Source: Leptolyngbya sp. NIES-3755 (GTDB taxonomy: Bacteria > Cyanobacteriota > Cyanobacteriia > Leptolyngbyales > Leptolyngbyaceae). Taken from it: a stretch of 64,000 nt of DNA. This document shows, piece by piece, positions 1 to 64,000 of this stretch. The position numbers and the translations under genes are program-made. The notes beneath the pieces are model-generated. The model was not told where the DNA came from and did not search any database. It saw nothing but the letters and a program-made list of their open reading frames with translations. The stretch spans positions 1,311,030-1,375,029 of the forward strand of contig AP017308.1 in the NCBI GenBank assembly GCA_001548435.1, in the 5' to 3' direction. Numbering within the stretch: position 1 is the stretch's first letter; every line of letters begins with the position of its first letter.

Positions 1-1257
1 GCAAATGGGACGGTTATAGTTCAAATCACTGGTAGCACTCCGAAGCCTTCTGAAGATGACAATGATAGTACCTTTGACACAGGAGAGTTCTTTACGGTTT
101 CTGTGCGCCAAGGCGGTCAAGAACTAGAACGCTTCGAGCATTTAACCATGAATTCCGAAGCAGAAACGAGTGTTGCAGACTATGTGGTGACTGCACTGCA
201 ATCTTCTCAATATCTTGATGTTGCACATGTTGATCCAACTGTGGGTCGCCCTTTGAGCCGCAGACCGTCAAATGGTTTCTATGAAGTCAGTCCGCCTCCG
301 ATGCCCTCGAATCCGCAGCGGTTCTCGAAGGATGTGCATGGAAATCGTGACGATCGTACTGGGGTACGGGGATTGTTCGAGATTGATGAAATCACGATCA
401 TGGCTTGCCCTGACTTGATGCGCGTCTATGAAGCAGACTTGATGAACATTGATCAAGTTCACGGCATCATGGAATTGATGGTGAGTCTGTGTGAAGGTGC
501 AGCCGATGGAGATGTTCCGAATCCGCCAAATCGTATGGTGATTCTTGATCCACCACCCGATCGCATTAAGCCTCAAGAAGTGAGCCGCTGGCTGACTGAA
601 GATTTTAATCGTCGTTCTCCCTTTGCTGCGCTGTACTATCCTTGGATTACTGTGCCCAATCCTCGGAATGGAGGAAAGCCGATCGCAGTTCCACCATCAG
701 GACACATGGCAGGAATTTGGAGCCGCACAGACGAGACTCGCGGAGTGTACAAAGCTCCTGCAAACGAGACTCCACGCGGTGTGATTGGTCTTGCTTACGA
801 CTGTAACTTCCGTGAACAAGAACTGCTCAATCCATTAGGAATTAACTGTCTGCGTCCTTTCCCGAATCGCGGTATCCGTGTCTGGGGTGCAAGAACCTTG
901 GCAGAACCGAGCGATACACAATGGCGCTACATCAATGTTCGTCGTTTGGTGAGCTACATCGAGAAATCGATCGAGCTTGGCACACAATGGACGGTGTTTG
1001 AACCCAACGATCGCGATCTGTGGGAACGGGTGAAGCGGACTGTGAACAATTTCCTCACTCGGTTGTGGCGTGAAGGTGCATTGTATGGTGCATCGCCTTC
1101 GGAAGCATTCTTTGTCAAGTGCGATGAAGAACTGAACACGCCAGATACGATGATGCTCGGTCGTCTCTATGTTGAGATTGGAGTTTGCCCAGTGCGTCCG
1201 GCTGAATTTGTGATCTTCCGCGTCAGCCAGTGGTCGTCACAGGATGATGAAGGCTAA
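1..1257 (+). CDS. Contractile tail sheath protein (5' truncated by window)
   Basis: The frame is open from the first base, so the gene begins upstream; the GTG at 103 is internal and is not the true start. The product is the C-terminal part (at least 418 residues) of a phage-tail-sheath family protein, the outer sleeve that contracts to drive the inner tube through a membrane. The C-terminal half has the family pattern: a glycine-rich surface segment (SGHMAGIWSRTD), then RGIRVWGARTL, YINVRRLVSYIEKSI and a final FRVSQ strand that would join the inter-subunit mesh. Three tube-fold genes follow on the same strand. Only one sheath is visible; others may lie upstream. The family call is firm, but assignment to the extracellular or thylakoid-anchored subtype is inference. 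Confidence 0.93.
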   Translation, partial: ANGTVIVQITGSTPKPSEDDNDSTFDTGEFFTVSVRQGGQELERFEHLTMNSEAETSVADYVVTALQSSQYLDVAHVDPTVGRPLSRRPSNGFYEVSPPPMPSNPQRFSKDVHGNRDDRTGVRGLFEIDEITIMACPDLMRVYEADLMNIDQVHGIMELMVSLCEGAADGDVPNPPNRMVILDPPPDRIKPQEVSRWLTEDFNRRSPFAALYYPWITVPNPRNGGKPIAVPPSGHMAGIWSRTDETRGVYKAPANETPRGVIGLAYDCNFREQELLNPLGINCLRPFPNRGIRVWGARTLAEPSDTQWRYINVRRLVSYIEKSIELGTQWTVFEPNDRDLWERVKRTVNNFLTRLWREGALYGASPSEAFFVKCDEELNTPDTMMLGRLYVEIGVCPVRPAEFVIFRVSQWSSQDDEG

Positions 1258-1266
1258 TTGAATTCA

Positions 1267-1289
1267 AGGGGTGAACGGTGTTTGCCCCT
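1267..1289 (+). promoter_or_regulatory. Hairpin between sheath and tube genes
   Basis: AGGGGTGAA (1267-1275) pairs with TTTGCCCCT (1281-1289). This gives nine pairs, two of them G-T, around a five-base loop, ten bases after the sheath stop. The run that follows (CACTTCTTAAC) is only weakly T-rich, so it fits an mRNA-stabilising or attenuating hairpin better than a strong terminator. It may help set tube output relative to the sheath. Confidence 0.4.
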
Positions 1290-1317
1290 CACTTCTTAAC
1301 ATTAGGAGACTCGACCA

Positions 1318-1887
1318 ATGCCAATGCCAGGTTTTACGACGAATACCAGTCGTTATTACATTGAATTTGATGGGATGACGGGCTTAGAAATTAAGAGTAT
1401 GACTGAACTCTCTTATGAAGCCAAAGTCACCGGGAACCAGAAAGCGATCGCTGCAACTTACAACGGTGCAGGCGGAATTGTAACTCAACGCCAAACCACA
1501 TCGGGCGGCTATGAAAGCAATCCAACGATGAAGATCGAAGTGTTCCTCAGTGGACATCCGAAGAGTGCAAGCTATCGGCTTTATCAATGGTTCCAAGCTT
1601 GTATGCCGACCAGTGATGGCGGAGATGGCGAATGGGCAAGCAATCGGAAAGCGGCTTCGGTTGTCGTCTATGATGCGGATGGTAAAACTGAAGTATTGCG
1701 ATGGAACCTCGATCGAGCTTGGATCAAAAAATACTCGATCGGTGGTGCAGATGTGACTGCGGGCGATTTAGCAGTCGAAACCTATGAATTTGTGGCAGAA
1801 CACATTGATAAAGTGACTCAAGTTCAAGCATCGAATGATGGACGGATTGCAAGCTCACAGCCTGTCACGAGCCAAAACGCTTTCTAA
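1318..1887 (+). CDS. Contractile injection system inner tube protein 1 (T4 gp19 family)
   Basis: The product is 189 residues and belongs to the phage tail tube (gp19/Hcp-like) family, whose hexameric rings stack into the inner tube inside the sheath. Evidence is the N-terminal pattern SRYYIEFDGMTGLEIKSM, the glycine-rich loop around residues 40-55, the segment SYRLYQWFQACM, a VVVYDADGKTEVLRWNL strand pair and the closing AGDLAVETYEFVAEHI. Paralogues at 1912 and 2527 share this layout. An AGGAGA ribosome site lies just upstream of the ATG. Being first behind the sheath, it is the best candidate for the major tube subunit (inference from gene order). Confidence 0.9.
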   Translation: MPMPGFTTNTSRYYIEFDGMTGLEIKSMTELSYEAKVTGNQKAIAATYNGAGGIVTQRQTTSGGYESNPTMKIEVFLSGHPKSASYRLYQWFQACMPTSDGGDGEWASNRKAASVVVYDADGKTEVLRWNLDRAWIKKYSIGGADVTAGDLAVETYEFVAEHIDKVTQVQASNDGRIASSQPVTSQNAF

Positions 1888-1911
1888 TTAATTATCGCAA
1901 GGAAAACAAGC

Positions 1912-2451
1912 ATGGTCGCATCCTTTGATCTGAACTTTCAGAGTCGCCGTAATGTGATTGAGTATCTGACACTCAGTCGGTTCTACTTTGAAATTGATGG
2001 TAAAACTCAGTTATTGATTGCAAAAGCGAGCGGGATCGCAATCTCGATCGAGACAACGGATCAATCTAAGCCGATCGGTTCTACGAAAGGCGCGGGCGGG
2101 GGTGCAAGAACACAAACGCAAGCAACCCCGACGGGTGTTTCAACTTCTAATTTGTCGTTGGAATTTGTTTCAACTGCGGATAACAATACGTTGCTCGATT
2201 GGTATCTCAGATGTCATCCGAAGCCACGTGATGGGGGTCCGAGACGGCAAATGGAACAACGATTGGCTTGCTCTTTAGTGTTCTATAACCAAGATGGAAC
2301 AGAGGGCGCTCGTTGGAACGTAGTTGATGCGGTTCCTGCGAAGTACAAAACCACGAAGGTGAGTGCGGATAGCAATGAGTTGTTCCGAGAAACGATCGAT
2401 ATTGCTCATGCTGGACTCGTTCGCGTCAATGTGGCGCGTGGTGCGAGTTAA
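1912..2451 (+). CDS. Contractile injection system tube protein 2 (T4 gp19 family)
   Basis: The product is 179 residues with the tube fold: SRFYFEIDGKTQLLIAKASG at the N-terminus, a glycine-rich loop (GAGGG), LLDWYLRCHPK, a LVFYNQDGTEGARWNVVDA strand pair and a C-terminal LFRETIDIAHAGL strand. It lies 24 bases after tube gene 1, with AAGGAAAA as a likely ribosome site. Paralogous tube proteins in these systems can form the first rings on the baseplate rather than the bulk tube; which role applies here cannot be decided from sequence. A terminator-like hairpin follows the gene. Confidence 0.88.
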   Translation: MVASFDLNFQSRRNVIEYLTLSRFYFEIDGKTQLLIAKASGIAISIETTDQSKPIGSTKGAGGGARTQTQATPTGVSTSNLSLEFVSTADNNTLLDWYLRCHPKPRDGGPRRQMEQRLACSLVFYNQDGTEGARWNVVDAVPAKYKTTKVSADSNELFRETIDIAHAGLVRVNVARGAS

Positions 2452-2480
2452 ATCACTGTCATCCTGTTGAATTTGCTGGT

Positions 2481-2514
2481 GCTTGGCGGGGTTTAGTTCG
2501 CCAAGCTTCTTTTA
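2481..2514 (+). terminator. Rho-independent terminator or attenuator after tube gene 2
   Basis: GCTTGGCG (2481-2488) and CGCCAAGC (2499-2506) form a perfect eight-base stem with a ten-base loop, followed by TTCTTTTA. It lies between two same-strand tail genes, so it probably trims transcription after the highly needed sheath and tube genes and lets a fraction continue into the assembly genes. Confidence 0.7.
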
Positions 2515-2526
2515 CATTCAGAGCTT

Positions 2527-3024
2527 ATGAGACCCAAAAATCAATCTAATCTGTTCCCCGAAGTTCTAACGACTTCCCGCTTTTATGTCGAATTAGTGTT
2601 AGATGGTAGTACCTCAGTCGATGCCTATTTTATGGAATGCAAAGGGCTGAAGTACACACAGGACGTGATCGAAGCTTGTGAAGTCACTCCACAGCGATGG
2701 GGTCGATCGACGGCTCCCGGTCGGATTGTGCGGACAAAGATTCCAGGTGGATACAAAGTTGGAAATCTTACTCTGAAACGAGGAATGACGAACTCTCTAT
2801 CGTTTTGGAAGTGGATTGAAGCGGTGCAGAATGGGAATTGGCGGACTCAATGTCGAGATGGATCTTTAGTAATCTATCGGCAAGATGGAACACAGGGGGC
2901 GAGATTTCAATTTCTCCGAGCGTTTCCGGTCAGCTATAATTTTGCAGGCAGTAACGTAACTGCGAATGAATTAGCGATCGAAGAATTAGAATTAGCGATC
3001 GAAGAATTTAAGCGAGTGAGTTAA
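2527..3024 (+). CDS. Contractile injection system tube-fold protein 3 (T4 gp19 family)
   Basis: The product is 165 residues. Tube-family features are SRFYVELVLDGSTSVDAYF, the segment MTNSLSFWKWIEAVQNGNW, LVIYRQDGTQGARFQFLRA and the C-terminal NELAIEELELAIEEFKRV. It resembles the protein at 4267 more than the two tubes upstream. By analogy with Afp5-type proteins it is more likely a tube-initiator or adaptor ring than the bulk tube; that is inference. The last codons carry a 20-base direct repeat (2968-2987 and 2989-3008) built around CGATCG. The stop is two bases before the next ATG, so the genes are probably translationally coupled. Confidence 0.86.
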   Translation: MRPKNQSNLFPEVLTTSRFYVELVLDGSTSVDAYFMECKGLKYTQDVIEACEVTPQRWGRSTAPGRIVRTKIPGGYKVGNLTLKRGMTNSLSFWKWIEAVQNGNWRTQCRDGSLVIYRQDGTQGARFQFLRAFPVSYNFAGSNVTANELAIEELELAIEEFKRVS

Positions 3025-3026
3025 TT

Positions 3027-3341
3027 ATGATGCAAACAGAATTCGAGTTTGTGCTTCCAAAAGGCTATCTAGACAGCGATGGGAATGTTCATCGTAAGGG
3101 AATCATGCGTCTGTCTACCGCAATGGATGAGATTGTTCCAATGCGCGATCCGAGAGTTAAAGCGAATCCAGCTTATGCAACGGTGATCATTCTGTCGCGG
3201 GTGATTACTGTTCTAGGAGCATTGGAAGAAATGACTCCAGCGATCGTGGAAGGTTTTTTTGCTTGTGATTTGAACTATCTGCAAAACTTCTATCGTCAGA
3301 TTAATGACCTAGAAGAAGTGCCTGAACTACAAGCGGTCTAA
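3027..3341 (+). CDS. Tail assembly chaperone-like protein 1
   Basis: The product is 104 residues and mostly helical. It starts with TEFEFVLPKGYLDSDGNVHRKG, then IMRLSTAMDEI and a helical stretch through YATVIILSRVITVLGAL. The neighbour at 3401 has the same layout (LPKGFVDEQGQVHREGIMRLATARDEL), so the two are paralogues. The pattern matches phage tail assembly proteins of the Mu gp41/gpE-like chaperone group, which guide tube and tape-measure assembly and are absent from the finished particle. This family call is from memory and moderately sure. It ends before the CPHC motif seen in its partner, and no -1 frame ORF follows it. Confidence 0.7.
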   Translation: MMQTEFEFVLPKGYLDSDGNVHRKGIMRLSTAMDEIVPMRDPRVKANPAYATVIILSRVITVLGALEEMTPAIVEGFFACDLNYLQNFYRQINDLEEVPELQAV

Positions 3342-3400
3342 ATTCATGTTGAGATCAGAAAAAGAGCGACTATCATAGTTCCAATTTCTGATTTTCCTAG

Positions 3401-3775
3401 ATGATGAGCTTACCAATCACTGAGTTTAAGTTTACGCTGCCCAAAGGATTTGTAGATGAACAAGGACAAGTCCATCGGGAGGGCATCATGCGGCTTGCAA
3501 CTGCCAGGGACGAACTGAGTGTTACGCGAGACCTGCGAACTCAAGACGATCCTGCCTATAGCGTTTTAGTGCTGCTGTCTCAAGTCATTACTCGTTTAGG
3601 CACATTTGCTTTTATTTCACCTGAGCAATTAGAAAACCTGTTTAGTCTGGACTTAGCGTATTTGCGCGAGTTCTATAACCGTATCAATCAACAAGGCGAT
3701 GCTCACATTCCAGTTGATTGTCCGCATTGTCAAGAGCAGTTTCAAGTGGAGTTAGCACTATCGGGGGAGTTCTGA
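3401..3775 (+). CDS. Tail assembly chaperone-like protein 2 with C-terminal CPHC motif
   Basis: The product is 124 residues and paralogous to the protein at 3027, with a C-terminal extension that contains CPHC (VDCPHCQEQFQVEL), half of a zinc-ribbon-like site. The zero-frame product ends at the TGA at 3773-3775. Six codons before the end the reading frame enters a run of five G residues (3763-3767). A stem-loop begins at 3776, and the -1 frame continues into the DUF6760-type ORF. A -1 slip on the G-run would give a fusion of about 173 residues, as in the G/GT and E/E' tail chaperone pairs of long-tailed phages. Confidence 0.72.
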   Translation: MMSLPITEFKFTLPKGFVDEQGQVHREGIMRLATARDELSVTRDLRTQDDPAYSVLVLLSQVITRLGTFAFISPEQLENLFSLDLAYLREFYNRINQQGDAHIPVDCPHCQEQFQVELALSGEF

Positions 3776-3921
3776 GCTACCCTTCGGAACAGTTGCACGA
3801 AGAGGTAGCATTGATCGCGCTGCATTTCCATTGGTCGCTGGAGCAGATTTTGAGCTTGGAACATCACGATCGACAGCGCTGGGTAACAGAAATTGGCAAC
3901 TTACGACAGAAGCTTGGTTGA
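3718..3921 (+). CDS. DUF6760-type contractile injection system protein, possibly made by -1 frameshift
   Basis: The conserved part starts at about 3772 (LSYPSEQLHEEVALIA) and continues HFHWSLEQILSLEHHDRQRW to the stop at 3919-3921. This matches the small DUF6760-type proteins of injection-system clusters, which I recognise by the E-E-V-A...HFHW...LEH...RW pattern. No good start exists: only TTG at 3718 or 3727 without a ribosome site, or CTG at 3772 two bases behind GGGGGAG. The coordinates given are the longest open frame. The conserved region begins exactly where the zero-frame chaperone stops. The product may therefore be the C-terminal part of a chaperone fusion rather than a free protein. 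Confidence 0.6.
   Translation: MSALSRAVSSGVSTIGGVLSYPSEQLHEEVALIALHFHWSLEQILSLEHHDRQRWVTEIGNLRQKLG
3763..3809 (+). promoter_or_regulatory. Candidate programmed -1 frameshift signal
   Basis: In the frame of the chaperone the codons read TCG GGG GAG TTC TGA (3761-3775). The GGG codon can re-pair one base upstream on GGG. Six bases after the GAG codon a stem begins: GCTACCCTTCG (3776-3786) pairs with CGAAG (3798-3802) and GGTAGC (3804-3809), with A3803 bulged and an 11-base loop. The spacing of five to nine bases and a stem of this size are what -1 frameshift sites usually show. The heptamer is not a perfect X-XXY-YYZ, because the A-site codon GAG would move onto GGA. Confidence 0.55.
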
Positions 3922-3994
3922 TTCGACTTTTGGCTACTATTCGAGAATCGATTCGTTGGTCTAGACTGACGAGCAATTCTCTATTCTTGGTTCT

Positions 3995-4258
3995 ATGTCT
4001 GCGGTTCCCCCGATTCCACCTCAGAAAGTTGAGCTTCGTCGATCGATTACTCCGATCGCTTATCCAGTTGCGCCTGCGGGCTTTTGTGCGCCTGCAAGAA
4101 CATTAAGTCATCGCTCTCAGAAAGAACATAATCTGATGGCGGCAATGGTTGGAACGGTGTTAAAAGATCCATTGTTAATGAGGCAATTGAGCGATCGAGT
4201 TTATGAATTAATGCAAGAAGAACTGATGCGCGATCGCGATCGATACAGTCGTTATTAA
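3995..4258 (+). CDS. Small injection-system protein with conserved C-terminal helix
   Basis: The product is 87 residues. The first half is proline-rich and basic, with no recognisable domain. Residues 65-87 form a predicted amphipathic helix that starts LSDRVYELMQEEL and ends in acidic and arginine residues (RDRDRYSRY). The pattern L-x3-[IV]-Y-x-L-[LM]-x3-L-x2-[DE]-R-[DE]-R-[HY] recurs at the extreme C-terminus of the 1384-residue protein encoded 560 bases downstream. Similar short proteins occur in other eCIS clusters as far as I recall, without a known function. It may be a docking or baseplate adaptor piece. Confidence 0.65.
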   Translation: MSAVPPIPPQKVELRRSITPIAYPVAPAGFCAPARTLSHRSQKEHNLMAAMVGTVLKDPLLMRQLSDRVYELMQEELMRDRDRYSRY

Positions 4259-4266
4259 TCAAACCT

Positions 4267-4791
4267 ATGTTCTCTCGACCCAGACCTCAAATTCGTCTTC
4301 CTCAACGCAGGCAACCCGCTAAATCTCGCCCTACGACTAGCGATCGACTCTCTCATGCGTTTAACTATGTGACAGCGAACCGTTTCTATGTCGAAATGGA
4401 AGGGACACTCACCGCGTGTTTCTCTAGTTGTCAGGGATTGAGCGCTAAGAACAATACAACTTTGCTAAAAGAGGGTGGTTCTAATACACGCCAGCAGGTT
4501 TTACTCGGACCTGTGAGCTATACAGAAGTCACGTTGAGTCGTGGTATTACAGATAGTTTGATGTTCTATCAGTGGTTAGAGACATCGTTTAGTGGAGGAA
4601 AGAAGTTTCAGCGGCGAGATGCGACGATTCTATTGTTTAATCAGGCTGGAGAAACGATGCAAGCTTGGACATTAGTTTCAGCCGTTCCTGTGGGATGGAA
4701 AGCACCTTCGTTCCAAGCAAGTTCAACGAATTTAGCGATCGAAGAATTGAGTCTTGCCTTTGAAGAACTCAAAGTGGTCAAAAGAAAGTAA
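4267..4791 (+). CDS. Tube-fold protein 4 with basic N-terminal extension (T4 gp19 family)
   Basis: The product is 174 residues. The tube domain starts near residue 35 (NYVTANRFYVEMEGTLTACF) and contains VTLSRGITDSLMFYQWLETS, ILLFNQAGETMQAWTLVSA and a closing LAIEELSLAFEELKVV. It is preceded by about 30 arginine- and proline-rich residues that the other three tube paralogues lack. This gene is separated from the main tube genes and sits next to the large disordered protein. A specialised ring at the baseplate end, in the manner of Afp5, is more likely than the bulk tube (inference). Confidence 0.82.
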   Translation: MFSRPRPQIRLPQRRQPAKSRPTTSDRLSHAFNYVTANRFYVEMEGTLTACFSSCQGLSAKNNTTLLKEGGSNTRQQVLLGPVSYTEVTLSRGITDSLMFYQWLETSFSGGKKFQRRDATILLFNQAGETMQAWTLVSAVPVGWKAPSFQASSTNLAIEELSLAFEELKVVKRK

Positions 4792-4812
4792 CACTATCGG
4801 TAGGCTCGAACG

Positions 4813-7800
4813 ATGGCGGAATTTCCTGATAGTTCTGATGCTCGTGATTTGTCTGAAGAACAATTAGAACAGGAACCCTTGGGGATTAAACGTCCTTTGG
4901 GGATTCCGTTGCTTCAACCTAAGTTTATTACACCACTGGGCGCGAAACCGTTAGGAATGCTGAAAAGTAATCCGTTTGATGGCATTGCACACTATCAATC
5001 GATCAATCAGCAATTTCAGAATTTTCCGATTCAACAAAGCGAGAGCATTGATTCAGCAGAGCTAGTTGATGAAAATTTCTCGATCGTTGAACCCGAAGTT
5101 GCTCAGACGAATATTTTAGCGAATGAAGTTGTACAATCACAGTCTGAAGAGCAAATACTGGAGGCTTCTGAGATTGAATCGTCGATCGTACAATCAGAAC
5201 CTCAAGCTTCATTACAATCCAATGAAGTATTTAGCATTCAACAAAAAGCGGATAGTTCTGAATCAAGCAATGAGCAAATAGAAGACACTGCACTATCTGA
5301 TAATTTTGCAATTCAGAACAAGCCACAAGAAGATTTTGGAGAATCACAAATTGAGCCGATTCAGCAATTTGTGGGGACTGAAAATAATACGATCGAGCCT
5401 CCTGATTTAGTACAGACAAATCAGCTACAAGTGATCGAACCGATCCAGCAACTTGTAGAACTTGATAGTGATGCGATCGAGCCTCATCTACCCCAGATAG
5501 ATCGGTTTGAAAATACATCACAAGCTTCATCACCGCCAGTTCAGCAAGCAGTAGAAAGTCCAAATCTTTTAGAATTTGAGAACTCAACCGAGCCAACACA
5601 AGTCGATAGTATTCAACAAAAGGTTGATAGTTCTCAATCAGAAGCTTTGAGAAATAAAATTGTACAGTCAGCCGCAGCGGAGACGATTACAGAATCATTT
5701 AGCGTAGATACTTTTACATCTCATGACAACATACAAGCTTCGAACCAAACGATCGGGCAATTTTCGGAGTTTGCAAGCTCAAATCTTTCACAATCTGAAC
5801 CCGCAGCATTATCACTAGAATCAAATACGATTCAACAGAAAACCGATCCGATTCAGCAATCTTTAGAAGCTACAGACTTCGAGGAACCCATCGCACCATT
5901 ACCAGAAAATATTATTCAAAAGAAAGCTAATTCTGATCATTCTCAAGTTTGGAGTGGTGACACTGAACTATCGTCAACCGAACACATAGAACTTTCCCAA
6001 CCTTCGATCGAGCAATTCTCTCAGCCAGATATCTCGATCGACGTTCCAGCAATTCAACCAGCAGTAACATTACCAATTGAGCCTGGACTATCAACGAGTG
6101 TAGCTGAGACTAATCCCCCTAATGTTGCATCTGATGAGAGCATTAAGGCGAATGAAGCTCCGACTTTAAGCAAAATTGAGACATTGCCTGTTCAGCGATC
6201 GACAACCGCCAAACCTACACTTGGTCAATCGCTCAGACAATCTTTTCAAAGTCTCACTCAACGATTTCAGCAGAGTTTTTTCAACAAGCCAGATCAGAAC
6301 CGTGAAGCGATCGCTCCTACTCCTGATTCAACAACCTCTGATAGTGAGCCGATTCAGCAATTCGCTCAGCCAGATACTGATGGAAATTTAGATGAAATCG
6401 AATCACAAGCTGATCAAATCATCGAGCAATCACTAGAACTCTCATCACTTGATTCTCACACAAGCTCAGAGTTTGTTGATGTTCAATCCTTAGAAAGCGG
6501 TTTCACCCCGGAGTCACCCGTTCAAGCATTCGGCATAGAAGAACAACTGCTAGAACAGTCACCAATTAATTCGCAGATAGACATAGAATCTGTTAATCCT
6601 CAAGCTTCAGAGGGTGAATCTATTTCTGAGTTGCCTGTTCAAGCATTCAGCACAGAACAATTATTAGAACAGTCATCGATTGATTCGCAGGTGGATGAGC
6701 TTATTGATGCTCAGTCTTCAGAAAGCATTGCTATCTCTGAAACACCGATTCAAGCATCCAGCAAAATACCAAATATTGAAACGATAATCAGCGAGAATGA
6801 TGCTCTAGATACGAACGAGGCACTTCAAGAAGCGATTTATTCTGAAACTGCTACAGAGAGTCCTGTCCAACGGTCTGTTGAACCTACAATTTCGGAAAGT
6901 TTGATTTCTGAATCGATTGGAGTGCAGACTCAGGAGAATGGAAGTACAAACGGTGCTTTGAATGAAAGCTCTGTTGCAGATCGCGAGATTACTCCGAACA
7001 GTGCAGTGATTCAGCAGTTTGAAAAGGCGAATCATGATGCTACAGGTAATTTTCAAGATAGCAAAGCTCCACAATCAATCTCTACGATCGCATCTCAAAC
7101 ATCCATTCAGCCTCAATCGTCTTTCACTGAAACTCCAATCCAGCAATCATCGGCGCATCGAACAGACGCACAGGTTGAGCAGTTTGATAGTACAGATTTG
7201 AGGTCAGAAGTTTCAACTATCCAAACTAATACGATCGAGCCTCTAATTCAGCGATCGACAATTTCAGAGCAAGTTCTTGGATCTGCTTCAGAAGAAATTG
7301 ATAATAATTCAATGACCGTTGAAGGCAATCCTGAAACAGCCATCCAAGACAGTGTTCCTGATTTAACGATTGAATCCCCGATCGCGCAATTCAAGGTTGA
7401 AGCAGATTCGGGAGGGAATGATTATACGATCGTCGATCGCGACATTTCAGAAATTGCAAATGAGTCCAAATTGCTTGATGATGAAAATTCGCAAGCACTC
7501 CCAGAAGCAACGATTCAGCGATCAATTCCGAATTCTCCTGTGCAGTTAGATATCAACGAAGCGATCGAGCCTTCGCCTGAAAGTTTGTCTGGTCTGTCCA
7601 GCTTCCAAACTCCAATCCAAGCATCATCTGAAGGCGACATTAAGCAGACAGAGCATTTACAAAGTGATACTGATTCTGTTCTAGATGTAGTGTCTAATCA
7701 GTCAGTTTTTCCAATTCAGCAAACTAAAAACCCTTTATCAATTGAGCAACGACCAACTGAAGTTATCTCTAATTCACCTCAATCATCAGCAATTCTAGAA

Positions 7801-8967
7801 CAAGCTTCAGAAGAAGTTGATTCTATTGGCGAATCGCTTTCAACGATCAAAACATCGGATCTAGTACCGCTTCAAACAAAGCAAATTAATAGCTCTGAGT
7901 CCGTTCAAGGAGATCAAGGTATTTCACTTGAAACGGAAGCAACTCAACGATTAAATGATTCTGGTCTACCTTTATTCTCCCAAAGTGAAATCAAGGAAGC
8001 CCTCACTCCCACTGAAATTCCTGTTCAGAGTTCATTTTCTGATATATCCAGCAATCCTTTACAAGCTAAGACAATTGAAACCGATTCAGTAGAAAATCTA
8101 GAGTCGATCGATACTTCCAAGTCTCAGGCAACAATTCAGCGATCGACTGATACTTTGCAATTTGCTGAGACTATACCCACAAACAAAGAAATAACTTCGA
8201 TCGATGTCCAACCCATCCAACAGTCATCAGATCCAGAACCAACTGTTGCCCAACTTTTCGCAAAAGGTAATTTACCTCAACTCCCTTTAAGTCTTCAGCC
8301 TCGCATTCAAAAGCCATTGGGCATTGTTCAACCCTTGATTGCTGAGACGAATCAACCAGGAATTGAACCCACTGTTGCCCAGCCTAAATTAATGGAATCA
8401 ACTGATGATTTCACCTGGCTCGATTCGGATCTCGATCAAATTGACAATACTCCCGACTCTTGGGACAGTATCGAAGAACTTTTAGGAGAATCAGAGCCAC
8501 CGCAGACGGATTGGGATTTTGATCAAACTATCCCTTCATCAAGTTCACCGACGATTCAGAGAACGATCGATCCGCAATTTGAGAACAATGAGCCAGTTAG
8601 TGTCAGAGTTCCAGAAGTCCAGCCGATGCAATTTGCGATCGACTACGCCGAATTTAGCGATCGCGACTATAGTGATACAAGCTCCAGTGATGCTCCCATT
8701 CAAGCTAAAAACTATGAATTCATTTCTAAAAACTCAGTCAACCCAGAAACACTTGGCAAAGTTCCTGGAGAGATAAACTATGCAGACAATGTACTCTCTG
8801 CCGTAGTGGATGAAGCTCTAGATAAAACATTGCCGAAAGAAGAAACGATTAATGATGCCAACAATCTGGAAGTTCTAGCTCGTGAGATTTATGGACTATT
8901 GAGGCAACGACTAGAAATTGAGCGAGAACGACATGGAACACACTACTCTGGTCGTTTGCCCTGGTAA
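4813..8967 (+). CDS. Giant low-complexity injection-system protein with repeated IQ-type motifs
   Basis: The product is 1384 residues, rich in S, E, Q, I, T and D, poor in aromatics, and probably disordered for most of its length. A short hydrophobic motif recurs roughly every 30-60 residues, about 30 times, as P-[IV]-Q-[QRA]-[SKF] (PIQQS, PVQRS, TIQRS, SIQQK, PIQAS). A unit of about 48 residues is tandemly duplicated around residues 568-660. Both ends carry PLGI/PLGM elements (residues 22-50 and near 1170). The last 33 residues are a conserved helix and tail that ends GRLPW. No catalytic domain is visible. The length suggests a tape-measure or scaffold role, but it lacks the usual long hydrophobic helices, so I leave the function open. 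Base composition matches the neighbours. Confidence 0.75.
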   Translation: MAEFPDSSDARDLSEEQLEQEPLGIKRPLGIPLLQPKFITPLGAKPLGMLKSNPFDGIAHYQSINQQFQNFPIQQSESIDSAELVDENFSIVEPEVAQTNILANEVVQSQSEEQILEASEIESSIVQSEPQASLQSNEVFSIQQKADSSESSNEQIEDTALSDNFAIQNKPQEDFGESQIEPIQQFVGTENNTIEPPDLVQTNQLQVIEPIQQLVELDSDAIEPHLPQIDRFENTSQASSPPVQQAVESPNLLEFENSTEPTQVDSIQQKVDSSQSEALRNKIVQSAAAETITESFSVDTFTSHDNIQASNQTIGQFSEFASSNLSQSEPAALSLESNTIQQKTDPIQQSLEATDFEEPIAPLPENIIQKKANSDHSQVWSGDTELSSTEHIELSQPSIEQFSQPDISIDVPAIQPAVTLPIEPGLSTSVAETNPPNVASDESIKANEAPTLSKIETLPVQRSTTAKPTLGQSLRQSFQSLTQRFQQSFFNKPDQNREAIAPTPDSTTSDSEPIQQFAQPDTDGNLDEIESQADQIIEQSLELSSLDSHTSSEFVDVQSLESGFTPESPVQAFGIEEQLLEQSPINSQIDIESVNPQASEGESISELPVQAFSTEQLLEQSSIDSQVDELIDAQSSESIAISETPIQASSKIPNIETIISENDALDTNEALQEAIYSETATESPVQRSVEPTISESLISESIGVQTQENGSTNGALNESSVADREITPNSAVIQQFEKANHDATGNFQDSKAPQSISTIASQTSIQPQSSFTETPIQQSSAHRTDAQVEQFDSTDLRSEVSTIQTNTIEPLIQRSTISEQVLGSASEEIDNNSMTVEGNPETAIQDSVPDLTIESPIAQFKVEADSGGNDYTIVDRDISEIANESKLLDDENSQALPEATIQRSIPNSPVQLDINEAIEPSPESLSGLSSFQTPIQASSEGDIKQTEHLQSDTDSVLDVVSNQSVFPIQQTKNPLSIEQRPTEVISNSPQSSAILEQASEEVDSIGESLSTIKTSDLVPLQTKQINSSESVQGDQGISLETEATQRLNDSGLPLFSQSEIKEALTPTEIPVQSSFSDISSNPLQAKTIETDSVENLESIDTSKSQATIQRSTDTLQFAETIPTNKEITSIDVQPIQQSSDPEPTVAQLFAKGNLPQLPLSLQPRIQKPLGIVQPLIAETNQPGIEPTVAQPKLMESTDDFTWLDSDLDQIDNTPDSWDSIEELLGESEPPQTDWDFDQTIPSSSSPTIQRTIDPQFENNEPVSVRVPEVQPMQFAIDYAEFSDRDYSDTSSSDAPIQAKNYEFISKNSVNPETLGKVPGEINYADNVLSAVVDEALDKTLPKEETINDANNLEVLAREIYGLLRQRLEIERERHGTHYSGRLPW

Positions 8968-8994
8968 TAAACTTTGAAATTTTGGAGCTAATCC

Positions 8995-9600
8995 ATGCCA
9001 CTTTTTCGACCTGTTTTCTTTCCCCCCAATCCTGTTTGGAATCGAACTTGGAATCCATCGCCTCAACCTAAGCAGCAACCCTCTGGGAGATTGCAGAAAG
9101 CGAGATTGTTGCTCTCTCCGAATGAAGCCGCGAGACTTGGGGTTCGAGGTGCAGCATCGGGCAACGCGGGATCGATCGTGTTTCAATACAATCCAACTGA
9201 ACTGAAGTTCGATCACAGTCTCGAAACGAAAGCCGAAGGTCGTACCTATACAGGTTTGCGTAAAACCAGTTTTGCTGGACCGAATCCGACAAAGCTGACG
9301 ATTAGTAACATCACGTTTGACACCTTTGAGCAAGGAATTAGTGTAAAGACGCGCTACATTGATCCATTGCTCAAATCGATGAGACTGAGTTCTGGAATCC
9401 CTACTGGATACATGATGAGAACTCCTGTTAGACGACCCCCTATCTATACGTTCTGCTGGGGTCAAAATCGTTATCTACGCTGCTTTGTGAAACAGATTGA
9501 CTATAAATATACTTTGTTTCTTCCAAATGGCACTCCGGTGAGAGCAGTCGCAAATTTGTCTTTGGAAGAAGCAACGCAATTTGTGAAAGCGAAAAAGTAA
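8995..9600 (+). CDS. Contractile injection system tube initiator / baseplate hub protein (Afp7/LysM-type)
   Basis: The product is 201 residues. After a proline-rich start, residues 50-100 show the family pattern IVFQYNPTELKFDHS...GRTYTGLRKTSFAGPNP...LTISNITFDTFEQGISV. This is followed by PPIYTFCWGQNRYLRCFVKQIDYKYTLF and LPNGTPVRAVANLSLEEA. This is the protein that links the inner tube to the spike in tail-like systems, often annotated as CIS tube protein. I see no C-terminal LysM repeat, so this is a short version. It sits 27 bases after the giant protein and 18 bases before the spike gene, as expected for a hub module. Confidence 0.85.
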   Translation: MPLFRPVFFPPNPVWNRTWNPSPQPKQQPSGRLQKARLLLSPNEAARLGVRGAASGNAGSIVFQYNPTELKFDHSLETKAEGRTYTGLRKTSFAGPNPTKLTISNITFDTFEQGISVKTRYIDPLLKSMRLSSGIPTGYMMRTPVRRPPIYTFCWGQNRYLRCFVKQIDYKYTLFLPNGTPVRAVANLSLEEATQFVKAKK

Positions 9601-9618
9601 CTTTATTTGTAAGCGACT

Positions 9619-11910
9619 ATGGCGAATCTTGTTGCAAGCCTTCGACTCGAACTGGGTGGAGTGCCTGCGCCGAACAATTTGATCGAAGATATTTTGCAAG
9701 TCTCTGTTGAGGAAAGTTTGCATCTTCCAGCGATGTTCACGTTGGTGATTAGCAATCCTTACGCCCCCGGAAATGCAGGCGATCAACCTTGGCAACATGA
9801 GTCTTTATTTCAGTTTGGGCAAACGGTTCGGATTGGATTTGGTGAAAGTGCTGTAGAGCTAGTCGATCGAGAAAATTCAAACTATGTGATCGAAGGGGAA
9901 ATTACTGCGATCGAAGCTCATTTTACGGCTGATAGTCGCGCTCCGATCGTGGTTCGTGGCTATGATTGTTCACATCGCTTGCATCGGGGAAGACATAATC
10001 GATCGTTCCAGAACATGACCGATAGTGATATGGTTCGCAAGATTGCTCATGAGGTGGGAATTCCTTGCGGCTCGATCGAAACCACACCAGGTCCACATGG
10101 CTATAACGATATCAATGGGGTAAATGGCTATGTGTTCCAGGAGAATCAAACCAACATGGAATTTCTGCGAGAGCGGGCTTCACGAGTTGGATTTGAGTTC
10201 TTTGTCGCAGATGGTAAATTACACTTCCGTAAGCCTGCTGCGAACAATACTTTGAATTTGCGCTGGTTGCAGGACATTACCAGTTTTCGGGCGCGGTTGA
10301 GCAGTGCAGAACAAGTAAGTTCCGTTGAAGTTCGGGGCTGGGATTATAGTCAGAAACAATCGATCGTTGCAGTTCGCCATAAAGAGCAGGTTGTAACAAC
10401 GACAAAACAAGGAAATGGCACACAAACCAGTCAGGCTTTTAATGGTAAGCCGAATGCTCCTAGCATGATTGTGATTGATCAACCTGTGTTCACACCACAA
10501 GAAGCTGAGATGATGGCTCAGGCGTTGGTAGATGAACTGGGAGGAGAATTTATCTATGCGGATGCAAGAGCGATCGGGAATCCTAAAATTCGCCCTGGAA
10601 GATTGATCGAACTGAATGAGATGGGCAAGTATAGCGGTCGGTACTATGTGACTGAGACGCGCCATCTCTATAGCAATGGAACTTACACAACAGAGTTTAA
10701 TGTTCGCGGATTGCGGGGTGGTGATTTATTAAGTACGCTGAACTCACAACAACGACTGCAACCTGGACAAACTCACTTAATTGGAATTGTGACAGACAAT
10801 CGTGATCCGAAAGGCTGGGGACGGATCAGAGTGATGTTTCCGACGCTTTCTGAGCAGCATAATAGCTATTGGGCGCGGATGGTACAGGTTGGAGCAGGAG
10901 CCGATCGAGGTTTTGATTGTTTACCAGAGATTGGCGATGAAGTGCTCGTTGCATTTGAACATGGGGACATTCATCGACCTTATATTTTGGGCGGAGTTTG
11001 GAACGGAAAAGATAAAACACCCGAAGCGATCGAGGATTCGATCAATGCTCAAGGCAATGCAACTGGAGCCGTTCGACTTCGCACATTCAAAACACGAGTC
11101 GGACATCAACTGCAATTTTCAGAAGAAGATCCGCTACAAAGTTCTAATGCTCAAACTGCGATCGCAGGAACAGAACTTTTCGGTAATGGTTTAATGCGAT
11201 CGCTCAAAGGAATCCATCTCAAAACTGCCAACAATCATGAGATTGATCTGTGTGATCAAGATCGGTCAAACTTGAATGGTGTGCGACTAAAAACAGCACA
11301 AAACCAGAAATTAAGTTTGTCTGATTCTCCGCAAAATCCAGGAATTGCACTGCATAGTTCGATTGGTCAAAGTATTAGCTTAATCGATCGTGCTTTAACA
11401 GTTTCAACCTTACCTCAAATCAATTTAAACACAGGGGGTCATGTCGTTATTAATGCGGGAGCAAATTCGATTTCACCGACTGGTTTATCAACAGCAAAAC
11501 AGTTTCTTTCATTAGGAGCGCAAGCGAAAACACCTGGTGCATTGAATACATTTATGAGTTTGTTGCCTGGGAAAATTGCGAATTCGAGCAGCACGATCGA
11601 GCTTTCTGCGGGGTATGTGAATCAGTTCTCGATTGGAGGAGTGACGATCGCGGCTGGACAACTTTCGACCGCGAGAATTTTACCTGAACAAACTTATTTC
11701 AATAGTCCCGGTATTACGATTAGTGCCTCTCCCTCTGCTGGAGCGCTGGACGTACCCACACCTGGAATGCTCAATCTAGAGGCGACGACAACGATTCGGA
11801 TTAATGCTACGACTTCGGTTGTAATTACTGCCCCATCGATTACGTTGAATGGAGCCGTCAACATTGTCGGATCGCTATTGGTGAACGGTAGACCGCCCAG
11901 ATTTGCTTAA
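9619..11910 (+). CDS. VgrG/Afp8-like spike protein
   Basis: The product is 763 residues, the trimeric spike that caps the tube and pierces the target. Residues 1-370 resemble the gp27-like hub (FVADGKLHFRKP, SSVEVRGWDY, PGRLIELNEMGKYSGRYYVTETRH). Residues 375-470 are the gpV/gp5 OB-fold (IGIVTDNRDPKGWGRIRVMF, WARMVQVGAGADRGF, EIGDEVLVAFEHGD, RPYILGGVWNG). The remainder is rich in T, S, I and N and repetitive like a beta-helical needle; it ends LLVNGRPPRFA, a typical finish for such spikes. No enzymatic or toxin domain follows the needle. It is the last injection-system gene visible; neither a PAAR tip nor baseplate wedge genes follow. Confidence 0.92.
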   Translation: MANLVASLRLELGGVPAPNNLIEDILQVSVEESLHLPAMFTLVISNPYAPGNAGDQPWQHESLFQFGQTVRIGFGESAVELVDRENSNYVIEGEITAIEAHFTADSRAPIVVRGYDCSHRLHRGRHNRSFQNMTDSDMVRKIAHEVGIPCGSIETTPGPHGYNDINGVNGYVFQENQTNMEFLRERASRVGFEFFVADGKLHFRKPAANNTLNLRWLQDITSFRARLSSAEQVSSVEVRGWDYSQKQSIVAVRHKEQVVTTTKQGNGTQTSQAFNGKPNAPSMIVIDQPVFTPQEAEMMAQALVDELGGEFIYADARAIGNPKIRPGRLIELNEMGKYSGRYYVTETRHLYSNGTYTTEFNVRGLRGGDLLSTLNSQQRLQPGQTHLIGIVTDNRDPKGWGRIRVMFPTLSEQHNSYWARMVQVGAGADRGFDCLPEIGDEVLVAFEHGDIHRPYILGGVWNGKDKTPEAIEDSINAQGNATGAVRLRTFKTRVGHQLQFSEEDPLQSSNAQTAIAGTELFGNGLMRSLKGIHLKTANNHEIDLCDQDRSNLNGVRLKTAQNQKLSLSDSPQNPGIALHSSIGQSISLIDRALTVSTLPQINLNTGGHVVINAGANSISPTGLSTAKQFLSLGAQAKTPGALNTFMSLLPGKIANSSSTIELSAGYVNQFSIGGVTIAAGQLSTARILPEQTYFNSPGITISASPSAGALDVPTPGMLNLEATTTIRINATTSVVITAPSITLNGAVNIVGSLLVNGRPPRFA

Positions 11911-11998
11911 ATTTTCTGTGAAGTGGAAGGATACGGAAGAAATTCGATCGCAAACTCTCTATACTCAGGGAAAACTCCATTGACAAAGAGGATTTGCT

Positions 11999-12319
11999 GT
12001 GAAATTTTCGGACGATCGAGCAATTTTAGAAGCTCATTTCGCGACGCTTCACCTTGCTTCTAACGCTTCACTTTCAGAAGTCAAAGCCGCTTATCGTCAA
12101 TTGGCAAGACGATTTCACCCAGATTTAAACCCAAATTATGCAGATGCGACCGAGCGATTTAAGTCGATTAATGTTGCTTACGAAGCGATTAGCCAGTATT
12201 TGAACGATCGGATTCAAGAACCGCCCAAAAAATATGTAGAATGCGATCGCGTTCCGGTTGAGTCGAACGAGATTTATAACAGTTTCGTCGATGCTTTTAT
12301 GGGCAATACTCGACGTTAA
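11999..12319 (+). CDS. Small J-domain (DnaJ-like) protein
   Basis: The product is 106 residues. The J-domain spans residues 10-70, with HPD at 40-42 (RRFHPDLNP) preceded by EVKAAYRQLARR and followed by FKSINVAYEAIS. J-domains stimulate the ATPase of DnaK/Hsp70 and deliver clients. The last 30 residues are not recognisable. The start is GTG with AGAGGA eight bases upstream. It lies 88 bases behind the spike gene on the same strand, with no clear terminator between, so it may be co-transcribed with the injection-system operon. A link to sheath or spike folding is only a guess. Confidence 0.85.
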   Translation: MKFSDDRAILEAHFATLHLASNASLSEVKAAYRQLARRFHPDLNPNYADATERFKSINVAYEAISQYLNDRIQEPPKKYVECDRVPVESNEIYNSFVDAFMGNTRR

Positions 12320-12402
12320 AACTACTGTGTGAAGAATTACTTAAATTCAGCGGGTATTACTTGAAGCTATAGGACAAAGGAAGAAGTCTTTGTCTAATCA
12401 TT

Positions 12403-13032
12403 ATGCTTCAGCGTCGGCATTTTCTTCAGGCAGCAACATCCGCTCTGGTAACTTTGGGAATTGGACAGTTTGAGATCCAACAGCATGGAGCGAACTATGC
12501 AAAAGCGATCGCACAATCGACTCCACGCAAAAGGGCACTGCTAATCGGCATCAATGAATATCCTGGCGATAGTGGTATCCAAGGCGAATGGAGCCGATTA
12601 CAAGGCGCAGTCACCGATACAATGCTGCAAAAAGAACTATTAACTCATCGATTTGGATTTGGTGAGATTAGAACCTTAGTGGATGATCAAGCGAAGCGAT
12701 CGAGAATCTTAGAAGAAATCGAAGACTTGGTACGATGGGCAAAACCGGGTGATGTGGTAGTCATTCACTATTCTGGACATGGATCAACCGTGGTCGATCC
12801 TCACCAAATTTGCAAAGACGGTGTGAATGGGACGATCGTGCCGATTGATTCAGAGTTCAAAGTTCAAGGGGGACAAGTTCAAGACATCACATCAGGAACC
12901 CTCTTTTTGCTGATGTCTGCGATCAAAACTGAGAATCTGACCGTTGTGCTTGATAGTTGTTACTCCGGGGCAGGAGTACGAGGAAATTTAGTATTTCGAT
13001 CGCGTCCGGGGCAAGTAGAATTCCGAGACTAA
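12403..13032 (+). CDS. Orthocaspase, N-terminal p20 fragment (Tat signal; ends at in-frame stop)
   Basis: The product is 209 residues of a peptidase C14 (metacaspase-like) protein. Residues 1-37 look like a twin-arginine signal (QRRHFLQAATSALVTLGIG), so the enzyme would be exported. The catalytic pair is present: His126 in HYSGHGS and Cys186 in LDSCYSGAG, with the usual RALLIGINEY start of the fold. A TAA at 13030-13032 ends the frame 23 residues after the cysteine. The same frame reopens at once and continues with the rest of the family protein (13039-14508). I read this as a nonsense mutation, or possibly a sequencing error, in a 701-codon gene. The fragment lacks the p10-like region and may be inactive. 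Confidence 0.8.
   Translation: MLQRRHFLQAATSALVTLGIGQFEIQQHGANYAKAIAQSTPRKRALLIGINEYPGDSGIQGEWSRLQGAVTDTMLQKELLTHRFGFGEIRTLVDDQAKRSRILEEIEDLVRWAKPGDVVVIHYSGHGSTVVDPHQICKDGVNGTIVPIDSEFKVQGGQVQDITSGTLFLLMSAIKTENLTVVLDSCYSGAGVRGNLVFRSRPGQVEFRD
13030..13032 (+). other. In-frame TAA interrupting the orthocaspase gene
   Basis: The codons GAC TAA GGC lie in the same frame as both halves of the protein. One base change (for example to CAA, AAA or GAA) would restore a continuous product. No frameshift or insertion is needed to explain the split. Confidence 0.8.
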
Positions 13033-13038
13033 GGCGGA

Positions 13039-14508
13039 TTGGTACGTCTAGAAGCGAGTCAGGAGGAAATCAACTATCAGAAGCAGTGGTTAGCAAAACT
13101 TGGAATGACCGAGACAGAGTGGATCGATCGACGACGAAAGGGAATTGCGGAAGGAATCACATTGCTGGCAACCAAGCGGAGTCAAAAAGCAGCAGATTTA
13201 ACGTTCGCAGGAGATGTTCATGCGGGAGCTTTTACGTATTCACTGACCCGACAGCTTTGGGATATGACAGAAGCTCCGACTGTTACTACCGTAATGAGTG
13301 CCACAACTGCAAAGACAGAACAATTGCTGAAGACAATTACGAATTCTAGAACGCAGACTCCAGGCTGGGAGAAGCAGGCGGGCGGTCAGTGTGAGCAAGA
13401 ATTGATTTACTTTACGAAACCGACAGCGATTCCTGCAACTGCGATCGTACAACAGGTGGCTGATAATCAAGTACGAGTGCTTTTGATGAATGAACCCCAA
13501 AGTATCGAAGCTTTTGGAAAAGGAGCGACATTAACGATCGGGAACAATCAAGGCACGATCGAGATTGAATCACGGCAGCAATTGATTGCAACTGGAATAG
13601 TAAAGGCAGGTAAGGTTACGCCCGGAACACCGTTGCAGGAAAATACTCGCACGATTCCGAAAGAGACTAGCTTGAAGATTGGAATTGATGCTTCTTTGAA
13701 ATCAGAAAGCGCGATCGTAAAACAGGAATTAAGTCAACTCCCGCGCATTGAAGCCGTTGAACTGCTCACAAGCGAAGTGCATTACATTTTAGGTCGCATG
13801 ACTCCGAAATATCAGCAACAAGGACGCTCAACATTGCCTCCGATAAATAGTATTGGATTGTTCTCATCTGGCTTAGAAATTGTTCCAGAATCATTTTCGA
13901 CAGCGGATGAAACGATAGAAGCTGCGATCGACAGACTGAGATCAAAACTCCGATCGTTGTTAGCAGCGCGAATTCTCAAACTGATGCTCAATGCGGATGC
14001 TTCTAAGCTAAAAGTTAGTGCAGAGATTCAATCCGAAGGAGCCGTGTTAGTCGGTCAGGCGTTTACAATTCGCGGTGAGCAATCTCGCAAACGAACTGTG
14101 CCACAACTCAAAATCGGACAAGGCTTTCGAGTCGTGGTGCAGAATCAAGAAGTGAGAGATTTGTATGTTGCAATCATTTTGACCAGTCCAGAAGGCAATC
14201 TTTATGTTGCTTCCCCACAAACGGATGATGCTGCCGCAGGTTTACTAAAAGCACGAGAACAGATGCAGCTAGAAGTTAAGCGAATTCTTCCACCTGTGGG
14301 AGCGGGAGAAGCTTTAATGATTGCAAGTACATCGCCGTTGAAATCAGCAGTCCGAACCTTGAGATCGATCGCTTCCGAAGATCGCAATTCAGCCGATGAT
14401 TTGCTCGATGGATTAATGCTCGATCGTGGTGCTACGACTTCTGGAATCAGTCAGGTGAAAACCAGTGATATTGCTGCTTTATCGATGACGTTTGATATTG
14501 TTGAATAA
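13039..14508 (+). CDS. Orthocaspase, C-terminal fragment with DUF4384-like domain
   Basis: This is the downstream part of the split caspase gene, 489 codons from a TTG at 13039. Residues 10-100 contain the region that normally follows the catalytic cysteine (QKQWLAKLGM, RRRKGIAEGITLLATKRSQKAAD, HAGAFTYSLTRQLWDM), equivalent to p10. Residues around 330-450 resemble the DUF4384 sensor-like domain common in cyanobacterial exported caspases (GQAFTIRGEQSRK, FRVVVQNQEVRDLYVAIILTSPEGNLYVA). It has no signal peptide of its own and no strong ribosome site. If expressed separately it would stay in the cytoplasm, away from the exported p20 part, so it is probably part of a pseudogene. Confidence 0.72.
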   Translation: MVRLEASQEEINYQKQWLAKLGMTETEWIDRRRKGIAEGITLLATKRSQKAADLTFAGDVHAGAFTYSLTRQLWDMTEAPTVTTVMSATTAKTEQLLKTITNSRTQTPGWEKQAGGQCEQELIYFTKPTAIPATAIVQQVADNQVRVLLMNEPQSIEAFGKGATLTIGNNQGTIEIESRQQLIATGIVKAGKVTPGTPLQENTRTIPKETSLKIGIDASLKSESAIVKQELSQLPRIEAVELLTSEVHYILGRMTPKYQQQGRSTLPPINSIGLFSSGLEIVPESFSTADETIEAAIDRLRSKLRSLLAARILKLMLNADASKLKVSAEIQSEGAVLVGQAFTIRGEQSRKRTVPQLKIGQGFRVVVQNQEVRDLYVAIILTSPEGNLYVASPQTDDAAAGLLKAREQMQLEVKRILPPVGAGEALMIASTSPLKSAVRTLRSIASEDRNSADDLLDGLMLDRGATTSGISQVKTSDIAALSMTFDIVE

Positions 14509-14509
14509 A

Positions 14510-16234
14510 TCATAGTTGCAGGTTTGTGCTGAAGTAGAAAGCGCTATCTTGTAAGTTACTGCCGCGTTCTTGAACACTGCGGAAAGGAATGGCATAATCA
14601 AGACGAATCGTTAATCGATCGAGCGGTTGCCAAATCAAGCCCAATCCGCCTCCAGCCAGCAAGCTCTCATCAATTCTGCCTCTGACATTCCAAACCTTTC
14701 CCACATCAACAAATGGAGCGAGTTGCAGCGAGGGATTGCCATCTGCATTTCTAACGATCGCAATTCGATCTTCGAGCGAGAACCGGAAACCATTGTCACC
14801 CGATCGCGCATTTTGCCGAAAGCCGCGTACCGACTGTCCACCTCCAATCACAAACTGCTGAGAGGGAATCAAAGAATCAGGAGTCAGTTGCACATCAAAT
14901 TGAGCAATCAAAAAGTTACTATCACTAATTCGCTGAATGCGTTGAACTTGACCGATCCAACTAAAGAACAAACCATCGGCTTGAGAACCAGAATTGACCG
15001 TGGGATTAAAGATATCCAGACCGAAATTAAACTGCGATCGTAGTGCCCAAGTGCCCTGAGCATCTCTCGAAAGATAGTCCTGACCCAATTTCAACACTCG
15101 CGCCCGATTGTTCGTGTTAAACGCATCATCGCCGACCACAAATGTCTCGCCATTTTGCAGTGCAAATCCAAGGGAAAGCGCGAACTCTTGACGCAGCGAT
15201 CGTACAATCGGCTGTCGATAGCTAATCTCATACAGATCAGAACTGCCCCGAATCTCGGCTCCTCTGCTAATTCGCTCGTCTGTAATGCGATTGCTGGTGG
15301 GTGCAATCCGAAATTGAATCGTACCATTCAGCGGATTGACCGGGAGCCGATAGTTAATGTCGTAGAGATTTGCGCCGCCGCTGGTTGAGCGATTGTACGC
15401 GAAAGTGAGTTCATCTCCGAAGCCTGCGGGATTGCGAAATCCAAGATAGCCGCCAATCCGCTCTGAGCCGATCAAAGGTGAGGAATAGTTATCCGCTGTA
15501 AAGCCGCCATAAATCGAGTTTGCTTCTCGAACATTCACAACAAGAATACTTTTACCCAAAGCGTTACCAGGACGTAAGGTGGCTTCAACATCACTGAGAA
15601 TCGGATCAGTGCGGAGAAGGCGGAGTTGTTCTTCGAGCGTGTCTTGGCGGAGTGGAGTGGTAGCGCCGAGACGAACTCGACGGCGGATATAGTCTGGGCT
15701 GAGACGAGTTGTGCCTGCGACCTCGATCAATTCGACACTGCCTTCAATCACCTGAATTTCAACTACGCCATTGATGATTTGCTGATCCCCAAGGATGGCT
15801 CTGGAATTGATATAGCCTTTACTGAGATAGAGTTTGGTGATGGAATCGGCAATGTTTCGTAAGTCGGCAAGCGTGGCGGTTTTGCCTTCAAACGGTTGAG
15901 TCAGAGCCGCAAAATCAGCAGGCTTAAACACAGTGCTACCTGTGATTTGAATTTTGCTGACTGCGATCGGAGTGGTGGGAAGTTCTGGAGTTGGAGGAGA
16001 TGCAGGAGGTGGGGGCAGGATTGGAGATTCGGGTTTGGGAAGCGTGGGTTGGGGAGCAGGAAGAAAGCGATCGCGATTGGGATCAGGGCGTTGAATAGTT
16101 TCAGGAGGAGCGACTGGAACTTGAGCCACGATCGCGGGAGTTGTCGTAGTTACGTTCAGGGTTTCTATTGAATAATTCCTGTATGAATTAATTTTTTCTA
16201 GATCGGTTGAAAACAGGAGAATCTCAAAAGCCAT
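14510..16234 (-). CDS. TpsB outer-membrane transporter (ShlB/FhaC/HecB family)
   Basis: The product is 574 residues, the pore partner of two-partner secretion. A proline-rich linker (residues 38-88) leads to POTRA 1 (SKIQITGSTVFKPADFAAL) and POTRA 2 (ELIEVAGTTRLSPDYIRRRV), then a 16-stranded-type barrel from about residue 240. The lid-loop motif SVRGFRQ lies near residue 470, and the C-terminus is FYFSTNLQL. The start at 16234 gives no convincing hydrophobic signal sequence, although IVAQVP looks like a cleavage site, so the N-terminus may be wrong or damaged. The gene converges on the caspase gene with one base between stops and diverges from its likely substrate TpsA. Confidence 0.9.
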   Translation of the reverse strand: MAFEILLFSTDLEKINSYRNYSIETLNVTTTTPAIVAQVPVAPPETIQRPDPNRDRFLPAPQPTLPKPESPILPPPPASPPTPELPTTPIAVSKIQITGSTVFKPADFAALTQPFEGKTATLADLRNIADSITKLYLSKGYINSRAILGDQQIINGVVEIQVIEGSVELIEVAGTTRLSPDYIRRRVRLGATTPLRQDTLEEQLRLLRTDPILSDVEATLRPGNALGKSILVVNVREANSIYGGFTADNYSSPLIGSERIGGYLGFRNPAGFGDELTFAYNRSTSGGANLYDINYRLPVNPLNGTIQFRIAPTSNRITDERISRGAEIRGSSDLYEISYRQPIVRSLRQEFALSLGFALQNGETFVVGDDAFNTNNRARVLKLGQDYLSRDAQGTWALRSQFNFGLDIFNPTVNSGSQADGLFFSWIGQVQRIQRISDSNFLIAQFDVQLTPDSLIPSQQFVIGGGQSVRGFRQNARSGDNGFRFSLEDRIAIVRNADGNPSLQLAPFVDVGKVWNVRGRIDESLLAGGGLGLIWQPLDRLTIRLDYAIPFRSVQERGSNLQDSAFYFSTNLQL

Positions 16235-16485
16235 CGTTTCTTAAATTGCGTAGATTGCTAACAGTTGATCTCACCCAAAAGGGCGAAATATCGATATCTA
16301 GACGCAAATATCGTAGAGTTCTGTTTATGAAGAATATTAAAAATACACGAAAGTCTACTATTTTATCCAGATATTCCTGTATTCTTCTGACTATTAAATC
16401 AAGTCATAAATATTACAAATGAATTCAGATTGATGGTCTGAGTTCCGATTGGTTTCGGCTTAAATTCTGGCTGTGAGAATGCGTT
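16235..16485. promoter_or_regulatory. Divergent intergenic region between tpsB and tpsA
   Basis: These 251 AT-rich bases separate the two divergent secretion genes and must hold both promoters. I cannot place reliable -35/-10 boxes. A short palindromic stretch (ATATCGATAT, 16288-16297) is visible. Confidence 0.4.
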
Positions 16486-18750
16486 ATGAACCTGAAATTT
16501 TGTGCTTTGTGGTTAGGTCTGACAGTGTTAGGTTTGGGAATCGCGCCAGCAGAAGTGCGATCGCAAGTCACTTCGGATAATTCAACGCCCACGACCGTAT
16601 CAACGACTGGCAGCCAGATTAATATCACAGGTGGAAGATCGGTCGGCACGAATCTCTTTCATGGCTTTGCAACCTTCAGTCCCAGAGAGCAAACCGCACA
16701 GTTTGGTTTAACACCAGATCAATCCACAATCCAAAATGTTTTCGCACGAGTGAGCAGCAACAATCCTTCGGTCATTAATGGAATACTCAGGGTTCAGGGA
16801 GGAAATAACCCTAGTTTGTACTTGATGAATCCGGCAGGAATTCTGTTTGGTGCAGGTGCAAGTTTGAATATTCCTGGATCATTTGTAGCGACAACTGCGA
16901 ATGGCATTCGGTTTAGTAGCAATGGCTGGTTTAATGCAGTCGGTTCCAATAACTACGACAATGGCACTCTGGCTGGAACTCCGAATGCGATCGCATTTAC
17001 GATGAGCAATCCAGGAGCGATCGTTAATGCAGGCAATTTGACAGTTAATTCGGGACAATCGATCGTGCTTGCGGGTGGGACGGTGATTAGTACGGGAACA
17101 TTCAACGCACCGGGGGGAAGAATTACGATCGCTGCTTCACCAGGCAATTCAGTCACCCTCGTTCAGCAAGGAAGTTTGTTGAGTTTGAGTTTTCCCAGAT
17201 CTCCAGAAGATTCAGCGATTGAGATCAGCCGAGCAAGAAGCCAAGTCAACGCATTATCACTCACATTTACTCCGGTTTCTATTCCTCAACTGATTACCGG
17301 GGGTAGTAATATTGGTGGAGCAACTGGAGTGACTGTTGAAAATGGTGTTGTGCGGCTAACAGGTTCTGACATTACACTTTCTGCTGAAGCATCTGACCAA
17401 ATTGGTGTTTATAACAATGGCAGCATTGCTGGCAACTTAGACTTAATCACTTTTTCCAGTCCAGCCAAGATTTCTGGAAATCTTGATATAAGCCGCAACC
17501 TAACGAGTACTCAGTCACTAGAGATAACTGGAAGAAATGGAGAAAATATCCGCATTGGTGGAGACTTAAGGGTTGGGTTACTAGCAGTGGAAGGAAAAGA
17601 GCCAGAGGTAAACCGCTCTCTGAGAGTACGCACACCGGGATTCACGAGCGTTCAAGGTTTAATTAAAGTTGATGATACGATCGACATTGAAAGTGGTCAA
17701 GGCATCCGGACAAATGCGATTGAGAGCGGAGCAGTCGTTCGCCTAGTCTCAGCAGGAGACATTTCAGTTGCTTCAATCAATCTCGGAGATAGTTTCGATA
17801 ATGCTTTTGGGAGGGTTGCACGTCTTCGGAATGTGTCAGAGATTTTCATCAAAACTTCAGGAATATTTCAAGCAAGAGGAATCATCGGAAGAAGTACAGG
17901 TGACGGAACTTTATCGATCGAGGTCAGCATTGATGGAACTGATGCCGAAAGTGTTAACATCAAAAACTTTCTGATTTCGCAAGGCATTTTAAGCTCAGAC
18001 GGTCGGACAATCAACCAAGAACGAAATCAATTAGATACTGGCGAAATCATCGTTTCCAGTCAAAGAACAGTCAGGATTCTACCGACTGGCAAAAGTTCTC
18101 CTCCAGCTAGTTTAACGGTAAGCGCTTTAGTAACAAATCCGAAAGTAACAATTGAGCATGGTGGTTTGTCTATCCCTTCGTCTTCAGACTTCGTTACCGT
18201 CACTGGTACCAATATTAATAGAAAGGCTTTTCTGATTCCTAGTATTCAATCCCTTCCAGTATCAGAATTTAACCTGAGTCGTGCGACCAGTCTTAACCCA
18301 GACGGACGTTCTTTCAGCTTTGCTGCAATTGAAACTCGGCGGGTGTCTCCGTTAGCTTTTGGTTCTACTCAATTTCCAGTCGATCAAAGCGGATTATCGG
18401 GGGTAATTTTACAAGTTGATTTCAGCAATATCAAAATTGGTCGATATTTCTCTGCGATACCATCTATCCCAAAACCAGACGTTCCTCAAACCGATTTAAC
18501 AAAGAATCCAACGAACTCAGGCAACGCTGGAACAGTAATCACGAGCGATCGCACTTCTTCAGATTCTCAGACAACGGATGGAAAAGACTCTAATTCTCAA
18601 ACCGACCAAGAGGACAAATCCTCTGATCCCGATCGTGCTTCTAAGCCAAACGAAACCGGAAACTGTAATGACAAAAGCAAGCCTTGTAAGAAAAAGCCTA
18701 GAAGCATTCTACAAATCGATCCACGCTTGCTCAATCCCACGGCAAAATAA
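16486..18750 (+). CDS. TpsA exoprotein with filamentous haemagglutinin N-terminal secretion domain
   Basis: The product is 754 residues. A signal peptide (residues 1-27, LWLGLTVLGLGIAPAEVRSQ) is followed by the haemagglutination-activity/TPS domain: GRSVGTNLFHGFATFSPRE, NNPSLYLMNPAGILFGAGA and IPGSFVATTANGI. This domain is recognised by TpsB and seeds a beta-helix. The middle is helix-like beta repeat. Residues 660-720 are an S/T/D/N-rich linker, then a C-x6-C pair (Cys727, Cys734) and a basic tail. It is short for a TpsA adhesin. The C-terminal cysteine pair recalls the surface-anchoring end of HMW1 of Haemophilus. The CHAT protease gene starts 30 bases later, so the two probably share a transcript. 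Confidence 0.9.
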   Translation: MNLKFCALWLGLTVLGLGIAPAEVRSQVTSDNSTPTTVSTTGSQINITGGRSVGTNLFHGFATFSPREQTAQFGLTPDQSTIQNVFARVSSNNPSVINGILRVQGGNNPSLYLMNPAGILFGAGASLNIPGSFVATTANGIRFSSNGWFNAVGSNNYDNGTLAGTPNAIAFTMSNPGAIVNAGNLTVNSGQSIVLAGGTVISTGTFNAPGGRITIAASPGNSVTLVQQGSLLSLSFPRSPEDSAIEISRARSQVNALSLTFTPVSIPQLITGGSNIGGATGVTVENGVVRLTGSDITLSAEASDQIGVYNNGSIAGNLDLITFSSPAKISGNLDISRNLTSTQSLEITGRNGENIRIGGDLRVGLLAVEGKEPEVNRSLRVRTPGFTSVQGLIKVDDTIDIESGQGIRTNAIESGAVVRLVSAGDISVASINLGDSFDNAFGRVARLRNVSEIFIKTSGIFQARGIIGRSTGDGTLSIEVSIDGTDAESVNIKNFLISQGILSSDGRTINQERNQLDTGEIIVSSQRTVRILPTGKSSPPASLTVSALVTNPKVTIEHGGLSIPSSSDFVTVTGTNINRKAFLIPSIQSLPVSEFNLSRATSLNPDGRSFSFAAIETRRVSPLAFGSTQFPVDQSGLSGVILQVDFSNIKIGRYFSAIPSIPKPDVPQTDLTKNPTNSGNAGTVITSDRTSSDSQTTDGKDSNSQTDQEDKSSDPDRASKPNETGNCNDKSKPCKKKPRSILQIDPRLLNPTAK

Positions 18751-18779
18751 GCAACTCTAGTCCATTCAGAACCCGTTCT

Positions 18780-21146
18780 ATGTTCCCGATCGATCCTGGA
18801 TTGCTCCTCATTCACCTTAGTCCGCCCCTGATTGCCCAAGCCCAACTTACGGACAAACAGCGCGCCGATCGCTTATTTCAACAAGGCTTAGATCAGTATC
18901 AATCTGGGCAACTCTCCCAAGCGCTAAAAACTTGGCAAGAAGCTCAACTGCTTTATCAACAACTTAACGATCGGGTCGGTGAAGGACAAACCGCAGGCGC
19001 GATCGGAGCCGTTCATCTCACGTTAGGCAACTATCGCCAATCCATTCCCTACTCAAAACTCTTTCTCAGTACCGCTCCAGATCCACAAGCAAAAGCGCAG
19101 GCGTTGAGCAATCTTGCGATCGCATTTCAATCGATCGGTGATTACCTTCCCGCGATCGAGTATCACAAACAAGCGATTGCGATCATACAAACGCTCAAAG
19201 ATAAAACTGCTGAAGGGCGAATGCTCAGTCTATTGGGAAATGCCTATGAAATGCTAGGAGATTACGGTACTGCTACCTCTCATTACAATCAAAGTCTGAC
19301 GATCGCTCAACAACTCAAAGATACCGCTGGAGAAGCTTCTGCACTTGAGAACTTAGGCTCGATCGCAGCGAATTTAAAACAATACGACGAAGCTTTGCAA
19401 CGGTATGATCAAGCGCTCAAACTTGCACGATCGTCGAACAATCGAACTCAAGAAATTAGCATTCTAATGAACATCGGTTCGATCTATATTTCGACCAATC
19501 AACACAGCAAAGCGATCGGCTATTATCAAAACGCGCTGACTCTGGCTCGAAATGGACAAGATCAGGGACGCGAAGGAGATGCCCTGGGTGGACTTGGAGC
19601 AATCTATGAGAAACAAAAACAATACGAAACCGCGATCGAACATTACCAACGCAGTTTAGTGATCGCCCGTGAGAATGGAAATATTCAATCTCAAGCAGAT
19701 GCTTTAAACAATCTTGGTCATGCGTTCCTGGGTGCAAAACGGCTTTCTGAAGCAGAAACGAATCTAAGACAGGTGATTCAGCTTTTCGACGATCAGCGAT
19801 CGACCTTGAGCGATGCGGAACAGATTTTGCTCTTTGATACGCAAGTGTCAACCTACAATCTTTTACAACAAGTTCTTCATGCTGCAAATCAGCCCGAACA
19901 GGCACTAGAAGCCTCTGAACAAGGACGTGCCCGTGCATTTGCCGCATTACTCGCACGACGCAACCAGACACAAGCTGGGAAGAGTTTAGCTGGATCAGAG
20001 ATCGACCTCGCATCGATTAAACAACTTGCCAAACAGCGCAATACAACGCTGATCGAATATTCCTTGATTCCTGCGGATGACTTCAACTTTCGAGGCAATC
20101 AAACTGCTCCACCTGAAGCAATCTTCGCTTGGATTGTTCAACCGTCTGGAAAGGTCACGCTTCGTAAACTTGATCTCAATAATCAATCGATCGATCAATT
20201 AGTCGCGAACAGTCGCGAATCACTCGGTGTTCGGAGTCGAGGCTTTGATATTGGAACTACACAAACCGCCAACTCGACGGATCAATTCAAAACGCTACAC
20301 AAGCTATTGATTGAACCGATCCAAGATCTCTTACCGACCAATCCAGACGATCGAGTTGTTTTTGTTCCTCAAGGGATTCTCTTCCAAGTTCCCTTTGTCG
20401 CGCTTCAAGATGCCCAAGACAACTATCTGATCTCAAAACACACGATTCTGACGGCTCCCTCGCTTCAAGTTTTACAATTCACCGAGCAACGTCAAAGAGA
20501 ACTACTCGATCAGCAAGGCGAAACTCTGATTGTTGGTAATCCATCCATGCCATTGATTAGTACTCCCAAAGCTCAAACACCGACGCGATTAGCCAGCTTA
20601 CCAGGTTCCAAAAAAGAAGCGGACGCGATCGCGAAACTCCTCAACGTCGAAGCTTTTACTGACGATCGCGCCAAAAAATCCGTCATTCTCCCGAAACTTG
20701 CCAATGCTCGATTGATTCATCTTGCAACTCATGGACTCCTCGACGACTTCAAAGGTGCAGGAATTCCGGGTGCGATCGCGCTTGCTCCCTCGAATCCTCA
20801 AGAGCCGAATGATGGTCTATTGACTGCCAGCGAAATTAGTACGCTCAAGCTCAAAGCAGATTTAGTGGTTCTGAGCGCTTGTGATACGGCTCAAGGCACG
20901 ATTACCGGGGATAGTGTGATTGGACTTTCTCGATCGCTAATCGGTGCAGGGGCTTCGAGTGTGATTGTTTCGCTCTGGGCGGTTCCTGATGCTCCCACAG
21001 CGGATTTGATGATCGAATTTTACAAACATCGGATGCAACAGCGGGATAAAGCTCGATCGCTCCGACAAGCCATGCTCACCGTGATGAAAAGTCATCCTCA
21101 TCCGAAAAATTGGGCAGCGTTCACCTTGATTGGATCAGCCAACTAA
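18780..21146 (+). CDS. TPR-CHAT caspase-like protease
   Basis: The product is 788 residues. A short hydrophobic leader (GLLLIHLSPPLIAQAQ) suggests export. Residues 25-340 form at least seven tetratricopeptide repeats (for example GDYLPAIEYHKQAIAIIQ, KQYDEALQRYDQALKLARS). Residues 480-788 are a CHAT domain with the catalytic dyad His651 (HLATHGLL) and Cys701 (VLSACDTAQG) and the conserved GLSRSLIGAGASSVIVSLWAV. CHAT proteases cut specific partners held by the TPR scaffold. Here the natural candidates are TpsA, encoded just upstream, or the caspase. Both catalytic residues are intact, so it could be active where the neighbouring orthocaspase is not. Confidence 0.92.
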   Translation: MFPIDPGLLLIHLSPPLIAQAQLTDKQRADRLFQQGLDQYQSGQLSQALKTWQEAQLLYQQLNDRVGEGQTAGAIGAVHLTLGNYRQSIPYSKLFLSTAPDPQAKAQALSNLAIAFQSIGDYLPAIEYHKQAIAIIQTLKDKTAEGRMLSLLGNAYEMLGDYGTATSHYNQSLTIAQQLKDTAGEASALENLGSIAANLKQYDEALQRYDQALKLARSSNNRTQEISILMNIGSIYISTNQHSKAIGYYQNALTLARNGQDQGREGDALGGLGAIYEKQKQYETAIEHYQRSLVIARENGNIQSQADALNNLGHAFLGAKRLSEAETNLRQVIQLFDDQRSTLSDAEQILLFDTQVSTYNLLQQVLHAANQPEQALEASEQGRARAFAALLARRNQTQAGKSLAGSEIDLASIKQLAKQRNTTLIEYSLIPADDFNFRGNQTAPPEAIFAWIVQPSGKVTLRKLDLNNQSIDQLVANSRESLGVRSRGFDIGTTQTANSTDQFKTLHKLLIEPIQDLLPTNPDDRVVFVPQGILFQVPFVALQDAQDNYLISKHTILTAPSLQVLQFTEQRQRELLDQQGETLIVGNPSMPLISTPKAQTPTRLASLPGSKKEADAIAKLLNVEAFTDDRAKKSVILPKLANARLIHLATHGLLDDFKGAGIPGAIALAPSNPQEPNDGLLTASEISTLKLKADLVVLSACDTAQGTITGDSVIGLSRSLIGAGASSVIVSLWAVPDAPTADLMIEFYKHRMQQRDKARSLRQAMLTVMKSHPHPKNWAAFTLIGSAN

Positions 21147-21148
21147 CT

Positions 21149-22357
21149 ATGTTTGAATCTGCCCTGCACCATTACAAAGAAACACTGAGCGCGATCGACA
21201 AAGCTCAGCCCCTTTCAGAAGCAGAAATTCTTGAAATTCTCGTGGCGCGGGATGCGGTTCAAGCTGCTTTAGAAGATAAACCTCAGAACAGTGGCGAGAA
21301 TTTGGTATTGCTGAGTCAACTCGATCGACAACTGCGAGAACAATCGACCCAATTCGCTCCCTACACAGATTCAAACAATTGGCGGAATAGCTATAGTCCA
21401 AACGAGAAAGCTTGGTGGTGGTTTCTCAAAGATCCGAATCAGAAATCATCAAGCTGGATTTGGAGTACGATCTCGATCGTGTGTCTGACCGTTTCTTTGA
21501 GCTTAGTCGGTGATATTTCTCCACGGTTTCTCACAGGCGGTTCTGACACTTTTGGAGCCTTTGCAATCAGCACTCAGAGTGTTCTAACGCTTCTGACCGC
21601 AGGGGGCGCACTGACGAAAGCAGGACAAGAAGCAAATAAACGGATTTTACAGCGTCTAAATATCTCAGAAGCTTATTGGCATCAACTTGGAGCCGCATTC
21701 TCGGTGTTGCTGGTTTTGAGCTTGTTTGGGGCAAGACTATCTCTGCCTTGGATTGCGACAAAGTATACTGCTTCTGGTATTCATCAATTCGAGCGGAAAC
21801 AATGGGGAAGTGCAGAAGCGCGATTTAAACGATCGCTGCAACTCAATGCCGATGATACCGAGGCGCATTTTTGGTTAGGTCGATTATACGAAGAACTTCA
21901 GCAACCTAAAGAAGCGCGATCGCATTATCAACGTGCTGCTCAAGATCAGAACTTAGATGCTGCAAATAATCTGGCACGACTGTACATTTTGGAAAAGAAC
22001 TATCCTGCTGCGATCGTATTGTTAAATCAAGCGCTTAGCACCGAAGAATCGATCGCACCCATGACCAAACATTCACTACTAAAGAACTTTGCTTGGGCAA
22101 GATTCGAGCAGGGAGATCTGGCTGATGCAGAAAGCAAAATTCTTGAAGCGATCGACTTGCAAAAATCCGCTAACTTAGACAAAAATATTGCTGCTCCTCA
22201 TTGTTTACTCGCACAAGTATTAGACAAAAAGGGACAGGAAGAAAAAGCACGATCGCAGTGGGAACTCTGCAATCAAAATGCAACCGTTTACAATCCCGAT
22301 GAAGATCAATGGGCAATTCTCGCTCAAAAACGTTTAGCAAAGAAGGAGCAAAAATAA
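21149..22357 (+). CDS. TPR protein with membrane segments
   Basis: The product is 402 residues from the ATG at 21149, two bases after the CHAT stop. The N-terminal 85 residues are helical and soluble. Hydrophobic helices lie near residues 100-121 (WIWSTISIVCLTVSLSLVG), 133-150 and 180-200 (AAFSVLLVLSLFGARLSL). The C-terminal half is a TPR array (KQWGSAEARFKRSLQLNADD, LGRLYEELQQPKEARSHYQRA). It is probably an inner-membrane protein that presents TPRs to the CHAT and FecR-like partners. The stop overlaps the next start (TAATG), which implies translational coupling. Confidence 0.8.
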   Translation: MFESALHHYKETLSAIDKAQPLSEAEILEILVARDAVQAALEDKPQNSGENLVLLSQLDRQLREQSTQFAPYTDSNNWRNSYSPNEKAWWWFLKDPNQKSSSWIWSTISIVCLTVSLSLVGDISPRFLTGGSDTFGAFAISTQSVLTLLTAGGALTKAGQEANKRILQRLNISEAYWHQLGAAFSVLLVLSLFGARLSLPWIATKYTASGIHQFERKQWGSAEARFKRSLQLNADDTEAHFWLGRLYEELQQPKEARSHYQRAAQDQNLDAANNLARLYILEKNYPAAIVLLNQALSTEESIAPMTKHSLLKNFAWARFEQGDLADAESKILEAIDLQKSANLDKNIAAPHCLLAQVLDKKGQEEKARSQWELCNQNATVYNPDEDQWAILAQKRLAKKEQK

Positions 22358-23481
22358 TGAAACTCCTGCTTGGATTGGTTTGTACCGTTCTTACATCAAC
22401 GCCTGTCTTTGCTCAATCCGCTTTGATCGAGTCAGCAGATGGAAGAGTCTTACTAAAGCGTAGAACCGCAACAGAATTTCTGCCGACTGGAGTGAATACT
22501 CCTCTCTACGAGCAAGATCAGATTCGAGTAACGAATGGAAGCCGTGTTCGCGTTGCCTGTCCGAATCATCGCAATCCGTCTTGGACTTCGGAAGAGCCTA
22601 CAGGGATACGGCGGTTGTGTGGCGGTTGGGGATTGCTCAGAGTCCGAGGCACTCAATCAGCAGCGGTAATCGGTGGAATTGATACGATCATTCCTTATTT
22701 GCTTTCTCCTCGCCATACTTTGCTCCTGAGCAATACTCCCACGTTTCGCTGGAATGCGGTTCCTGAAGTTAAGCAATACACAATCCAACTTAAAAGTCCA
22801 AAAGGTATCATTTGGGAAACAAACACTCGATCGACGCAAATCACTTACCTCGGAAATCCCGCGTTGCAGCCTGGTATTGCTTATTCTGTGATTGTTAAAG
22901 CAAGTAATGGTAAATCTTCAGAGCAAGACGGCATTGGCAATCAGCGATCGACCACGCTAGATTTCCGAATTCTTCGCCCGTCTGAAGCAGAAACCGTTAA
23001 AGCTGAAGTGAATGCAATCGTTCAAAGTAGTACTACTTCTGAAGTAAAAACGCTTCGACTGGCGGAGTACTACAGCAACTATGTGCTCCCCGAAGCCGCG
23101 ATTTCAGCTTATGGTTTAACGGCTCCCTTGTTTGAAACTTACAGCTTAACGACAGCGAGCATTGAAATCCTTGAAGCTCAATTGAAACAGGGAAAGCCCT
23201 CACCAATTCTTCATCGCACTTTGGGGAATTTGTATTGGCAGATCGGACTTGCCCAACCTGCGATCGCGCATTACACAAAAGCGATCGACCTTGTGCGATC
23301 GTCGCTGGATCTGGAGGAATGGACGCTCTCAAACTTTAGTTTGGGTCAAATCTATACCACGACGAACTCGACAGCGAATGCACTGAACGCTTATCAGCAA
23401 GCTCGAATCGGGTTTTTATTCCTCGGAAATACTCCACGAGTCAACCTAGTGGAGAGCCGTATCCGTGAACTCAAACCATAA
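22357..23481 (+). CDS. FecR-like secreted protein with TPR tail
   Basis: The product is 374 residues. A clear signal peptide (MKLLLGLVCTVLTSTPVFAQ) is followed by a FecR-like domain (ALIESADGRVLLKRR...LYEQDQIRVTNGSRVRVACPN), an Ig/fibronectin-like segment (TPTFRWNAVPEVKQYTIQL) and C-terminal TPRs (HRTLGNLYWQIGLAQPAIAHYTKAI). Two cysteines near residues 68 and 88 could form a disulfide. Proteins of this layout often accompany cyanobacterial CHAT and TPS genes; a specific function is not known to me. The start is fixed by the overlap with the preceding stop and by the signal peptide. It converges on treS with three bases between. Confidence 0.82.
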   Translation: MKLLLGLVCTVLTSTPVFAQSALIESADGRVLLKRRTATEFLPTGVNTPLYEQDQIRVTNGSRVRVACPNHRNPSWTSEEPTGIRRLCGGWGLLRVRGTQSAAVIGGIDTIIPYLLSPRHTLLLSNTPTFRWNAVPEVKQYTIQLKSPKGIIWETNTRSTQITYLGNPALQPGIAYSVIVKASNGKSSEQDGIGNQRSTTLDFRILRPSEAETVKAEVNAIVQSSTTSEVKTLRLAEYYSNYVLPEAAISAYGLTAPLFETYSLTTASIEILEAQLKQGKPSPILHRTLGNLYWQIGLAQPAIAHYTKAIDLVRSSLDLEEWTLSNFSLGQIYTTTNSTANALNAYQQARIGFLFLGNTPRVNLVESRIRELKP

Positions 23482-23484
23482 CGC

Positions 23485-26400
23485 TTAAAGGCTCTCTTCT
23501 GAGCATAGTTCAAGAATTCGCAGCATCGCAATCTCAAGATGAGAAGAGCGATCGCTTAACGCCTTTCCTAAATCAAAGATTGCTTTTTCTAGTAAGTAGT
23601 GATCGAACAATCGCTGCAATTCCTCATCGTTCTGAGGTAAAAAGCTGTCTTGTCGCGCTACTTCAAGATAAGCATTCAGAAACGTTGTACTGACCCAATG
23701 TTTCCAAAGTTGCTCCCATTGCTTCATTTTTTCTAATTGTTCGGGTGCAAATTCAGCATTGTTAATCTCATTATTTAGCGCGATCGCACTTGCATCATAG
23801 ATAGATTGAAGCATTCCCGCCACATCTCGCAACGGAGATCGCTTCATGCGTCGATCGCTTAAACTCCGAGCAGTATTGCCTTCAAAATCAATAAACAGAA
23901 AATCTTTGCCAGTGTAGAGCGCTTGTTTAAGATTAAAATCGCCGTGATAGCGAGTTCGCATCGCAGTAATTTTCAAATCTAAGGTTTTGCGAAATCGATC
24001 GAGACAAGGCTGATACAGTTCTAGAACTTCTCGTGCTAGAAGCGGATCATCAATTTGATGAAGTGCATTGCGTAAGGCGAGAAAGACTTGACCGGTGAGA
24101 TTTCGAGCGTATTGATAAATCGATCGCTGATACAGCGTTGTAAATGGTTCTGGTTTGAAATCGGGATTGTCATGATCTGAAGCGAACGCTAGATGCAATT
24201 CGGCTGTACGTTGTCCTAATCGTTCAATGTTTAGCAGATAAGTTCCAATTGCAGCTTGAGCGACATCAGGAATCTCATCTTGAATCGTTGGAACTTCAGC
24301 TTCAGCAGTCATCACCGAATCAAAGTAAGTTCGGAGACTATCGAGTGTGTAGTCCCAAGTACTAATTGCATCTGAAATGAACTCTTGCAGAATTGCGATC
24401 GTTGAAGGTGCTTTTCCTGGTACTTGATAGTTCAACGTTCCAATAATCTTCGGAACTTGAGTGAATCGTGATTGTAGAAACTGGCGCATTTCAAGCTCTG
24501 GATTCACTCCTTCTTCAACAATGCGGAACAGCTTGAGAATTAAAGTTGCTTCTGCATTCGTTTTAACAGATTCACCATAGAGAATTGATGTATTGTTTTG
24601 TTCCCCTCTGAAAATACTTGCTTCAAGCGGTGGAAAGGGTTCGATAGGAGTTGCGCTGAGTTGTCCGAATTGACCAGAATAGCGATCGCCATTTACGAAT
24701 AATTCCAGCAGTCCTAGTAAGAAATTTTGATCTGCGATCGCAGCAAACAACACACCATCGTTTTCAATCTGAGCAATGATCGTCTCGTTTGCAAACGTGT
24801 GATTGCTATCGGCGTGAGCCACAATCGCAATATATGTTTCGGGCTGTCCTTGTAGATAGTTGACTTGCAGCCAAACCATCTGAGCCTCGTTCGATTGGTA
24901 GGGAATCGTGATTGATTCAACGATTTGTGTAGATTGAATCGATCGAGTTCTGGCTCGGAACCAACGATGTTGTGCGAGATGATTTGACAGAATCGTTTCT
25001 AGTGGAGTATTCGGTTTTGTCAATGCGGTCTGCCAATTGCCTGTGAGTCGAATCGTTGGCAAAGCTGATTCTGTCCTCGGTTCAACTTCTTGAGGCTTAA
25101 GGCTGAACCAGTAGAACGCATACGCTCCTAAGCTCAGAAAATAAGGAGCCTCTTGAACCGTTGGAAACTCTGTTCTACCAAAGATCTCGATCGGAATCGA
25201 ACCTGTGAACTCAGATAGATCCAATTCAACAGTTTGAACAAACCGTGAAAGATTAGCTACCACTAGAATACATTCATCCTTATACAGACGAGTGAAAGCT
25301 AGAACTTTACGATTTTCTGGGTGTAGTAGCTGAAACTCTCCACGTCCAAAGGCTTGAAATCTTTTACGAGTCGCGATCAAACGCCGCATTGCATTCAGTA
25401 GAGAATTCGGATTCGATCGCTGAGCTTCTACATTCACTGTAGAGTAGTTGTACTCAGAATCCACAATCAGCGGTAAATATAACTTGTGTGGATTAGCGCG
25501 ACTAAAACCAGCATTACGATCGTCACTCCACTGCATCGGAGTCCGAACACCATTTCGATCGCCCACGTACACGTTATCGCCCATCCCAATCTCATCGCCG
25601 TAGTACAGCACTGGAGTTCCCGGTAATGAGAGCAATAGACTATTTAAGAGTTCGATTTGTCGTCGATCGTTTCCTAACAAGGGTGCTAATCGTCGTCGAA
25701 TGCCCAAATTCACGCGCATTTCCTTGTCTTGAGCATAGACCCGATACATATAATCCCGATCTTCATCTGTGACCATTTCCAAGGTCAATTCATCATGATT
25801 TCGTAAGAAAATGCCCCACTGACAGTTCTCAGGAATAACAGGCGTTTGTTGCAGAATGTCACTAATTGGAAAACTATCTTCCATTCGCACCGACATAAAC
25901 AATCGCGGCATCAATGGAAAATGAAAGTTCATGTGACATTCATCTCCGTCTCCATAGTATGCCGCAGCATCTTCGGGCCATTGGTTTGCTTCTGCCAGCA
26001 ACATACAGTCGGGATAGTTCTCTTCGACTCGCTGACGGAGCTTTTTCAAGAAGGCATGAGTTTCCGGTAAATTCTCGCAGTTCGTCCCTTCCCGCTCGTA
26101 CAGATAGGGAACAGCATCCATTCGTAAGCCATCCACGCCCATCTTTAACCAAAAATCTAGAACTTCAAGCACCGCCTCTTGTACGGCTGGATTGTCATAG
26201 TTCAAATCCGGTTGATGCGAGTAGAAACGATGCCAAAAATAGGACTTAGCAACCGCATCCCAAGTCCAATTAGAAAGCTCAAAATCTTGAAAGATAATTC
26301 TTGCTTCCTGATACTTATCTGGGGTGTTGCTCCACACATAGAAATCTCGCTCAACTGAGCCTTCTGGAGCACGTCGAGCGCGTTGAAACCAAGGATGCTG

Positions 26401-26751
26401 ATCTGATGTGTGATTGATAATCAGTTCAATGATGACGCGAATTCCACGAGCATGAGCCGCATCGAGAAAATCTTGAAAATCCTCGATCGAGCCATAGATC
26501 GGATTCACACTCTGATAATCCGCAATATCGTACCCATCATCGCGTAAAGGTGACGGGAAAAAGGGCAGCACCCACAGCGCAGTCACTCCTAAATTTTGTA
26601 GATAATCCAGCTTTTCAGTTAAGCCACGAAAGTCTCCAATGCCATCCCCGTTACTATCCGAGAAAGCGCGAACTGGAACTTCATAGATAATGGCATCTTT
26701 GTACCATTGAGGGTCAGAGTTCAGCATTGAAGACTGCATCATCGTCAGCAT
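23485..26751 (-). CDS. treS: Maltose alpha-D-glucosyltransferase (trehalose synthase) fused to maltokinase
   Basis: The product is 1088 residues. Residues 15-560 are a GH13 trehalose synthase (WYKDAIIYEVPVRAFSDSNG, GDGIGDFRGL) that interconverts maltose and trehalose. The catalytic residues are the nucleophile Asp in GLRMDAVPYLYE (near 210), Glu in LLAEANQWPE (near 250) and Asp in LRNHDELTLE (near 320). From about residue 600 the protein continues as a maltokinase-like domain (IIGTLNYQVPG, MRTRYHGDFNLKQALY, DFLFIDFEGN), which makes maltose 1-phosphate for the GlgE route. The fusion is common in bacteria. Two further ATGs lie within the first five codons. MalQ is divergent, consistent with shared alpha-glucan metabolism. 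Confidence 0.93.
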   Translation of the reverse strand: MLTMMQSSMLNSDPQWYKDAIIYEVPVRAFSDSNGDGIGDFRGLTEKLDYLQNLGVTALWVLPFFPSPLRDDGYDIADYQSVNPIYGSIEDFQDFLDAAHARGIRVIIELIINHTSDQHPWFQRARRAPEGSVERDFYVWSNTPDKYQEARIIFQDFELSNWTWDAVAKSYFWHRFYSHQPDLNYDNPAVQEAVLEVLDFWLKMGVDGLRMDAVPYLYEREGTNCENLPETHAFLKKLRQRVEENYPDCMLLAEANQWPEDAAAYYGDGDECHMNFHFPLMPRLFMSVRMEDSFPISDILQQTPVIPENCQWGIFLRNHDELTLEMVTDEDRDYMYRVYAQDKEMRVNLGIRRRLAPLLGNDRRQIELLNSLLLSLPGTPVLYYGDEIGMGDNVYVGDRNGVRTPMQWSDDRNAGFSRANPHKLYLPLIVDSEYNYSTVNVEAQRSNPNSLLNAMRRLIATRKRFQAFGRGEFQLLHPENRKVLAFTRLYKDECILVVANLSRFVQTVELDLSEFTGSIPIEIFGRTEFPTVQEAPYFLSLGAYAFYWFSLKPQEVEPRTESALPTIRLTGNWQTALTKPNTPLETILSNHLAQHRWFRARTRSIQSTQIVESITIPYQSNEAQMVWLQVNYLQGQPETYIAIVAHADSNHTFANETIIAQIENDGVLFAAIADQNFLLGLLELFVNGDRYSGQFGQLSATPIEPFPPLEASIFRGEQNNTSILYGESVKTNAEATLILKLFRIVEEGVNPELEMRQFLQSRFTQVPKIIGTLNYQVPGKAPSTIAILQEFISDAISTWDYTLDSLRTYFDSVMTAEAEVPTIQDEIPDVAQAAIGTYLLNIERLGQRTAELHLAFASDHDNPDFKPEPFTTLYQRSIYQYARNLTGQVFLALRNALHQIDDPLLAREVLELYQPCLDRFRKTLDLKITAMRTRYHGDFNLKQALYTGKDFLFIDFEGNTARSLSDRRMKRSPLRDVAGMLQSIYDASAIALNNEINNAEFAPEQLEKMKQWEQLWKHWVSTTFLNAYLEVARQDSFLPQNDEELQRLFDHYLLEKAIFDLGKALSDRSSHLEIAMLRILELCSEESL

Positions 26752-26922
26752 TGATTTGCCTGAAATTACGGTATTACGCTAGTTGATCCCAGCTATCTTC
26801 ATCATGATCCTAAGACTGATTATTTGCGATGTCTGTTTGTGATAAAAGTTCCATCTTTAGAATCATGACTCGGCTCATCCATTGCCGTAAAATTCAGCCT
26901 TGAGCAGTGTGGAGGGATTTGG
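26752..26922. promoter_or_regulatory. Divergent promoter region between treS and malQ
   Basis: These 171 bases separate two alpha-glucan genes on opposite strands and must contain both promoters. No operator palindrome stands out. A GGAGGG ribosome site for malQ lies at 26911-26916. Confidence 0.4.
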
Positions 26923-28413
26923 GTGATGTTTCAGCGATCAAGCGGAATTCTTCTGCATCCGACCAGTTTACCGAGTCAGTTTGGCATCGGTGACTTAGGA
27001 GAATCAGCCTATCAATTTGTGGATTTCTTAGCAAAAAGTGGTCAATCGCTTTGGCAAATTCTGCCGTTAGCACCGACCGGATATGAACATTCACCTTACA
27101 CGATGAATTTTAGTGTGTTTGCTGGAAATCCTTTGATGATTAGCTTGGAACAGCTTGCAGAAGAAGGATTGCTCAAAACGGATGAACTGATCCCACTCGA
27201 AGGTAATTTAGAGCGAGTAGACTTCGATCGAGTCATTCCCCACAAAACAAAACTGCTCAAGTTAGCCTCCGATCGATTCACTCCGAAATCTGAGTTCGAC
27301 CAGTTCTGCCAACAACAATCCGATTGGCTCGATGATTTTGCCTTGTTTATGGCACTGCTCGAAGCGAATCCGGGAAAGAACTGGAATCAATGGGATTCTG
27401 CGATCGCAAATCGTGAACTTTCAGCGCTTCGATCAATGAATGAAACTTTGAAAGAATCGGTTCAATTTCATAAATTTCTACAGTTCAAGTTCTTTGAGCA
27501 ATGGATGAAACTGCGCCAGTATGCGAACTCAAAGAACATTCAAATCATTGGTGATATCTCGATTTATGTTTGCCACAACAGTTCAGATGTATGGGCGCAT
27601 CCAGAGATTTTCAAGCTCGATCGAGAAACGTTTGAACCGACTTACATTGCAGGAGTTCCACCCGATTACTTTAGTGCAACGGGACAGCTTTGGGGTAATC
27701 CTGTATACGACTGGGATCAGCTTCAGAAAACGAATTATGAATGGTGGATACAACGCTTTCAAACCACATTGCAGTATGTAGATATTGTTCGAGTCGATCA
27801 CTTTCGAGGTTTCCAAGCGTATTGGCAAGTCCCCGCAGGCGAGGAAACTGCGATCAATGGCGAATGGATCGAAGCACCCGGAGCCGAATTTTTTGAAACC
27901 CTAGGAGAACGATTAGGTCGATTGCCAATTCTTGCTGAAGACCTTGGAATTATTACGCCTGAAGTGGAAAAATTGCGCGATCGCTTTAATTTCCCCGGCA
28001 TGAAGATCCTACAGTTCGCCTTCAGTGACAACGCCAGCAATACACACTTACCGCATTGTTATGTGCAGAACTGCGTCGTTTATCCTGGAACACACGATAA
28101 CGATACTGCGATCGGTTGGTGGAACACAGCAACAGCACACGAAAAAGAGTTCTTTGCTCAATACGTCGGCTACAGTCCAGATGAAACGAACATTCACTGG
28201 CTCTTAGTTAGGATGTCGCTTGCTTCAGTGGCAGTGTGGGCGATTCCAGCATTGCAGGACGTTCTTGGATTGGATGGTCGATCGAGAATGAACGATCCGA
28301 GTCAATATGCTGGAAATTGGCGATGGAGATACACCAGTTCTGAGCTATTGAGCGATGAATTGGCGGAAAAACTACGATCGATGACTGCTTGTTACGATCG
28401 ACTCAGATCTTGA
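26923..28413 (+). CDS. malQ: 4-alpha-glucanotransferase
   Basis: The product is 496 residues, GH77 family, of normal length. It transfers maltodextrin chains between alpha-1,4 glucans in glycogen and maltose metabolism. The N-terminal pattern is RSSGILLHPTSLPSQFGIGDLG. The catalytic residues sit in RVDHFRGFQAYW (Asp nucleophile), LAEDLGIITPEV (Glu) and PGTHDNDT (Asp). Starts are GTG at 26923 and ATG at 26926; GGAGGG lies seven to ten bases upstream of both. The last 11 bases overlap the convergent hydrolase gene. Confidence 0.96.
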   Translation: MMFQRSSGILLHPTSLPSQFGIGDLGESAYQFVDFLAKSGQSLWQILPLAPTGYEHSPYTMNFSVFAGNPLMISLEQLAEEGLLKTDELIPLEGNLERVDFDRVIPHKTKLLKLASDRFTPKSEFDQFCQQQSDWLDDFALFMALLEANPGKNWNQWDSAIANRELSALRSMNETLKESVQFHKFLQFKFFEQWMKLRQYANSKNIQIIGDISIYVCHNSSDVWAHPEIFKLDRETFEPTYIAGVPPDYFSATGQLWGNPVYDWDQLQKTNYEWWIQRFQTTLQYVDIVRVDHFRGFQAYWQVPAGEETAINGEWIEAPGAEFFETLGERLGRLPILAEDLGIITPEVEKLRDRFNFPGMKILQFAFSDNASNTHLPHCYVQNCVVYPGTHDNDTAIGWWNTATAHEKEFFAQYVGYSPDETNIHWLLVRMSLASVAVWAIPALQDVLGLDGRSRMNDPSQYAGNWRWRYTSSELLSDELAEKLRSMTACYDRLRS

Positions 28414-29311
28414 ATTCTGAATCTGCGGATTGCTCAATCCATCGTTGAAGAATCGGATTAACCATTTCTGGTGCTTCATCTTGCGGACAGTGTCCCACAC
28501 CTGGAAGTGGAATAAACTCTTTCACTTGTGGATACTCTGCAAATTTTCGTCCTAACGCGATCGGTTCCCACGGATCTTTCTCGCCCCAAAGCACGATCGC
28601 AGGACAAGGCAGTTTTGGAAATAGATCTTCAGGCAAAGGACCCGAAGAATAGCCCGTAAATGCAATAAATACGGCTGCGGCTCCTTGATCTGATGCGGCT
28701 CCAAGTAAGAGTTCGACTAATTCATCGGTGACTGCTTCAGGATTTGAGTACGCTTTCAGTAAAATGTTTCTCACTGCTTTTGGCTTGGCAATTTGACTAA
28801 AGAACCATTGTCCAAACGCTTGATTTTTCAGAACTTTTTGCAAAATTGGCGCACCGATGCGTTTAATCCAAGGCTGTGTGGCGCGATGTCGATCGTGCAG
28901 TAATCTCAATGAACAATTCAATAAGGAGAGCGATCGAGCAATTTCAGGATGATCGACCGCCGCTTGCATCACCGCAATACAGCCGATCGAATTCCCGATC
29001 AATACCGCAGGTTCTCCGACCACTTCACGGCAAAAATCGGCAATCTGATCTCCCCAAGTTTCAAACGTATATTCAATCTGTTCAACGGGTTTTGGTTTCG
29101 CAGATTTGCCGAATCCGATCAAGTCGATCGCATAGACTCGACAATGTTTTGCCAGTTCTGGAATGTTCTTACGCCAGTGGAAAAAGGATGCTCCAAAACC
29201 ATGCACCAGAACGACTGGAATTCCTTCGGTTCCTTGCGCTTGATAGGCGACTTGAAACCCTTTCCACATCCAGATCTTGTATTCCGTTGAAACAGAGGAA
29301 GCCGTCAGCAT
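28403..29311 (-). CDS. Alpha/beta fold hydrolase
   Basis: The product is 302 residues. The oxyanion and lid start is VVLVHGFGASFFHWRKNI, the nucleophile Ser is in LIGNSIGCIAV, the acid is probably Asp in LWGEKDPWEP, and the His is in PGVGHCPQDEAPE. It resembles the cyanobacterial and plastid family of alpha/beta hydrolases often found near chlorophyll genes; the substrate is unknown. It lies 52 bases downstream of chlD on the same strand and is probably co-transcribed, which hints at pigment-related or membrane work. Confidence 0.85.
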   Translation of the reverse strand: MLTASSVSTEYKIWMWKGFQVAYQAQGTEGIPVVLVHGFGASFFHWRKNIPELAKHCRVYAIDLIGFGKSAKPKPVEQIEYTFETWGDQIADFCREVVGEPAVLIGNSIGCIAVMQAAVDHPEIARSLSLLNCSLRLLHDRHRATQPWIKRIGAPILQKVLKNQAFGQWFFSQIAKPKAVRNILLKAYSNPEAVTDELVELLLGAASDQGAAAVFIAFTGYSSGPLPEDLFPKLPCPAIVLWGEKDPWEPIALGRKFAEYPQVKEFIPLPGVGHCPQDEAPEMVNPILQRWIEQSADSEFKI

Positions 29312-29363
29312 AATCGCGATATGAACTTACTCTTTAAGCGTACAGAATTTATGAAGTTTTGTG

Positions 29364-31403
29364 TCATTTCGACTTGATATCTGCGATCGCATTCCGAGCA
29401 ACTCCTGCGATCGCGGCATCGGTGGCTTTTGGCAAGTGATGATACTTTCCGCCCGCTTGTTTTGCGAGTTCTTTGGCAAATCCGGTCGAGATGAATTTGT
29501 TCTCGGTATCAATCACCAATAGCTGAATGCCGAGTGCGCGAATTTTTGCTGCAAGCTCTAGCAATTCACCTTTGATGTCAGGCTTCTCACCTTCGGGAAG
29601 GGTTTCACCTAAGGATCGAGCCAGCGGAATGTTCCCACGTCCATCTGTAATCGCGACAATTACGACTTGTCCAATGTCACCAGATTGTTTTGCATTCAGT
29701 CCAACTCGAACGGCTTGAGTCAATCCATGTGCTAATGGAGAACCGCCACCACACGGTAATCGATCGAGTCTCCGTTTTGCCGCTTCAATCGATCGAGTCG
29801 GCGGCAGTAGGACTTCCGCCTGTTCACCCCGGAATGGAATCAGCGACACTTGGTCTCGGTTCTGATAGGCTTCTGTAAGCAAACTGAGAACTGCACCTTT
29901 CGCCGCATTCATTCGATTGAGCGCCATTGATCCAGACGCATCCACGACGAATACAATCAGCGCTCCTGCTTTTCGAGCCAGTCGTTTTGCCCGAATGTCC
30001 GTTTCTTCCACAAACACCCGTTTACGACCTGTGGGCATCGGTTCTGATGATCTTGCTCGTCTCGATTTTTGATACGGTGCAGCCGTTCTGAGAGTCGCAT
30101 CCACCGCAATCCGCCGAACCTTTCCTTTCGGCAGCATCGGTTTGATATAGCGTCCGCGATCTTCAGAAAGTACGATCGTGCGACTTCCCGATTTCCCTTG
30201 CCGCGTTGCCATCTGAGCAAAGTACAACACTTCGGGATCAAGAATCACACCTTCTGGATCAAAGACGAATTCTTCGGGAATGTTTGGTGTATCTTGCTCT
30301 GGTTGATCTTCCTGTTCGTCTTGATCTTCTTGTTCCTCTTGCTGATCTTGTTCCTGCTCGGATTGATCTTGAGGAGGGGGCGGCGGTGGGGGAGGTGGCG
30401 CTTCTTCGGGTGGCGTTTGAACGATCGTCGATCGAGGAATGATCACGAGTTCAACTGCTTTTCTCAAGTCCTCGGCATTTACCTGAGTCCGACCTTCTAA
30501 AGCCGCATGAGCTTTCGCAACCCGAAGCGCAAACAATTCGGCTCGATGTCCTTGCACTCCACCCCGAACGGCTTCTGTGACTAAATATTCAATCTGATCC
30601 AAACTAATTTGAACATCTTTGAGCCATTCCCGCGCCAAAATAATCTGAGTTTTCAGCGCGTCAATGTCTTCGTTGTATTGTTCTAAAAACGTTTGAGGCG
30701 AATTAGAATAGCTCGTTGCTTGTTCGACTGCTTGAACTCGATCGTCCAATCCCAACACCATATCGGCTGATAAAGAAATCGCAATTCGATCAAGCAAATG
30801 TTCCCGCAATGTTCCTTCTTCGGGATTGTAAGTCGCGATTAACAATGGCTTACAAGGATGCTGAAAACTAATGCCTTCTCGCTCGATCTGATTGCGTCCA
30901 TCCGTTAAAACTGACAGCAATAAATTAGAAATCTGATCATCCAAAAGATTAATCTCATCAACATACAGCACACCCCGATTTGCTTCCGCTAACAATCCAG
31001 GCTGAAAAACTGTTTCACCTTGTTTAATCGATTGGCTAACATCGACTGATCCAAGCAATCGATCTTCGGTTACGCCTAAAGGAATCTGCACAAATGGAGC
31101 GCGAACCACTTCAGTCGGAACATCTTCAACATGACCAAATTGTTCCAGTGTAAAATCATCCCATTCTGCGATCGCATTCGGTTCACAGTTACTCACGGAA
31201 TCTTTCACAACCTCGATCGGCGGCAGGAGTGCATGAATCGCACGAGCCATTACGGATTTGGCAGTTCCGCGTCGTCCAGCAATAACGACTCCACCCAAAC
31301 CGGGATCAACCGCAGCCAGCAATAGTGCGAGTTTAATCGCTTCTTGACCAACAACGGCAGCGAGAGGAAAAGCTGTAATTTGAGAATCGATCGTGGCAGG
31401 CAT
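29364..31403 (-). CDS. chlD: Magnesium chelatase subunit D
   Basis: The product is 679 residues from the ATG at 31403; the open frame continues 45 codons upstream but the homologous sequence starts at [20 protein letters not shown]. It inserts Mg2+ into protoporphyrin IX with ChlI and ChlH, the first committed step of chlorophyll synthesis. Residues 15-340 are an AAA+ domain similar to ChlI. Residues 345-400 are a proline run and an acidic Q/E/D-rich linker. From about 490 a von Willebrand A domain holds the MIDAS motif DASGSM. The length is normal for the family. Confidence 0.95.
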
Positions 31404-31507
31404 TGATAAATTTGAATTGCTATCAGATCCACAATACCAAGATCTGTGGCTTGAACGTCGATCGATTCTGATGATAGGGTTCATGAGACTGTGAAGGAAT
31501 TGAACCC

Positions 31508-31723
31508 GTGCCCAAAAAGATTCGAGAACTAAAAGCAATGTTGCTAAAAGCAGGATTTACTTACCGCTCCGGTAAAGGAAGCCATACGGTTTGGAGTCAT
31601 CCGAACTTGTCCTACAGTTTGACTCTTTCTGGTAAAGATGGAGCCGATGCCGATCGATACCAAGAGAAAGATGTTAGAAATGCGTTAAGAGACGTGGAAA
31701 CAGAAGACGGAGAAGATTCATGA
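31508..31723 (+). CDS. hicA: HicA-family mRNA interferase toxin
   Basis: The product is 71 residues with the dsRBD-like HicA fold: [20 protein letters not shown], then [11 protein letters not shown] with the catalytic His, and a C-terminal helix. The start is GTG. The stop overlaps the ATG of hicB (ATGA), so toxin and antitoxin are co-translated. The gene diverges from chlD across 104 bases. The acidic tail ([10 protein letters not shown]) is slightly longer than usual. Confidence 0.88.
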
Positions 31724-31947
31724 ATTCTCACTACAGCATCGTGATTCAGTGGTCAGATGAAGACCAAAAATATGTTGTGAGTCTCCCAGAATTTGGACCT
31801 TATGCTCATACTCATGGCGAAACTTATGAGGAAGCAGTGCAACACGCACAAGAAGTTTTGGAACTTTTGATCGAAGACTATCAAGCACGAGGAATTGATT
31901 TACCCGAACCTCGAACGATCGAGCATTTTGAAACCGCACAGGTTTAG
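31720..31947 (+). CDS. hicB: HicB-family antitoxin
   Basis: The product is 75 residues with the HicB partial RNase-H fold (YSIVIQWSDEDQKYVVSLPEF, HGETYEEAVQHAQEVLELLIE). It has no separate DNA-binding domain, so it is the short type. It would neutralise the toxin encoded just upstream; overlapping stop and start (ATGA) support a unit. Confidence 0.88.
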   Translation: MNSHYSIVIQWSDEDQKYVVSLPEFGPYAHTHGETYEEAVQHAQEVLELLIEDYQARGIDLPEPRTIEHFETAQV

Positions 31948-31998
31948 CCACGATCGAAAAGCTTTGGTATAGTACTCGAATACCAACTGGTGCGAGTC

Positions 31999-33171
31999 AT
32001 GCCGATTAAACCGTCTGAGATTTTGAGCTTGCTCGATCGTAAACGCGATGATTTTATGTCATTCGATCAGGCTGCCCTTCAAGCGCTGCAACAGTACGGA
32101 ACGGCACTGATTCAAATGTCGCAAAAGTCCGATCAAGCCTTGCTCAACGCTTTAGACGAAATGCAAGATTGTGGAGCAAGACCGATCGAGCATTTGGGAC
32201 TGTTTCCCGAATGGATCATGCACTCGAATCTAAGTTGGCAAAATCGCGAAGAAAGCTTGGAATGGGTTCGCGATCGAATTACCGGAATTTCTACTTTCTC
32301 TGTCGATGGTTCGCAAATCTATCCAAGCAAAGACTTCTCGATTCCCGTTGCATTAGTTCAAATCGGTTGGTTCGAGAATGATCATCTACCGTCTAATCAG
32401 TACGAGAAAGATATCAAAGTCGATATCATGACTCCAAATGATTTGAAAGTCGGACGGGGTGATTTAGCCGATCGACGAGTGAATCTGCGCCGATTTGAAA
32501 TGGAATGCGATCGCATTATTCAATACATGGAAGAACACGCTGGAAGCCAATCTTGTCTCGCGTTCTTCGATGGTTCACTGATTGCCACCTTTGCAGAAGC
32601 GTTTGACGAAGAAACCCGAACTTTCTATGTGAGATGTATTCGCAGTGTCTTAGAAGCGAGTGAAGACTATCGCGTTCCAGTTGTTGGCTATGTCGATACT
32701 TCAAGTGCACGAGATCTCACAGAAATGTTGCAGCGATTATGCAATCTGCCTGAGAGTAAAACAATTCACGATGCTCAATTGTTGAATCGAGCTAAAAATA
32801 AGATGCAATGGGGCGATCGCACTCCAATCTTTCTGTCTCAACGTCCCGGAATTCGAGATTTATATGGCTATCATCGCGATCGCGTTGCTTTCACGTATTT
32901 GAAAACGAATCGCGATAGTTATCCTGCTCGAATTGAACTCCCGCTCTGGATTTACGAAGAAGGTTGGCACGATCGTATTTTAGATTGGGTTCGCGCTGAG
33001 ATTGTAATTGGTGGCGGATATCCTTATGTGATCGAAACAGCGGATCAGGTTGCCGTGTTGAAAAATGACGATCGACAAACCTTTTACCGCTTACTACAAG
33101 ACTGGGCAGACAAAGAAGATCTCACGCTCAGACTTTCACGCAAAATGATCAGCAAAGCTCGACGGAGATAA
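31999..33171 (+). CDS. nurA: NurA-domain 5'-3' nuclease
   Basis: The product is 390 residues from the ATG at 31999 (a GTG nine bases earlier is also in frame). The NurA nuclease core has its metal-binding Asp residues in FSVDGSQIYP and AFFDGSLIATF, with GYVDTSSARDL and a C-terminal IETADQVAVLKNDDRQTFYRLLQ. In archaea NurA works with the HerA helicase at DNA ends. No HerA gene is adjacent, as is usual for cyanobacterial homologues. The last 36 bases overlap the convergent TPR gene. Confidence 0.87.
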   Translation: MPIKPSEILSLLDRKRDDFMSFDQAALQALQQYGTALIQMSQKSDQALLNALDEMQDCGARPIEHLGLFPEWIMHSNLSWQNREESLEWVRDRITGISTFSVDGSQIYPSKDFSIPVALVQIGWFENDHLPSNQYEKDIKVDIMTPNDLKVGRGDLADRRVNLRRFEMECDRIIQYMEEHAGSQSCLAFFDGSLIATFAEAFDEETRTFYVRCIRSVLEASEDYRVPVVGYVDTSSARDLTEMLQRLCNLPESKTIHDAQLLNRAKNKMQWGDRTPIFLSQRPGIRDLYGYHRDRVAFTYLKTNRDSYPARIELPLWIYEEGWHDRILDWVRAEIVIGGGYPYVIETADQVAVLKNDDRQTFYRLLQDWADKEDLTLRLSRKMISKARRR

Positions 33172-33522
33172 GACTAGCTTTTTTCTCAATCCGATCGATG
33201 CTCTCGCGTGAATATAGGCAGGATCGGGATAGTGATCAATCGCTCGATCGTAAGATTCGATCGCATTTCCATACGCACCCATTTCCATCAATAACAATCC
33301 GCGATTAAACCAAGCTTGATGATAATTAGGTTTGAGGAATGTTGCTCGATCGTAGTTATTCAATGCTTCTGCAAATCGTCTCAGTGCAGAAAGCGCATTG
33401 CCTCGATAATTCCAAGCTTTCGAGCAGTTCACATCTTCTCGAATCGCTTGATCAAAATGTGCGATCGCTTCTAAATATTCTCCTCGCTGACAACACTCAC
33501 AACCTTTCTCCAAGCTTTCCAT
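33136..33522 (-). CDS. Small TPR protein
   Basis: The product is 128 residues from the ATG at 33522 (a TTG four codons earlier is possible). It holds about three tetratricopeptide repeats (GEYLEAIAHFDQAIRED, RRFAEALNNYDRATFLKPN, GAYGNAIESYDRAIDHYPD). It is presumably a protein-binding adaptor in the cytoplasm; no signal peptide is seen. It overlaps the end of nurA by 36 bases on the opposite strand. Confidence 0.78.
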   Translation of the reverse strand: MESLEKGCECCQRGEYLEAIAHFDQAIREDVNCSKAWNYRGNALSALRRFAEALNNYDRATFLKPNYHQAWFNRGLLLMEMGAYGNAIESYDRAIDHYPDPAYIHARASIGLRKKLVLSPSSFADHFA

Positions 33523-33669
33523 ATCCAGCACCAAAGACTCAGCACTTTAAGTATCTGACCTTTGTTCTCTACCGTCCGGGTGGGATATCTCGACTCGATC
33601 TGATTCGGTTAGCAGAGTTGATCAATCTCGATCGACTTCTACACTAAAAGTGGCATTGAGGGCAAACCC

Positions 33670-34284
33670 GTGGATTCGACATTCAACACGATTATTGAAC
33701 TGCTTTTAGGAATTAGCTTAAGTGCGGCGGCTGGATTTCGTGTATTTATTCCACTATTAGTCTTAAGTGGTGTCTCAGTCTTTGGACATTACGATTTACC
33801 CACTGATTTCGACTGGATTGAGAGCATTCAAGCGTTTGATCTATTTGCGATCGCAAGTGTTCTCGAAATCGTTGGGTATTCAATTCCCTGGTTTGACCAT
33901 GCACTCGACTTTCTCGCTACTCCTGCCGCGATGATTGCAGGCACGATCGTTGCAGCTTCGGTGGCTCCAGATATGAATCCATTAATTCAATGGACATTAG
34001 CGATCGTGGCGGGTGGTGGAACGGCTGGAATTACAAAATTGCTGACAAATATTCTCAGAGGGACTTCGACAGCGGCATCTGGTGGCTTGACGAATCCGAT
34101 TTTTGCAGCGGTGGAATTAGCGATCGCGCTTCTACTTTCTGTTTTAGCGATCACTGTTCCGGTCATTGCTGGACTTCTCGTGATTGGATTCTTCGGCTTT
34201 GGAATTTATCGGTTTATAAAATTGGTAAACCGTTGGCGCTCTCAGGGCAGAAATAGTTCTCTGCAAACGAATGCTCCAGAGTGA
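33670..34284 (+). CDS. DUF4126-type membrane protein
   Basis: The product is 204 residues from a GTG. It has four or five hydrophobic helices, including LLLGISLSAAAGFRVFIPLLVLSG at the N-terminus and AIALLLSVLAITVPVIAGLLVIGFFGFGIY near the C-terminus. The pattern GLTNPIFAAVE and the overall layout match the DUF4126 family, whose function is unknown. It ends in a short soluble basic tail and converges on a small secreted protein 18 bases away. Confidence 0.78.
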   Translation: MDSTFNTIIELLLGISLSAAAGFRVFIPLLVLSGVSVFGHYDLPTDFDWIESIQAFDLFAIASVLEIVGYSIPWFDHALDFLATPAAMIAGTIVAASVAPDMNPLIQWTLAIVAGGGTAGITKLLTNILRGTSTAASGGLTNPIFAAVELAIALLLSVLAITVPVIAGLLVIGFFGFGIYRFIKLVNRWRSQGRNSSLQTNAPE

Positions 34285-34302
34285 TCTGCCCGTTGAATTG
34301 CT

Positions 34303-34593
34303 TCAATTTCCGCAGACTAACAATCCTTCTTTCACACCATCGGTTCTGGTTTGGACTGTGATCTTCGGTTGCTGACCTGGATAGCAGCGGACTAAAACTC
34401 GATCGCCGCTCCGGGTCATACTTAAAATATGAATCGGTTTACCGCCTAAGACGGCTCGATCGAGTTGTGGAGGAGTTGGCGCAGTTGCGATCGCAGGAAT
34501 TAGACTAGACATCCCAATCAATGTAAGAGTTGATCCGATCGCTAATCCTGAAAAACCACTTAAAATCTTTGACACTAATTTACACCCATTCAA
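34303..34593 (-). CDS. Small secreted protein, function unknown
   Basis: The product is 96 residues. Residues 1-38 form a signal peptide (LVSKILSGFSGLAIGSTLTL up to AIATAP). The mature part is about 58 residues with a Cys pair (VRCYPGQ and LVCGN) that could form a disulfide. I do not recognise the family. The ORF has good codon use and an ordinary start. Confidence 0.6.
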   Translation of the reverse strand: MNGCKLVSKILSGFSGLAIGSTLTLIGMSSLIPAIATAPTPPQLDRAVLGGKPIHILSMTRSGDRVLVRCYPGQQPKITVQTRTDGVKEGLLVCGN

Positions 34594-34724
34594 CTAAAGG
34601 ATTACGGACAGCTTAGATTACATATTGCACTAGGCAATTGTCAATTCTTATCTTTCAGATAAAAGCTTGGAGCGATCAATGAATAATCGCTTGAAAACTT
34701 CGGCTGTCATGGCAACGTCTTATA

Positions 34725-35228
34725 TTATTTCTCAACAATTACCGGAGTCCCGATCGACACTTTTTCAAACAGTGCGACGACATCTTTATTTCGCATCCGA
34801 ATACAGCCATGTGAAACCGCTTGCCCGATTAGTTCTGGCTCATTCGTGCCGTGAAATCCAAGCTGTGTCTTTCCATCCGTCCAGAACCCGATCCAGCGAA
34901 CTCCTAACGGATTATTTGGACCTGGTTGAATAATTCTGCCTGTTCTAAAATTCTTGAAAACTGGATTCACTTCTTTCGAGAACACCTGATATTCTCCTGG
35001 CGGCGTTTCCCATCCTTTTTTCCCAACCGCGATCGCATAATTCGCAATAATCACGTTGCCGTCATACACAAAAACACGTTTCGCCTTTGGGCGTACCACC
35101 AGTCGAATTTGATTCGTTTGCGGTTGAGACAACGTAATTTCAGCCGTTGATCGCCAATCTGGAATCGCGACTGCTTGGGTTTCTCCAAAGACCACCAAAA
35201 CGCCAACTAAAGCAAGAATCCATTTCAT
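34725..35228 (-). CDS. L,D-transpeptidase (YkuD domain)
   Basis: The product is 167 residues from the ATG at 35228, chosen because it gives a signal peptide (MKWILALVGVLVVFGETQAVA); the frame is open further upstream. The YkuD domain starts at LVVRPKAKRVFVYDGN. The active site is complete: LGFHGTNEPE (His) and SHGCIRM (catalytic Cys). It makes 3-3 cross-links in peptidoglycan or attaches proteins to it, in the periplasm. The gene diverges from dnaK across 158 bases. Confidence 0.9.
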   Translation of the reverse strand: MKWILALVGVLVVFGETQAVAIPDWRSTAEITLSQPQTNQIRLVVRPKAKRVFVYDGNVIIANYAIAVGKKGWETPPGEYQVFSKEVNPVFKNFRTGRIIQPGPNNPLGVRWIGFWTDGKTQLGFHGTNEPELIGQAVSHGCIRMRNKDVVALFEKVSIGTPVIVEK

Positions 35229-35386
35229 AGCACTTTTACTTTCACACGCTATTAATATCATTCCGACTGATTCCGCTAAAATTATCAAGCTTCGATCGAC
35301 ACATCTGATCAGGCTGAACAGCGGATGTGGAAGTGACAAGATAGAATAAGTCCAGAAAACCTTATGATCGCAGGCTAGAAAAGCGA

Positions 35387-37906
35387 ATGGGTAGAGTCGT
35401 TGGGATTGACCTGGGAACAACCAACTCGGTCGTGGCAGTCATGGAGGGCGGTAAGCCAGTAGTCATCGCCAATGCCGAAGGGATGAGAACTACGCCGTCG
35501 GTGGTTGGCGTAAATAAAGATGATGAACGTTTGGTCGGACAAATGGCTCGTCGTCAGGCGGTGATGGACCCACAAAATACATTTTTTGAAGTAAAACGCT
35601 TCATGGGACGCAAGTACAGCGAACTCAGTCCTGAATCGAAGCGCGTTCCTTACACCATTCGCAAAGATGAATCGGGCAATATTAAGCTGAAATGCCCCAG
35701 ACTGAAGCGAGATTTTGCGCCTGAAGAGATTTCGGCAATTATTTTGAAGAAGTTAGCCGATGAAGCTGCCCGTTATTTGGGCGAATCTGTGACGGGCGCA
35801 GTGATTACCGTTCCTGCTTATTTCAATGATGCTCAACGGCAGGCGACACGGGATGCCGGACGGATTGCTGGACTCGAAGTGAAGCGGATTTTGAATGAGC
35901 CGACTGCGGCATCGTTGGCGTATGGACTCGATCGAGTTCAAAGCGAAACGATTCTGGTATTCGATCTCGGCGGCGGTACGTTCGATGTTTCGATTCTCGA
36001 TGTCGGAGATGGCGTATTTGAAGTAAAGGCAACCAGCGGCGATACGCAGTTAGGGGGAGCTGAATTTGATAAAAAAATCGTCAACTGGCTTGCAGAACAG
36101 TTTCTAGAACAGGAAGGAATCGATTTACGCAAAGAACGCCAATCGTTACAGCGACTCACCGAAGCGGCAGAAAAAGCGAAAATCGAACTTTCTGGTGTGG
36201 GCGTGACCGAGATTAATTTGCCGTTTATTGCGGCGGATCAAGATGGTCCGAAACACTTAAATGCTCGATTGACTCGATCGCAGTTTGAAGGCTTGTGCGA
36301 AGATCTCCTTTCTCGCTTGAGAAATCCCCTCAGAGAAGCCTTTCGAGATGCAGGACTGTCTCCACGCGATATCGATGAAGTAGTCTTGGTCGGTGGCGGA
36401 ACCCGGATGCCAATGGTTCAAGAAGTGGTTCGATCGCTGATCAATCTCGAACCCAACCAAAACGTGAATCCGGATGAAGTCGTTGCCGTTGGAGCCGCGA
36501 TTCAAGCTGGAATTCTCGCGGGTGAAGTGAAAGACATTCTCTTGCTTGATGTCACTCCGATTTCGGTTGGACTCGAAACGATCGGCGGAATTATGAAGAC
36601 GCTGATTCCTCGTGGCACAACCATTCCAACTCGTCGATCGGATACTTTTTCAACTTCCGAAGACAATCAAACCGTTGTCGAAGTCCACGTCCTACAAGGC
36701 GAACGTCCAATGGCTTCGGGCAATAAATCTTTGGGACGCTTCAAGCTCATGGGCATTCCGCCTGCCCCGCGTGGAATTCCGCAAGTTCAAGTGGCATTTG
36801 ATATTGATGCCAATGGAATTTTGCAAGTAACAGCAATGGATCGCACGACTGGACGTGAACAAAGCATTACGATTCAAGGCGCATCTAACTTAAGTGGGGC
36901 TGAAATTGAACAAATGATCGAGGATGCGAAGCGATACGCGCAACTTGACGAACTCAAGAAAGAGAAAGTTGAGAAACGCAATCGTGCCGAAGCGATGACT
37001 TTCCAAGCCGAACGGCAATTACGAGAAGCGACTTTAGATTTCGGCTTCCAATTCGTTTCGCCCTACCGCAACCGAATCGAGCCACAAGTTCAACGACTCC
37101 GGGAAGCACTCGCAAATAATGACGATCGAGGAATTGATATCGCTGAAGCTGACCTGAAAGACGCGCTCTACGATCTGCAACGCGAAGTCTACGAGCAAAA
37201 CCGACTGGATGAAGGCGAAGGTGGCATCCTCAAATCGATCAAAGACTTCTTCCTCGAAGATGACGACGATTACTATTACGACAATCGCCGCGATTACCGA
37301 GATGATTACTGGAGCGGTGGACGCAGCGGATATGCACTAAATCCGGCTCCTGAACCTCCGTATCGTCCAAATTATCCGCGAGATCCTTACAGTGATCCAT
37401 ACGGTTCTGGAGGTCGATCGACTCCCAGAGATGACTACGGCTCAAGTGGTCGATCGACTCCTCGTGACGATTACGGTTCTGGAGGTCGCTCAACTCCCCG
37501 TGATGATTTTGGTTCCGGTCGTTCTGATTACGGTTCAACTGGACGATCGACCCCTCGCGATGACTCTGGTTCTGGAGGTCGATCGACTCCTCGCGATTCC
37601 GATTTCAACAGCCCGCCCCCTCGTCGGACTTCTGATCCGTATGGAAGCCCTTACGACGATTCCTCCACCCGCGATCGTTCAAGCCGCGATTCCGAATACT
37701 ACGATTACGGCAGTCCTCGCCAAGATCGCACTCCTCGACGCAACGACGATTATGATCCGCCCCGTCGCGATCCTGCTCGTGGTCAATCAGACTATGACTC
37801 GGATTACTACAACGATCAACCGCGTCGAGAAGACACTCCTCGCAAGCGTCCAAACCGTCCCAACTATCAGCAAGACAATTGGGATGACGAAGACGATTGG
37901 CTGTAG
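35387..37906 (+). CDS. dnaK3: Hsp70 chaperone DnaK3 with long repetitive C-terminal tail
   Basis: The product is 839 residues. The nucleotide-binding domain ([67 protein letters not shown]) and the substrate domain up to about residue 510 are intact. Instead of the short EEVD-like end of DnaK2, the protein continues for about 210 residues rich in D, R, Y, S and P. At residues 670-740 this tail holds five GRSTPRD units about a dozen residues apart. The sequence, the tail and the dnaJ gene downstream fit the cyanobacterial DnaK3 class, reported to associate with thylakoid membranes. No CIRCE element was found upstream. Confidence 0.9.
37397..37602 (+). repeat. Tandem coding repeat (GRSTPRD units) in dnaK3
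   Basis: Five imperfect units of about 36 bases encode GRSTPRD flanked by D, Y, G and S residues. One degenerate unit ([10 protein letters not shown]) interrupts the array. The near-identity of neighbouring units suggests slippage or unequal crossing-over, so copy number may differ between strains. Confidence 0.8.
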
Positions 37907-38001
37907 ACCATTCGGGACGAAGAGAAGTGCGCTGAATCTTGGAAACAGTGTTACACTCTAGTCCCTGAGCTTTCTCCCTATCTTTCTACTGCTGTTTTCC
38001 T

Positions 38002-38991
38002 ATGCAAAGTTTCCGCAATTATTACGAGATTTTGGGCGTTGCGAATGATGCGTCGGCTGATGAAATTAAGCGATCGTATCGACGATTGGCGCGGCAATAT
38101 CACCCGGATCTCAATCCCGGAAATAAAGCAGCGGAAGATAAATTTAAAGCGTTGGGAGAAGCGTATGGTGTGTTGTCAGATCCAGTCAAGCGATCGCAGT
38201 ACGACGAATACGGTGGCTTCTGGAAACAGAGCGGCTTTCAGTCTGGTCGCAGAGGACGAAACGATAAGCCGAATTTTACGAACGACTTTAATAAGTTCTT
38301 CGAGGAAGTTCTGAGTCGGAAAACGACTCCTCCGGAACCCGAATTCGATCCGGTTCCCCGTCGCACTCAGACGACTCGAACCGCTCGCACTGCGCCACCC
38401 CCTCCGCCCAGAGAAGAAGCCAATCCATTCCGTCCAGGAACCTCGAAAGAAAGCTATACGGTAAGACCCCCGAAACCCAAGCGAGATGCAGAAGCCCGAT
38501 TAACTGTTCCGTTAGAAAAAGCTTATTCCGGCGGACGGGAGCGGATTCGACTCGAAGATGGTCGATCGCTAGAAGTCGATATGCCGCCCGCAATGATCAC
38601 AGGGCAAAAAGTCCGTCTGAGAGAACAGGGCGTAAACGGTGGCGATCTTTATCTCAAAATCGACGTGTCGCCGCATCCGTTCTTCAAGCTCGAAGGATTA
38701 GATATTAGCTGTAAATTGCCGATCACACCGAGTGAAGCGGTTTTGGGTGCGCCTGTTGAAGTGCCAACTTTAGACGGCTTGGTGAAAATGGTGATTCCAG
38801 CAGGAGTCCGATCGGGACAGCGATTAAGACTGGCAAATAAAGGCTATCCCGATGCAAATGGCGATCGAGGCGATCAAATTGTCGAAATTGCGATCGTGAT
38901 TCCGAAAGAGTTGAGCGAACAGGAACGCGAACTTTACGAGAAATTGCGGCAGGCTGAAACCTTCAATCCTCGTAAAGATTTACCCGTTTAG
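38002..38991 (+). CDS. dnaJ: DnaJ chaperone (type II/III, DnaK3 partner)
   Basis: The product is 329 residues. The J-domain occupies residues 5-70 ([23 protein letters not shown] in [10 protein letters not shown]). A basic and proline-rich linker covers 80-165. The DnaJ C-terminal peptide-binding domain runs from 170 to 315 ([56 protein letters not shown]). There is no CxxCxGxG zinc region, so it is CbpA-like rather than type I. It lies 95 bases after dnaK3 and probably belongs to the same operon. Confidence 0.92.
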
Positions 38992-39194
38992 TCTTCAGGG
39001 AGAATCCATTTTGTAGGCGCTGATGCTCGTTCGAGCGCTTTTTTTCGTACCGCTTCATCTGCCATTTCCAGCAGTTTATCAAGGGGCGTGTCGCTAATAA
39101 ATTGGCTGGCTTGTTCGGTATATTCGCGATTCGGGCATTCATCGCCCAGAACACAGCCGTTTTGGCACATTTCAGCGCAATTAATTTCCGTCAT
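38988..39194 (-). CDS. Small Cys-rich conserved protein
   Basis: The product is 68 residues with three clustered cysteines and a fourth nearby: [21 protein letters not shown] (Cys 6, 10, 14, 20). This looks like a metal- or Fe-S-binding knot followed by a helix ([19 protein letters not shown]). I do not recognise a named family, though small cyanobacterial proteins of this kind are common. Its stop shares the tetranucleotide TTAG with the stop of dnaJ on the other strand. Confidence 0.68.
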
Positions 39195-39304
39195 AGGTTT
39201 CTCCAGAGTCTTTCATCGTGTGTTCTCACTGTAGGCAATTCGCCCGATTGTTATTTTAACGGGTGAGCGCGATCGTACTTCTTCCCTCTAGAGAATCGCG
39301 ATCG

Positions 39305-39637
39305 CTAACTTCCCAGTTTGAACGCTTCAAGAAATAAGCTGTAAATCACTCCAAGCTTGAGCGCATTCAACACTTCAGCGATCAGCATTCGTCGAAATCG
39401 TAAATTGCCACCATACGTAAATCGGCTCACGACTTCAGTTCCCAGCAAAATCACAAATGCCTCAACGATATCGAGTTCTGCTTTTTGTCCCGCGCTGGTT
39501 GAAATCGCACTGCCCAAGAAAAAGCCCAAGAGTAGCCCGATAATGAGCAAAGAGGTACGCCGCCAAGGATTGCGAAAGAACTGATTTAATTGTCCTGCTG
39601 TCGTATCCACGATCGTACTCAGCCGCGTATTCTGCAT
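39305..39637 (-). CDS. ycf20: Ycf20-like protein (DUF565)
   Basis: The product is 110 residues with two or three hydrophobic segments (LLIIGLLLGFFLGSAIS and VEAFVILLGTEVVSRF). The N-terminal pattern TTAGQLNQFFRNPWRR and the later NLRFRRMLIAEVLNALKLG match the Ycf20 family, found in cyanobacteria and plastids and linked in plants and algae to energy-dependent quenching. It diverges from the next gene with 29 bases between. Confidence 0.85.
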   Translation of the reverse strand: MQNTRLSTIVDTTAGQLNQFFRNPWRRTSLLIIGLLLGFFLGSAISTSAGQKAELDIVEAFVILLGTEVVSRFTYGGNLRFRRMLIAEVLNALKLGVIYSLFLEAFKLGS

Positions 39638-39666
39638 AATTCAATTGCCCCAACTCTTTCACCAGT

Positions 39667-40872
39667 ATGCGAACTCTTGCCGAAATTAATCAAAAAATTG
39701 AGCGTGGTCAAGCGATCGTTCGCACGGTTGAACAAGTGAAAGCCCAAGTCGCAGAAATGGGAGTCACCGAAACGGCAAAATTAGTCGATATTGTCACGAC
39801 CGGAACGTTCGAGCCGATGGAAGCTTCCGGAGCAATTCTCAACTTGGGACAAACTGATCCGCCGATCAAGATTCGACAGTGCTGGCTCGATGGAGTGCCT
39901 GCTTATGCGGGATTTGGAGCAGTGGATTTGTATTTGGGCGCATCTCAGCTAGTGGAATATCCGACCGGAGGAGAACCGCTTGATAATGACGATCGAGAAT
40001 CCCCAGAAGTCAGGCAACGACAACGCGGTGGGGGTCATGTAATCGAAGATTTGATCGCGGGAAAATCGGTGAACTTAAGAGCGATCGGACAAGTGACTGA
40101 CTGTTATCCTCGATCGTCGTTTGAAACCACGATTACTCGCGACACGATTAATCAGTTCTATCTGTTCAATCCGCGCAATCTCTATCAAAATTTTATTGTT
40201 GGGGTGAACGGTGGCGATCGACCTTTATTCACGTATCTCGGCGCACTTCAACCTCAACTCGGAAATGCCGTCTTTTCCAATCCAGGTGCAATTTCTCCTT
40301 TATTGAACGATCCAGATTTGCAACTCATTGGAATCGGTTCGCGAATCTTTCTTGGTGGCGGAATTGGTTATGTGGCGTGGGAAGGAACGCAGCATTTCCC
40401 ACTTCAGAAACGCTTGCCGAATCGAACGCCGATCGGTCCTGCTTCTACGCTGGCACTGATTGGAGATGCGAAACAAATGGATGCCAGATGGGTTCGCGGT
40501 TGCTATTTTCGCGGATATGGCTCTTCTTTAATGCTCGGTGTTGGAATTCCGTTACCTGTACTAAATGAAGAAGTAATTGTGCGATGTGCTGTTCGTGATA
40601 AGGATCTTGTTGCACCGATCGTAGATTTTTCGATTCCTCGTCGTGTACGTCCAACATTCGGATTGGTAAGCTACGCTCAATTGAAATCCGGGCGCTTAAC
40701 GATCGATGGAAAATCCGTTCGTGTCGCTCCCCTTGCCAGCATTTATCTATCCCGCCAAGTTGCTCTAGAGTTGAAAAGCTGGATCGAAGCTGGAACGTTT
40801 ACTTTGACCGAAGCCGTTTCACCGATTCCTATCGATCGAACTTTTATTCCTCAAGATATGCGCGGGAGTTAA
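39667..40872 (+). CDS. Homocysteine biosynthesis-type protein (DUF39)
   Basis: The product is 401 residues with the pattern of the DUF39/HcyBio family (archaeal MA1821): AEINQKIERGQAIVRTVEQ, VDIVTTGTFEPMEASGAILN, LGQTDPPIKIRQCWLDGVPAYAG, GGGHVIEDLIAGK and QVTDCYPRSSFETTI. The archaeal protein takes part in making homocysteine from aspartate semialdehyde with a sulfur carrier. From memory it uses two cysteines; the second, Cys146 in TDCYPR, is present here, but the position of the first (MCSSG in the archaeal protein) is MEASG. It has no C-terminal CBS or ferredoxin domain. The next gene starts two bases after the stop. Confidence 0.82.
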   Translation: MRTLAEINQKIERGQAIVRTVEQVKAQVAEMGVTETAKLVDIVTTGTFEPMEASGAILNLGQTDPPIKIRQCWLDGVPAYAGFGAVDLYLGASQLVEYPTGGEPLDNDDRESPEVRQRQRGGGHVIEDLIAGKSVNLRAIGQVTDCYPRSSFETTITRDTINQFYLFNPRNLYQNFIVGVNGGDRPLFTYLGALQPQLGNAVFSNPGAISPLLNDPDLQLIGIGSRIFLGGGIGYVAWEGTQHFPLQKRLPNRTPIGPASTLALIGDAKQMDARWVRGCYFRGYGSSLMLGVGIPLPVLNEEVIVRCAVRDKDLVAPIVDFSIPRRVRPTFGLVSYAQLKSGRLTIDGKSVRVAPLASIYLSRQVALELKSWIEAGTFTLTEAVSPIPIDRTFIPQDMRGS

Positions 40873-40874
40873 CG

Positions 40875-41729
40875 ATGTTCGCAAATATTCGAGGCACACA
40901 AATCTATTTCGATATCGAAGGCGCTGGACTGGTTCCAGATGGAGATCGAATGCGTGAAAAGCCGATCGCATTTCTCATCCATGGTGGTCCCGGAGCCGAT
41001 CACAGTTCTTACAAACCGACCTTTTCTGCACTCAGCGACAAGATGCAACTCGTCTACTTCGATCATCGTGGACAAGGACGATCGGCAAGGGGCGACAAGT
41101 CCAAATACACGCTCGATGAAAATGTCGAGGACATGGAAGCACTCAGACAACATCTGGGACTGGGAAAAATTATTGCGATCGGTGGTTCTTACGGTGGAAT
41201 GGTCGCGCTCACGTATGCAACTCGCTACCCACAAAATCTTTCACACTTAATCGTCATCGCCACTGTTCCCGATTTTCGCTTTCTCAAACGCGCTCAGGAA
41301 ATTTTGCAAGAACGTGGTACACCCGAACAGATTGCGATCGCCCAATACCTCTGGAACGGTAATTTTGAATCGGAAGAACAGTTGGGCGAATATTTCCGCA
41401 TCATGCACTCGCTCTACTCGTACACAGCTGATCCGACTAAAACCGTGAAGTCACGAACTATTTTATCGATCGATGCCATCAACGAAGCTTTTGGCGGATT
41501 TTTGCGCTCTTACAATGTTCTCGATCGACTCCACAAAATCACCGTTCCTACTCTAGTGATTGCAGGTCGGTACGATTGGATTTGTCCGCCCGAATTTTCT
41601 GAAGAGATTGCTAGAGCAATTCCAAAATCGGATTTGAGAATTTTTGAAAATAGCGGTCACTTAATTCGCGTCGATGAACCCGAAGTATTGCTTGATACGA
41701 TTGCAGGATTCATCCAAAAAAATAAATAG
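40875..41729 (+). CDS. Alpha/beta hydrolase, proline iminopeptidase-like (S33)
   Basis: The product is 284 residues. HGGPGADHSSYKP forms the oxyanion region, Ser105 in GGSYGG is the nucleophile, Asp is in AGRYDWICPPE and His in NSGHLIRVDEPE. The family includes proline iminopeptidases and related ester or lactone hydrolases; HGGPG favours the iminopeptidase-like branch. It is coupled to the DUF39 gene (two-base gap). No signal peptide is seen, so it acts in the cytoplasm. Confidence 0.87.
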   Translation: MFANIRGTQIYFDIEGAGLVPDGDRMREKPIAFLIHGGPGADHSSYKPTFSALSDKMQLVYFDHRGQGRSARGDKSKYTLDENVEDMEALRQHLGLGKIIAIGGSYGGMVALTYATRYPQNLSHLIVIATVPDFRFLKRAQEILQERGTPEQIAIAQYLWNGNFESEEQLGEYFRIMHSLYSYTADPTKTVKSRTILSIDAINEAFGGFLRSYNVLDRLHKITVPTLVIAGRYDWICPPEFSEEIARAIPKSDLRIFENSGHLIRVDEPEVLLDTIAGFIQKNK

Positions 41730-41750
41730 GGGCGACCCGAAGACCGCCCC
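41729..41750 (-). terminator. Rho-independent terminator for the proline-rich protein gene
   Basis: GGGGCG (41729-41734) pairs with CGCCCC (41745-41750) around a ten-base loop. Read on the minus strand the stem is followed by TATTTATTTTTTT, a good terminator tail. The stem overlaps the stop region of the convergent hydrolase gene. Confidence 0.7.
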
Positions 41751-41757
41751 GCTCAAC

Positions 41758-42825
41758 CTATGATTCACTGACTGCGTTATCTGTACTCCCCTCAGCCCGA
41801 CGCTTCACAGGCTTAGGTAGAGGTTCCGTTCTCCGGGGCGCTTCTGGCTGAGCCGCCTGACTTGGCGGTCTACGATCGCGATCTCCCCCACCCGGACGCG
41901 GGCTAAACGGTCTGCGTCCACCGCCGCCACCGGGACGACCACCACCCGGACGACCGAACGATCGACCCCGCGCCAGTTCTTCTTTCGACTTCTTCCGAGG
42001 TGGAATCATGCCGATCGATTTCGCGCTCTTGATCACGAGATCGGGACCTTCACGCTGCACATTCAACTCCCAAAAGTAGCCAACCACTTTTCCGGTTAGC
42101 TCCCCGTTGAGTTTCAGCTTAAAAGACTTCGCTTTATCGTCTTTCTTGCGTGGGGCTTGATTGATCTTCACCACCACAGATTTCTCTTCGGGCGTGTGAA
42201 AAATCACTTCACCGCGAATCGAGAAATAGTTATCTTCAACCTCTGAAGAAGGCAGATAATCTGGTGTTTCGGTCTCTTCGGTCTCTTCATCGGGCTTGCT
42301 GAGGTTTTCAGGCTCCCAAACCCCGACGATCTGAACGTGTAGATCTTCCTGTTTCTCGCGAGTGCGGGGATACACCACCCAAAGATGCTCTTGTTCGAGA
42401 TCCAGGTGATTTTTCACTAAACTCATGACTCGACCGAGCAAGACTGCCTCGATCGTCGTTCCATCCGCGGTCTTCATTTCGCCACGAGTGAACTGTTCTT
42501 CCGAGGCGGTGTATCGACCGCGCAATAGACCGATCGCACGATACTGCATCGGCTCACTCGGTGCGGGAATCGGTTGCTGTCTCAAACTTGCTGGATCAAA
42601 CACTTCCTCTGGTTCCGGTTCCGGGGGCGTTTCAGCCACTGGAGGAGGTGGAGGAGGGGCAGCCGCAGGTTGAGGACGTGCCACAGGGCGAACCAGAGGA
42701 CGCTGGGCAGTCGGAGGCTTCGGTTCAGATGCGTCTGAGGATTGGGGCATGGCAGAGCCTTCAGCCGCATTTTCAGCGGCATAGGATTTAGGAGGCTGGA
42801 GTGGGCGGTTCGGCAAAGGACTCAT
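41758..42825 (-). CDS. Proline-rich conserved protein with RGG-like C-terminus
   Basis: The product is 355 residues. Residues 1-85 are proline- and alanine-rich and low in complexity. A folded core spans about 95-270 (QYRAIGLLRGRYTASEEQF, AVLLGRVMSLVKNHLDLEQEHLW, FSIRGEVIFHTPEEKSVVVKI, FKLKLNGELTGKVVGYFWEL). Residues 270-355 are basic and glycine-rich (GRPGGGRPGGGGGRRPF) and resemble RNA-binding RGG tails. I recognise it only as a conserved cyanobacterial protein of unknown function. A role in RNA binding or in a condensate is inference from the tail. Confidence 0.72.
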   Translation of the reverse strand: MSPLPNRPLQPPKSYAAENAAEGSAMPQSSDASEPKPPTAQRPLVRPVARPQPAAAPPPPPPVAETPPEPEPEEVFDPASLRQQPIPAPSEPMQYRAIGLLRGRYTASEEQFTRGEMKTADGTTIEAVLLGRVMSLVKNHLDLEQEHLWVVYPRTREKQEDLHVQIVGVWEPENLSKPDEETEETETPDYLPSSEVEDNYFSIRGEVIFHTPEEKSVVVKINQAPRKKDDKAKSFKLKLNGELTGKVVGYFWELNVQREGPDLVIKSAKSIGMIPPRKKSKEELARGRSFGRPGGGRPGGGGGRRPFSPRPGGGDRDRRPPSQAAQPEAPRRTEPLPKPVKRRAEGSTDNAVSES

Positions 42826-43414
42826 AGGCTGTCATCGTCACAGGCTGAGGGCAAAAGCAATCAGTCGCTTATTGTACTGAATGCAGGCTGTCTTTCAAGA
42901 ATCCGAACGCTTTTTTACTGGTTTACAAAAAACTTAATCCAGGTTGCGCGATTTTCGGAGTCTTCAGAATTCCTATGCAAGTGCCATACTGAAAAATACG
43001 GCAATCCATAGAACTTCTTCTTAGCATCTCTGGCATTGCGTCAGCAATAACACTATGCCTATGATACTGATTTCTAATCCGGTGTCTGACAGTTTGTGTT
43101 ACTGATAATCTTAAGATTTCCCGTGATTTATGGCAGATCAACATGCTAAATTCTGCCTTTCGGGAGTTTCGATATTCCGATATTGAAATCTATCGCAGAG
43201 TAGAGCGGATAGAACCAATCTTCCGGTAGGGTCAACCGCACTGCTGTCCTTATCGAAAAGCGCGTTAAAATTTGTAAATAAGAGATTCATGTAGCTCCGT
43301 AGACGATCTCAGGAATCTTTCGGAAATTGATCGTCGTCTTCATGAAGAGTTTATATGTCATCGCTTCATCATTTCTATTGCTTCGCTCCCTTATTAGTCG
43401 GGTGAGTTTGTTCC
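42826..43414. other. Long intergenic region, 589 bases, with a possible promoter
   Basis: I find no convincing ORF, tRNA or repeat. TTGCGT (43036-43041) and TATGAT (43060-43065), 18 bases apart on the plus strand, could be a sigma-70-type promoter for the exporter operon with a 340-base leader. A small RNA or a long 5' UTR is possible but not shown. Confidence 0.3.
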
Positions 43415-44791
43415 ATGCAAGTTCCTTTTTTTGGCAAAGTTGGTAAGTCTTCGAGTCGTTGGCTTTTGGCGCTTCTGGTGTCAGGTGCGATCGCAATTCC
43501 AGGTGGTGCTTTTCTCGTTTCACGTCAGTTCACCCCGCGTCAGGAAACCGCAACCCTTTCACTAGAGCCGAAGACCGTGACCGCTCGGATTTCTGCCAGC
43601 GGTGAAGTGATTCCAATTCGCACCGTCAATCTCAGTTCAAAAACAGCGGGTAAGATTGCTCAACTGCTCGTGGATCAAGGCGATCAGGTAACTCAGGGGC
43701 AAGTCGTTGCACGAATGGAAAGCCAAGATGTTGAGGCGGAACTGAATCAGGCACGGGCACGAGTCGCGGAAGCGGAGGCGAAATTAGATCAACTGAGAGC
43801 CGGAACTCGCGTCGAGGAAATTCGGCAAGCTGAAGCGGAAGTGGAACGGGCGAGAGGTGAAATTCGCCGAGTAGAAGGACAGGTCGCAGATGCCAATTCA
43901 GCCGTTGATTTTGCCCGAACTCAGACGAGACGACAGCGGGAATTGGCAGATCAAGGCGCGATCGCAACAAACTCTTTGGATGAATTTGTCCGTCGTGAAC
44001 AGAGTGCCAATCAAACTTTGAGTCAGGCAAGAGCACAATTGAGTCAAGCACAGGCGCAACTGAACCAGGCAACTCAGCAACTCGAACAGCGACAAAATGG
44101 AGCAAGACCGGAAGAAATTCGCCAGTCTGAAGCGCAATTAGCTTCTGCACGAGCACAACTCGAACAAGTTCAAAATCGCTTGGAAGATACGTTTATCCGC
44201 GCTCCTTTCTCTGGTGTAATTACGCAGCGTTATGCAACCGTAGGCGCATTTGTGACTCCGACGACACAAGCCACCGCAGGCGCGGACGGTTCCGCATCAA
44301 CCTCGATTTTTGCCTTAGCAAACGGTTTAGAAGTGCGGGCAAAAGTACCGGAAGTTGATATCGGACAGATTAAACGCGGTCAGGAAGTCGATATTCGAGT
44401 CGATGCTTATCCAGAAGAGACATTTAAAGGACGAGTTCGATTGATTGCACCCGAAGCGGTGACTGAACGAGACGTGACTTCGTTCTCAGTTCGGATTGAT
44501 ATTCTGACAGGACGCGATAAATTGAAGTCGAAAATGAACGCTAATGTGAGCTTCTTAGGAAATTCGATCGCGAATACGCTCGTGGTTCCAACTGCCGCAC
44601 TTTCGACACAACGAGGACAAACGGGCGTTTGGGTTCCAGGCGAAAATAATAAACCGAGATTCCAAAGAGTCACGACTGGATTGAGTTTTGATAACGAAAC
44701 TCAGATTCTAGATGGAATTCAAGCGGGCGATCGTATTTTCGTGCAGCCCCCAGAAGGTCAGAAAATCGACAACACAAATAACCAGGGCTAA
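43415..44791 (+). CDS. HlyD/MacA/DevB-type membrane fusion protein
   Basis: The product is 458 residues. It has one N-terminal membrane helix (WLLALLVSGAIAIPGGAFLV), a lipoyl half (ISASGEVIPIRTVNLSSKTAGKI), a long coiled-coil hairpin at residues 105-255 with an internal repeat (RVEEIRQAEAEVERARGEI and RPEEIRQSEAQLASARAQL), and a beta-barrel plus membrane-proximal domain (LEVRAKVPEVDIGQIKRGQ). It joins an ABC permease to an outer-membrane TolC-like channel. The next two genes supply permease and ATPase; the set resembles DevBCA and MacAB exporters. The substrate is unknown. Confidence 0.9.
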   Translation: MQVPFFGKVGKSSSRWLLALLVSGAIAIPGGAFLVSRQFTPRQETATLSLEPKTVTARISASGEVIPIRTVNLSSKTAGKIAQLLVDQGDQVTQGQVVARMESQDVEAELNQARARVAEAEAKLDQLRAGTRVEEIRQAEAEVERARGEIRRVEGQVADANSAVDFARTQTRRQRELADQGAIATNSLDEFVRREQSANQTLSQARAQLSQAQAQLNQATQQLEQRQNGARPEEIRQSEAQLASARAQLEQVQNRLEDTFIRAPFSGVITQRYATVGAFVTPTTQATAGADGSASTSIFALANGLEVRAKVPEVDIGQIKRGQEVDIRVDAYPEETFKGRVRLIAPEAVTERDVTSFSVRIDILTGRDKLKSKMNANVSFLGNSIANTLVVPTAALSTQRGQTGVWVPGENNKPRFQRVTTGLSFDNETQILDGIQAGDRIFVQPPEGQKIDNTNNQG

Positions 44792-44797
44792 TCAGAA

Positions 44798-46015
44798 ATG
44801 GATTTTGGTGAAAGCTTAAAAATGGCGGCAAAGACGCTCACCGCCAATAAACTCAGAAGTAGTTTGACGATGTTGGGAATGGTGATCGGGAATGCGTCGG
44901 TGATCGCCATGATCGGGATTGGGCAAGGGGCGCAAAAGTTGGCTTCTGAGCAGTTTGAATCCTTAGGACCGAATGTCTTGTTTGTGACTCCAGGAAGCGG
45001 ACAAGCTCGACAGCGGACGAATAATTTGCCGAGAACACTCGTTTGGGACGATGCGAAAGCGATCGCAGAACAACTTCCCTCGGTGGGTGGCGTTGCGGCT
45101 CAGAAAAGCGCTCAGTTTCCGGTCGTTTACGGCAACCGAAATTCCTCCTCGCTGATCATTGGAGCCACTCCGGAATTTCTTCCCGTTCGCAGCTTTGATG
45201 TTGCAAAAGGACGCTTTATTTCTGAGAGCGATTTGAAGCGGAATCAGCGCGTTGTGACGTTGGGCGCGGATTTGGCAACTCGATTCTTTGGAGATAAGAA
45301 CCCGATCGGGGAAGAGATCCGCATCCGAAATGTGAGCTTCAAAATCGTCGGTGTACTGCAAGCGAAAGGATCGTTTCTCGGTAGCAATCAAGACGATGCT
45401 GCTTACGTTCCTTTAACCACGATGTCCAGTACATTGACCGGACGCACTTCTCCGTATGGTTTAGATCTCACTTTTATTTCCGTTTCTGCTAAAGATGAAG
45501 CCAGTATTCCAGCCGCAGAATTTCAGATTACAAACTTGCTGAGACGACGACACAAGATTGTGAATGAAGATGATTTCACGGTGCAAACTCAGAAAGATAT
45601 TCTGCAAATTGTCGGCACGATCACAGGTGGATTAACCGCGATGTTAGCTGCGATCGCGGGTGTATCTCTTCTAGTCGGTGGCATCGGCATCATGAATATC
45701 ATGCTCGTTTCCGTGACTGAAAGAACCTCAGAGATTGGACTGAGAAAAGCGATCGGGGCTTCTGGAAATGACATTCTCACGCAATTCATGATCGAAGCTG
45801 TGATTCTCTCTGCTGCGGGTGGTTTAATTGGAACGATCATTGGAGTTGGAGGCGTTGTAATCGTTGCAGCGGTTTCTCCACTTGAAGCGATCGTTTCTCC
45901 TGCGGCGATTATTTTGGCAGTGGGTGTATCCGGTTCGATCGGTCTCGGATTCGGTGTGATTCCCGCCCGTCAAGCTGCCAAACTCGATCCTATCGTTGCG
46001 CTCCGGAGTGCTTAA
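44798..46015 (+). CDS. ABC transporter permease (MacB/DevC-like, FtsX domain)
   Basis: The product is 405 residues. It has an N-terminal transmembrane helix (SSLTMLGMVIGNASVIAMIGIG), a large periplasmic MacB-type domain (residues 45-270) and three C-terminal helices of the FtsX domain (AMLAAIAGVSLLVGGIGIMNIML, AGGLIGTIIGVGGVVIVAAV, GVSGSIGLGFGVIPARQAAKLDP). It is a mechanotransmission-type exporter component. It lies six bases after the fusion protein and two bases before the ATPase gene. Confidence 0.92.
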   Translation: MDFGESLKMAAKTLTANKLRSSLTMLGMVIGNASVIAMIGIGQGAQKLASEQFESLGPNVLFVTPGSGQARQRTNNLPRTLVWDDAKAIAEQLPSVGGVAAQKSAQFPVVYGNRNSSSLIIGATPEFLPVRSFDVAKGRFISESDLKRNQRVVTLGADLATRFFGDKNPIGEEIRIRNVSFKIVGVLQAKGSFLGSNQDDAAYVPLTTMSSTLTGRTSPYGLDLTFISVSAKDEASIPAAEFQITNLLRRRHKIVNEDDFTVQTQKDILQIVGTITGGLTAMLAAIAGVSLLVGGIGIMNIMLVSVTERTSEIGLRKAIGASGNDILTQFMIEAVILSAAGGLIGTIIGVGGVVIVAAVSPLEAIVSPAAIILAVGVSGSIGLGFGVIPARQAAKLDPIVALRSA

Positions 46016-46017
46016 TC

Positions 46018-46737
46018 ATGCCGCAATCTACGATCATTCGATTAGAAGAAATTACTAAAGTCTACGGAATTGGAGAAACGATCGTTCATGCCCTCGCGGG
46101 AGTTGATCTCACCGTTGAACAAGGTGAGTACTGCGCGATTATGGGCGCGTCTGGATCAGGTAAATCCACGATGATGAACATTATTGGATGTCTCGATCGA
46201 CCCACCGCTGGACGCTATTACTTAGATGGCGAAGATGTTGCTCAATTAGACGACGCTGCTTTAGCTCACATTCGGAATCGCAAGATCGGCTTCGTGTTTC
46301 AGCAGTTTCATTTATTGCCGCAATTATCCGCGCTTGAAAATGTGATGCTGCCGATGGTGTATGCCAATGTGCCGCCCTCTGAAAGACGCGATCGAGCAAC
46401 AGAAGCTTTGATCCGAGTCGGACTAGAACAGCGAATGCAGAATAAGCCGACTCAATTATCTGGAGGACAACAGCAGCGGGTCGCCATTGCGAGAGCGATC
46501 GTCAATCGTCCAGTTTTGCTTCTAGCCGATGAGCCGACAGGTGCGCTCGATTCCACCACCACTCAGGAAATTCTCAACATTTTCACCGAGTTGAACGCCA
46601 GTGGAATGACAGTCGTAATGGTGACGCACGAACCAGAAGTGGCTCGCTGTACTCGTCGCGTGATCTGGTTCAAAGACGGACAAGTTTTGACTCCTTACCT
46701 TGCACCTGAAGAAGTTGGAGTTGCGACTGTTGGTTAA
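46018..46737 (+). CDS. ABC transporter ATP-binding protein (MacB/LolD-like)
   Basis: The product is 239 residues. Walker A is [12 protein letters not shown], the signature is [14 protein letters not shown], and Walker B with the following Glu is [13 protein letters not shown]; all key residues are intact. It energises the permease encoded two bases upstream. The stop shares TTAA with the stop of the convergent Uma2 gene. Confidence 0.95.
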
Positions 46738-47273
46738 TCGAATCGTGGCGACCAGAGTTCTTCGACTGCAACCTGCCAACCGGGAAAGAGATCTGGAATT
46801 GTAAGAGTATCACCGTCTCGAAGAACGACTGTGTTTTGACCCTGACGATAAATCTCTACCGTTCGATTTTCAGGATTCAATAGAATACCCACTTGGGTTC
46901 CTAGCTCCAGAAATTGTTGAATCTTGTCTCTCAGCTTGGTCACGCTATCGGTCGGAGACTTTACTTCGACCATTAAATCCGGGGCTAACTCTGCAAAGCC
47001 ACGTGGACTTTCCCGTAAGCGTTCTGCCCGAACAAACGAAACATCTGGAGCACGAGTATCCGAGTTTGGCAAGATAAATCCGGCTGATGATCCGGTAATT
47101 CGCCCTAAACGCTGATTGTCTACCCAACTAAACAATTTGCCGCCCATCCGAGTTGCCACTTCCTCGGACTCGTAACCGGATGGACTCATAACAATAATTT
47201 CTCCATTCACCAATTCCATCCGATGCTCAGGATGTTGCGCTTGAAATTGCTCTAAATCTTTGGCAGTCAACAT
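46734..47273 (-). CDS. Uma2-family putative restriction-type endonuclease (DUF820)
   Basis: The product is 179 residues with a PD-(D/E)xK nuclease-like fold. The core is RAPDVSFVRAERL (Asp) followed by APDLMVEVKSPTDS (E-x-K), preceded by MELVNGEIIVMSPSG. Members are numerous in cyanobacteria and their role is largely unknown. It is followed at 47277 by signal peptidase I on the same strand; the four-base gap suggests co-transcription. Confidence 0.88.
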   Translation of the reverse strand: MLTAKDLEQFQAQHPEHRMELVNGEIIVMSPSGYESEEVATRMGGKLFSWVDNQRLGRITGSSAGFILPNSDTRAPDVSFVRAERLRESPRGFAELAPDLMVEVKSPTDSVTKLRDKIQQFLELGTQVGILLNPENRTVEIYRQGQNTVVLRDGDTLTIPDLFPGWQVAVEELWSPRFD

Positions 47274-47276
47274 AAT

Positions 47277-47858
47277 TTATACCTTTCCGATTCGATCGAT
47301 AGGATAAAACCGAAACCAAGCCCGACCTAAGATAAACTCCTGCGGTAAGAACCCCCAAACGTGAGAGTCATTACTATTATTCCGATTGTCGCCCATGACA
47401 AAGTAACTGCCTTCAGGAACTTGCACAGCAGGCATTTGATAGATCGGTTTTTCAGCAATGTACGGTTCTTGCAGCGGTTGATTATCTACGAGAACTTTAC
47501 CGGATTTAATCTCGATCGTTTGTCCCGGTTTGCCAATAATCCGCTTGATAAATGCTTGGTCTTTCGCGTATCCAAGCTCTTGAAGCTGAGTGGGCGGATC
47601 AAATACGATAATGTCTCCGAATTCGGGCGGATGGAGACGATAGGAAATCTTTTCGACGACTAAGCGATCGCCAATTTCCAAAGTCGGAATCATCGAATCA
47701 GACGGAATGAAGCGCGGTTCTGCAATGTACGATCGAACAAGCAATGCCAAAATCAGCGCAATCACCAAAATCTGAAAGTTCTCCAGCCAAACTTTCCATT
47801 TCGGCGTGGAATCTGAGGGACTAACAGCGGGAGTTTCAACTTTAGATTCAGGGGTCAT
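47277..47858 (-). CDS. lepB: Signal peptidase I
   Basis: The product is 193 residues. A single membrane anchor (ILVIALILALLVRSYI) precedes the catalytic domain. Ser55 in PSDSMIPTL and Lys105 in AFIKRIIGKPGQ form the dyad; the downstream box is YFVMGDNRNNSNDSHVWG. It removes leader peptides from exported proteins at the cytoplasmic or thylakoid membrane. The length is normal for a cyanobacterial type. Confidence 0.95.
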   Translation of the reverse strand: MTPESKVETPAVSPSDSTPKWKVWLENFQILVIALILALLVRSYIAEPRFIPSDSMIPTLEIGDRLVVEKISYRLHPPEFGDIIVFDPPTQLQELGYAKDQAFIKRIIGKPGQTIEIKSGKVLVDNQPLQEPYIAEKPIYQMPAVQVPEGSYFVMGDNRNNSNDSHVWGFLPQEFILGRAWFRFYPIDRIGKV

Positions 47859-48000
47859 AGCGCGTTCAACATAGTTCCAGTATTGTATCGTAGCCCTCTA
47901 GCTTTAAATTGTTTACGGATTTGGCTGAGCGTTCTTGCCGCAAAATGATCGTAACTGTAATCACGCACATCTACCGATTAGAAAAAGGAGTGTTTAGAAG

Positions 48001-48603
48001 ATGCCAGTAACTTCACTCGCAGATCTCAGGGAAAATCTAGACGGACTCGGCTACTATCTTGGACCGAGAGGACTGGATGGATTAGGAAATAGCGTCAATG
48101 CTTGCGATCGCGAAATCTTAGGAGCGATCGATTGTAATGTGACTTCTCTGCGTCAGCTTGCCAACGTTGACGGTTACACTCGTGCTGCAATTCTGCAATA
48201 TCAAATCGACAGCAATCTGGCAGCGACCGGAAACGATGGACCGCAGTTGAGAAGTGCGATCGAAAAAACCGTTCGCATTCTTCAAGACAATTTGAAGAAA
48301 GTATTAAATACCGAAATTGAACTGTCTGGAAATTATCGTCGTGCGACTTACAGCGCGGTCAAATCTTATCAGCGGAGTCGCAGTTTACCAATTACTGGAA
48401 TCGCTACGATTACGGTTCGTAGGCGATTGAATGATGATGCACGTGGCGGATCTTCAACTCCTTCGCCAACGCCTTCTCCGACTTCTGAATTAGATCAGTT
48501 ACGGAAGTTGAGAAGTGATCTCATTACGTTGAAAGCAAGTCTTCAAAGTCGGCAAATTACGGACGAAGAATTCATTCGAGAAGTGTTTATTCGAGTGCCT
48601 TAA
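48001..48603 (+). CDS. Putative peptidoglycan-binding-like protein
   Basis: The product is 200 residues with no signal peptide. The central part, residues 90-140 (LKKVLNTEIELSGNYRRATYSAVKSYQRSRSLPITGIAT), resembles a PG_binding_1 repeat (ATxxAVxxYQ...LPxTG). A S/T/P linker (residues 147-160) leads to a short coiled-coil-like end. The first 90 residues are unfamiliar. The ribosome site is AAAAAGGAG. The function is unknown, and the peptidoglycan link is inference from one motif. Confidence 0.6.
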   Translation: MPVTSLADLRENLDGLGYYLGPRGLDGLGNSVNACDREILGAIDCNVTSLRQLANVDGYTRAAILQYQIDSNLAATGNDGPQLRSAIEKTVRILQDNLKKVLNTEIELSGNYRRATYSAVKSYQRSRSLPITGIATITVRRRLNDDARGGSSTPSPTPSPTSELDQLRKLRSDLITLKASLQSRQITDEEFIREVFIRVP

Positions 48604-48604
48604 A

Positions 48605-48645
48605 AAAATACGATCGCTCGTTTCTTAGATGAGCGATCGTATTTT
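48605..48645. terminator. Bidirectional terminator between convergent genes
   Basis: AAAATACGATCGCTC (48605-48619) and GAGCGATCGTATTTT (48631-48645) form a perfect 15-base stem with an 11-base loop. A- and T-runs on both flanks serve the plus-strand gene ending at 48603 and mscL ending at 48652. The stem contains the HIP1-related core CGATCG. Confidence 0.88.
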
Positions 48646-48651
48646 CAAAAA

Positions 48652-49068
48652 TCATCGATTCATCGTTGCAGTGAGACGTTCGATCGCATCCGTTAAACGC
48701 TCTTGAGACACCACGACTGGATCAGCGGGGGCAACTGCTTCCTCGATCGCTTCTTGTCGTACAAATTTCCGTTTTGCTTTCTCAAAGGCACGGATCATCA
48801 CAAAAATTGAAAATGCAATGACCAAGAAATTTAGAATGGATGCTAGAAACAAACCATACTTAATGCCTTGATAAGACAAGTTCTGCAAACTATCAACCTG
48901 TGCAGCTTTCAGAGCGGGATTGAGAATCAGCGGTGTAATAATGTCTTCAACAAAAGAGGTAACAATCTTACCAAATGCGCCACCAATAATGACCGCAACT
49001 GCAAGATCAATCACGTTTCCTTGCATTAAAAACTTTTGAAAATCAGCCAAAAAACCACTTCTTGCCAT
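48652..49068 (-). CDS. mscL: Large-conductance mechanosensitive channel
   Basis: The product is 138 residues with two transmembrane helices. The first is the pore-lining NVIDLAVAVIIGGAFGKIV and the second is LFLASILNFLVIAFSIFVMIRAF. They are separated by a periplasmic loop and followed by a C-terminal helical bundle. It opens as an emergency valve under hypo-osmotic stress. The length is normal for the family. Confidence 0.95.
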   Translation of the reverse strand: MARSGFLADFQKFLMQGNVIDLAVAVIIGGAFGKIVTSFVEDIITPLILNPALKAAQVDSLQNLSYQGIKYGLFLASILNFLVIAFSIFVMIRAFEKAKRKFVRQEAIEEAVAPADPVVVSQERLTDAIERLTATMNR

Positions 49069-49194
49069 AGGTCAGTTTATCCTCAACTTTCACAGAAACA
49101 AATGGAATAAATAGAGCCATTTCTTACTTGCACGTATTATACGGTGAGAGGCTAGTGCATTTTCTAAAAACATAAAAATCTTTTAAGCAATAAA

Positions 49195-49230
49195 AAAGTG
49201 GTAAGAAATCGTTAGATCTCCTACCACTTT
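49195..49230 (-). terminator. Rho-independent terminator downstream of clpC
   Basis: AAAGTGGTA (49195-49203) pairs with TACCACTTT (49222-49230). On the minus strand the stem is followed by a T-run (TTTA). It lies 20 bases beyond the clpC stop. Confidence 0.7.
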
Positions 49231-49250
49231 AATGTTTCAAGGGTCAGATT

Positions 49251-51722
49251 CTATTCTGCTGCTTGCGGCAACAATTCACGTTCTTGACCGTGTAGAACCT
49301 TGACTTGACCATTTTCATCCACGTCAACGGTCGCAACATCACCATCCTTCACTCGTGCCGACAGAATTTCTTCTGCTAACGAGTCTTCGAGCAGTCGCAT
49401 GATCGCCCGACGTAATGGACGCGCTCCGTAACTGGGGTTGTAGCCTTCATCAACTAGACGATCCTTGAATCGCTCAGTGACTTGCAGCGTAATCCCTTGC
49501 TCCTTCAGACGCTTGAACACATCGTTGAGCATGATATCGGCAATTTCCTTGACCTCTGCCTTGTTCAACTGACGGAATACGATGATTTCGTCGAGTCGGT
49601 TCAAGAACTCAGGACGGAAGTATTGCTTCAGTTCTTCGTTCACCAAAGAGCGAATCCGGTTGTACTGCGATTCCGATTCGTTCTCGGTGGAGAACTCGAA
49701 TCCAAGTCCGCCGCCACCCTTCTCGATCACCTTAGAACCAATGTTCGAGGTCATGATTAGCAGCGTGTTCTTGAAGTCTACAGTGCGTCCCTTGGCATCG
49801 GTCAAACGACCATCCTCCAGGATTTGCAGCAGCATATTGAAGACATCGGGGTGCGCTTTCTCAATTTCATCGAATAGCACAACTGTGTAAGGGCGACGAC
49901 GAACGGCTTCAGTCAATTGACCGCCTTCGTTGTATCCCACATATCCAGGAGGCGAACCGATCAATTTAGAAACGGTGTGGCGCTCCATGAATTCCGACAT
50001 ATCCAAACGGATCATCGCTTCTTCAGAACCGAAGAAATAAGCGGCAAGCGCTTTCGTCAACTCGGTCTTACCAACCCCGGTCGGACCGGAGAAGATAAAG
50101 GATGCGATCGGGCGATTCGGATTCTTCAATCCCACTCGTGCCCGACGAATTGCTCTGGACACGGCTTTCACTGCTTCGTCTTGACCGATCAAGCGAGTAT
50201 GCAGCGTATCTTCCATGTGCAGCAGCTTCTCGGATTCGGATTCGGTGAGTTTGTTCACCGGAACACCCGTCCAAGATGCAACGATTTGAGCAATATCGTC
50301 TTCACCCACAACCGGAGAAGCATTCTCATCAGTCGATTCAGACTTACGAGTTTGGGCGATCGCTCTGATTTCAGCTTTGATCTCCATTTCCCGATCGCGC
50401 AGTTCACCCGCTCGATCGAAGTTTTGGGATCTCACCGCATCGTCTTTGTCTTTCAAGACTTGACGCAATTCGCGATCGAGTTCTTTCGCGGCAGGTGGCA
50501 ATTGAGAATTAATCAACCGCACCCGCGATCCAGCTTCGTCAACTAAGTCGATCGCTTTATCCGGCAAGAATCGGTCTGAAATATAACGATCCGATAGTTT
50601 CGCTGCGGCTTCGAGTGCTTCGTCTGAGATTCTCAGCTTGTGGTGCTGCTCATAACGTTCGCGTAAGCCTCGGAGAATCTCGATCGTTTCATCGACCGAC
50701 GGTTCACCGACCATCACAGGCTGGAAGCGGCGTTCGAGGGCAGCATCGCGTTCGATGTGCTTCCGATACTCATCCAGCGTTGTGGCACCGATACATTGCA
50801 GTTCACCACGGGCAAGGGCAGGCTTCAAAATATTGGCGGCATCGATCGCGCCTTCTGCTGCACCCGCACCGATTAGGGTGTGAACTTCGTCGATTACGAG
50901 GATGACATTTCCGGCGGAGCGGATTTCATCCATGATTTTCTTCAAGCGTTCCTCGAATTCACCTCGATACTTCGTGCCTGCGACTAAGAGACCGATATCG
51001 AGTGTAACGACGCGCTTGTCTTCTAAGATGTCAGGAACATCATCATTGGCAATGCGTTGGGCGAGTCCTTCAGCGATCGCGGTTTTACCCACACCCGGTT
51101 CACCAATTAACACGGGATTGTTTTTCGTCCGCCGACCAAGGATTTGAATGACTCGTTCGATTTCTTTTTGGCGACCGACCACGGGGTCGAGCTTACCTTC
51201 GGCTGCCATTTGCGTAAGATTCGAGCCGAATTCGTCTAAAGTCGGGGTTTTGGTGCGACCTTGACTTCCACCGGATGTCACCTCAGCGGTTTCACCCAGC
51301 ATCCGAATGACCTGTGTACGAACTTTCGAGAGGTCTACGCCGAGGTTTTCTAAAACTCTTGCAGCTACGCCTTCCCCTTCTCGGATGAGACCTAAAAGCA
51401 GGTGTTCGGTTCCAATATAGTTGTGACCGAGTTGGCGAGCTTCTTCAAGTGATAGTTCCAAGACGCGCTTTGCCCGTGGGGTAAAGGGAATTTCCACTGC
51501 GACAAAGCCCGATCCGCGACCGATGATTTTCTCAACTTCGATGCGAGCGTCCTTGAGGTTCACTCCCATCGATTTGAGGACTTTGGCAGCGACACCCGTT
51601 CCTTCTCCGATTAGACCCAGGAGGATCTGTTCTGTACCCACAAAGTTATGACCCAAGCGGCGTGCTTCCTCTTGGGCTAACATAATCACCTTAATGGCTT
51701 TTTCTGTGAAGCGTTCAAACAT
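49251..51722 (-). CDS. clpC: ATP-dependent Clp protease ATP-binding subunit ClpC
   Basis: The product is 823 residues, a normal length. It has two N-terminal Clp repeats ([20 protein letters not shown]), the first AAA+ module ([16 protein letters not shown]), a UVR motif in the middle region ([14 protein letters not shown] area), the second AAA+ module ([17 protein letters not shown]) and the small domain. The ClpP-binding VGF-type loop is near residue 675 (GGGLGFEF). It unfolds substrates for ClpP, works in the stroma-like cytoplasm and is essential in cyanobacteria. Confidence 0.97.
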
Positions 51723-51889
51723 GGCGTATTTCCATCACCTGCTGCGTAGGTCTGATTCTAGCATAGTGGATCTTTCCGGTTACGTTACACCGCAACAGGT
51801 AGATGGGAGGATTACCGAACGCTGATTGAAGAATTTCGGCGGCAAATTGTGTGATTTACTACCAAAGGCAGATTGTTATCGATTCTTGA

Positions 51890-52465
51890 TCAATTAGTCA
51901 AGCGGATCTTTTCAAGGCTCAACAGGGAGGCAGGATCGTGAAGTGTTCGTTGTTGCTGAACAAGACGATCGCGAACCTCTAACGACTTTTCTTTCAACAT
52001 CTTTTGAAATTCAGCCGTTTGAAGTCCACCGCGCCAAAGAATCAGCGCGTCTTCGCCCGTATCAGCGTAGTATTTCTTACGCTGTCCCGCAACTTTAAAC
52101 TGGAATTTCTCGTATAAAGAAATTGCAGATTGGTTAGAAATTCTAACTTCTAATGTAGCGTGCTTCATCTCGCGTTGACAGGCGCGATCGAGCAACGCCA
52201 AAAGAATGAGTTTTCCCAATCCTTGAGATCGATAATTCGGGTGAATTCCAATGATCGTAATGTGCGCTTCATCGACGATCGCCCAAAAACAGCCGTACCC
52301 GATGAGGTGATTGTCGATCGTAATGGCGATCAATTCACTATTCGGGCTGTCGATTTCTCGCTGATATCCATCTTGTGTCCAAAGTCCGTCGAAACAAATG
52401 CGATCGAGTTCGAGGACTTGGGGGAGGAGGGAATTGTCGATCGTTTGGAGCGTGATGGAATTCAC
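51890..52465 (-). CDS. rimI: Ribosomal protein S18 alanine N-acetyltransferase-like (GNAT)
   Basis: The product is 191 residues. The GNAT acetyl-CoA site is HPNYRSQGLGKLILLALL, followed by ATLEVRISNQSAISLYEKFQFKVAGQRKKYY, which is typical of RimI. An extra 40-residue C-terminal tail is seen in cyanobacterial versions. Both the RimI name and the S18 substrate are family inference. Confidence 0.85.
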   Translation of the reverse strand: MNSITLQTIDNSLLPQVLELDRICFDGLWTQDGYQREIDSPNSELIAITIDNHLIGYGCFWAIVDEAHITIIGIHPNYRSQGLGKLILLALLDRACQREMKHATLEVRISNQSAISLYEKFQFKVAGQRKKYYADTGEDALILWRGGLQTAEFQKMLKEKSLEVRDRLVQQQRTLHDPASLLSLEKIRLTN

Positions 52466-52548
52466 AAGGATTCGGAATAACAGAACGGCTCTGATTCTAT
52501 CGAAGCTTGGTTGCTAGACTGAAATAAGATTTTGCTTTGGAGCGCAAT

Positions 52549-53010
52549 ATGTCGGAACTACTCGAAAGAATTACGCTGAATCCCAAACAATGCGGCGGTA
52601 ATCCTTGTATTCGAGGAATGCGAATTCGAGTATCAGACGTTCTAGACCTATTTGCGGCGGGATTGAGTGCTGAACAAATCTTAGGAGAAATGCCTGATCT
52701 AGAAGTAGATGATTTGAAGGCAGCATTTCTATATGCAGCGCAGAAGGTCAATTCAGTATCAGATACATTGTTGATCGAGGAACGCGATCACAAGAATGCG
52801 CTTCTGGCTCAACTTGCCTCCGCTGAAGCAGTAATTTGGTCGCCTCAAACGGATCAGGAGGGGATTCAAGCGTTGTCTGATCTTTTGATGACAGCGAGGA
52901 CAGAGAATAATGTTTGTAGTGGCGATTATCTTGATCTGAAGGACGAACTTTTTGCACAAGAATCGGTAGATAGCTTGTACCCAAAAATTTCTGATTTTCA
53001 GTCATCATAA
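52549..53010 (+). CDS. DUF433 antitoxin-like protein with C-terminal extension
   Basis: The product is 153 residues from the ATG at 52549 (a TTG four codons earlier is possible). Residues 5-70 are a DUF433 helix-turn-helix-like domain (ITLNPKQCGGNPCIRGMRIRVSDVLDLFAAGLSAEQIL). DUF433 proteins are usually about 75-80 residues and act as antitoxins of DUF5615/PIN-like toxins. The extra 80 residues (AEAVIWSPQTDQEGIQALSDLL) are not familiar. No DUF5615 toxin gene follows; a small zinc-finger gene starts 16 bases later. Confidence 0.78.
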   Translation: MSELLERITLNPKQCGGNPCIRGMRIRVSDVLDLFAAGLSAEQILGEMPDLEVDDLKAAFLYAAQKVNSVSDTLLIEERDHKNALLAQLASAEAVIWSPQTDQEGIQALSDLLMTARTENNVCSGDYLDLKDELFAQESVDSLYPKISDFQSS

Positions 53011-53025
53011 ATCTGAGAGAGTCTT

Positions 53026-53238
53026 ATGTATGAGTATCGATGCGAGTACTGTGAAGGAATAGTTCAGTCACGCCTCGTTAAACGAGAAGCATTTAAGCAT
53101 AAAGATGGAATCGTGATTTTGGAGGATGTCACGATCGACGTTTGTGATACGTGCGGCGATCGTTACTATTCAGCCGAGATTCTGCATACGGTTCATGCGG
53201 TGGCAACGGGAGCGCGATCGCCTGAACGGATTGACTAA
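53026..53238 (+). CDS. YgiT-type zinc finger protein
   Basis: The product is 70 residues with two CxxC pairs (CEYCEG and CDTCGDRYYS) and the surrounding pattern of the YgiT/MqsA N-terminal zinc domain. It lacks the HTH domain of MqsA. Such short proteins usually sit next to a DUF4258 or other toxin; here the upstream neighbour is a DUF433 protein. It may be an antitoxin or a DNA-binding accessory. Confidence 0.82.
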   Translation: MYEYRCEYCEGIVQSRLVKREAFKHKDGIVILEDVTIDVCDTCGDRYYSAEILHTVHAVATGARSPERID

Positions 53239-53338
53239 ATTCCGGTTACGCATCTTGAACCTGCTCAGCCGAGTGATGCTTTTCAAAGTGATAGCCCATC
53301 CGAATAATTTAACCTGAGAAGTTTCGGCAAAATCCGGA

Positions 53339-54823
53339 TTGGAAGATACAGACGGAGAAGAAGATCAGTGTAGTGTAAAACTATACTTGTTATCTAAGAT
53401 CGAAGTTTGCAATAGCCCCATTCCAATCAGCACACTACCTGTGAACAGACAAGATCCAGAAGGATACTACTCCATACTAGGAGTATCCACAAACGCCTCC
53501 ATCTCCGAAATCAAGGCTGCATTTCGTCAACGTGCTAAGCAGCTTCATCCGGATCACAATGCTTCGCCTTACGCCTCACAGAATTTTCAACAGCTTAAAC
53601 AAGCCTACGAAGTTTTGAGCAATCCAGAGACTCGCGCTCAGTACGATACTTCTGGTGTTGATGTTTCTCACTATGCAGCAGGGAATGAAGAGCAAGTGTC
53701 TTCTCAGGAACCTCTTGAGCCATTAACTTGCTCGATGTGCCACCAAGTTACGGCGCAACCGAGATACATCATCTTTTACAACGTAAAAAGCTTTTTTGTG
53801 ATGACGGTTCGTACTCCTGTTCAGGGTATTTTCTGTCGGAATTGTGCGGATGAGCAATCTTTACGTAACACAGTTATCACATGGTTACTGGGCTGGTGGG
53901 GATTTCCTTGGGGACTCATGTTCTCAACTCATGCAATTATCAATAACTTAGTGGGCGGGCACAAACCGCGTGATATCAATGCCCGTTTGTTAGCCTACCA
54001 AGCGTATGTGTTTGCAACTCAGGAAAAATTTGATCTTGCTCGCGCCGTTGGAGCGGATGCGCTGAATTTATTACCTCGTAGATTTCGGTCTATTGATGTT
54101 GCTTCTTCAAGAACCCAAAACATTCCTAAAGAGGACAGTGAATGGAAAAAGTTTCAGATTATGGTTACGAGTCTTTTGCAAGCACTCGATAACGGTAAAC
54201 CCATCAATCACCTTAAAAACAATTGGTCTTTGCTGGGGCGTGGCTTCTATCTACAGTGCGCCCTGATAGCGACAGTGATTTCCATTGGATCAAATTTTGT
54301 ATTTTCTAGCACTGGAAGCCCTTCGCGAAGCTTATCGCCTGCCGAATCAAAATCAATAGTACCCCCAACGCAATCAGTAGCACCTTCAACTAAGCCAGCA
54401 TACGTCCGCCCAAAACTTGCGGATAACGGTAGACCTTTTCCAACGGCATCTGGCTATATCGATGGGTATCCCCTTGATTCTGCGGATGGTTATTCTAAAG
54501 TCACGATCGATAATGGTCAGAATGACTCTGATGTATTTGTAAAGTTGTTTTCCCTCGGCGCACTGGGCACAGATAAACCTCAACCTGTTCGAGTATTCCT
54601 TATTCGTGCTAGAGAGCAGTTCACAATCGAGAACCTTAGTCCTGGAGGCTACGATATTAGATATCGAAATTTAGATACAGGGAGACTACAACGTTCTGAA
54701 CCTTTTCAACTTGAGGAATTTAAGACGGCTACAGGAGTTCAATTCAGTCAAGTAAGGTTGACTTTGTATAGAGTCAGGGGCGGAAATACCCAAATTTATG
54801 ACATCTCAGAAGGTGAATTCTGA
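53339..54823 (+). CDS. Membrane J-domain protein with zinc ribbon and C-terminal beta domain
   Basis: The product is up to 494 residues. Residues 40-105 are a J-domain (GYYSILGVSTNASISEIKAA, HPD in QLHPDHNAS). A CxxC pair (CSMCHQ and CRNCAD) suggests a zinc ribbon, followed by a hydrophobic stretch (TVITWLLGWWGFPWGLMFS), a TPR-like segment, a membrane helix near residue 310 (LQCALIATVISIGSNFVF) and a distal region that looks beta-rich. The start is uncertain: TTG at 53339 or GTG at 53441, just before the J-domain. It would recruit DnaK to a membrane. The domain mix is unusual. Confidence 0.75.
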   Translation: MEDTDGEEDQCSVKLYLLSKIEVCNSPIPISTLPVNRQDPEGYYSILGVSTNASISEIKAAFRQRAKQLHPDHNASPYASQNFQQLKQAYEVLSNPETRAQYDTSGVDVSHYAAGNEEQVSSQEPLEPLTCSMCHQVTAQPRYIIFYNVKSFFVMTVRTPVQGIFCRNCADEQSLRNTVITWLLGWWGFPWGLMFSTHAIINNLVGGHKPRDINARLLAYQAYVFATQEKFDLARAVGADALNLLPRRFRSIDVASSRTQNIPKEDSEWKKFQIMVTSLLQALDNGKPINHLKNNWSLLGRGFYLQCALIATVISIGSNFVFSSTGSPSRSLSPAESKSIVPPTQSVAPSTKPAYVRPKLADNGRPFPTASGYIDGYPLDSADGYSKVTIDNGQNDSDVFVKLFSLGALGTDKPQPVRVFLIRAREQFTIENLSPGGYDIRYRNLDTGRLQRSEPFQLEEFKTATGVQFSQVRLTLYRVRGGNTQIYDISEGEF

Positions 54824-54884
54824 CTTGAATCAGCCTGCTAGTCTGGTATCAAGCTCAGCCAACATTTAGATTTGTCGATCGATT

Positions 54885-55217
54885 TCAGGTCTGCAAAAGT
54901 TCAATTACTTTCCCGATCGCTTCCGTCAATTTGTCCGGCTTTAATTGACCTGCGGTAGAGAGAATAATTTGTCGATCGGCAGTAAATAACCGATTCGGTC
55001 TGATGTTACTCGACTGCCGCAAACCACCGGAACTAAAATCAGATGCCTCAAGCCCGACAGAATACTCATCTGAAATCAGACGACTGGTAATCTGACACAA
55101 AATCAAATCATCACCGCGTAAAGTTGCCAGCACTAAAGCAGGTCGCCGCTTTGCATCTGTTAAATCCGAGAACGGAAACGGCACGATGACCACATCGCCT
55201 TTTACAAATCCCGCCAA
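54885..55217 (-). CDS. PemK/MazF-family endoribonuclease toxin
   Basis: The product is 110 residues with KGDVVIVPFPFSDLTDAKRRPALVLA, the MazF N-terminal core, and LILCQITSRL, VRPNRLF-like and TADRQIILSTAGQL elements. It probably cleaves mRNA when free. The start overlaps the end of the DUF2281 antitoxin gene by 16 bases, forming a standard antitoxin-toxin operon on the minus strand. Confidence 0.88.
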   Translation of the reverse strand: MAGFVKGDVVIVPFPFSDLTDAKRRPALVLATLRGDDLILCQITSRLISDEYSVGLEASDFSSGGLRQSSNIRPNRLFTADRQIILSTAGQLKPDKLTEAIGKVIELLQT

Positions 55218-55396
55218 GCTTCGTCCTCCTCTGGTCTGAGCCAGTCTTTTGCTAAAGCAGACTCACTCATCACACTGATTTCTAATTTGTTCTGTAAATG
55301 TTTTGACTTGAGAAATTGAACAAAATCTAGAACTTCTTCGAGCAAGAAATCAGGAATTTCGTCAATTTCATGCAGCAATTGTTCTTTCGCTTGCAT
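55202..55396 (-). CDS. DUF2281-type antitoxin
   Basis: The product is 64 residues with the helical DUF2281 start (EQLLHEIDEIPDFLLEEVLDFVQFLKSK) and an acidic end (WLRPEEDEAWRDL) that probably occludes the partner toxin. It is encoded first and overlaps the toxin gene. Confidence 0.85.
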   Translation of the reverse strand: MQAKEQLLHEIDEIPDFLLEEVLDFVQFLKSKHLQNKLEISVMSESALAKDWLRPEEDEAWRDL

Positions 55397-55560
55397 AGGG
55401 TTCGATCGCGGTAGGATTCATTTCAGTCTACACAGAAGCGAACAAACCACAGCATTCCTTAAACCGTTTGTATCTACCTGAGTACGCTTGCGCTTGTACA
55501 CTAGAACAATGTGGCAAAATTGCCAAACTCGCCAGAATCATTGAGGACACAAAGCAAGCA

Positions 55561-56943
55561 ATGGTAGTGACGCAAGCGCAACTCGCGCAAAATTCCGGTC
55601 GCCAGTATTTACCGGAATCCGGGTCGGATCGCTCTCCGAATCAATTTCTCATGCCGCTGACCGCGAAGGTGAACGATCGAGATCATCTCGAAATCGGCGG
55701 CTGTGATGTAACAGAATTGGTCAAACATTTTGGTTCGCCGCTGTATATTTTGGATGAGGCAGGCTTGAGAACCGCTTGCCAACAGTATCGCGATGCGTTT
55801 CGACGCTACTATCCGGCAGAAGCTCAAGTGCTATACGCCTCGAAAGCTTGGAACTGTTTGGCGGTTTGCTCGATCGTGGCTCATGAAGGATTGGGCATCG
55901 ATGTGGCAACCGGAGGCGAACTGTATACGGCGCTTCAGGTGGGAGCCGATCCGTCGAAGATTTATTTGCATGGGAATAACAAGTCGATCGCTGAATTGGA
56001 ATTGGCGGTAAAGTCGGGTTGTACGATCGTGGTTGATAATCGTCTCGAATTACAGCGATTGACTCAGATGAAGAGCGACAAACCGATCCGAATCATGCTG
56101 AGAATCACTCCCGGATTGGATTGTCACACGCATGAATATATCCGCACCGGACATTTAGATAGTAAGTTCGGGTTTGATCCGAATCAGGTTGAAGACATTT
56201 TCCAATTCATCAGCCAAAATCCGAGCGTTTCGCTGGTTGGACTTCATGCCCACATTGGATCGCAGATTTTTGAACTGCAAGCACACCGAGATTTACCAAG
56301 TGTGATGCTGCAATGGGTGAAGAAAGCTGCCCAGTATGGGTTGAATGTTTCCGAATTGAATGTCGGAGGCGGGTTGGGAATTTGCTACAACGAAAGTGAT
56401 GATCCGCCTAGCATTGATGAATGGGTGAAGATTGTTTGTGAATCGATGATCAAAGCTTGTGAAGCGGAAAAAATGCCGTTGCCAAAATTGCTTTGTGAAC
56501 CCGGTCGATCGCTCATTGGTTCTTCGTGCATTACGGCTTATACCGTCGGTGGACGTAAGACTGTTCCTGGAATTCGGACTTATATTAGTGTCGATGGCGG
56601 AATGTCGGATAATCCTAGACCGATTACGTATCAATCGATTTGCCGAGCCGTGATTGCGAATCGGATGTCGGATGAAGCCAAAGAAACAGTGACGATCGCT
56701 GGAAAACACTGCGAATCTGGAGATGTCTTGATCAAAGATATTACCCTCCCTGAGACAGAACCGGGAGATATTCTCGTCGTGATGGCAACGGGAGCCTACA
56801 ATTACAGCATGGCATCGAATTACAACCGTCTGACTCGACCCGCAGCGGTACTCGTTCATGAAGGAGAAGCCAACCTTATCCTTGAACGGGAGAGTTATGA
56901 AGATTTGATTCGACACGATCGAGTCCCGGACAGACTGAAATAA
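55561..56943 (+). CDS. lysA: Diaminopimelate decarboxylase
   Basis: The product is 460 residues from the ATG at 55561; the frame is open 31 codons upstream but that part is Cys-rich and unlike the family. It decarboxylates meso-diaminopimelate to lysine with PLP. The PLP lysine is in VLYASKAWNC, the phosphate-binding and active-site motifs are LNVGGGLGICY, CEPGRSLIGSS and the Cys in KHCESGDVL. It leads the lysA-cdaA-uppS cluster, which couples cell-wall precursor and c-di-AMP functions. Confidence 0.95.
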   Translation: MVVTQAQLAQNSGRQYLPESGSDRSPNQFLMPLTAKVNDRDHLEIGGCDVTELVKHFGSPLYILDEAGLRTACQQYRDAFRRYYPAEAQVLYASKAWNCLAVCSIVAHEGLGIDVATGGELYTALQVGADPSKIYLHGNNKSIAELELAVKSGCTIVVDNRLELQRLTQMKSDKPIRIMLRITPGLDCHTHEYIRTGHLDSKFGFDPNQVEDIFQFISQNPSVSLVGLHAHIGSQIFELQAHRDLPSVMLQWVKKAAQYGLNVSELNVGGGLGICYNESDDPPSIDEWVKIVCESMIKACEAEKMPLPKLLCEPGRSLIGSSCITAYTVGGRKTVPGIRTYISVDGGMSDNPRPITYQSICRAVIANRMSDEAKETVTIAGKHCESGDVLIKDITLPETEPGDILVVMATGAYNYSMASNYNRLTRPAAVLVHEGEANLILERESYEDLIRHDRVPDRLK

Positions 56944-56973
56944 AGGATGAAGGATGAACGATAAAGGGTGAGG
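56943..56973 (+). repeat. Short degenerate tandem repeat between lysA and cdaA
   Basis: AAGGATGAAGGATGAACGATAAAGGGTGAGGA contains two perfect and two degraded copies of a GGATGAA-like heptamer. Such heptamer repeats are common in cyanobacterial intergenic DNA. It also offers GGA-rich ribosome-binding sequence close to the cdaA start. Confidence 0.5.
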
Positions 56974-56983
56974 ATTGGCAAAG

Positions 56984-57991
56984 ATGGAAATTCAATTGCA
57001 ATTCTCTGCTCTAAGCTTCGATGAGGCTTCGATCCCACCCTTGCTTCTCCTTCCGACTGCTCTACAAGCTGTGCTGAATTTTATTCTAGAAAATTTGCGG
57101 TTCCTAGTTGACGTGGGGCTAGTGTTGGCGCTCACCTACGTCATGCTGGTGATCATTGGGCGAGAACGTCGGACGCTCTGGATGGTGCGTGGCTTCATTA
57201 TCCTGATGCTGGCGGCGGCGGTGAGTCGGCGGATGGATTTGGCACTGTTGAGCTTTGTGCTGAATAATCTCGTCGTCGGGGCTGCGGTGGCGATGGCGTT
57301 TATTCTTCAGTCGGAATTCCGTCGATTTCTGGAACAGCTTGGACGGGGGGAAATTTCGCAACTGTTTCAACCCTCGAATCGGAGTTTGCCAGGGTCGGAC
57401 AGCGTAATCGATGAAATTGTTGAAGCGGTGAAAGGGCTGTCACAGAATCGGACTGGGGCACTGATGATTATTGAAACAGGAATCGCGATCGACGATCGAG
57501 ACTTTTCTGTTCCCGGTGTCAAACTCAATGCAGAATTGTCCAAAGAACTTTTACAAACCATTTTCCAAACCACGACGCTCCTACACGATGGCGCAGTTTT
57601 GATTCGGGGGTCGAGAATTATCGCAGCGGGTGTCATTCTGCCTTTATCTGAAAAAACCGCTTCACGCCAATTGGGGACGCGCCACAGAGCCGCAATGGGA
57701 ATCACGGAAAAACTCGAAAATTGTATCTGTGTCGTTGTATCTGAAGAAACGGGATCAATCTCACTCGCGGAACGAGGAATATTAAATCGACCCTTGACGA
57801 GCAGTAAACTAAAAGAACTTTTGGAAGAACGGTTTTCACAGTCGGGCGATCGCGAACCTGTTTCTCGCGATCTGAAATCTCTCGGTCGTCAATTCCGGAC
57901 AAAGGCAGTATTCTTATTCTCGCGTTTATTTAATGAAGGTAGTTTAAAAGATCGTCGCATTCCGAATGAACGCAAGCGCGGCGACTCTTAA
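56984..57991 (+). CDS. cdaA: Diadenylate cyclase CdaA
   Basis: The product is 335 residues from the ATG at 56984 (a TTG three codons earlier is possible). Three transmembrane helices (residues 30-110, for example FLVDVGLVLALTYVMLVIIG) precede the DAC domain. The catalytic motifs are LLHDGAVLI (DGA) and GTRHRAAMG (RHR). It makes cyclic di-AMP from two ATP, a second messenger for potassium and osmotic balance and, in cyanobacteria, for night survival. The tail of about 60 residues is basic. It follows lysA and precedes uppS. Confidence 0.94.
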   Translation: MEIQLQFSALSFDEASIPPLLLLPTALQAVLNFILENLRFLVDVGLVLALTYVMLVIIGRERRTLWMVRGFIILMLAAAVSRRMDLALLSFVLNNLVVGAAVAMAFILQSEFRRFLEQLGRGEISQLFQPSNRSLPGSDSVIDEIVEAVKGLSQNRTGALMIIETGIAIDDRDFSVPGVKLNAELSKELLQTIFQTTTLLHDGAVLIRGSRIIAAGVILPLSEKTASRQLGTRHRAAMGITEKLENCICVVVSEETGSISLAERGILNRPLTSSKLKELLEERFSQSGDREPVSRDLKSLGRQFRTKAVFLFSRLFNEGSLKDRRIPNERKRGDS

Positions 57992-58051
57992 TTCTGCTAA
58001 AACCAGATTGATTCTCAGACCCTTTTCATCGGCGTTCCCCCGAAATCACCA

Positions 58052-58816
58052 ATGACAACTGCTAAGCACCCCGTTTTAAGAGATTTACCTGCTGATTTAG
58101 ACCGCGATCGCTTACCTCGCCATGTTGCGGTGATCATGGATGGAAATGGACGATGGGCAAAACGACAGGGGAAACCCCGAATTATGGGGCATCGTCGGGG
58201 TGTGGATGTCTTAAAAGATTTGCTGAAATGCTGCCGGGATTGGGGAGTTGAAGCCCTAACCGCTTATGCGTTCTCAACCGAGAATTGGGGACGACCGCTC
58301 GAAGAAGTGGAATTTCTGATGACGCTATTTGAGCGGGTTTTGCGTCAAGAACTCCGCGAAATGATGAAGGAAGACGTGCGGATTCAGTTTGTTGGAAATT
58401 TGGATGCACTACCGACGAGTTTGCAGGCGGAAATTGAGCGATCGGTATTAGAAACAAAAGACAATCAAGGAATCCGGTTTACCGTTGCGACGAATTATGG
58501 GGGACGGCAGGAAATTATTAAGGCTTGTCGGTCGATCGCGACTCAAATTCAACAAGGGTTAATCCAGCCTGATGATATTGATGAGAGCTTATTCGAGCGG
58601 CATTTGTATACGACTGGAATTTGTGATCCGGATTTAATGATTCGGACGAGTGGGGAAATGCGATTGAGTAATTTTCTTTTGTGGCAAGCGGCTTACGCAG
58701 AATTGTATGTGACGGATACTTTGTGGCCCGACTTCGATCGTTCTGAGTTCCATCTAGCGCTGAAATCTTATCAACAGAGAGAACGCCGATTTGGAAAAGT
58801 TGGGAATAAGCTTTAA
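58052..58816 (+). CDS. uppS: Isoprenyl transferase (undecaprenyl diphosphate synthase)
   Basis: The product is 254 residues. It has [19 protein letters not shown] with the catalytic Asp, [23 protein letters not shown], the [16 protein letters not shown] box and a final [14 protein letters not shown]. It makes the lipid carrier for peptidoglycan precursors. The length is normal. The stop shares TTAA with that of the convergent Uma2 gene. Confidence 0.96.
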
Positions 58817-59403
58817 CGCCCAGCTTTGAGGATTTGATCAGCAGTTAGATTTAATTCGGGAAACGTGGGGGAAGAAAGACGATCGCGATTTCTAGACCGC
58901 CCAATTTCGCTGTACTGTTCTCCTTCCAAATAGAGTACGATCACGACTTCGCGCATCGGATCAATCAGCCAATACTCAGGAATTCCGCGTGATGCGTACT
59001 CTAAGGGTTTCGCAACATAATCGCGGTCATAGTTCTCTTGACCCGGTTCTCCGGGCGACACGACTTCGACGACGAGAACTGGAGGCTCAGACTCTAAGGG
59101 AATGAGTCCTTTTTGTCCTGACATCTCGATCGCGGTTTCCTCGGTCACGATCATCAAATCTGGAATTCTTGCCTTGACTGAAGAACTGCGAACGGCAATT
59201 TCAGCATCTTTGTGTCGAATCAGATAGTAAGGAACAAATCGAAGCAGTTGTGTAAATAAGTAAAGCGAAATCGCTCCCGCATCCCAGCTTTCAGTCGGCA
59301 ATTCAACTAGCTCCCCGTCCACCAATTCATATCGTCGATCGCTGCCATCGTCATAGTTCAAATACTCTTCAAAGGTTCTAAATCTCGGTTTGGCTTGAGT
59401 CAT
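58813..59403 (-). CDS. Uma2-family putative endonuclease (DUF820)
   Basis: The product is 196 residues. It has [25 protein letters not shown] with the conserved Asp, [12 protein letters not shown] and [19 protein letters not shown], typical for the family. The Lys of the canonical E-x-K is replaced by Val, as in many Uma2 proteins. It is a second, divergent copy relative to the protein at 46734. Confidence 0.88.
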
Positions 59404-59408
59404 AAAGG

Positions 59409-59675
59409 CTAAGGTCCTGAAAAAACAGCATCCTCGACATCCTGGCGGCTGAGCGAATATTTAAACGATCGCTGAATATCCCGTCCTTCAACATTGAGAT
59501 AACGGACGCTGAGTTGATCCACATCGAGCATCAATTCAGCGTTCCATTTGGGGCGTTGAATCGTCCAGCAGTGCAAATCTTCCGAATCTTGTTCGCAGCC
59601 TTGCTCGGTCAGCCAAGCTTCGATCGCAGGTAACGGATGGTTATACAGAGGAGTATCACCGGGAGGTAGCGTCAT
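59409..59675 (-). CDS. DUF3143-type conserved protein
   Basis: The product is 88 residues from the ATG at 59675. The pattern TPLYNHPLPAIEAWLTEQGC, CWTIQRPKWNAELMLDVDQLSVRYL and SFKYSLSRQDVEDAVFSGP fits the cyanobacteria-specific DUF3143. It overlaps the end of the upstream J-protein gene by 20 bases; the pair is conserved in cyanobacteria to my recollection. The function is unknown. Confidence 0.82.
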   Translation of the reverse strand: MTLPPGDTPLYNHPLPAIEAWLTEQGCEQDSEDLHCWTIQRPKWNAELMLDVDQLSVRYLNVEGRDIQRSFKYSLSRQDVEDAVFSGP

Positions 59676-60231
59676 ACGAAGAATCCATCTCAACAGATTC
59701 TATTGTCGCTTGATCTGGGGAAGGTGTGGCAATTTCGACCTGCTCAGTGGGATGAGGTTGCGCGGTTAAGGGTTGGAATGCTTGATCACCCCGAGTGATG
59801 CCGATCGTAATTGCCAAAATTAAGCAGCCCACAAAAGTAATTCCTAAAATAAATAGCGCGAACAGTTCGCCAGGGGAAAGGGGGCGATCGGTGGCATCTA
59901 AGTAGGCAGAAGAATTCGGTTCTGGTTTGCTGGTCTTGTGCAGGCTTGGTAATTGTCGAACTACGACCACGCGAGAATAACCGATCGACAAATCGTATGC
60001 TGCACGACGTTCAGGATTGCTCAAGGTCGCGTAAGCTTCATTTAGAGTCTGGAATTTTCGAGTCGCGATCGCTTCCGGTAACTCGGTCGTATCGGGATGA
60101 TACAACTTGCTCAATTCACGATATGCCTGTCGAATTTCCCGTACTGAGGTTGAAGGATGCAGTCCTAACAGTCCGTAGTAGGTTGACTCGATCGACGCTT
60201 TGCCACCTGAACCTAATTTCTCCTCTGCCAC
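59656..60231 (-). CDS. Membrane-anchored J-domain protein
   Basis: The product is 191 residues. The J-domain spans residues 17-80 (TYYGLLGLHPSTSVREIRQA, HPD in KLYHPDTTE). One membrane helix follows near 130-150 (LFALFILGITFVGCLILAITIGI), leaving a short polar C-terminus. The J-domain faces the cytoplasm and would recruit an Hsp70, for example DnaK3, to the membrane. Confidence 0.86.
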   Translation of the reverse strand: MAEEKLGSGGKASIESTYYGLLGLHPSTSVREIRQAYRELSKLYHPDTTELPEAIATRKFQTLNEAYATLSNPERRAAYDLSIGYSRVVVVRQLPSLHKTSKPEPNSSAYLDATDRPLSPGELFALFILGITFVGCLILAITIGITRGDQAFQPLTAQPHPTEQVEIATPSPDQATIESVEMDSSYDATSR

Positions 60232-60420
60232 TGGCTTATCCTTGAACGCTCAGCATTAGGAACTATTATTGTCGTCAGAAGCGAAAGTCTGCAAGTAGCA
60301 ATCTTTCAAACCGCTTGAAAAACATCTCTAAACCTTAACCAAATCCCAACCTAGAAATTACCTGTCCTTGGTATTAGACCTCTACAGTGAAAGACGGGAT
60401 TTCAGGATGGAGCCGGATCT

Positions 60421-61038
60421 ATGATCCAATCGTTCGCAACATCGTTAATTGAGCTACCGGATTCAAGACAGTTACTAGAACAGCTTTACCGGGAGCGGAC
60501 TCTACAGCCCTTTCGCAGCGGTCAAACCATTCCACTACGCCCGGATGAAATGTGGATTGTTTGTCGCGGCGTGGTGGTTCTCAATACATTGCACCCGACT
60601 GGGGACGAGGCATTACTCGGAGTGGCAACGCCTTCGATGCCGTTTGGGTTGCCGCTGACTTGGATTACACCGTATAGCGCGATCGCATTAACTGACGTGG
60701 ATTTATTACCCCTGACGCTGGCGGAAATCGAACGATCTCCTGCACTCTGTCAAGGGCTATTTCGTCATTTGAGCCGTCGATTACAGCAAGCTGAGGCGTT
60801 TCTCGCACTTTCTGGCTGTCGAAGAGTGGAAGAGCGACTGAAGCAGTTATTAATTCTGCTCCAGCATGAGGTGGGTCAACCTGTCCAACGAGGAACACGG
60901 CTTCAAGTTCGTCTGACACATCAGCAGTTAGCCAATGCGATCGGGACAACGAGAGTGACCGTGACTCGCCTAATTGGACAGTTGAAACAAGAGGGCTGGC
61001 TATCGATCGATGCCAAACGTCATATTATTCTGCATTAG
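60421..61038 (+). CDS. Crp/Fnr-family transcriptional regulator
   Basis: The product is 205 residues. Residues 15-120 are a degenerate cNMP-binding-like domain (FRSGQTIPLRPDEMWIVCRG). Residues 135-205 hold the winged helix (VRLTHQQLANAIGTTRVTVTRLIGQLKQEGWLSI). The arginine and glutamate that bind cAMP in Crp are not evident, so the effector is unknown. It is related to NtcA and CysR-type regulators but not clearly either. The stop shares TTAG with the stop of the convergent rlpA gene. Confidence 0.86.
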   Translation: MIQSFATSLIELPDSRQLLEQLYRERTLQPFRSGQTIPLRPDEMWIVCRGVVVLNTLHPTGDEALLGVATPSMPFGLPLTWITPYSAIALTDVDLLPLTLAEIERSPALCQGLFRHLSRRLQQAEAFLALSGCRRVEERLKQLLILLQHEVGQPVQRGTRLQVRLTHQQLANAIGTTRVTVTRLIGQLKQEGWLSIDAKRHIILH

Positions 61039-62186
61039 TAGCCTGTAACCAATCTGGCGACTTGCTGCGGTGGTTTTTTGACTTCAGCAATGACAGAAGA
61101 TTGCATGACGACAGCTTCGATCGGAACTACGCCTTTGTCCTCACTGTTGAGAATGGCGGCAGCGCGTCTGGATAAATCGAGGACTCGGTTATCAAAATAC
61201 GGTCCGCGATCGTTAACTCGCACGACTAAGCTCTTTCCATTCAGCCGATTGGTGACTTTGAGAAATGTGCCGAGCGGCAGGGTCGGATGAGCAGCGGTGA
61301 GTTCGTTTTGGTCGAAGATTTCGCCGTTTGCGGTTTGGCGACCGTGGAAATAAGGACCGTACCAGGATGCCATGCCGTCGATGCTATTGTCGGTTTTTGC
61401 CAATTGGTACATTTCCATTTGAGCATCGGCAACTGGGATACTGGTTTGTCCAAGCGCGATGCGGAGATTGTTCACCCAGTCGATCGCAATCAATTCCGCA
61501 GGACGACCGAGATCGGAAGATAAACGATCGCTGACGGTGAAAATGGTGCGATCGCCTAATTTAGCGACGATTTGTTTGTTCTCGATCGCGGCTTTTAGCG
61601 TGGAAGCATCTAGATCCGGAGTTTCGAGCAGTTGGGCAATTTGTTGGGCGAGAATTTCGGCAGAGCTACGATCGTCTAGGATTGCAATTTGACACCCTTT
61701 GACCCAAATCTGAAATCCGCTAGAACGATTTTGCGTAGTTGGACATTGCCAGAATCCCAGTCTAGGGCGCGTTTCACTTTGATTTAAAGGTGTCCCATCG
61801 AATCCGATTTCGACGATCGCAACCGATGAAGGATCTTTTGAAGCTGCGACGATCGGAAGTTGATTGAACAGAGATTGCATCGAGCCGATAAAGTCATTCA
61901 GCGGATCTTTGGTTGGCGCAAGGAACAACCCTTCGATCGTGTTAAGCCAGGTGGATTGGAATGCTTCGGAATGTTGTGTCGGGGAAGGATGCTGAACAGT
62001 GGCGATCGTGAATTGTAGCGAGGACGATGCTTGCAGCGCACTGCGTGTTCGGGAGAGCGTGGATTGGCACAGATGGCTATGACACAGAACATGAGTGAGA
62101 AATTTGGGTGTTTCGAGTAGCTTGCCTCCTGCATTCGGAATGCCACTGAACCACGAAGCGACCCACATAAGTCCAAGTATCAACAT
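61035..62186 (-). CDS. RlpA-like septal ring lytic transglycosylase family protein
   Basis: The product is 383 residues. An N-terminal hydrophobic segment (MLILGLMWVASWFSGIPNAG) is a signal or anchor. The C-terminal 100 residues are the double-psi beta-barrel (GMASWYGPYFHGRQTANGE, LTAAHPTLPLGTFLKVTNRL, VVRVNDRGPYFDNRVLDLS). RlpA cuts glycan strands without stem peptides at the septum. The central 230 residues are a cyanobacterial extension without a known fold. No SPOR domain is seen. Confidence 0.87.
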   Translation of the reverse strand: MLILGLMWVASWFSGIPNAGGKLLETPKFLTHVLCHSHLCQSTLSRTRSALQASSSLQFTIATVQHPSPTQHSEAFQSTWLNTIEGLFLAPTKDPLNDFIGSMQSLFNQLPIVAASKDPSSVAIVEIGFDGTPLNQSETRPRLGFWQCPTTQNRSSGFQIWVKGCQIAILDDRSSAEILAQQIAQLLETPDLDASTLKAAIENKQIVAKLGDRTIFTVSDRLSSDLGRPAELIAIDWVNNLRIALGQTSIPVADAQMEMYQLAKTDNSIDGMASWYGPYFHGRQTANGEIFDQNELTAAHPTLPLGTFLKVTNRLNGKSLVVRVNDRGPYFDNRVLDLSRRAAAILNSEDKGVVPIEAVVMQSSVIAEVKKPPQQVARLVTGY

Positions 62187-62350
62187 TGTTAGTTTGACTT
62201 CAAAATTGTAAACAGCAATACATTTTTTCCGAAACTTATTATAAAGTTCTCCTGACGTAAAATGGATTCACCAAAGGGAGTAATTCTGCTTAACTTTGGA
62301 ATTCTTTTGCTTAATTCATGTACCTTTTGGCACATACTGAGGGTTAACTG
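62187..62350. promoter_or_regulatory. AT-rich divergent region between the rlpA-like gene and phzF
   Basis: These 164 bases separate two divergent genes. The part TTATTATAAAG (62237-62247) could be a -10 region for phzF, but no matching -35 is convincing. Confidence 0.35.
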
Positions 62351-63238
62351 ATGGCGCTACCGTTTTACATTGTGGATGTATTCACTGAACGCAAATATGC
62401 GGGAAATCAACTTGCGGTATTTCGGGCTGATCATTCGCTGAAAACTGAGGAAATGCAAGCGATCGCGAAAGAAATAAACTATTCGGAAACGACATTCATT
62501 CTGTCGGAATCTCCACAAAATGGCGGTTATCCAGTTCGCATTTTTACACCGGATCAAGAGCTTCCTTTTGCGGGTCATCCCACGCTTGGTACTGCGTTCA
62601 TTTTGCAACAAGCCATTGTTCAAGAATCCGTATCTATCGTGAGATTAAACCTGGCAGTCGGTCAAATTCCCGTCACATTGAACTACTCCGAAAGCACTAT
62701 TGAAGGGTTGTGGATGCGCCAGAACGCACCGAATTTTGGACAAAGATTTGATCCAGCGACGATCGCGCCTGTCTTAGGACTGAGTGTGGATCAAGTTGAC
62801 GATCGCACTCCAATTGAAGATGTTTCCACAGGTTTACCGTTTATCATTGTTCCACTGAAAAACTTAGCTGCACTACAACAAGCAACTGTCGATCGAGCCG
62901 CACTATTTAAGCTAGTAGAAACAACAGAAGCAAAAGCTATCTTGATCTTTTGCCCTGAAACACGCAGCTTAGACAATCAATTAAGTGTGCGTGTGTTTGT
63001 GGAACCCTTGGGAGGACCACCAGAAGATCCAGCAACCGGAAGCGCGAATGGATGCTTGGCAGCATATTTAGTTCAACACTCCTACTTTGGTCGAGATGCA
63101 ATCGATCTTCGAGTTGAACAAGGTTACGAAATTGGGCGACCTTCTCTGCTCTTTCTTAGAGCCAGAAAAGAGAATGAAGCTTTTGAGATTTCAGTGGGGG
63201 GCAACGTTATTCTGGTAGCTAAAGGTGAATTTGTTTAA
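62351..63238 (+). CDS. PhzF-family isomerase
   Basis: The product is 295 residues with the two-lobed diaminopimelate-epimerase-like fold: YIVDVFTERKYAGNQLAVF at the N-terminus, EINYSETTFIL with the catalytic Glu region, RIFTPDQELPFAGHPTLGTAF and PPEDPATGSANGCLAAYL. Only a few members act in phenazine synthesis; no phenazine genes are here, so the substrate is unknown. The next gene starts three bases after the stop. Confidence 0.92.
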   Translation: MALPFYIVDVFTERKYAGNQLAVFRADHSLKTEEMQAIAKEINYSETTFILSESPQNGGYPVRIFTPDQELPFAGHPTLGTAFILQQAIVQESVSIVRLNLAVGQIPVTLNYSESTIEGLWMRQNAPNFGQRFDPATIAPVLGLSVDQVDDRTPIEDVSTGLPFIIVPLKNLAALQQATVDRAALFKLVETTEAKAILIFCPETRSLDNQLSVRVFVEPLGGPPEDPATGSANGCLAAYLVQHSYFGRDAIDLRVEQGYEIGRPSLLFLRARKENEAFEISVGGNVILVAKGEFV

Positions 63239-63241
63239 CAG

Positions 63242-64000
63242 ATGCCAGAACTAACAGAACGATTGCGATCGCATATTGAAGAGATTAGTCGCGATCGCGA
63301 TCCATTCTTTGCTACTCAAGGTCATTTCTATGTTCAACAATACATTCGCGAACAGTTTTCACACTGGGGAACAGTTGAGGCGCATGAATTTCAAGTCGGA
63401 AAGCGAACTCACACGAATTGGATTTTGAATCTACCAGGGCGGGAGAATGCGAAACCACCGATTCTGATTGGTGCACATTATGATTCCGTTCCAAACTCTC
63501 CAGGTGCAGATGATAATGCAACAGGTATCGCGGTGTTGTTGGAAATGGCAAAGGCTTTTTCTGAACAATTCGCCCGCTATCCGATTCGATTGATTGCGTT
63601 TGATTTGGAAGAGAACTTCACCCAAACTGATGCTCATGGTAATAGTCAGTACGCAATCTCATTAAGTGGTGAACCTTTGAGATTGATGATTGCTTTAGAA
63701 ATGTTGGGTTACTGCAATCACGATCGTAATTCACAGCTTTACCCCGCAGGATTAGAGCGGTTCTATCCAGATCAAGGCAACTTTATTGCACTGATTGGCA
63801 ACATTCCAACGATTCCCGATTTGATTCGATTGAGTCGGGGAATTCGTCGATCGAACATTGGATGCGAATGGCTCCCAGCAGGAATGCGCGGCAAGATAGT
63901 TCCCGATACGCGTCGGGGTGATCATGCTGCATTTTGGGATCGGGGCTATCGAGCATTGATGGTGACAGACACCGCGAATTTGAGGAATCCGAACTATCAC
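63242..64000 (+). CDS. M28-family zinc peptidase (3' truncated by window)
   Basis: The frame opens at the ATG at 63242 and runs off the end without a stop; 253 codons are visible. Metal ligands of the aminopeptidase M28 family can be seen: LIGAHYDSVP (His, Asp), PGADDNATGIAVLLEM (Asp), FDLEEN (Glu) and near the end RRGDHAAFWDRGYRALMVTD (His/Asp region). No signal peptide, so a cytoplasmic peptidase or glutaminyl-cyclase-like enzyme. It is probably co-transcribed with phzF (three-base gap). Confidence 0.9.
   Translation, partial: MPELTERLRSHIEEISRDRDPFFATQGHFYVQQYIREQFSHWGTVEAHEFQVGKRTHTNWILNLPGRENAKPPILIGAHYDSVPNSPGADDNATGIAVLLEMAKAFSEQFARYPIRLIAFDLEENFTQTDAHGNSQYAISLSGEPLRLMIALEMLGYCNHDRNSQLYPAGLERFYPDQGNFIALIGNIPTIPDLIRLSRGIRRSNIGCEWLPAGMRGKIVPDTRRGDHAAFWDRGYRALMVTDTANLRNPNYH

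Follow-up and report, generated by a model that had tools for sequence, protein, structure and literature searches.

A very probable phage-type programmed -1 ribosomal frameshift between a tail-assembly chaperone and DUF6760 in a cellular contractile injection system

Long-tailed phages make their tail chaperones by frameshifting, as in lambda G/GT and P2 E/E'. The lambda slip site is GGGAAAG, unlike the GGGGGAG of the locus described here, and E. coli dnaX differs from this locus in its A-rich site, its shortened product and its efficiency of about 50%. P2-derived R-tailocins may use the P2 frameshift, and the claim of novelty made below is therefore limited to eCIS/tCIS loci.

Phage P2 (gpE/gpE+E', AF063097) shares with this locus a gene that follows the sheath and tube genes, a -1 extension with an FHW motif, a subsequent putative tail length determinator gene (T) and, on shallow alignments, an E' profile that resembles DUF6760. 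It differs in its slip site, a T-run (TTTTTTG) well before the stop, in an E protein that does not align with the chaperone studied here, and in being described without a hairpin (PMC3091744). The shift was also -1 in eight P2-like phages, with the T-run visible in the stretch examined of seven. The logic is likewise that of lambda gpG/gpGT, where chaperone and extended chaperone are made in a set ratio, given as 30:1, and bind the tape measure protein according to a review (PMC5009743), although lambda is a phage rather than a cellular injection system and its T domain differs. The same review describes for dnaX the combination of an upstream Shine-Dalgarno element, a slip site and a hairpin that is also seen here. 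The tail assembly genes of corynephage phi16, as presented in PMC5506516, resemble our locus in a predicted site with GGGGGAA, an internal GAGG and downstream RNA structure; phi16 is a siphophage, however, and its structure is called a pseudoknot, whereas a simple bulged hairpin was seen here. Throughout the SEA-PHAGES frameshift set, one motif class has the form GGGGGAA, and the second tRNA is suggested there to re-pair by way of a G-U pair (PMC10885494). T4-like phages are said, in a title cited in PMC13222765, to make their chaperones without frameshifting, and T4-like baseplate hub assembly proteins are among the closest viral models in fold to the chaperone described below. Our literature search, with preprints and supplements outside its scope, found no earlier report of frameshifting in eCIS/tCIS loci. 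The word "frameshift" was absent from the main texts of the seven CIS papers searched, and "chaperone" occurred once each, in another sense, in the main texts of PMC10598620 and PMC10020575; these terms do occur in PMC8528098 (Serratia eCIS variant) and PMC13195805 (carotovoricin).

The window, as we call the whole stretch of 64,000 nucleotides from Leptolyngbya sp. NIES-3755 that was analyzed, contains a contractile injection system, in which Pfam matches place sheath, tube, CIS_tube and spike genes together. Two small chaperone ORFs sit among the tube genes, and comparison of related sequences indicates that the second of them very probably undergoes a phage-type programmed -1 ribosomal frameshift. 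The features concerned are as follows:

103..4791, + strand, surrounding block of injection-system genes (Pfam)
103-1257, + strand, sheath (Pfam)
1318-1887, 1912-2451, 2527-3024 and 4267-4791, + strand, four gp19/tube-like ORFs (Pfam)
3027..3341, + strand, paralogous chaperone of 104 aa without frameshift extension (alignment to the second chaperone)
3401..3775, + strand, tail-assembly chaperone ORF of 124 aa, 0 frame, ending GGG GAG TTC TGA
3746..3751, + strand, probable 5' stimulator, a Shine-Dalgarno-like GTGGAG that precedes the slip site by 11 bases
3763..3769, + strand, slippery heptamer G GGG GAG (conservation across loci)
3766..3921, + strand, -1 frame with DUF6760 extension, conserved part from Tyr 3778 (PF20546)
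3773..3775, + strand, 0-frame chaperone stop, position varying among homologues
3776..3786, + strand, 5' arm of the probable stimulatory hairpin (folding and comparison)
3798..3809, + strand, 3' hairpin arm, in which A3803 is bulged (folding and comparison)
4813..8967, + strand, ORF of 1384 aa, putative tape measure and candidate client of the chaperones
8995-9600, + strand, CIS_tube protein
9619-11910, + strand, VgrG/spike-like protein

The two chaperones are 51% identical over residues 7-96 (3027-3341 compared with 3401-3775), and a search of NCBIfam with three proteins of the window gave no match. A shorter chaperone paralogue without DUF6760 was present upstream of the frameshifting one in many, not all, cyanobacterial loci. 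Just downstream of the injection-system genes of the window lies a caspase-domain (Peptidase_C14) protein (12403-13032), adjoined by a DnaJ-domain protein (11999-12319).

In the 0 frame, positions 3761-3775 read TCG GGG GAG TTC TGA. The initial annotation had the chaperone ORF entering the G-run (3763-3767) six codons before its stop; the ORF does run into these bases, but the GGG codon at 3764-3766 is the third before the stop. An open -1 frame spans 3718 to 3921; it matches DUF6760 (PF20546, E 6.3e-12, residues 21-65 of 67) with 45.8 bits, the curated cut-off being 27. By codon count, the predicted fusion would comprise 122 chaperone and 51 -1-frame residues, 173 in total, with a predicted mass near 19 kDa. 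The -1 frame had also been described as lacking any good start codon. Its openness was borne out, whereas it is not fully devoid of possible starts, since TTG at 3718 and 3727 and CTG at 3772 lie in the window.

Conservation of this junction was assessed in a first set built with the chaperone as query from the best 80 of 92 loci found in named genomes, to which 29 loci from related genomes were added (58 searched, 26 with a match, 31 places, of which one at a contig end yielded no locus and one was the window). This gave 110 loci with a DUF6760 match, window included, L001 and L002 (the window itself) being left out. The chaperone was placeable in 108 of the 110 loci, and DUF6760 stood in the -1 relation in 107 of these 108, the remaining one (L008) deviating because its chaperone frame changes upstream. 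In 108/110 loci GGGGGA stands nine bases ahead of the position that corresponds to base 3772, compared with nine occurrences in 78,530 flanking bases. The two exceptions were L046 and L031, the latter a degraded copy. L046 (Prochloraceae, 2824-2898) has GGAAAAG in place of GGGGGAG and keeps both frame relation and stem; it could still be slippery, with tRNA-Lys moving from AAG to AAA. L028 has no chaperone match upstream, and in L008 (the same plasmid place as L126, Kovacikia) as well as L135 the junction itself is intact and -1, the change of chaperone frame further upstream probably being a one-base indel. The 0-frame stop was found at five places relative to base 3772 (-2, +1, +13, +22 and +34), a spread of up to 36 bases. 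The stop thus moves while slip site and stem stay put, as would not be expected if a start/stop overlap were what is conserved. Alignment of the junction over cyanobacterial loci, as proposed in the initial annotation, therefore returned what had been expected there of a frameshift site, namely a conserved G-run, a conserved stem and a mostly start-less -1 frame; homologues with their own ATG and ribosome site, or with an unconserved G-run and stem, had been named as the contrary outcome, and in cyanobacteria both elements are nearly invariant.

For a second draw, 386 evenly drawn cyanobacterial genomes were searched in two ways, at the RNA level with a covariance model built on the junction (75 bases) and at the protein level with PF20546. 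The protein search found 36 places in 33 genomes and the RNA model 41 places in 37 genomes. By comparison of the tables by eye, all 36 DUF6760 places were the 36 best of the model (E 1.1e-10 or better), and the five remaining places were weak (E 1.5e-4 to 9.2e-4). Because related loci served to train the model, and coding conservation is part of it, this agreement shows constancy, not independence. From the second draw 59 loci were fetched, giving 33 unique junctions, of which eight were identical to the first set (window included) and 25 were not. All 33 carried GGGGGA, a retention across a phylum-wide draw by which chance overlap or a pseudogene was ruled out; 32 were measured as -1, and the 33rd (L135) is -1 at the junction after its upstream frame change. 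Two DUF6760 places each occurred in genomes G216, G165 and G403, with the element at all six.

The stem came out as initially proposed, with 3776-3786 pairing with 3798-3802 and 3804-3809 and A3803 bulged. Folded alone, the hairpin (3776-3809) has -15.5 kcal/mol, and the single stretch from the window folds no better than shuffles (z -0.82, 40/200 shuffles as good), so that comparison was used and significance comes from there. All 98 unique junctions have the bulged A. Across the family ten pairs of the stem are conserved, and an eleventh lies outermost (3775 with 3810); in the window this last one is A/A and unpaired. The hairpin begins 5-6 bases downstream of the slip site, with a spacer of six bases that is three bases longer in L115/L170 and L121 in the covariance-model alignment.

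Selection on the RNA was apparent from codon usage in 96 unique junctions, as codons with G > 100 occurred only in the slip site, the stem arms and the upstream element, the next highest value being 87. Gly at the slip site was GGG in 100% of cases compared with 15% usage, and the two -1-frame Gly codons over the slip site also exceeded 100. Similar preferences were found for Tyr TAC (98% against 37%), Pro CCC (86% against 27%), Val GTA (100% against 22%) and, twice, Glu GAG (92% and 99% against 27%). Changes were counted on a 96-locus tree of the upstream chaperone DNA, at the third codon base wherever 90% or more of the rows share the residue. Slip site and outer stem had 0-2 changes, the inner stem had 8-11, and positions outside the element had 11-38. 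Each base between 3763 and 3768, both included, changed at most once, and there were 11 changes for the stem Pro, 8 for the first stem Glu and 20 for the Ala of the outermost pair.

Compensatory changes in the stem had been suggested as a check and were observed. The outermost pair, in which a Ser/Gly/Arg codon contributes its first base and an Ala codon its third, 35 bases further on, was formed in 84/98 junctions (G-C 34/34, A-T 44/55, C-G 5/6, T-A 1/3) and covaries; the 14 junctions in which it is unformed include the window. Over 11 pairs in the 62 less similar junctions, 95.5% of cells pair, and 38 double-change cells were observed against 11.5 in shuffles (0 of 500 reached 38) and at most nine in slid versions. 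A U-A replaces a C-G pair within the stem of L089 and L138. A sign test on the tree gave about five same and no opposite changes among seven supported pairs for the outermost pair (p 0.06), and one same and one opposite, hence no support, for the inner pair 11-29. Two control columns were included. The first was neutral, and the other, unpaired, gave about no same and four opposite of seven; since this control tracked lineages, in the opposite sense, lineage effects are possible in this test, which holds too few supported pairs.

Upstream of the slip site, GTGGAG is a probable 5' stimulator of the frameshift. Its Glu codon was GAG in 88% of the 96 unique junctions compared with 27% usage (G=128), and pairing of this zone with the 16S tail reached z -9.9 against synonymous shuffles, a high score, yet some of six control segments also departed (range -4.6 to +4.3). 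Of 98 junctions, 67 contain GGAG, GAGG, AGGA, AGGT or GGGG between -30 and -11, a stretch of 20 bases, and 31 contain none of them.

The arrangement extends beyond cyanobacteria. Among 34 plasmid records with a DUF6760 match, 17 were read with frames assigned by eye, 13 of them non-cyanobacterial; 14 of the 17 remaining records are further copies from Streptomyces clavuligerus. GGGGGA at the chaperone end together with DUF6760 in the -1 frame was found in 12 of the 13, from Rhodococcus, Embleya, Kitasatospora, Streptomyces (five), Streptantibioticus, Paraburkholderia, Rhizobium and Paenibacillus. The covariance model, run without L219, recognized Paraburkholderia, Rhodococcus and Paenibacillus, all with E-values no worse than 7.3e-12 although one or two pairs are broken in each, was marginal for Kitasatospora (0.001) and did not clearly match the others. 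A search of 50,697 phage records for DUF6760 (tblastn, E<=1) gave no match. Two IMG/VR contigs labelled viral (L158, L159) carry the same frameshift element; as the ORFs of L159 form a contractile injection cluster (sheaths, tubes, LysM), its viral label looks doubtful.

Three other explanations were weighed against the frameshift, and start codons bear mainly on one of them, translational coupling, in which ribosomes would stop and restart nearby in the -1 frame with the G-run as Shine-Dalgarno sequence and DUF6760 as a separate small protein. The plasmid loci lend it some weight. Three bases after GGGGGA, a GTG, CTG or ATG overlaps the stop in seven of eight Streptomycetaceae loci (Embleya having none), as does an ATG in Rhizobium, and most of these loci had no good match to the covariance model. 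An own start, one of the signs initially held to speak against a frameshift, is thus present there, but GGGGGA is kept; coupling may operate in these groups. The case is clearer in the archaeal injection system of Haloferax larsenii (L124), where DUF6760 has its own ATG in an ordinary ATGA overlap and there is no G-run, so that the initial expectation fails at this one locus. In cyanobacteria a near start was found in 12 of 97 junctions (ATG at the base-3772 position in eight, GTG at -3 in four), whereas most have ATA, GTA, CTA, TTA, ATT, ACA, GCT or the like at the former position, all of them poor start codons. No ATG, GTG or TTG was present from -15 to +3 in 85/97 junctions or anywhere in the open -1 frame before the conserved Tyr in 52/97, and in four junctions this frame opens only 15 bases before base 3772. 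Annotated DUF6760 starts on plasmids include ATT (Pseudanabaena), ATA (Nostoc) and CTG (S. cadmiisoli) as well as, in Rhodococcus, a TTG cutting into the conserved part; on a Brasilonema plasmid the gene is absent from a gene table stated to be incomplete. Coupling would further leave unexplained the exact phase of the G-run in the 0 frame, the invariant A after it, the hairpin beside the supposed start and a stop that shifts around a fixed slip site and stem, and we regard it as improbable.

Nucleotide conservation by itself names no function, and hairpin and G-run might therefore be a conserved regulatory RNA, such as a processing site or an attenuator, with DUF6760 as a vestigial frame. The -1 frame, however, looks selected as protein: DUF6760 was matched by 41 of 41 aligned members (best E 3.9e-17), outside the stem its third bases vary but its residues are retained, and its start coincides exactly with the element, which makes this reading very improbable. 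Least probable of all, to the point of being nearly negligible, is transcriptional slippage on the G-run, giving messages of changed length. A homopolymer run is present, but five Gs are short compared with the runs of 9 A or T of which the review text speaks (PMC5009743), slippage of this kind would have no need for phase, hairpin or upstream element, and L046 retains frame relation and hairpin with its altered heptamer.

The identity of the chaperone was supported by phrog_508 ("tail assembly chaperone"), matched by the window protein at E 2.2e-6 and by all 41 aligned homologues (best 2.4e-10). PF10109 (P2 E / Mu 41 family) was weakly matched by 24/41 homologues at E<=1 (best 0.0011) and not by the window protein. 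The AlphaFold model of the chaperone (pLDDT 81) had the HK97 chaperone 2ob9 as best PDB match in Foldseek (prob 0.99, E 0.016, TM about 0.5); among viral models, T4-like baseplate hub proteins and an uncharacterised phage protein were best, and Mu FS-gp41 ranked 22. A sequence search of the PDB with the chaperone profile gave nothing useful. For the extension, the AlphaFold model of the -1 frame was poor (pLDDT 66.5), and PF06528 (P2 GpE') was matched by 18/41 members at E<=10 (best 0.012), the window protein not among them. An hhalign comparison of DUF6760 with P2 E' reached prob 87 and E 3.7e-6 over 30 columns of shallow alignments, against prob 0.1-0.5 in three cross-comparisons, among them 0.1 for the alignment of P2 E with the chaperone.

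Downstream of DUF6760, a large ORF was found in 19/37 loci, window included (L115 and L199 being the same place), and was not seen in the other 18, often where no CIS_tube lay within reach or the stretch was cut. It encodes 255-1673 aa and mostly lies between the tube initiator and CIS_tube, a position that corresponds to the Cis6 slot; Cis6 is reported to form a trimer that plugs the spike and sends a loop into the tube (PMC8894136). A short conserved C-terminus (ID..LA..V.R.L.RRL.IE.ERRG) follows a variable N-terminal part, which in the 1384 aa of the window protein is accompanied by 28 IQQ-like motifs. A PDB sequence search with the C-terminus gave no link. The ORF was noted at the following places:

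Window 4813-8967; L199, L202, L205, L206, L208-L211, L213-L215
Further loci: L114, L116, L118, L120, L127, L159

We put this protein forward as a putative tape measure and a candidate client of the chaperones. A wider reading, which we offer tentatively and would not favour outright, is that injection systems of the DUF6760 class inherited a P2-like length-control module consisting of the chaperone, its extension (DUF6760 as E') and an unrecognised tape measure in the Cis6 slot.

The programmed frameshift itself may be pictured as follows. Most ribosomes would end at the chaperone stop, and a minority would be held by the hairpin, helped by anti-Shine-Dalgarno contact. On these, tRNA-Gly would leave its GGG codon and re-pair with the GGG that starts one base earlier, and tRNA-Glu would shift from GAG to GGA, where it forms a G-U pair, yielding the chaperone-DUF6760 fusion. 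This requirement for a G-U pair in A-site re-pairing on GGGGGAR is a counterpoint to the frameshift. By analogy with phages, DUF6760 would be the counterpart of P2 E' and lambda T, and chaperone and fusion, in a set ratio, would cover a protein of the tape-measure type and deliver it to the tube subunits during assembly.

If the frameshift is real, a classic phage recoding event would have been carried into a cellular machine, DUF6760 would have its first proposed role, and the odd or missing annotated starts of its gene would be explained. Particle assembly, including that of the Streptomyces particles reported without a tape measure gene, would become testable by silent mutations. On the wider and more tentative reading, the class would span cyanobacteria, actinobacteria, proteobacteria and Bacillota, the C-terminus of the Cis6-slot protein would plug the spike and its N-terminus would span the tube. 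In that case assembly would be set by the frameshift ratio, and particle length would follow the size of the Cis6-slot protein, which would explain the Streptomyces system, where a tape measure gene is reported absent although the particles have one uniform length.
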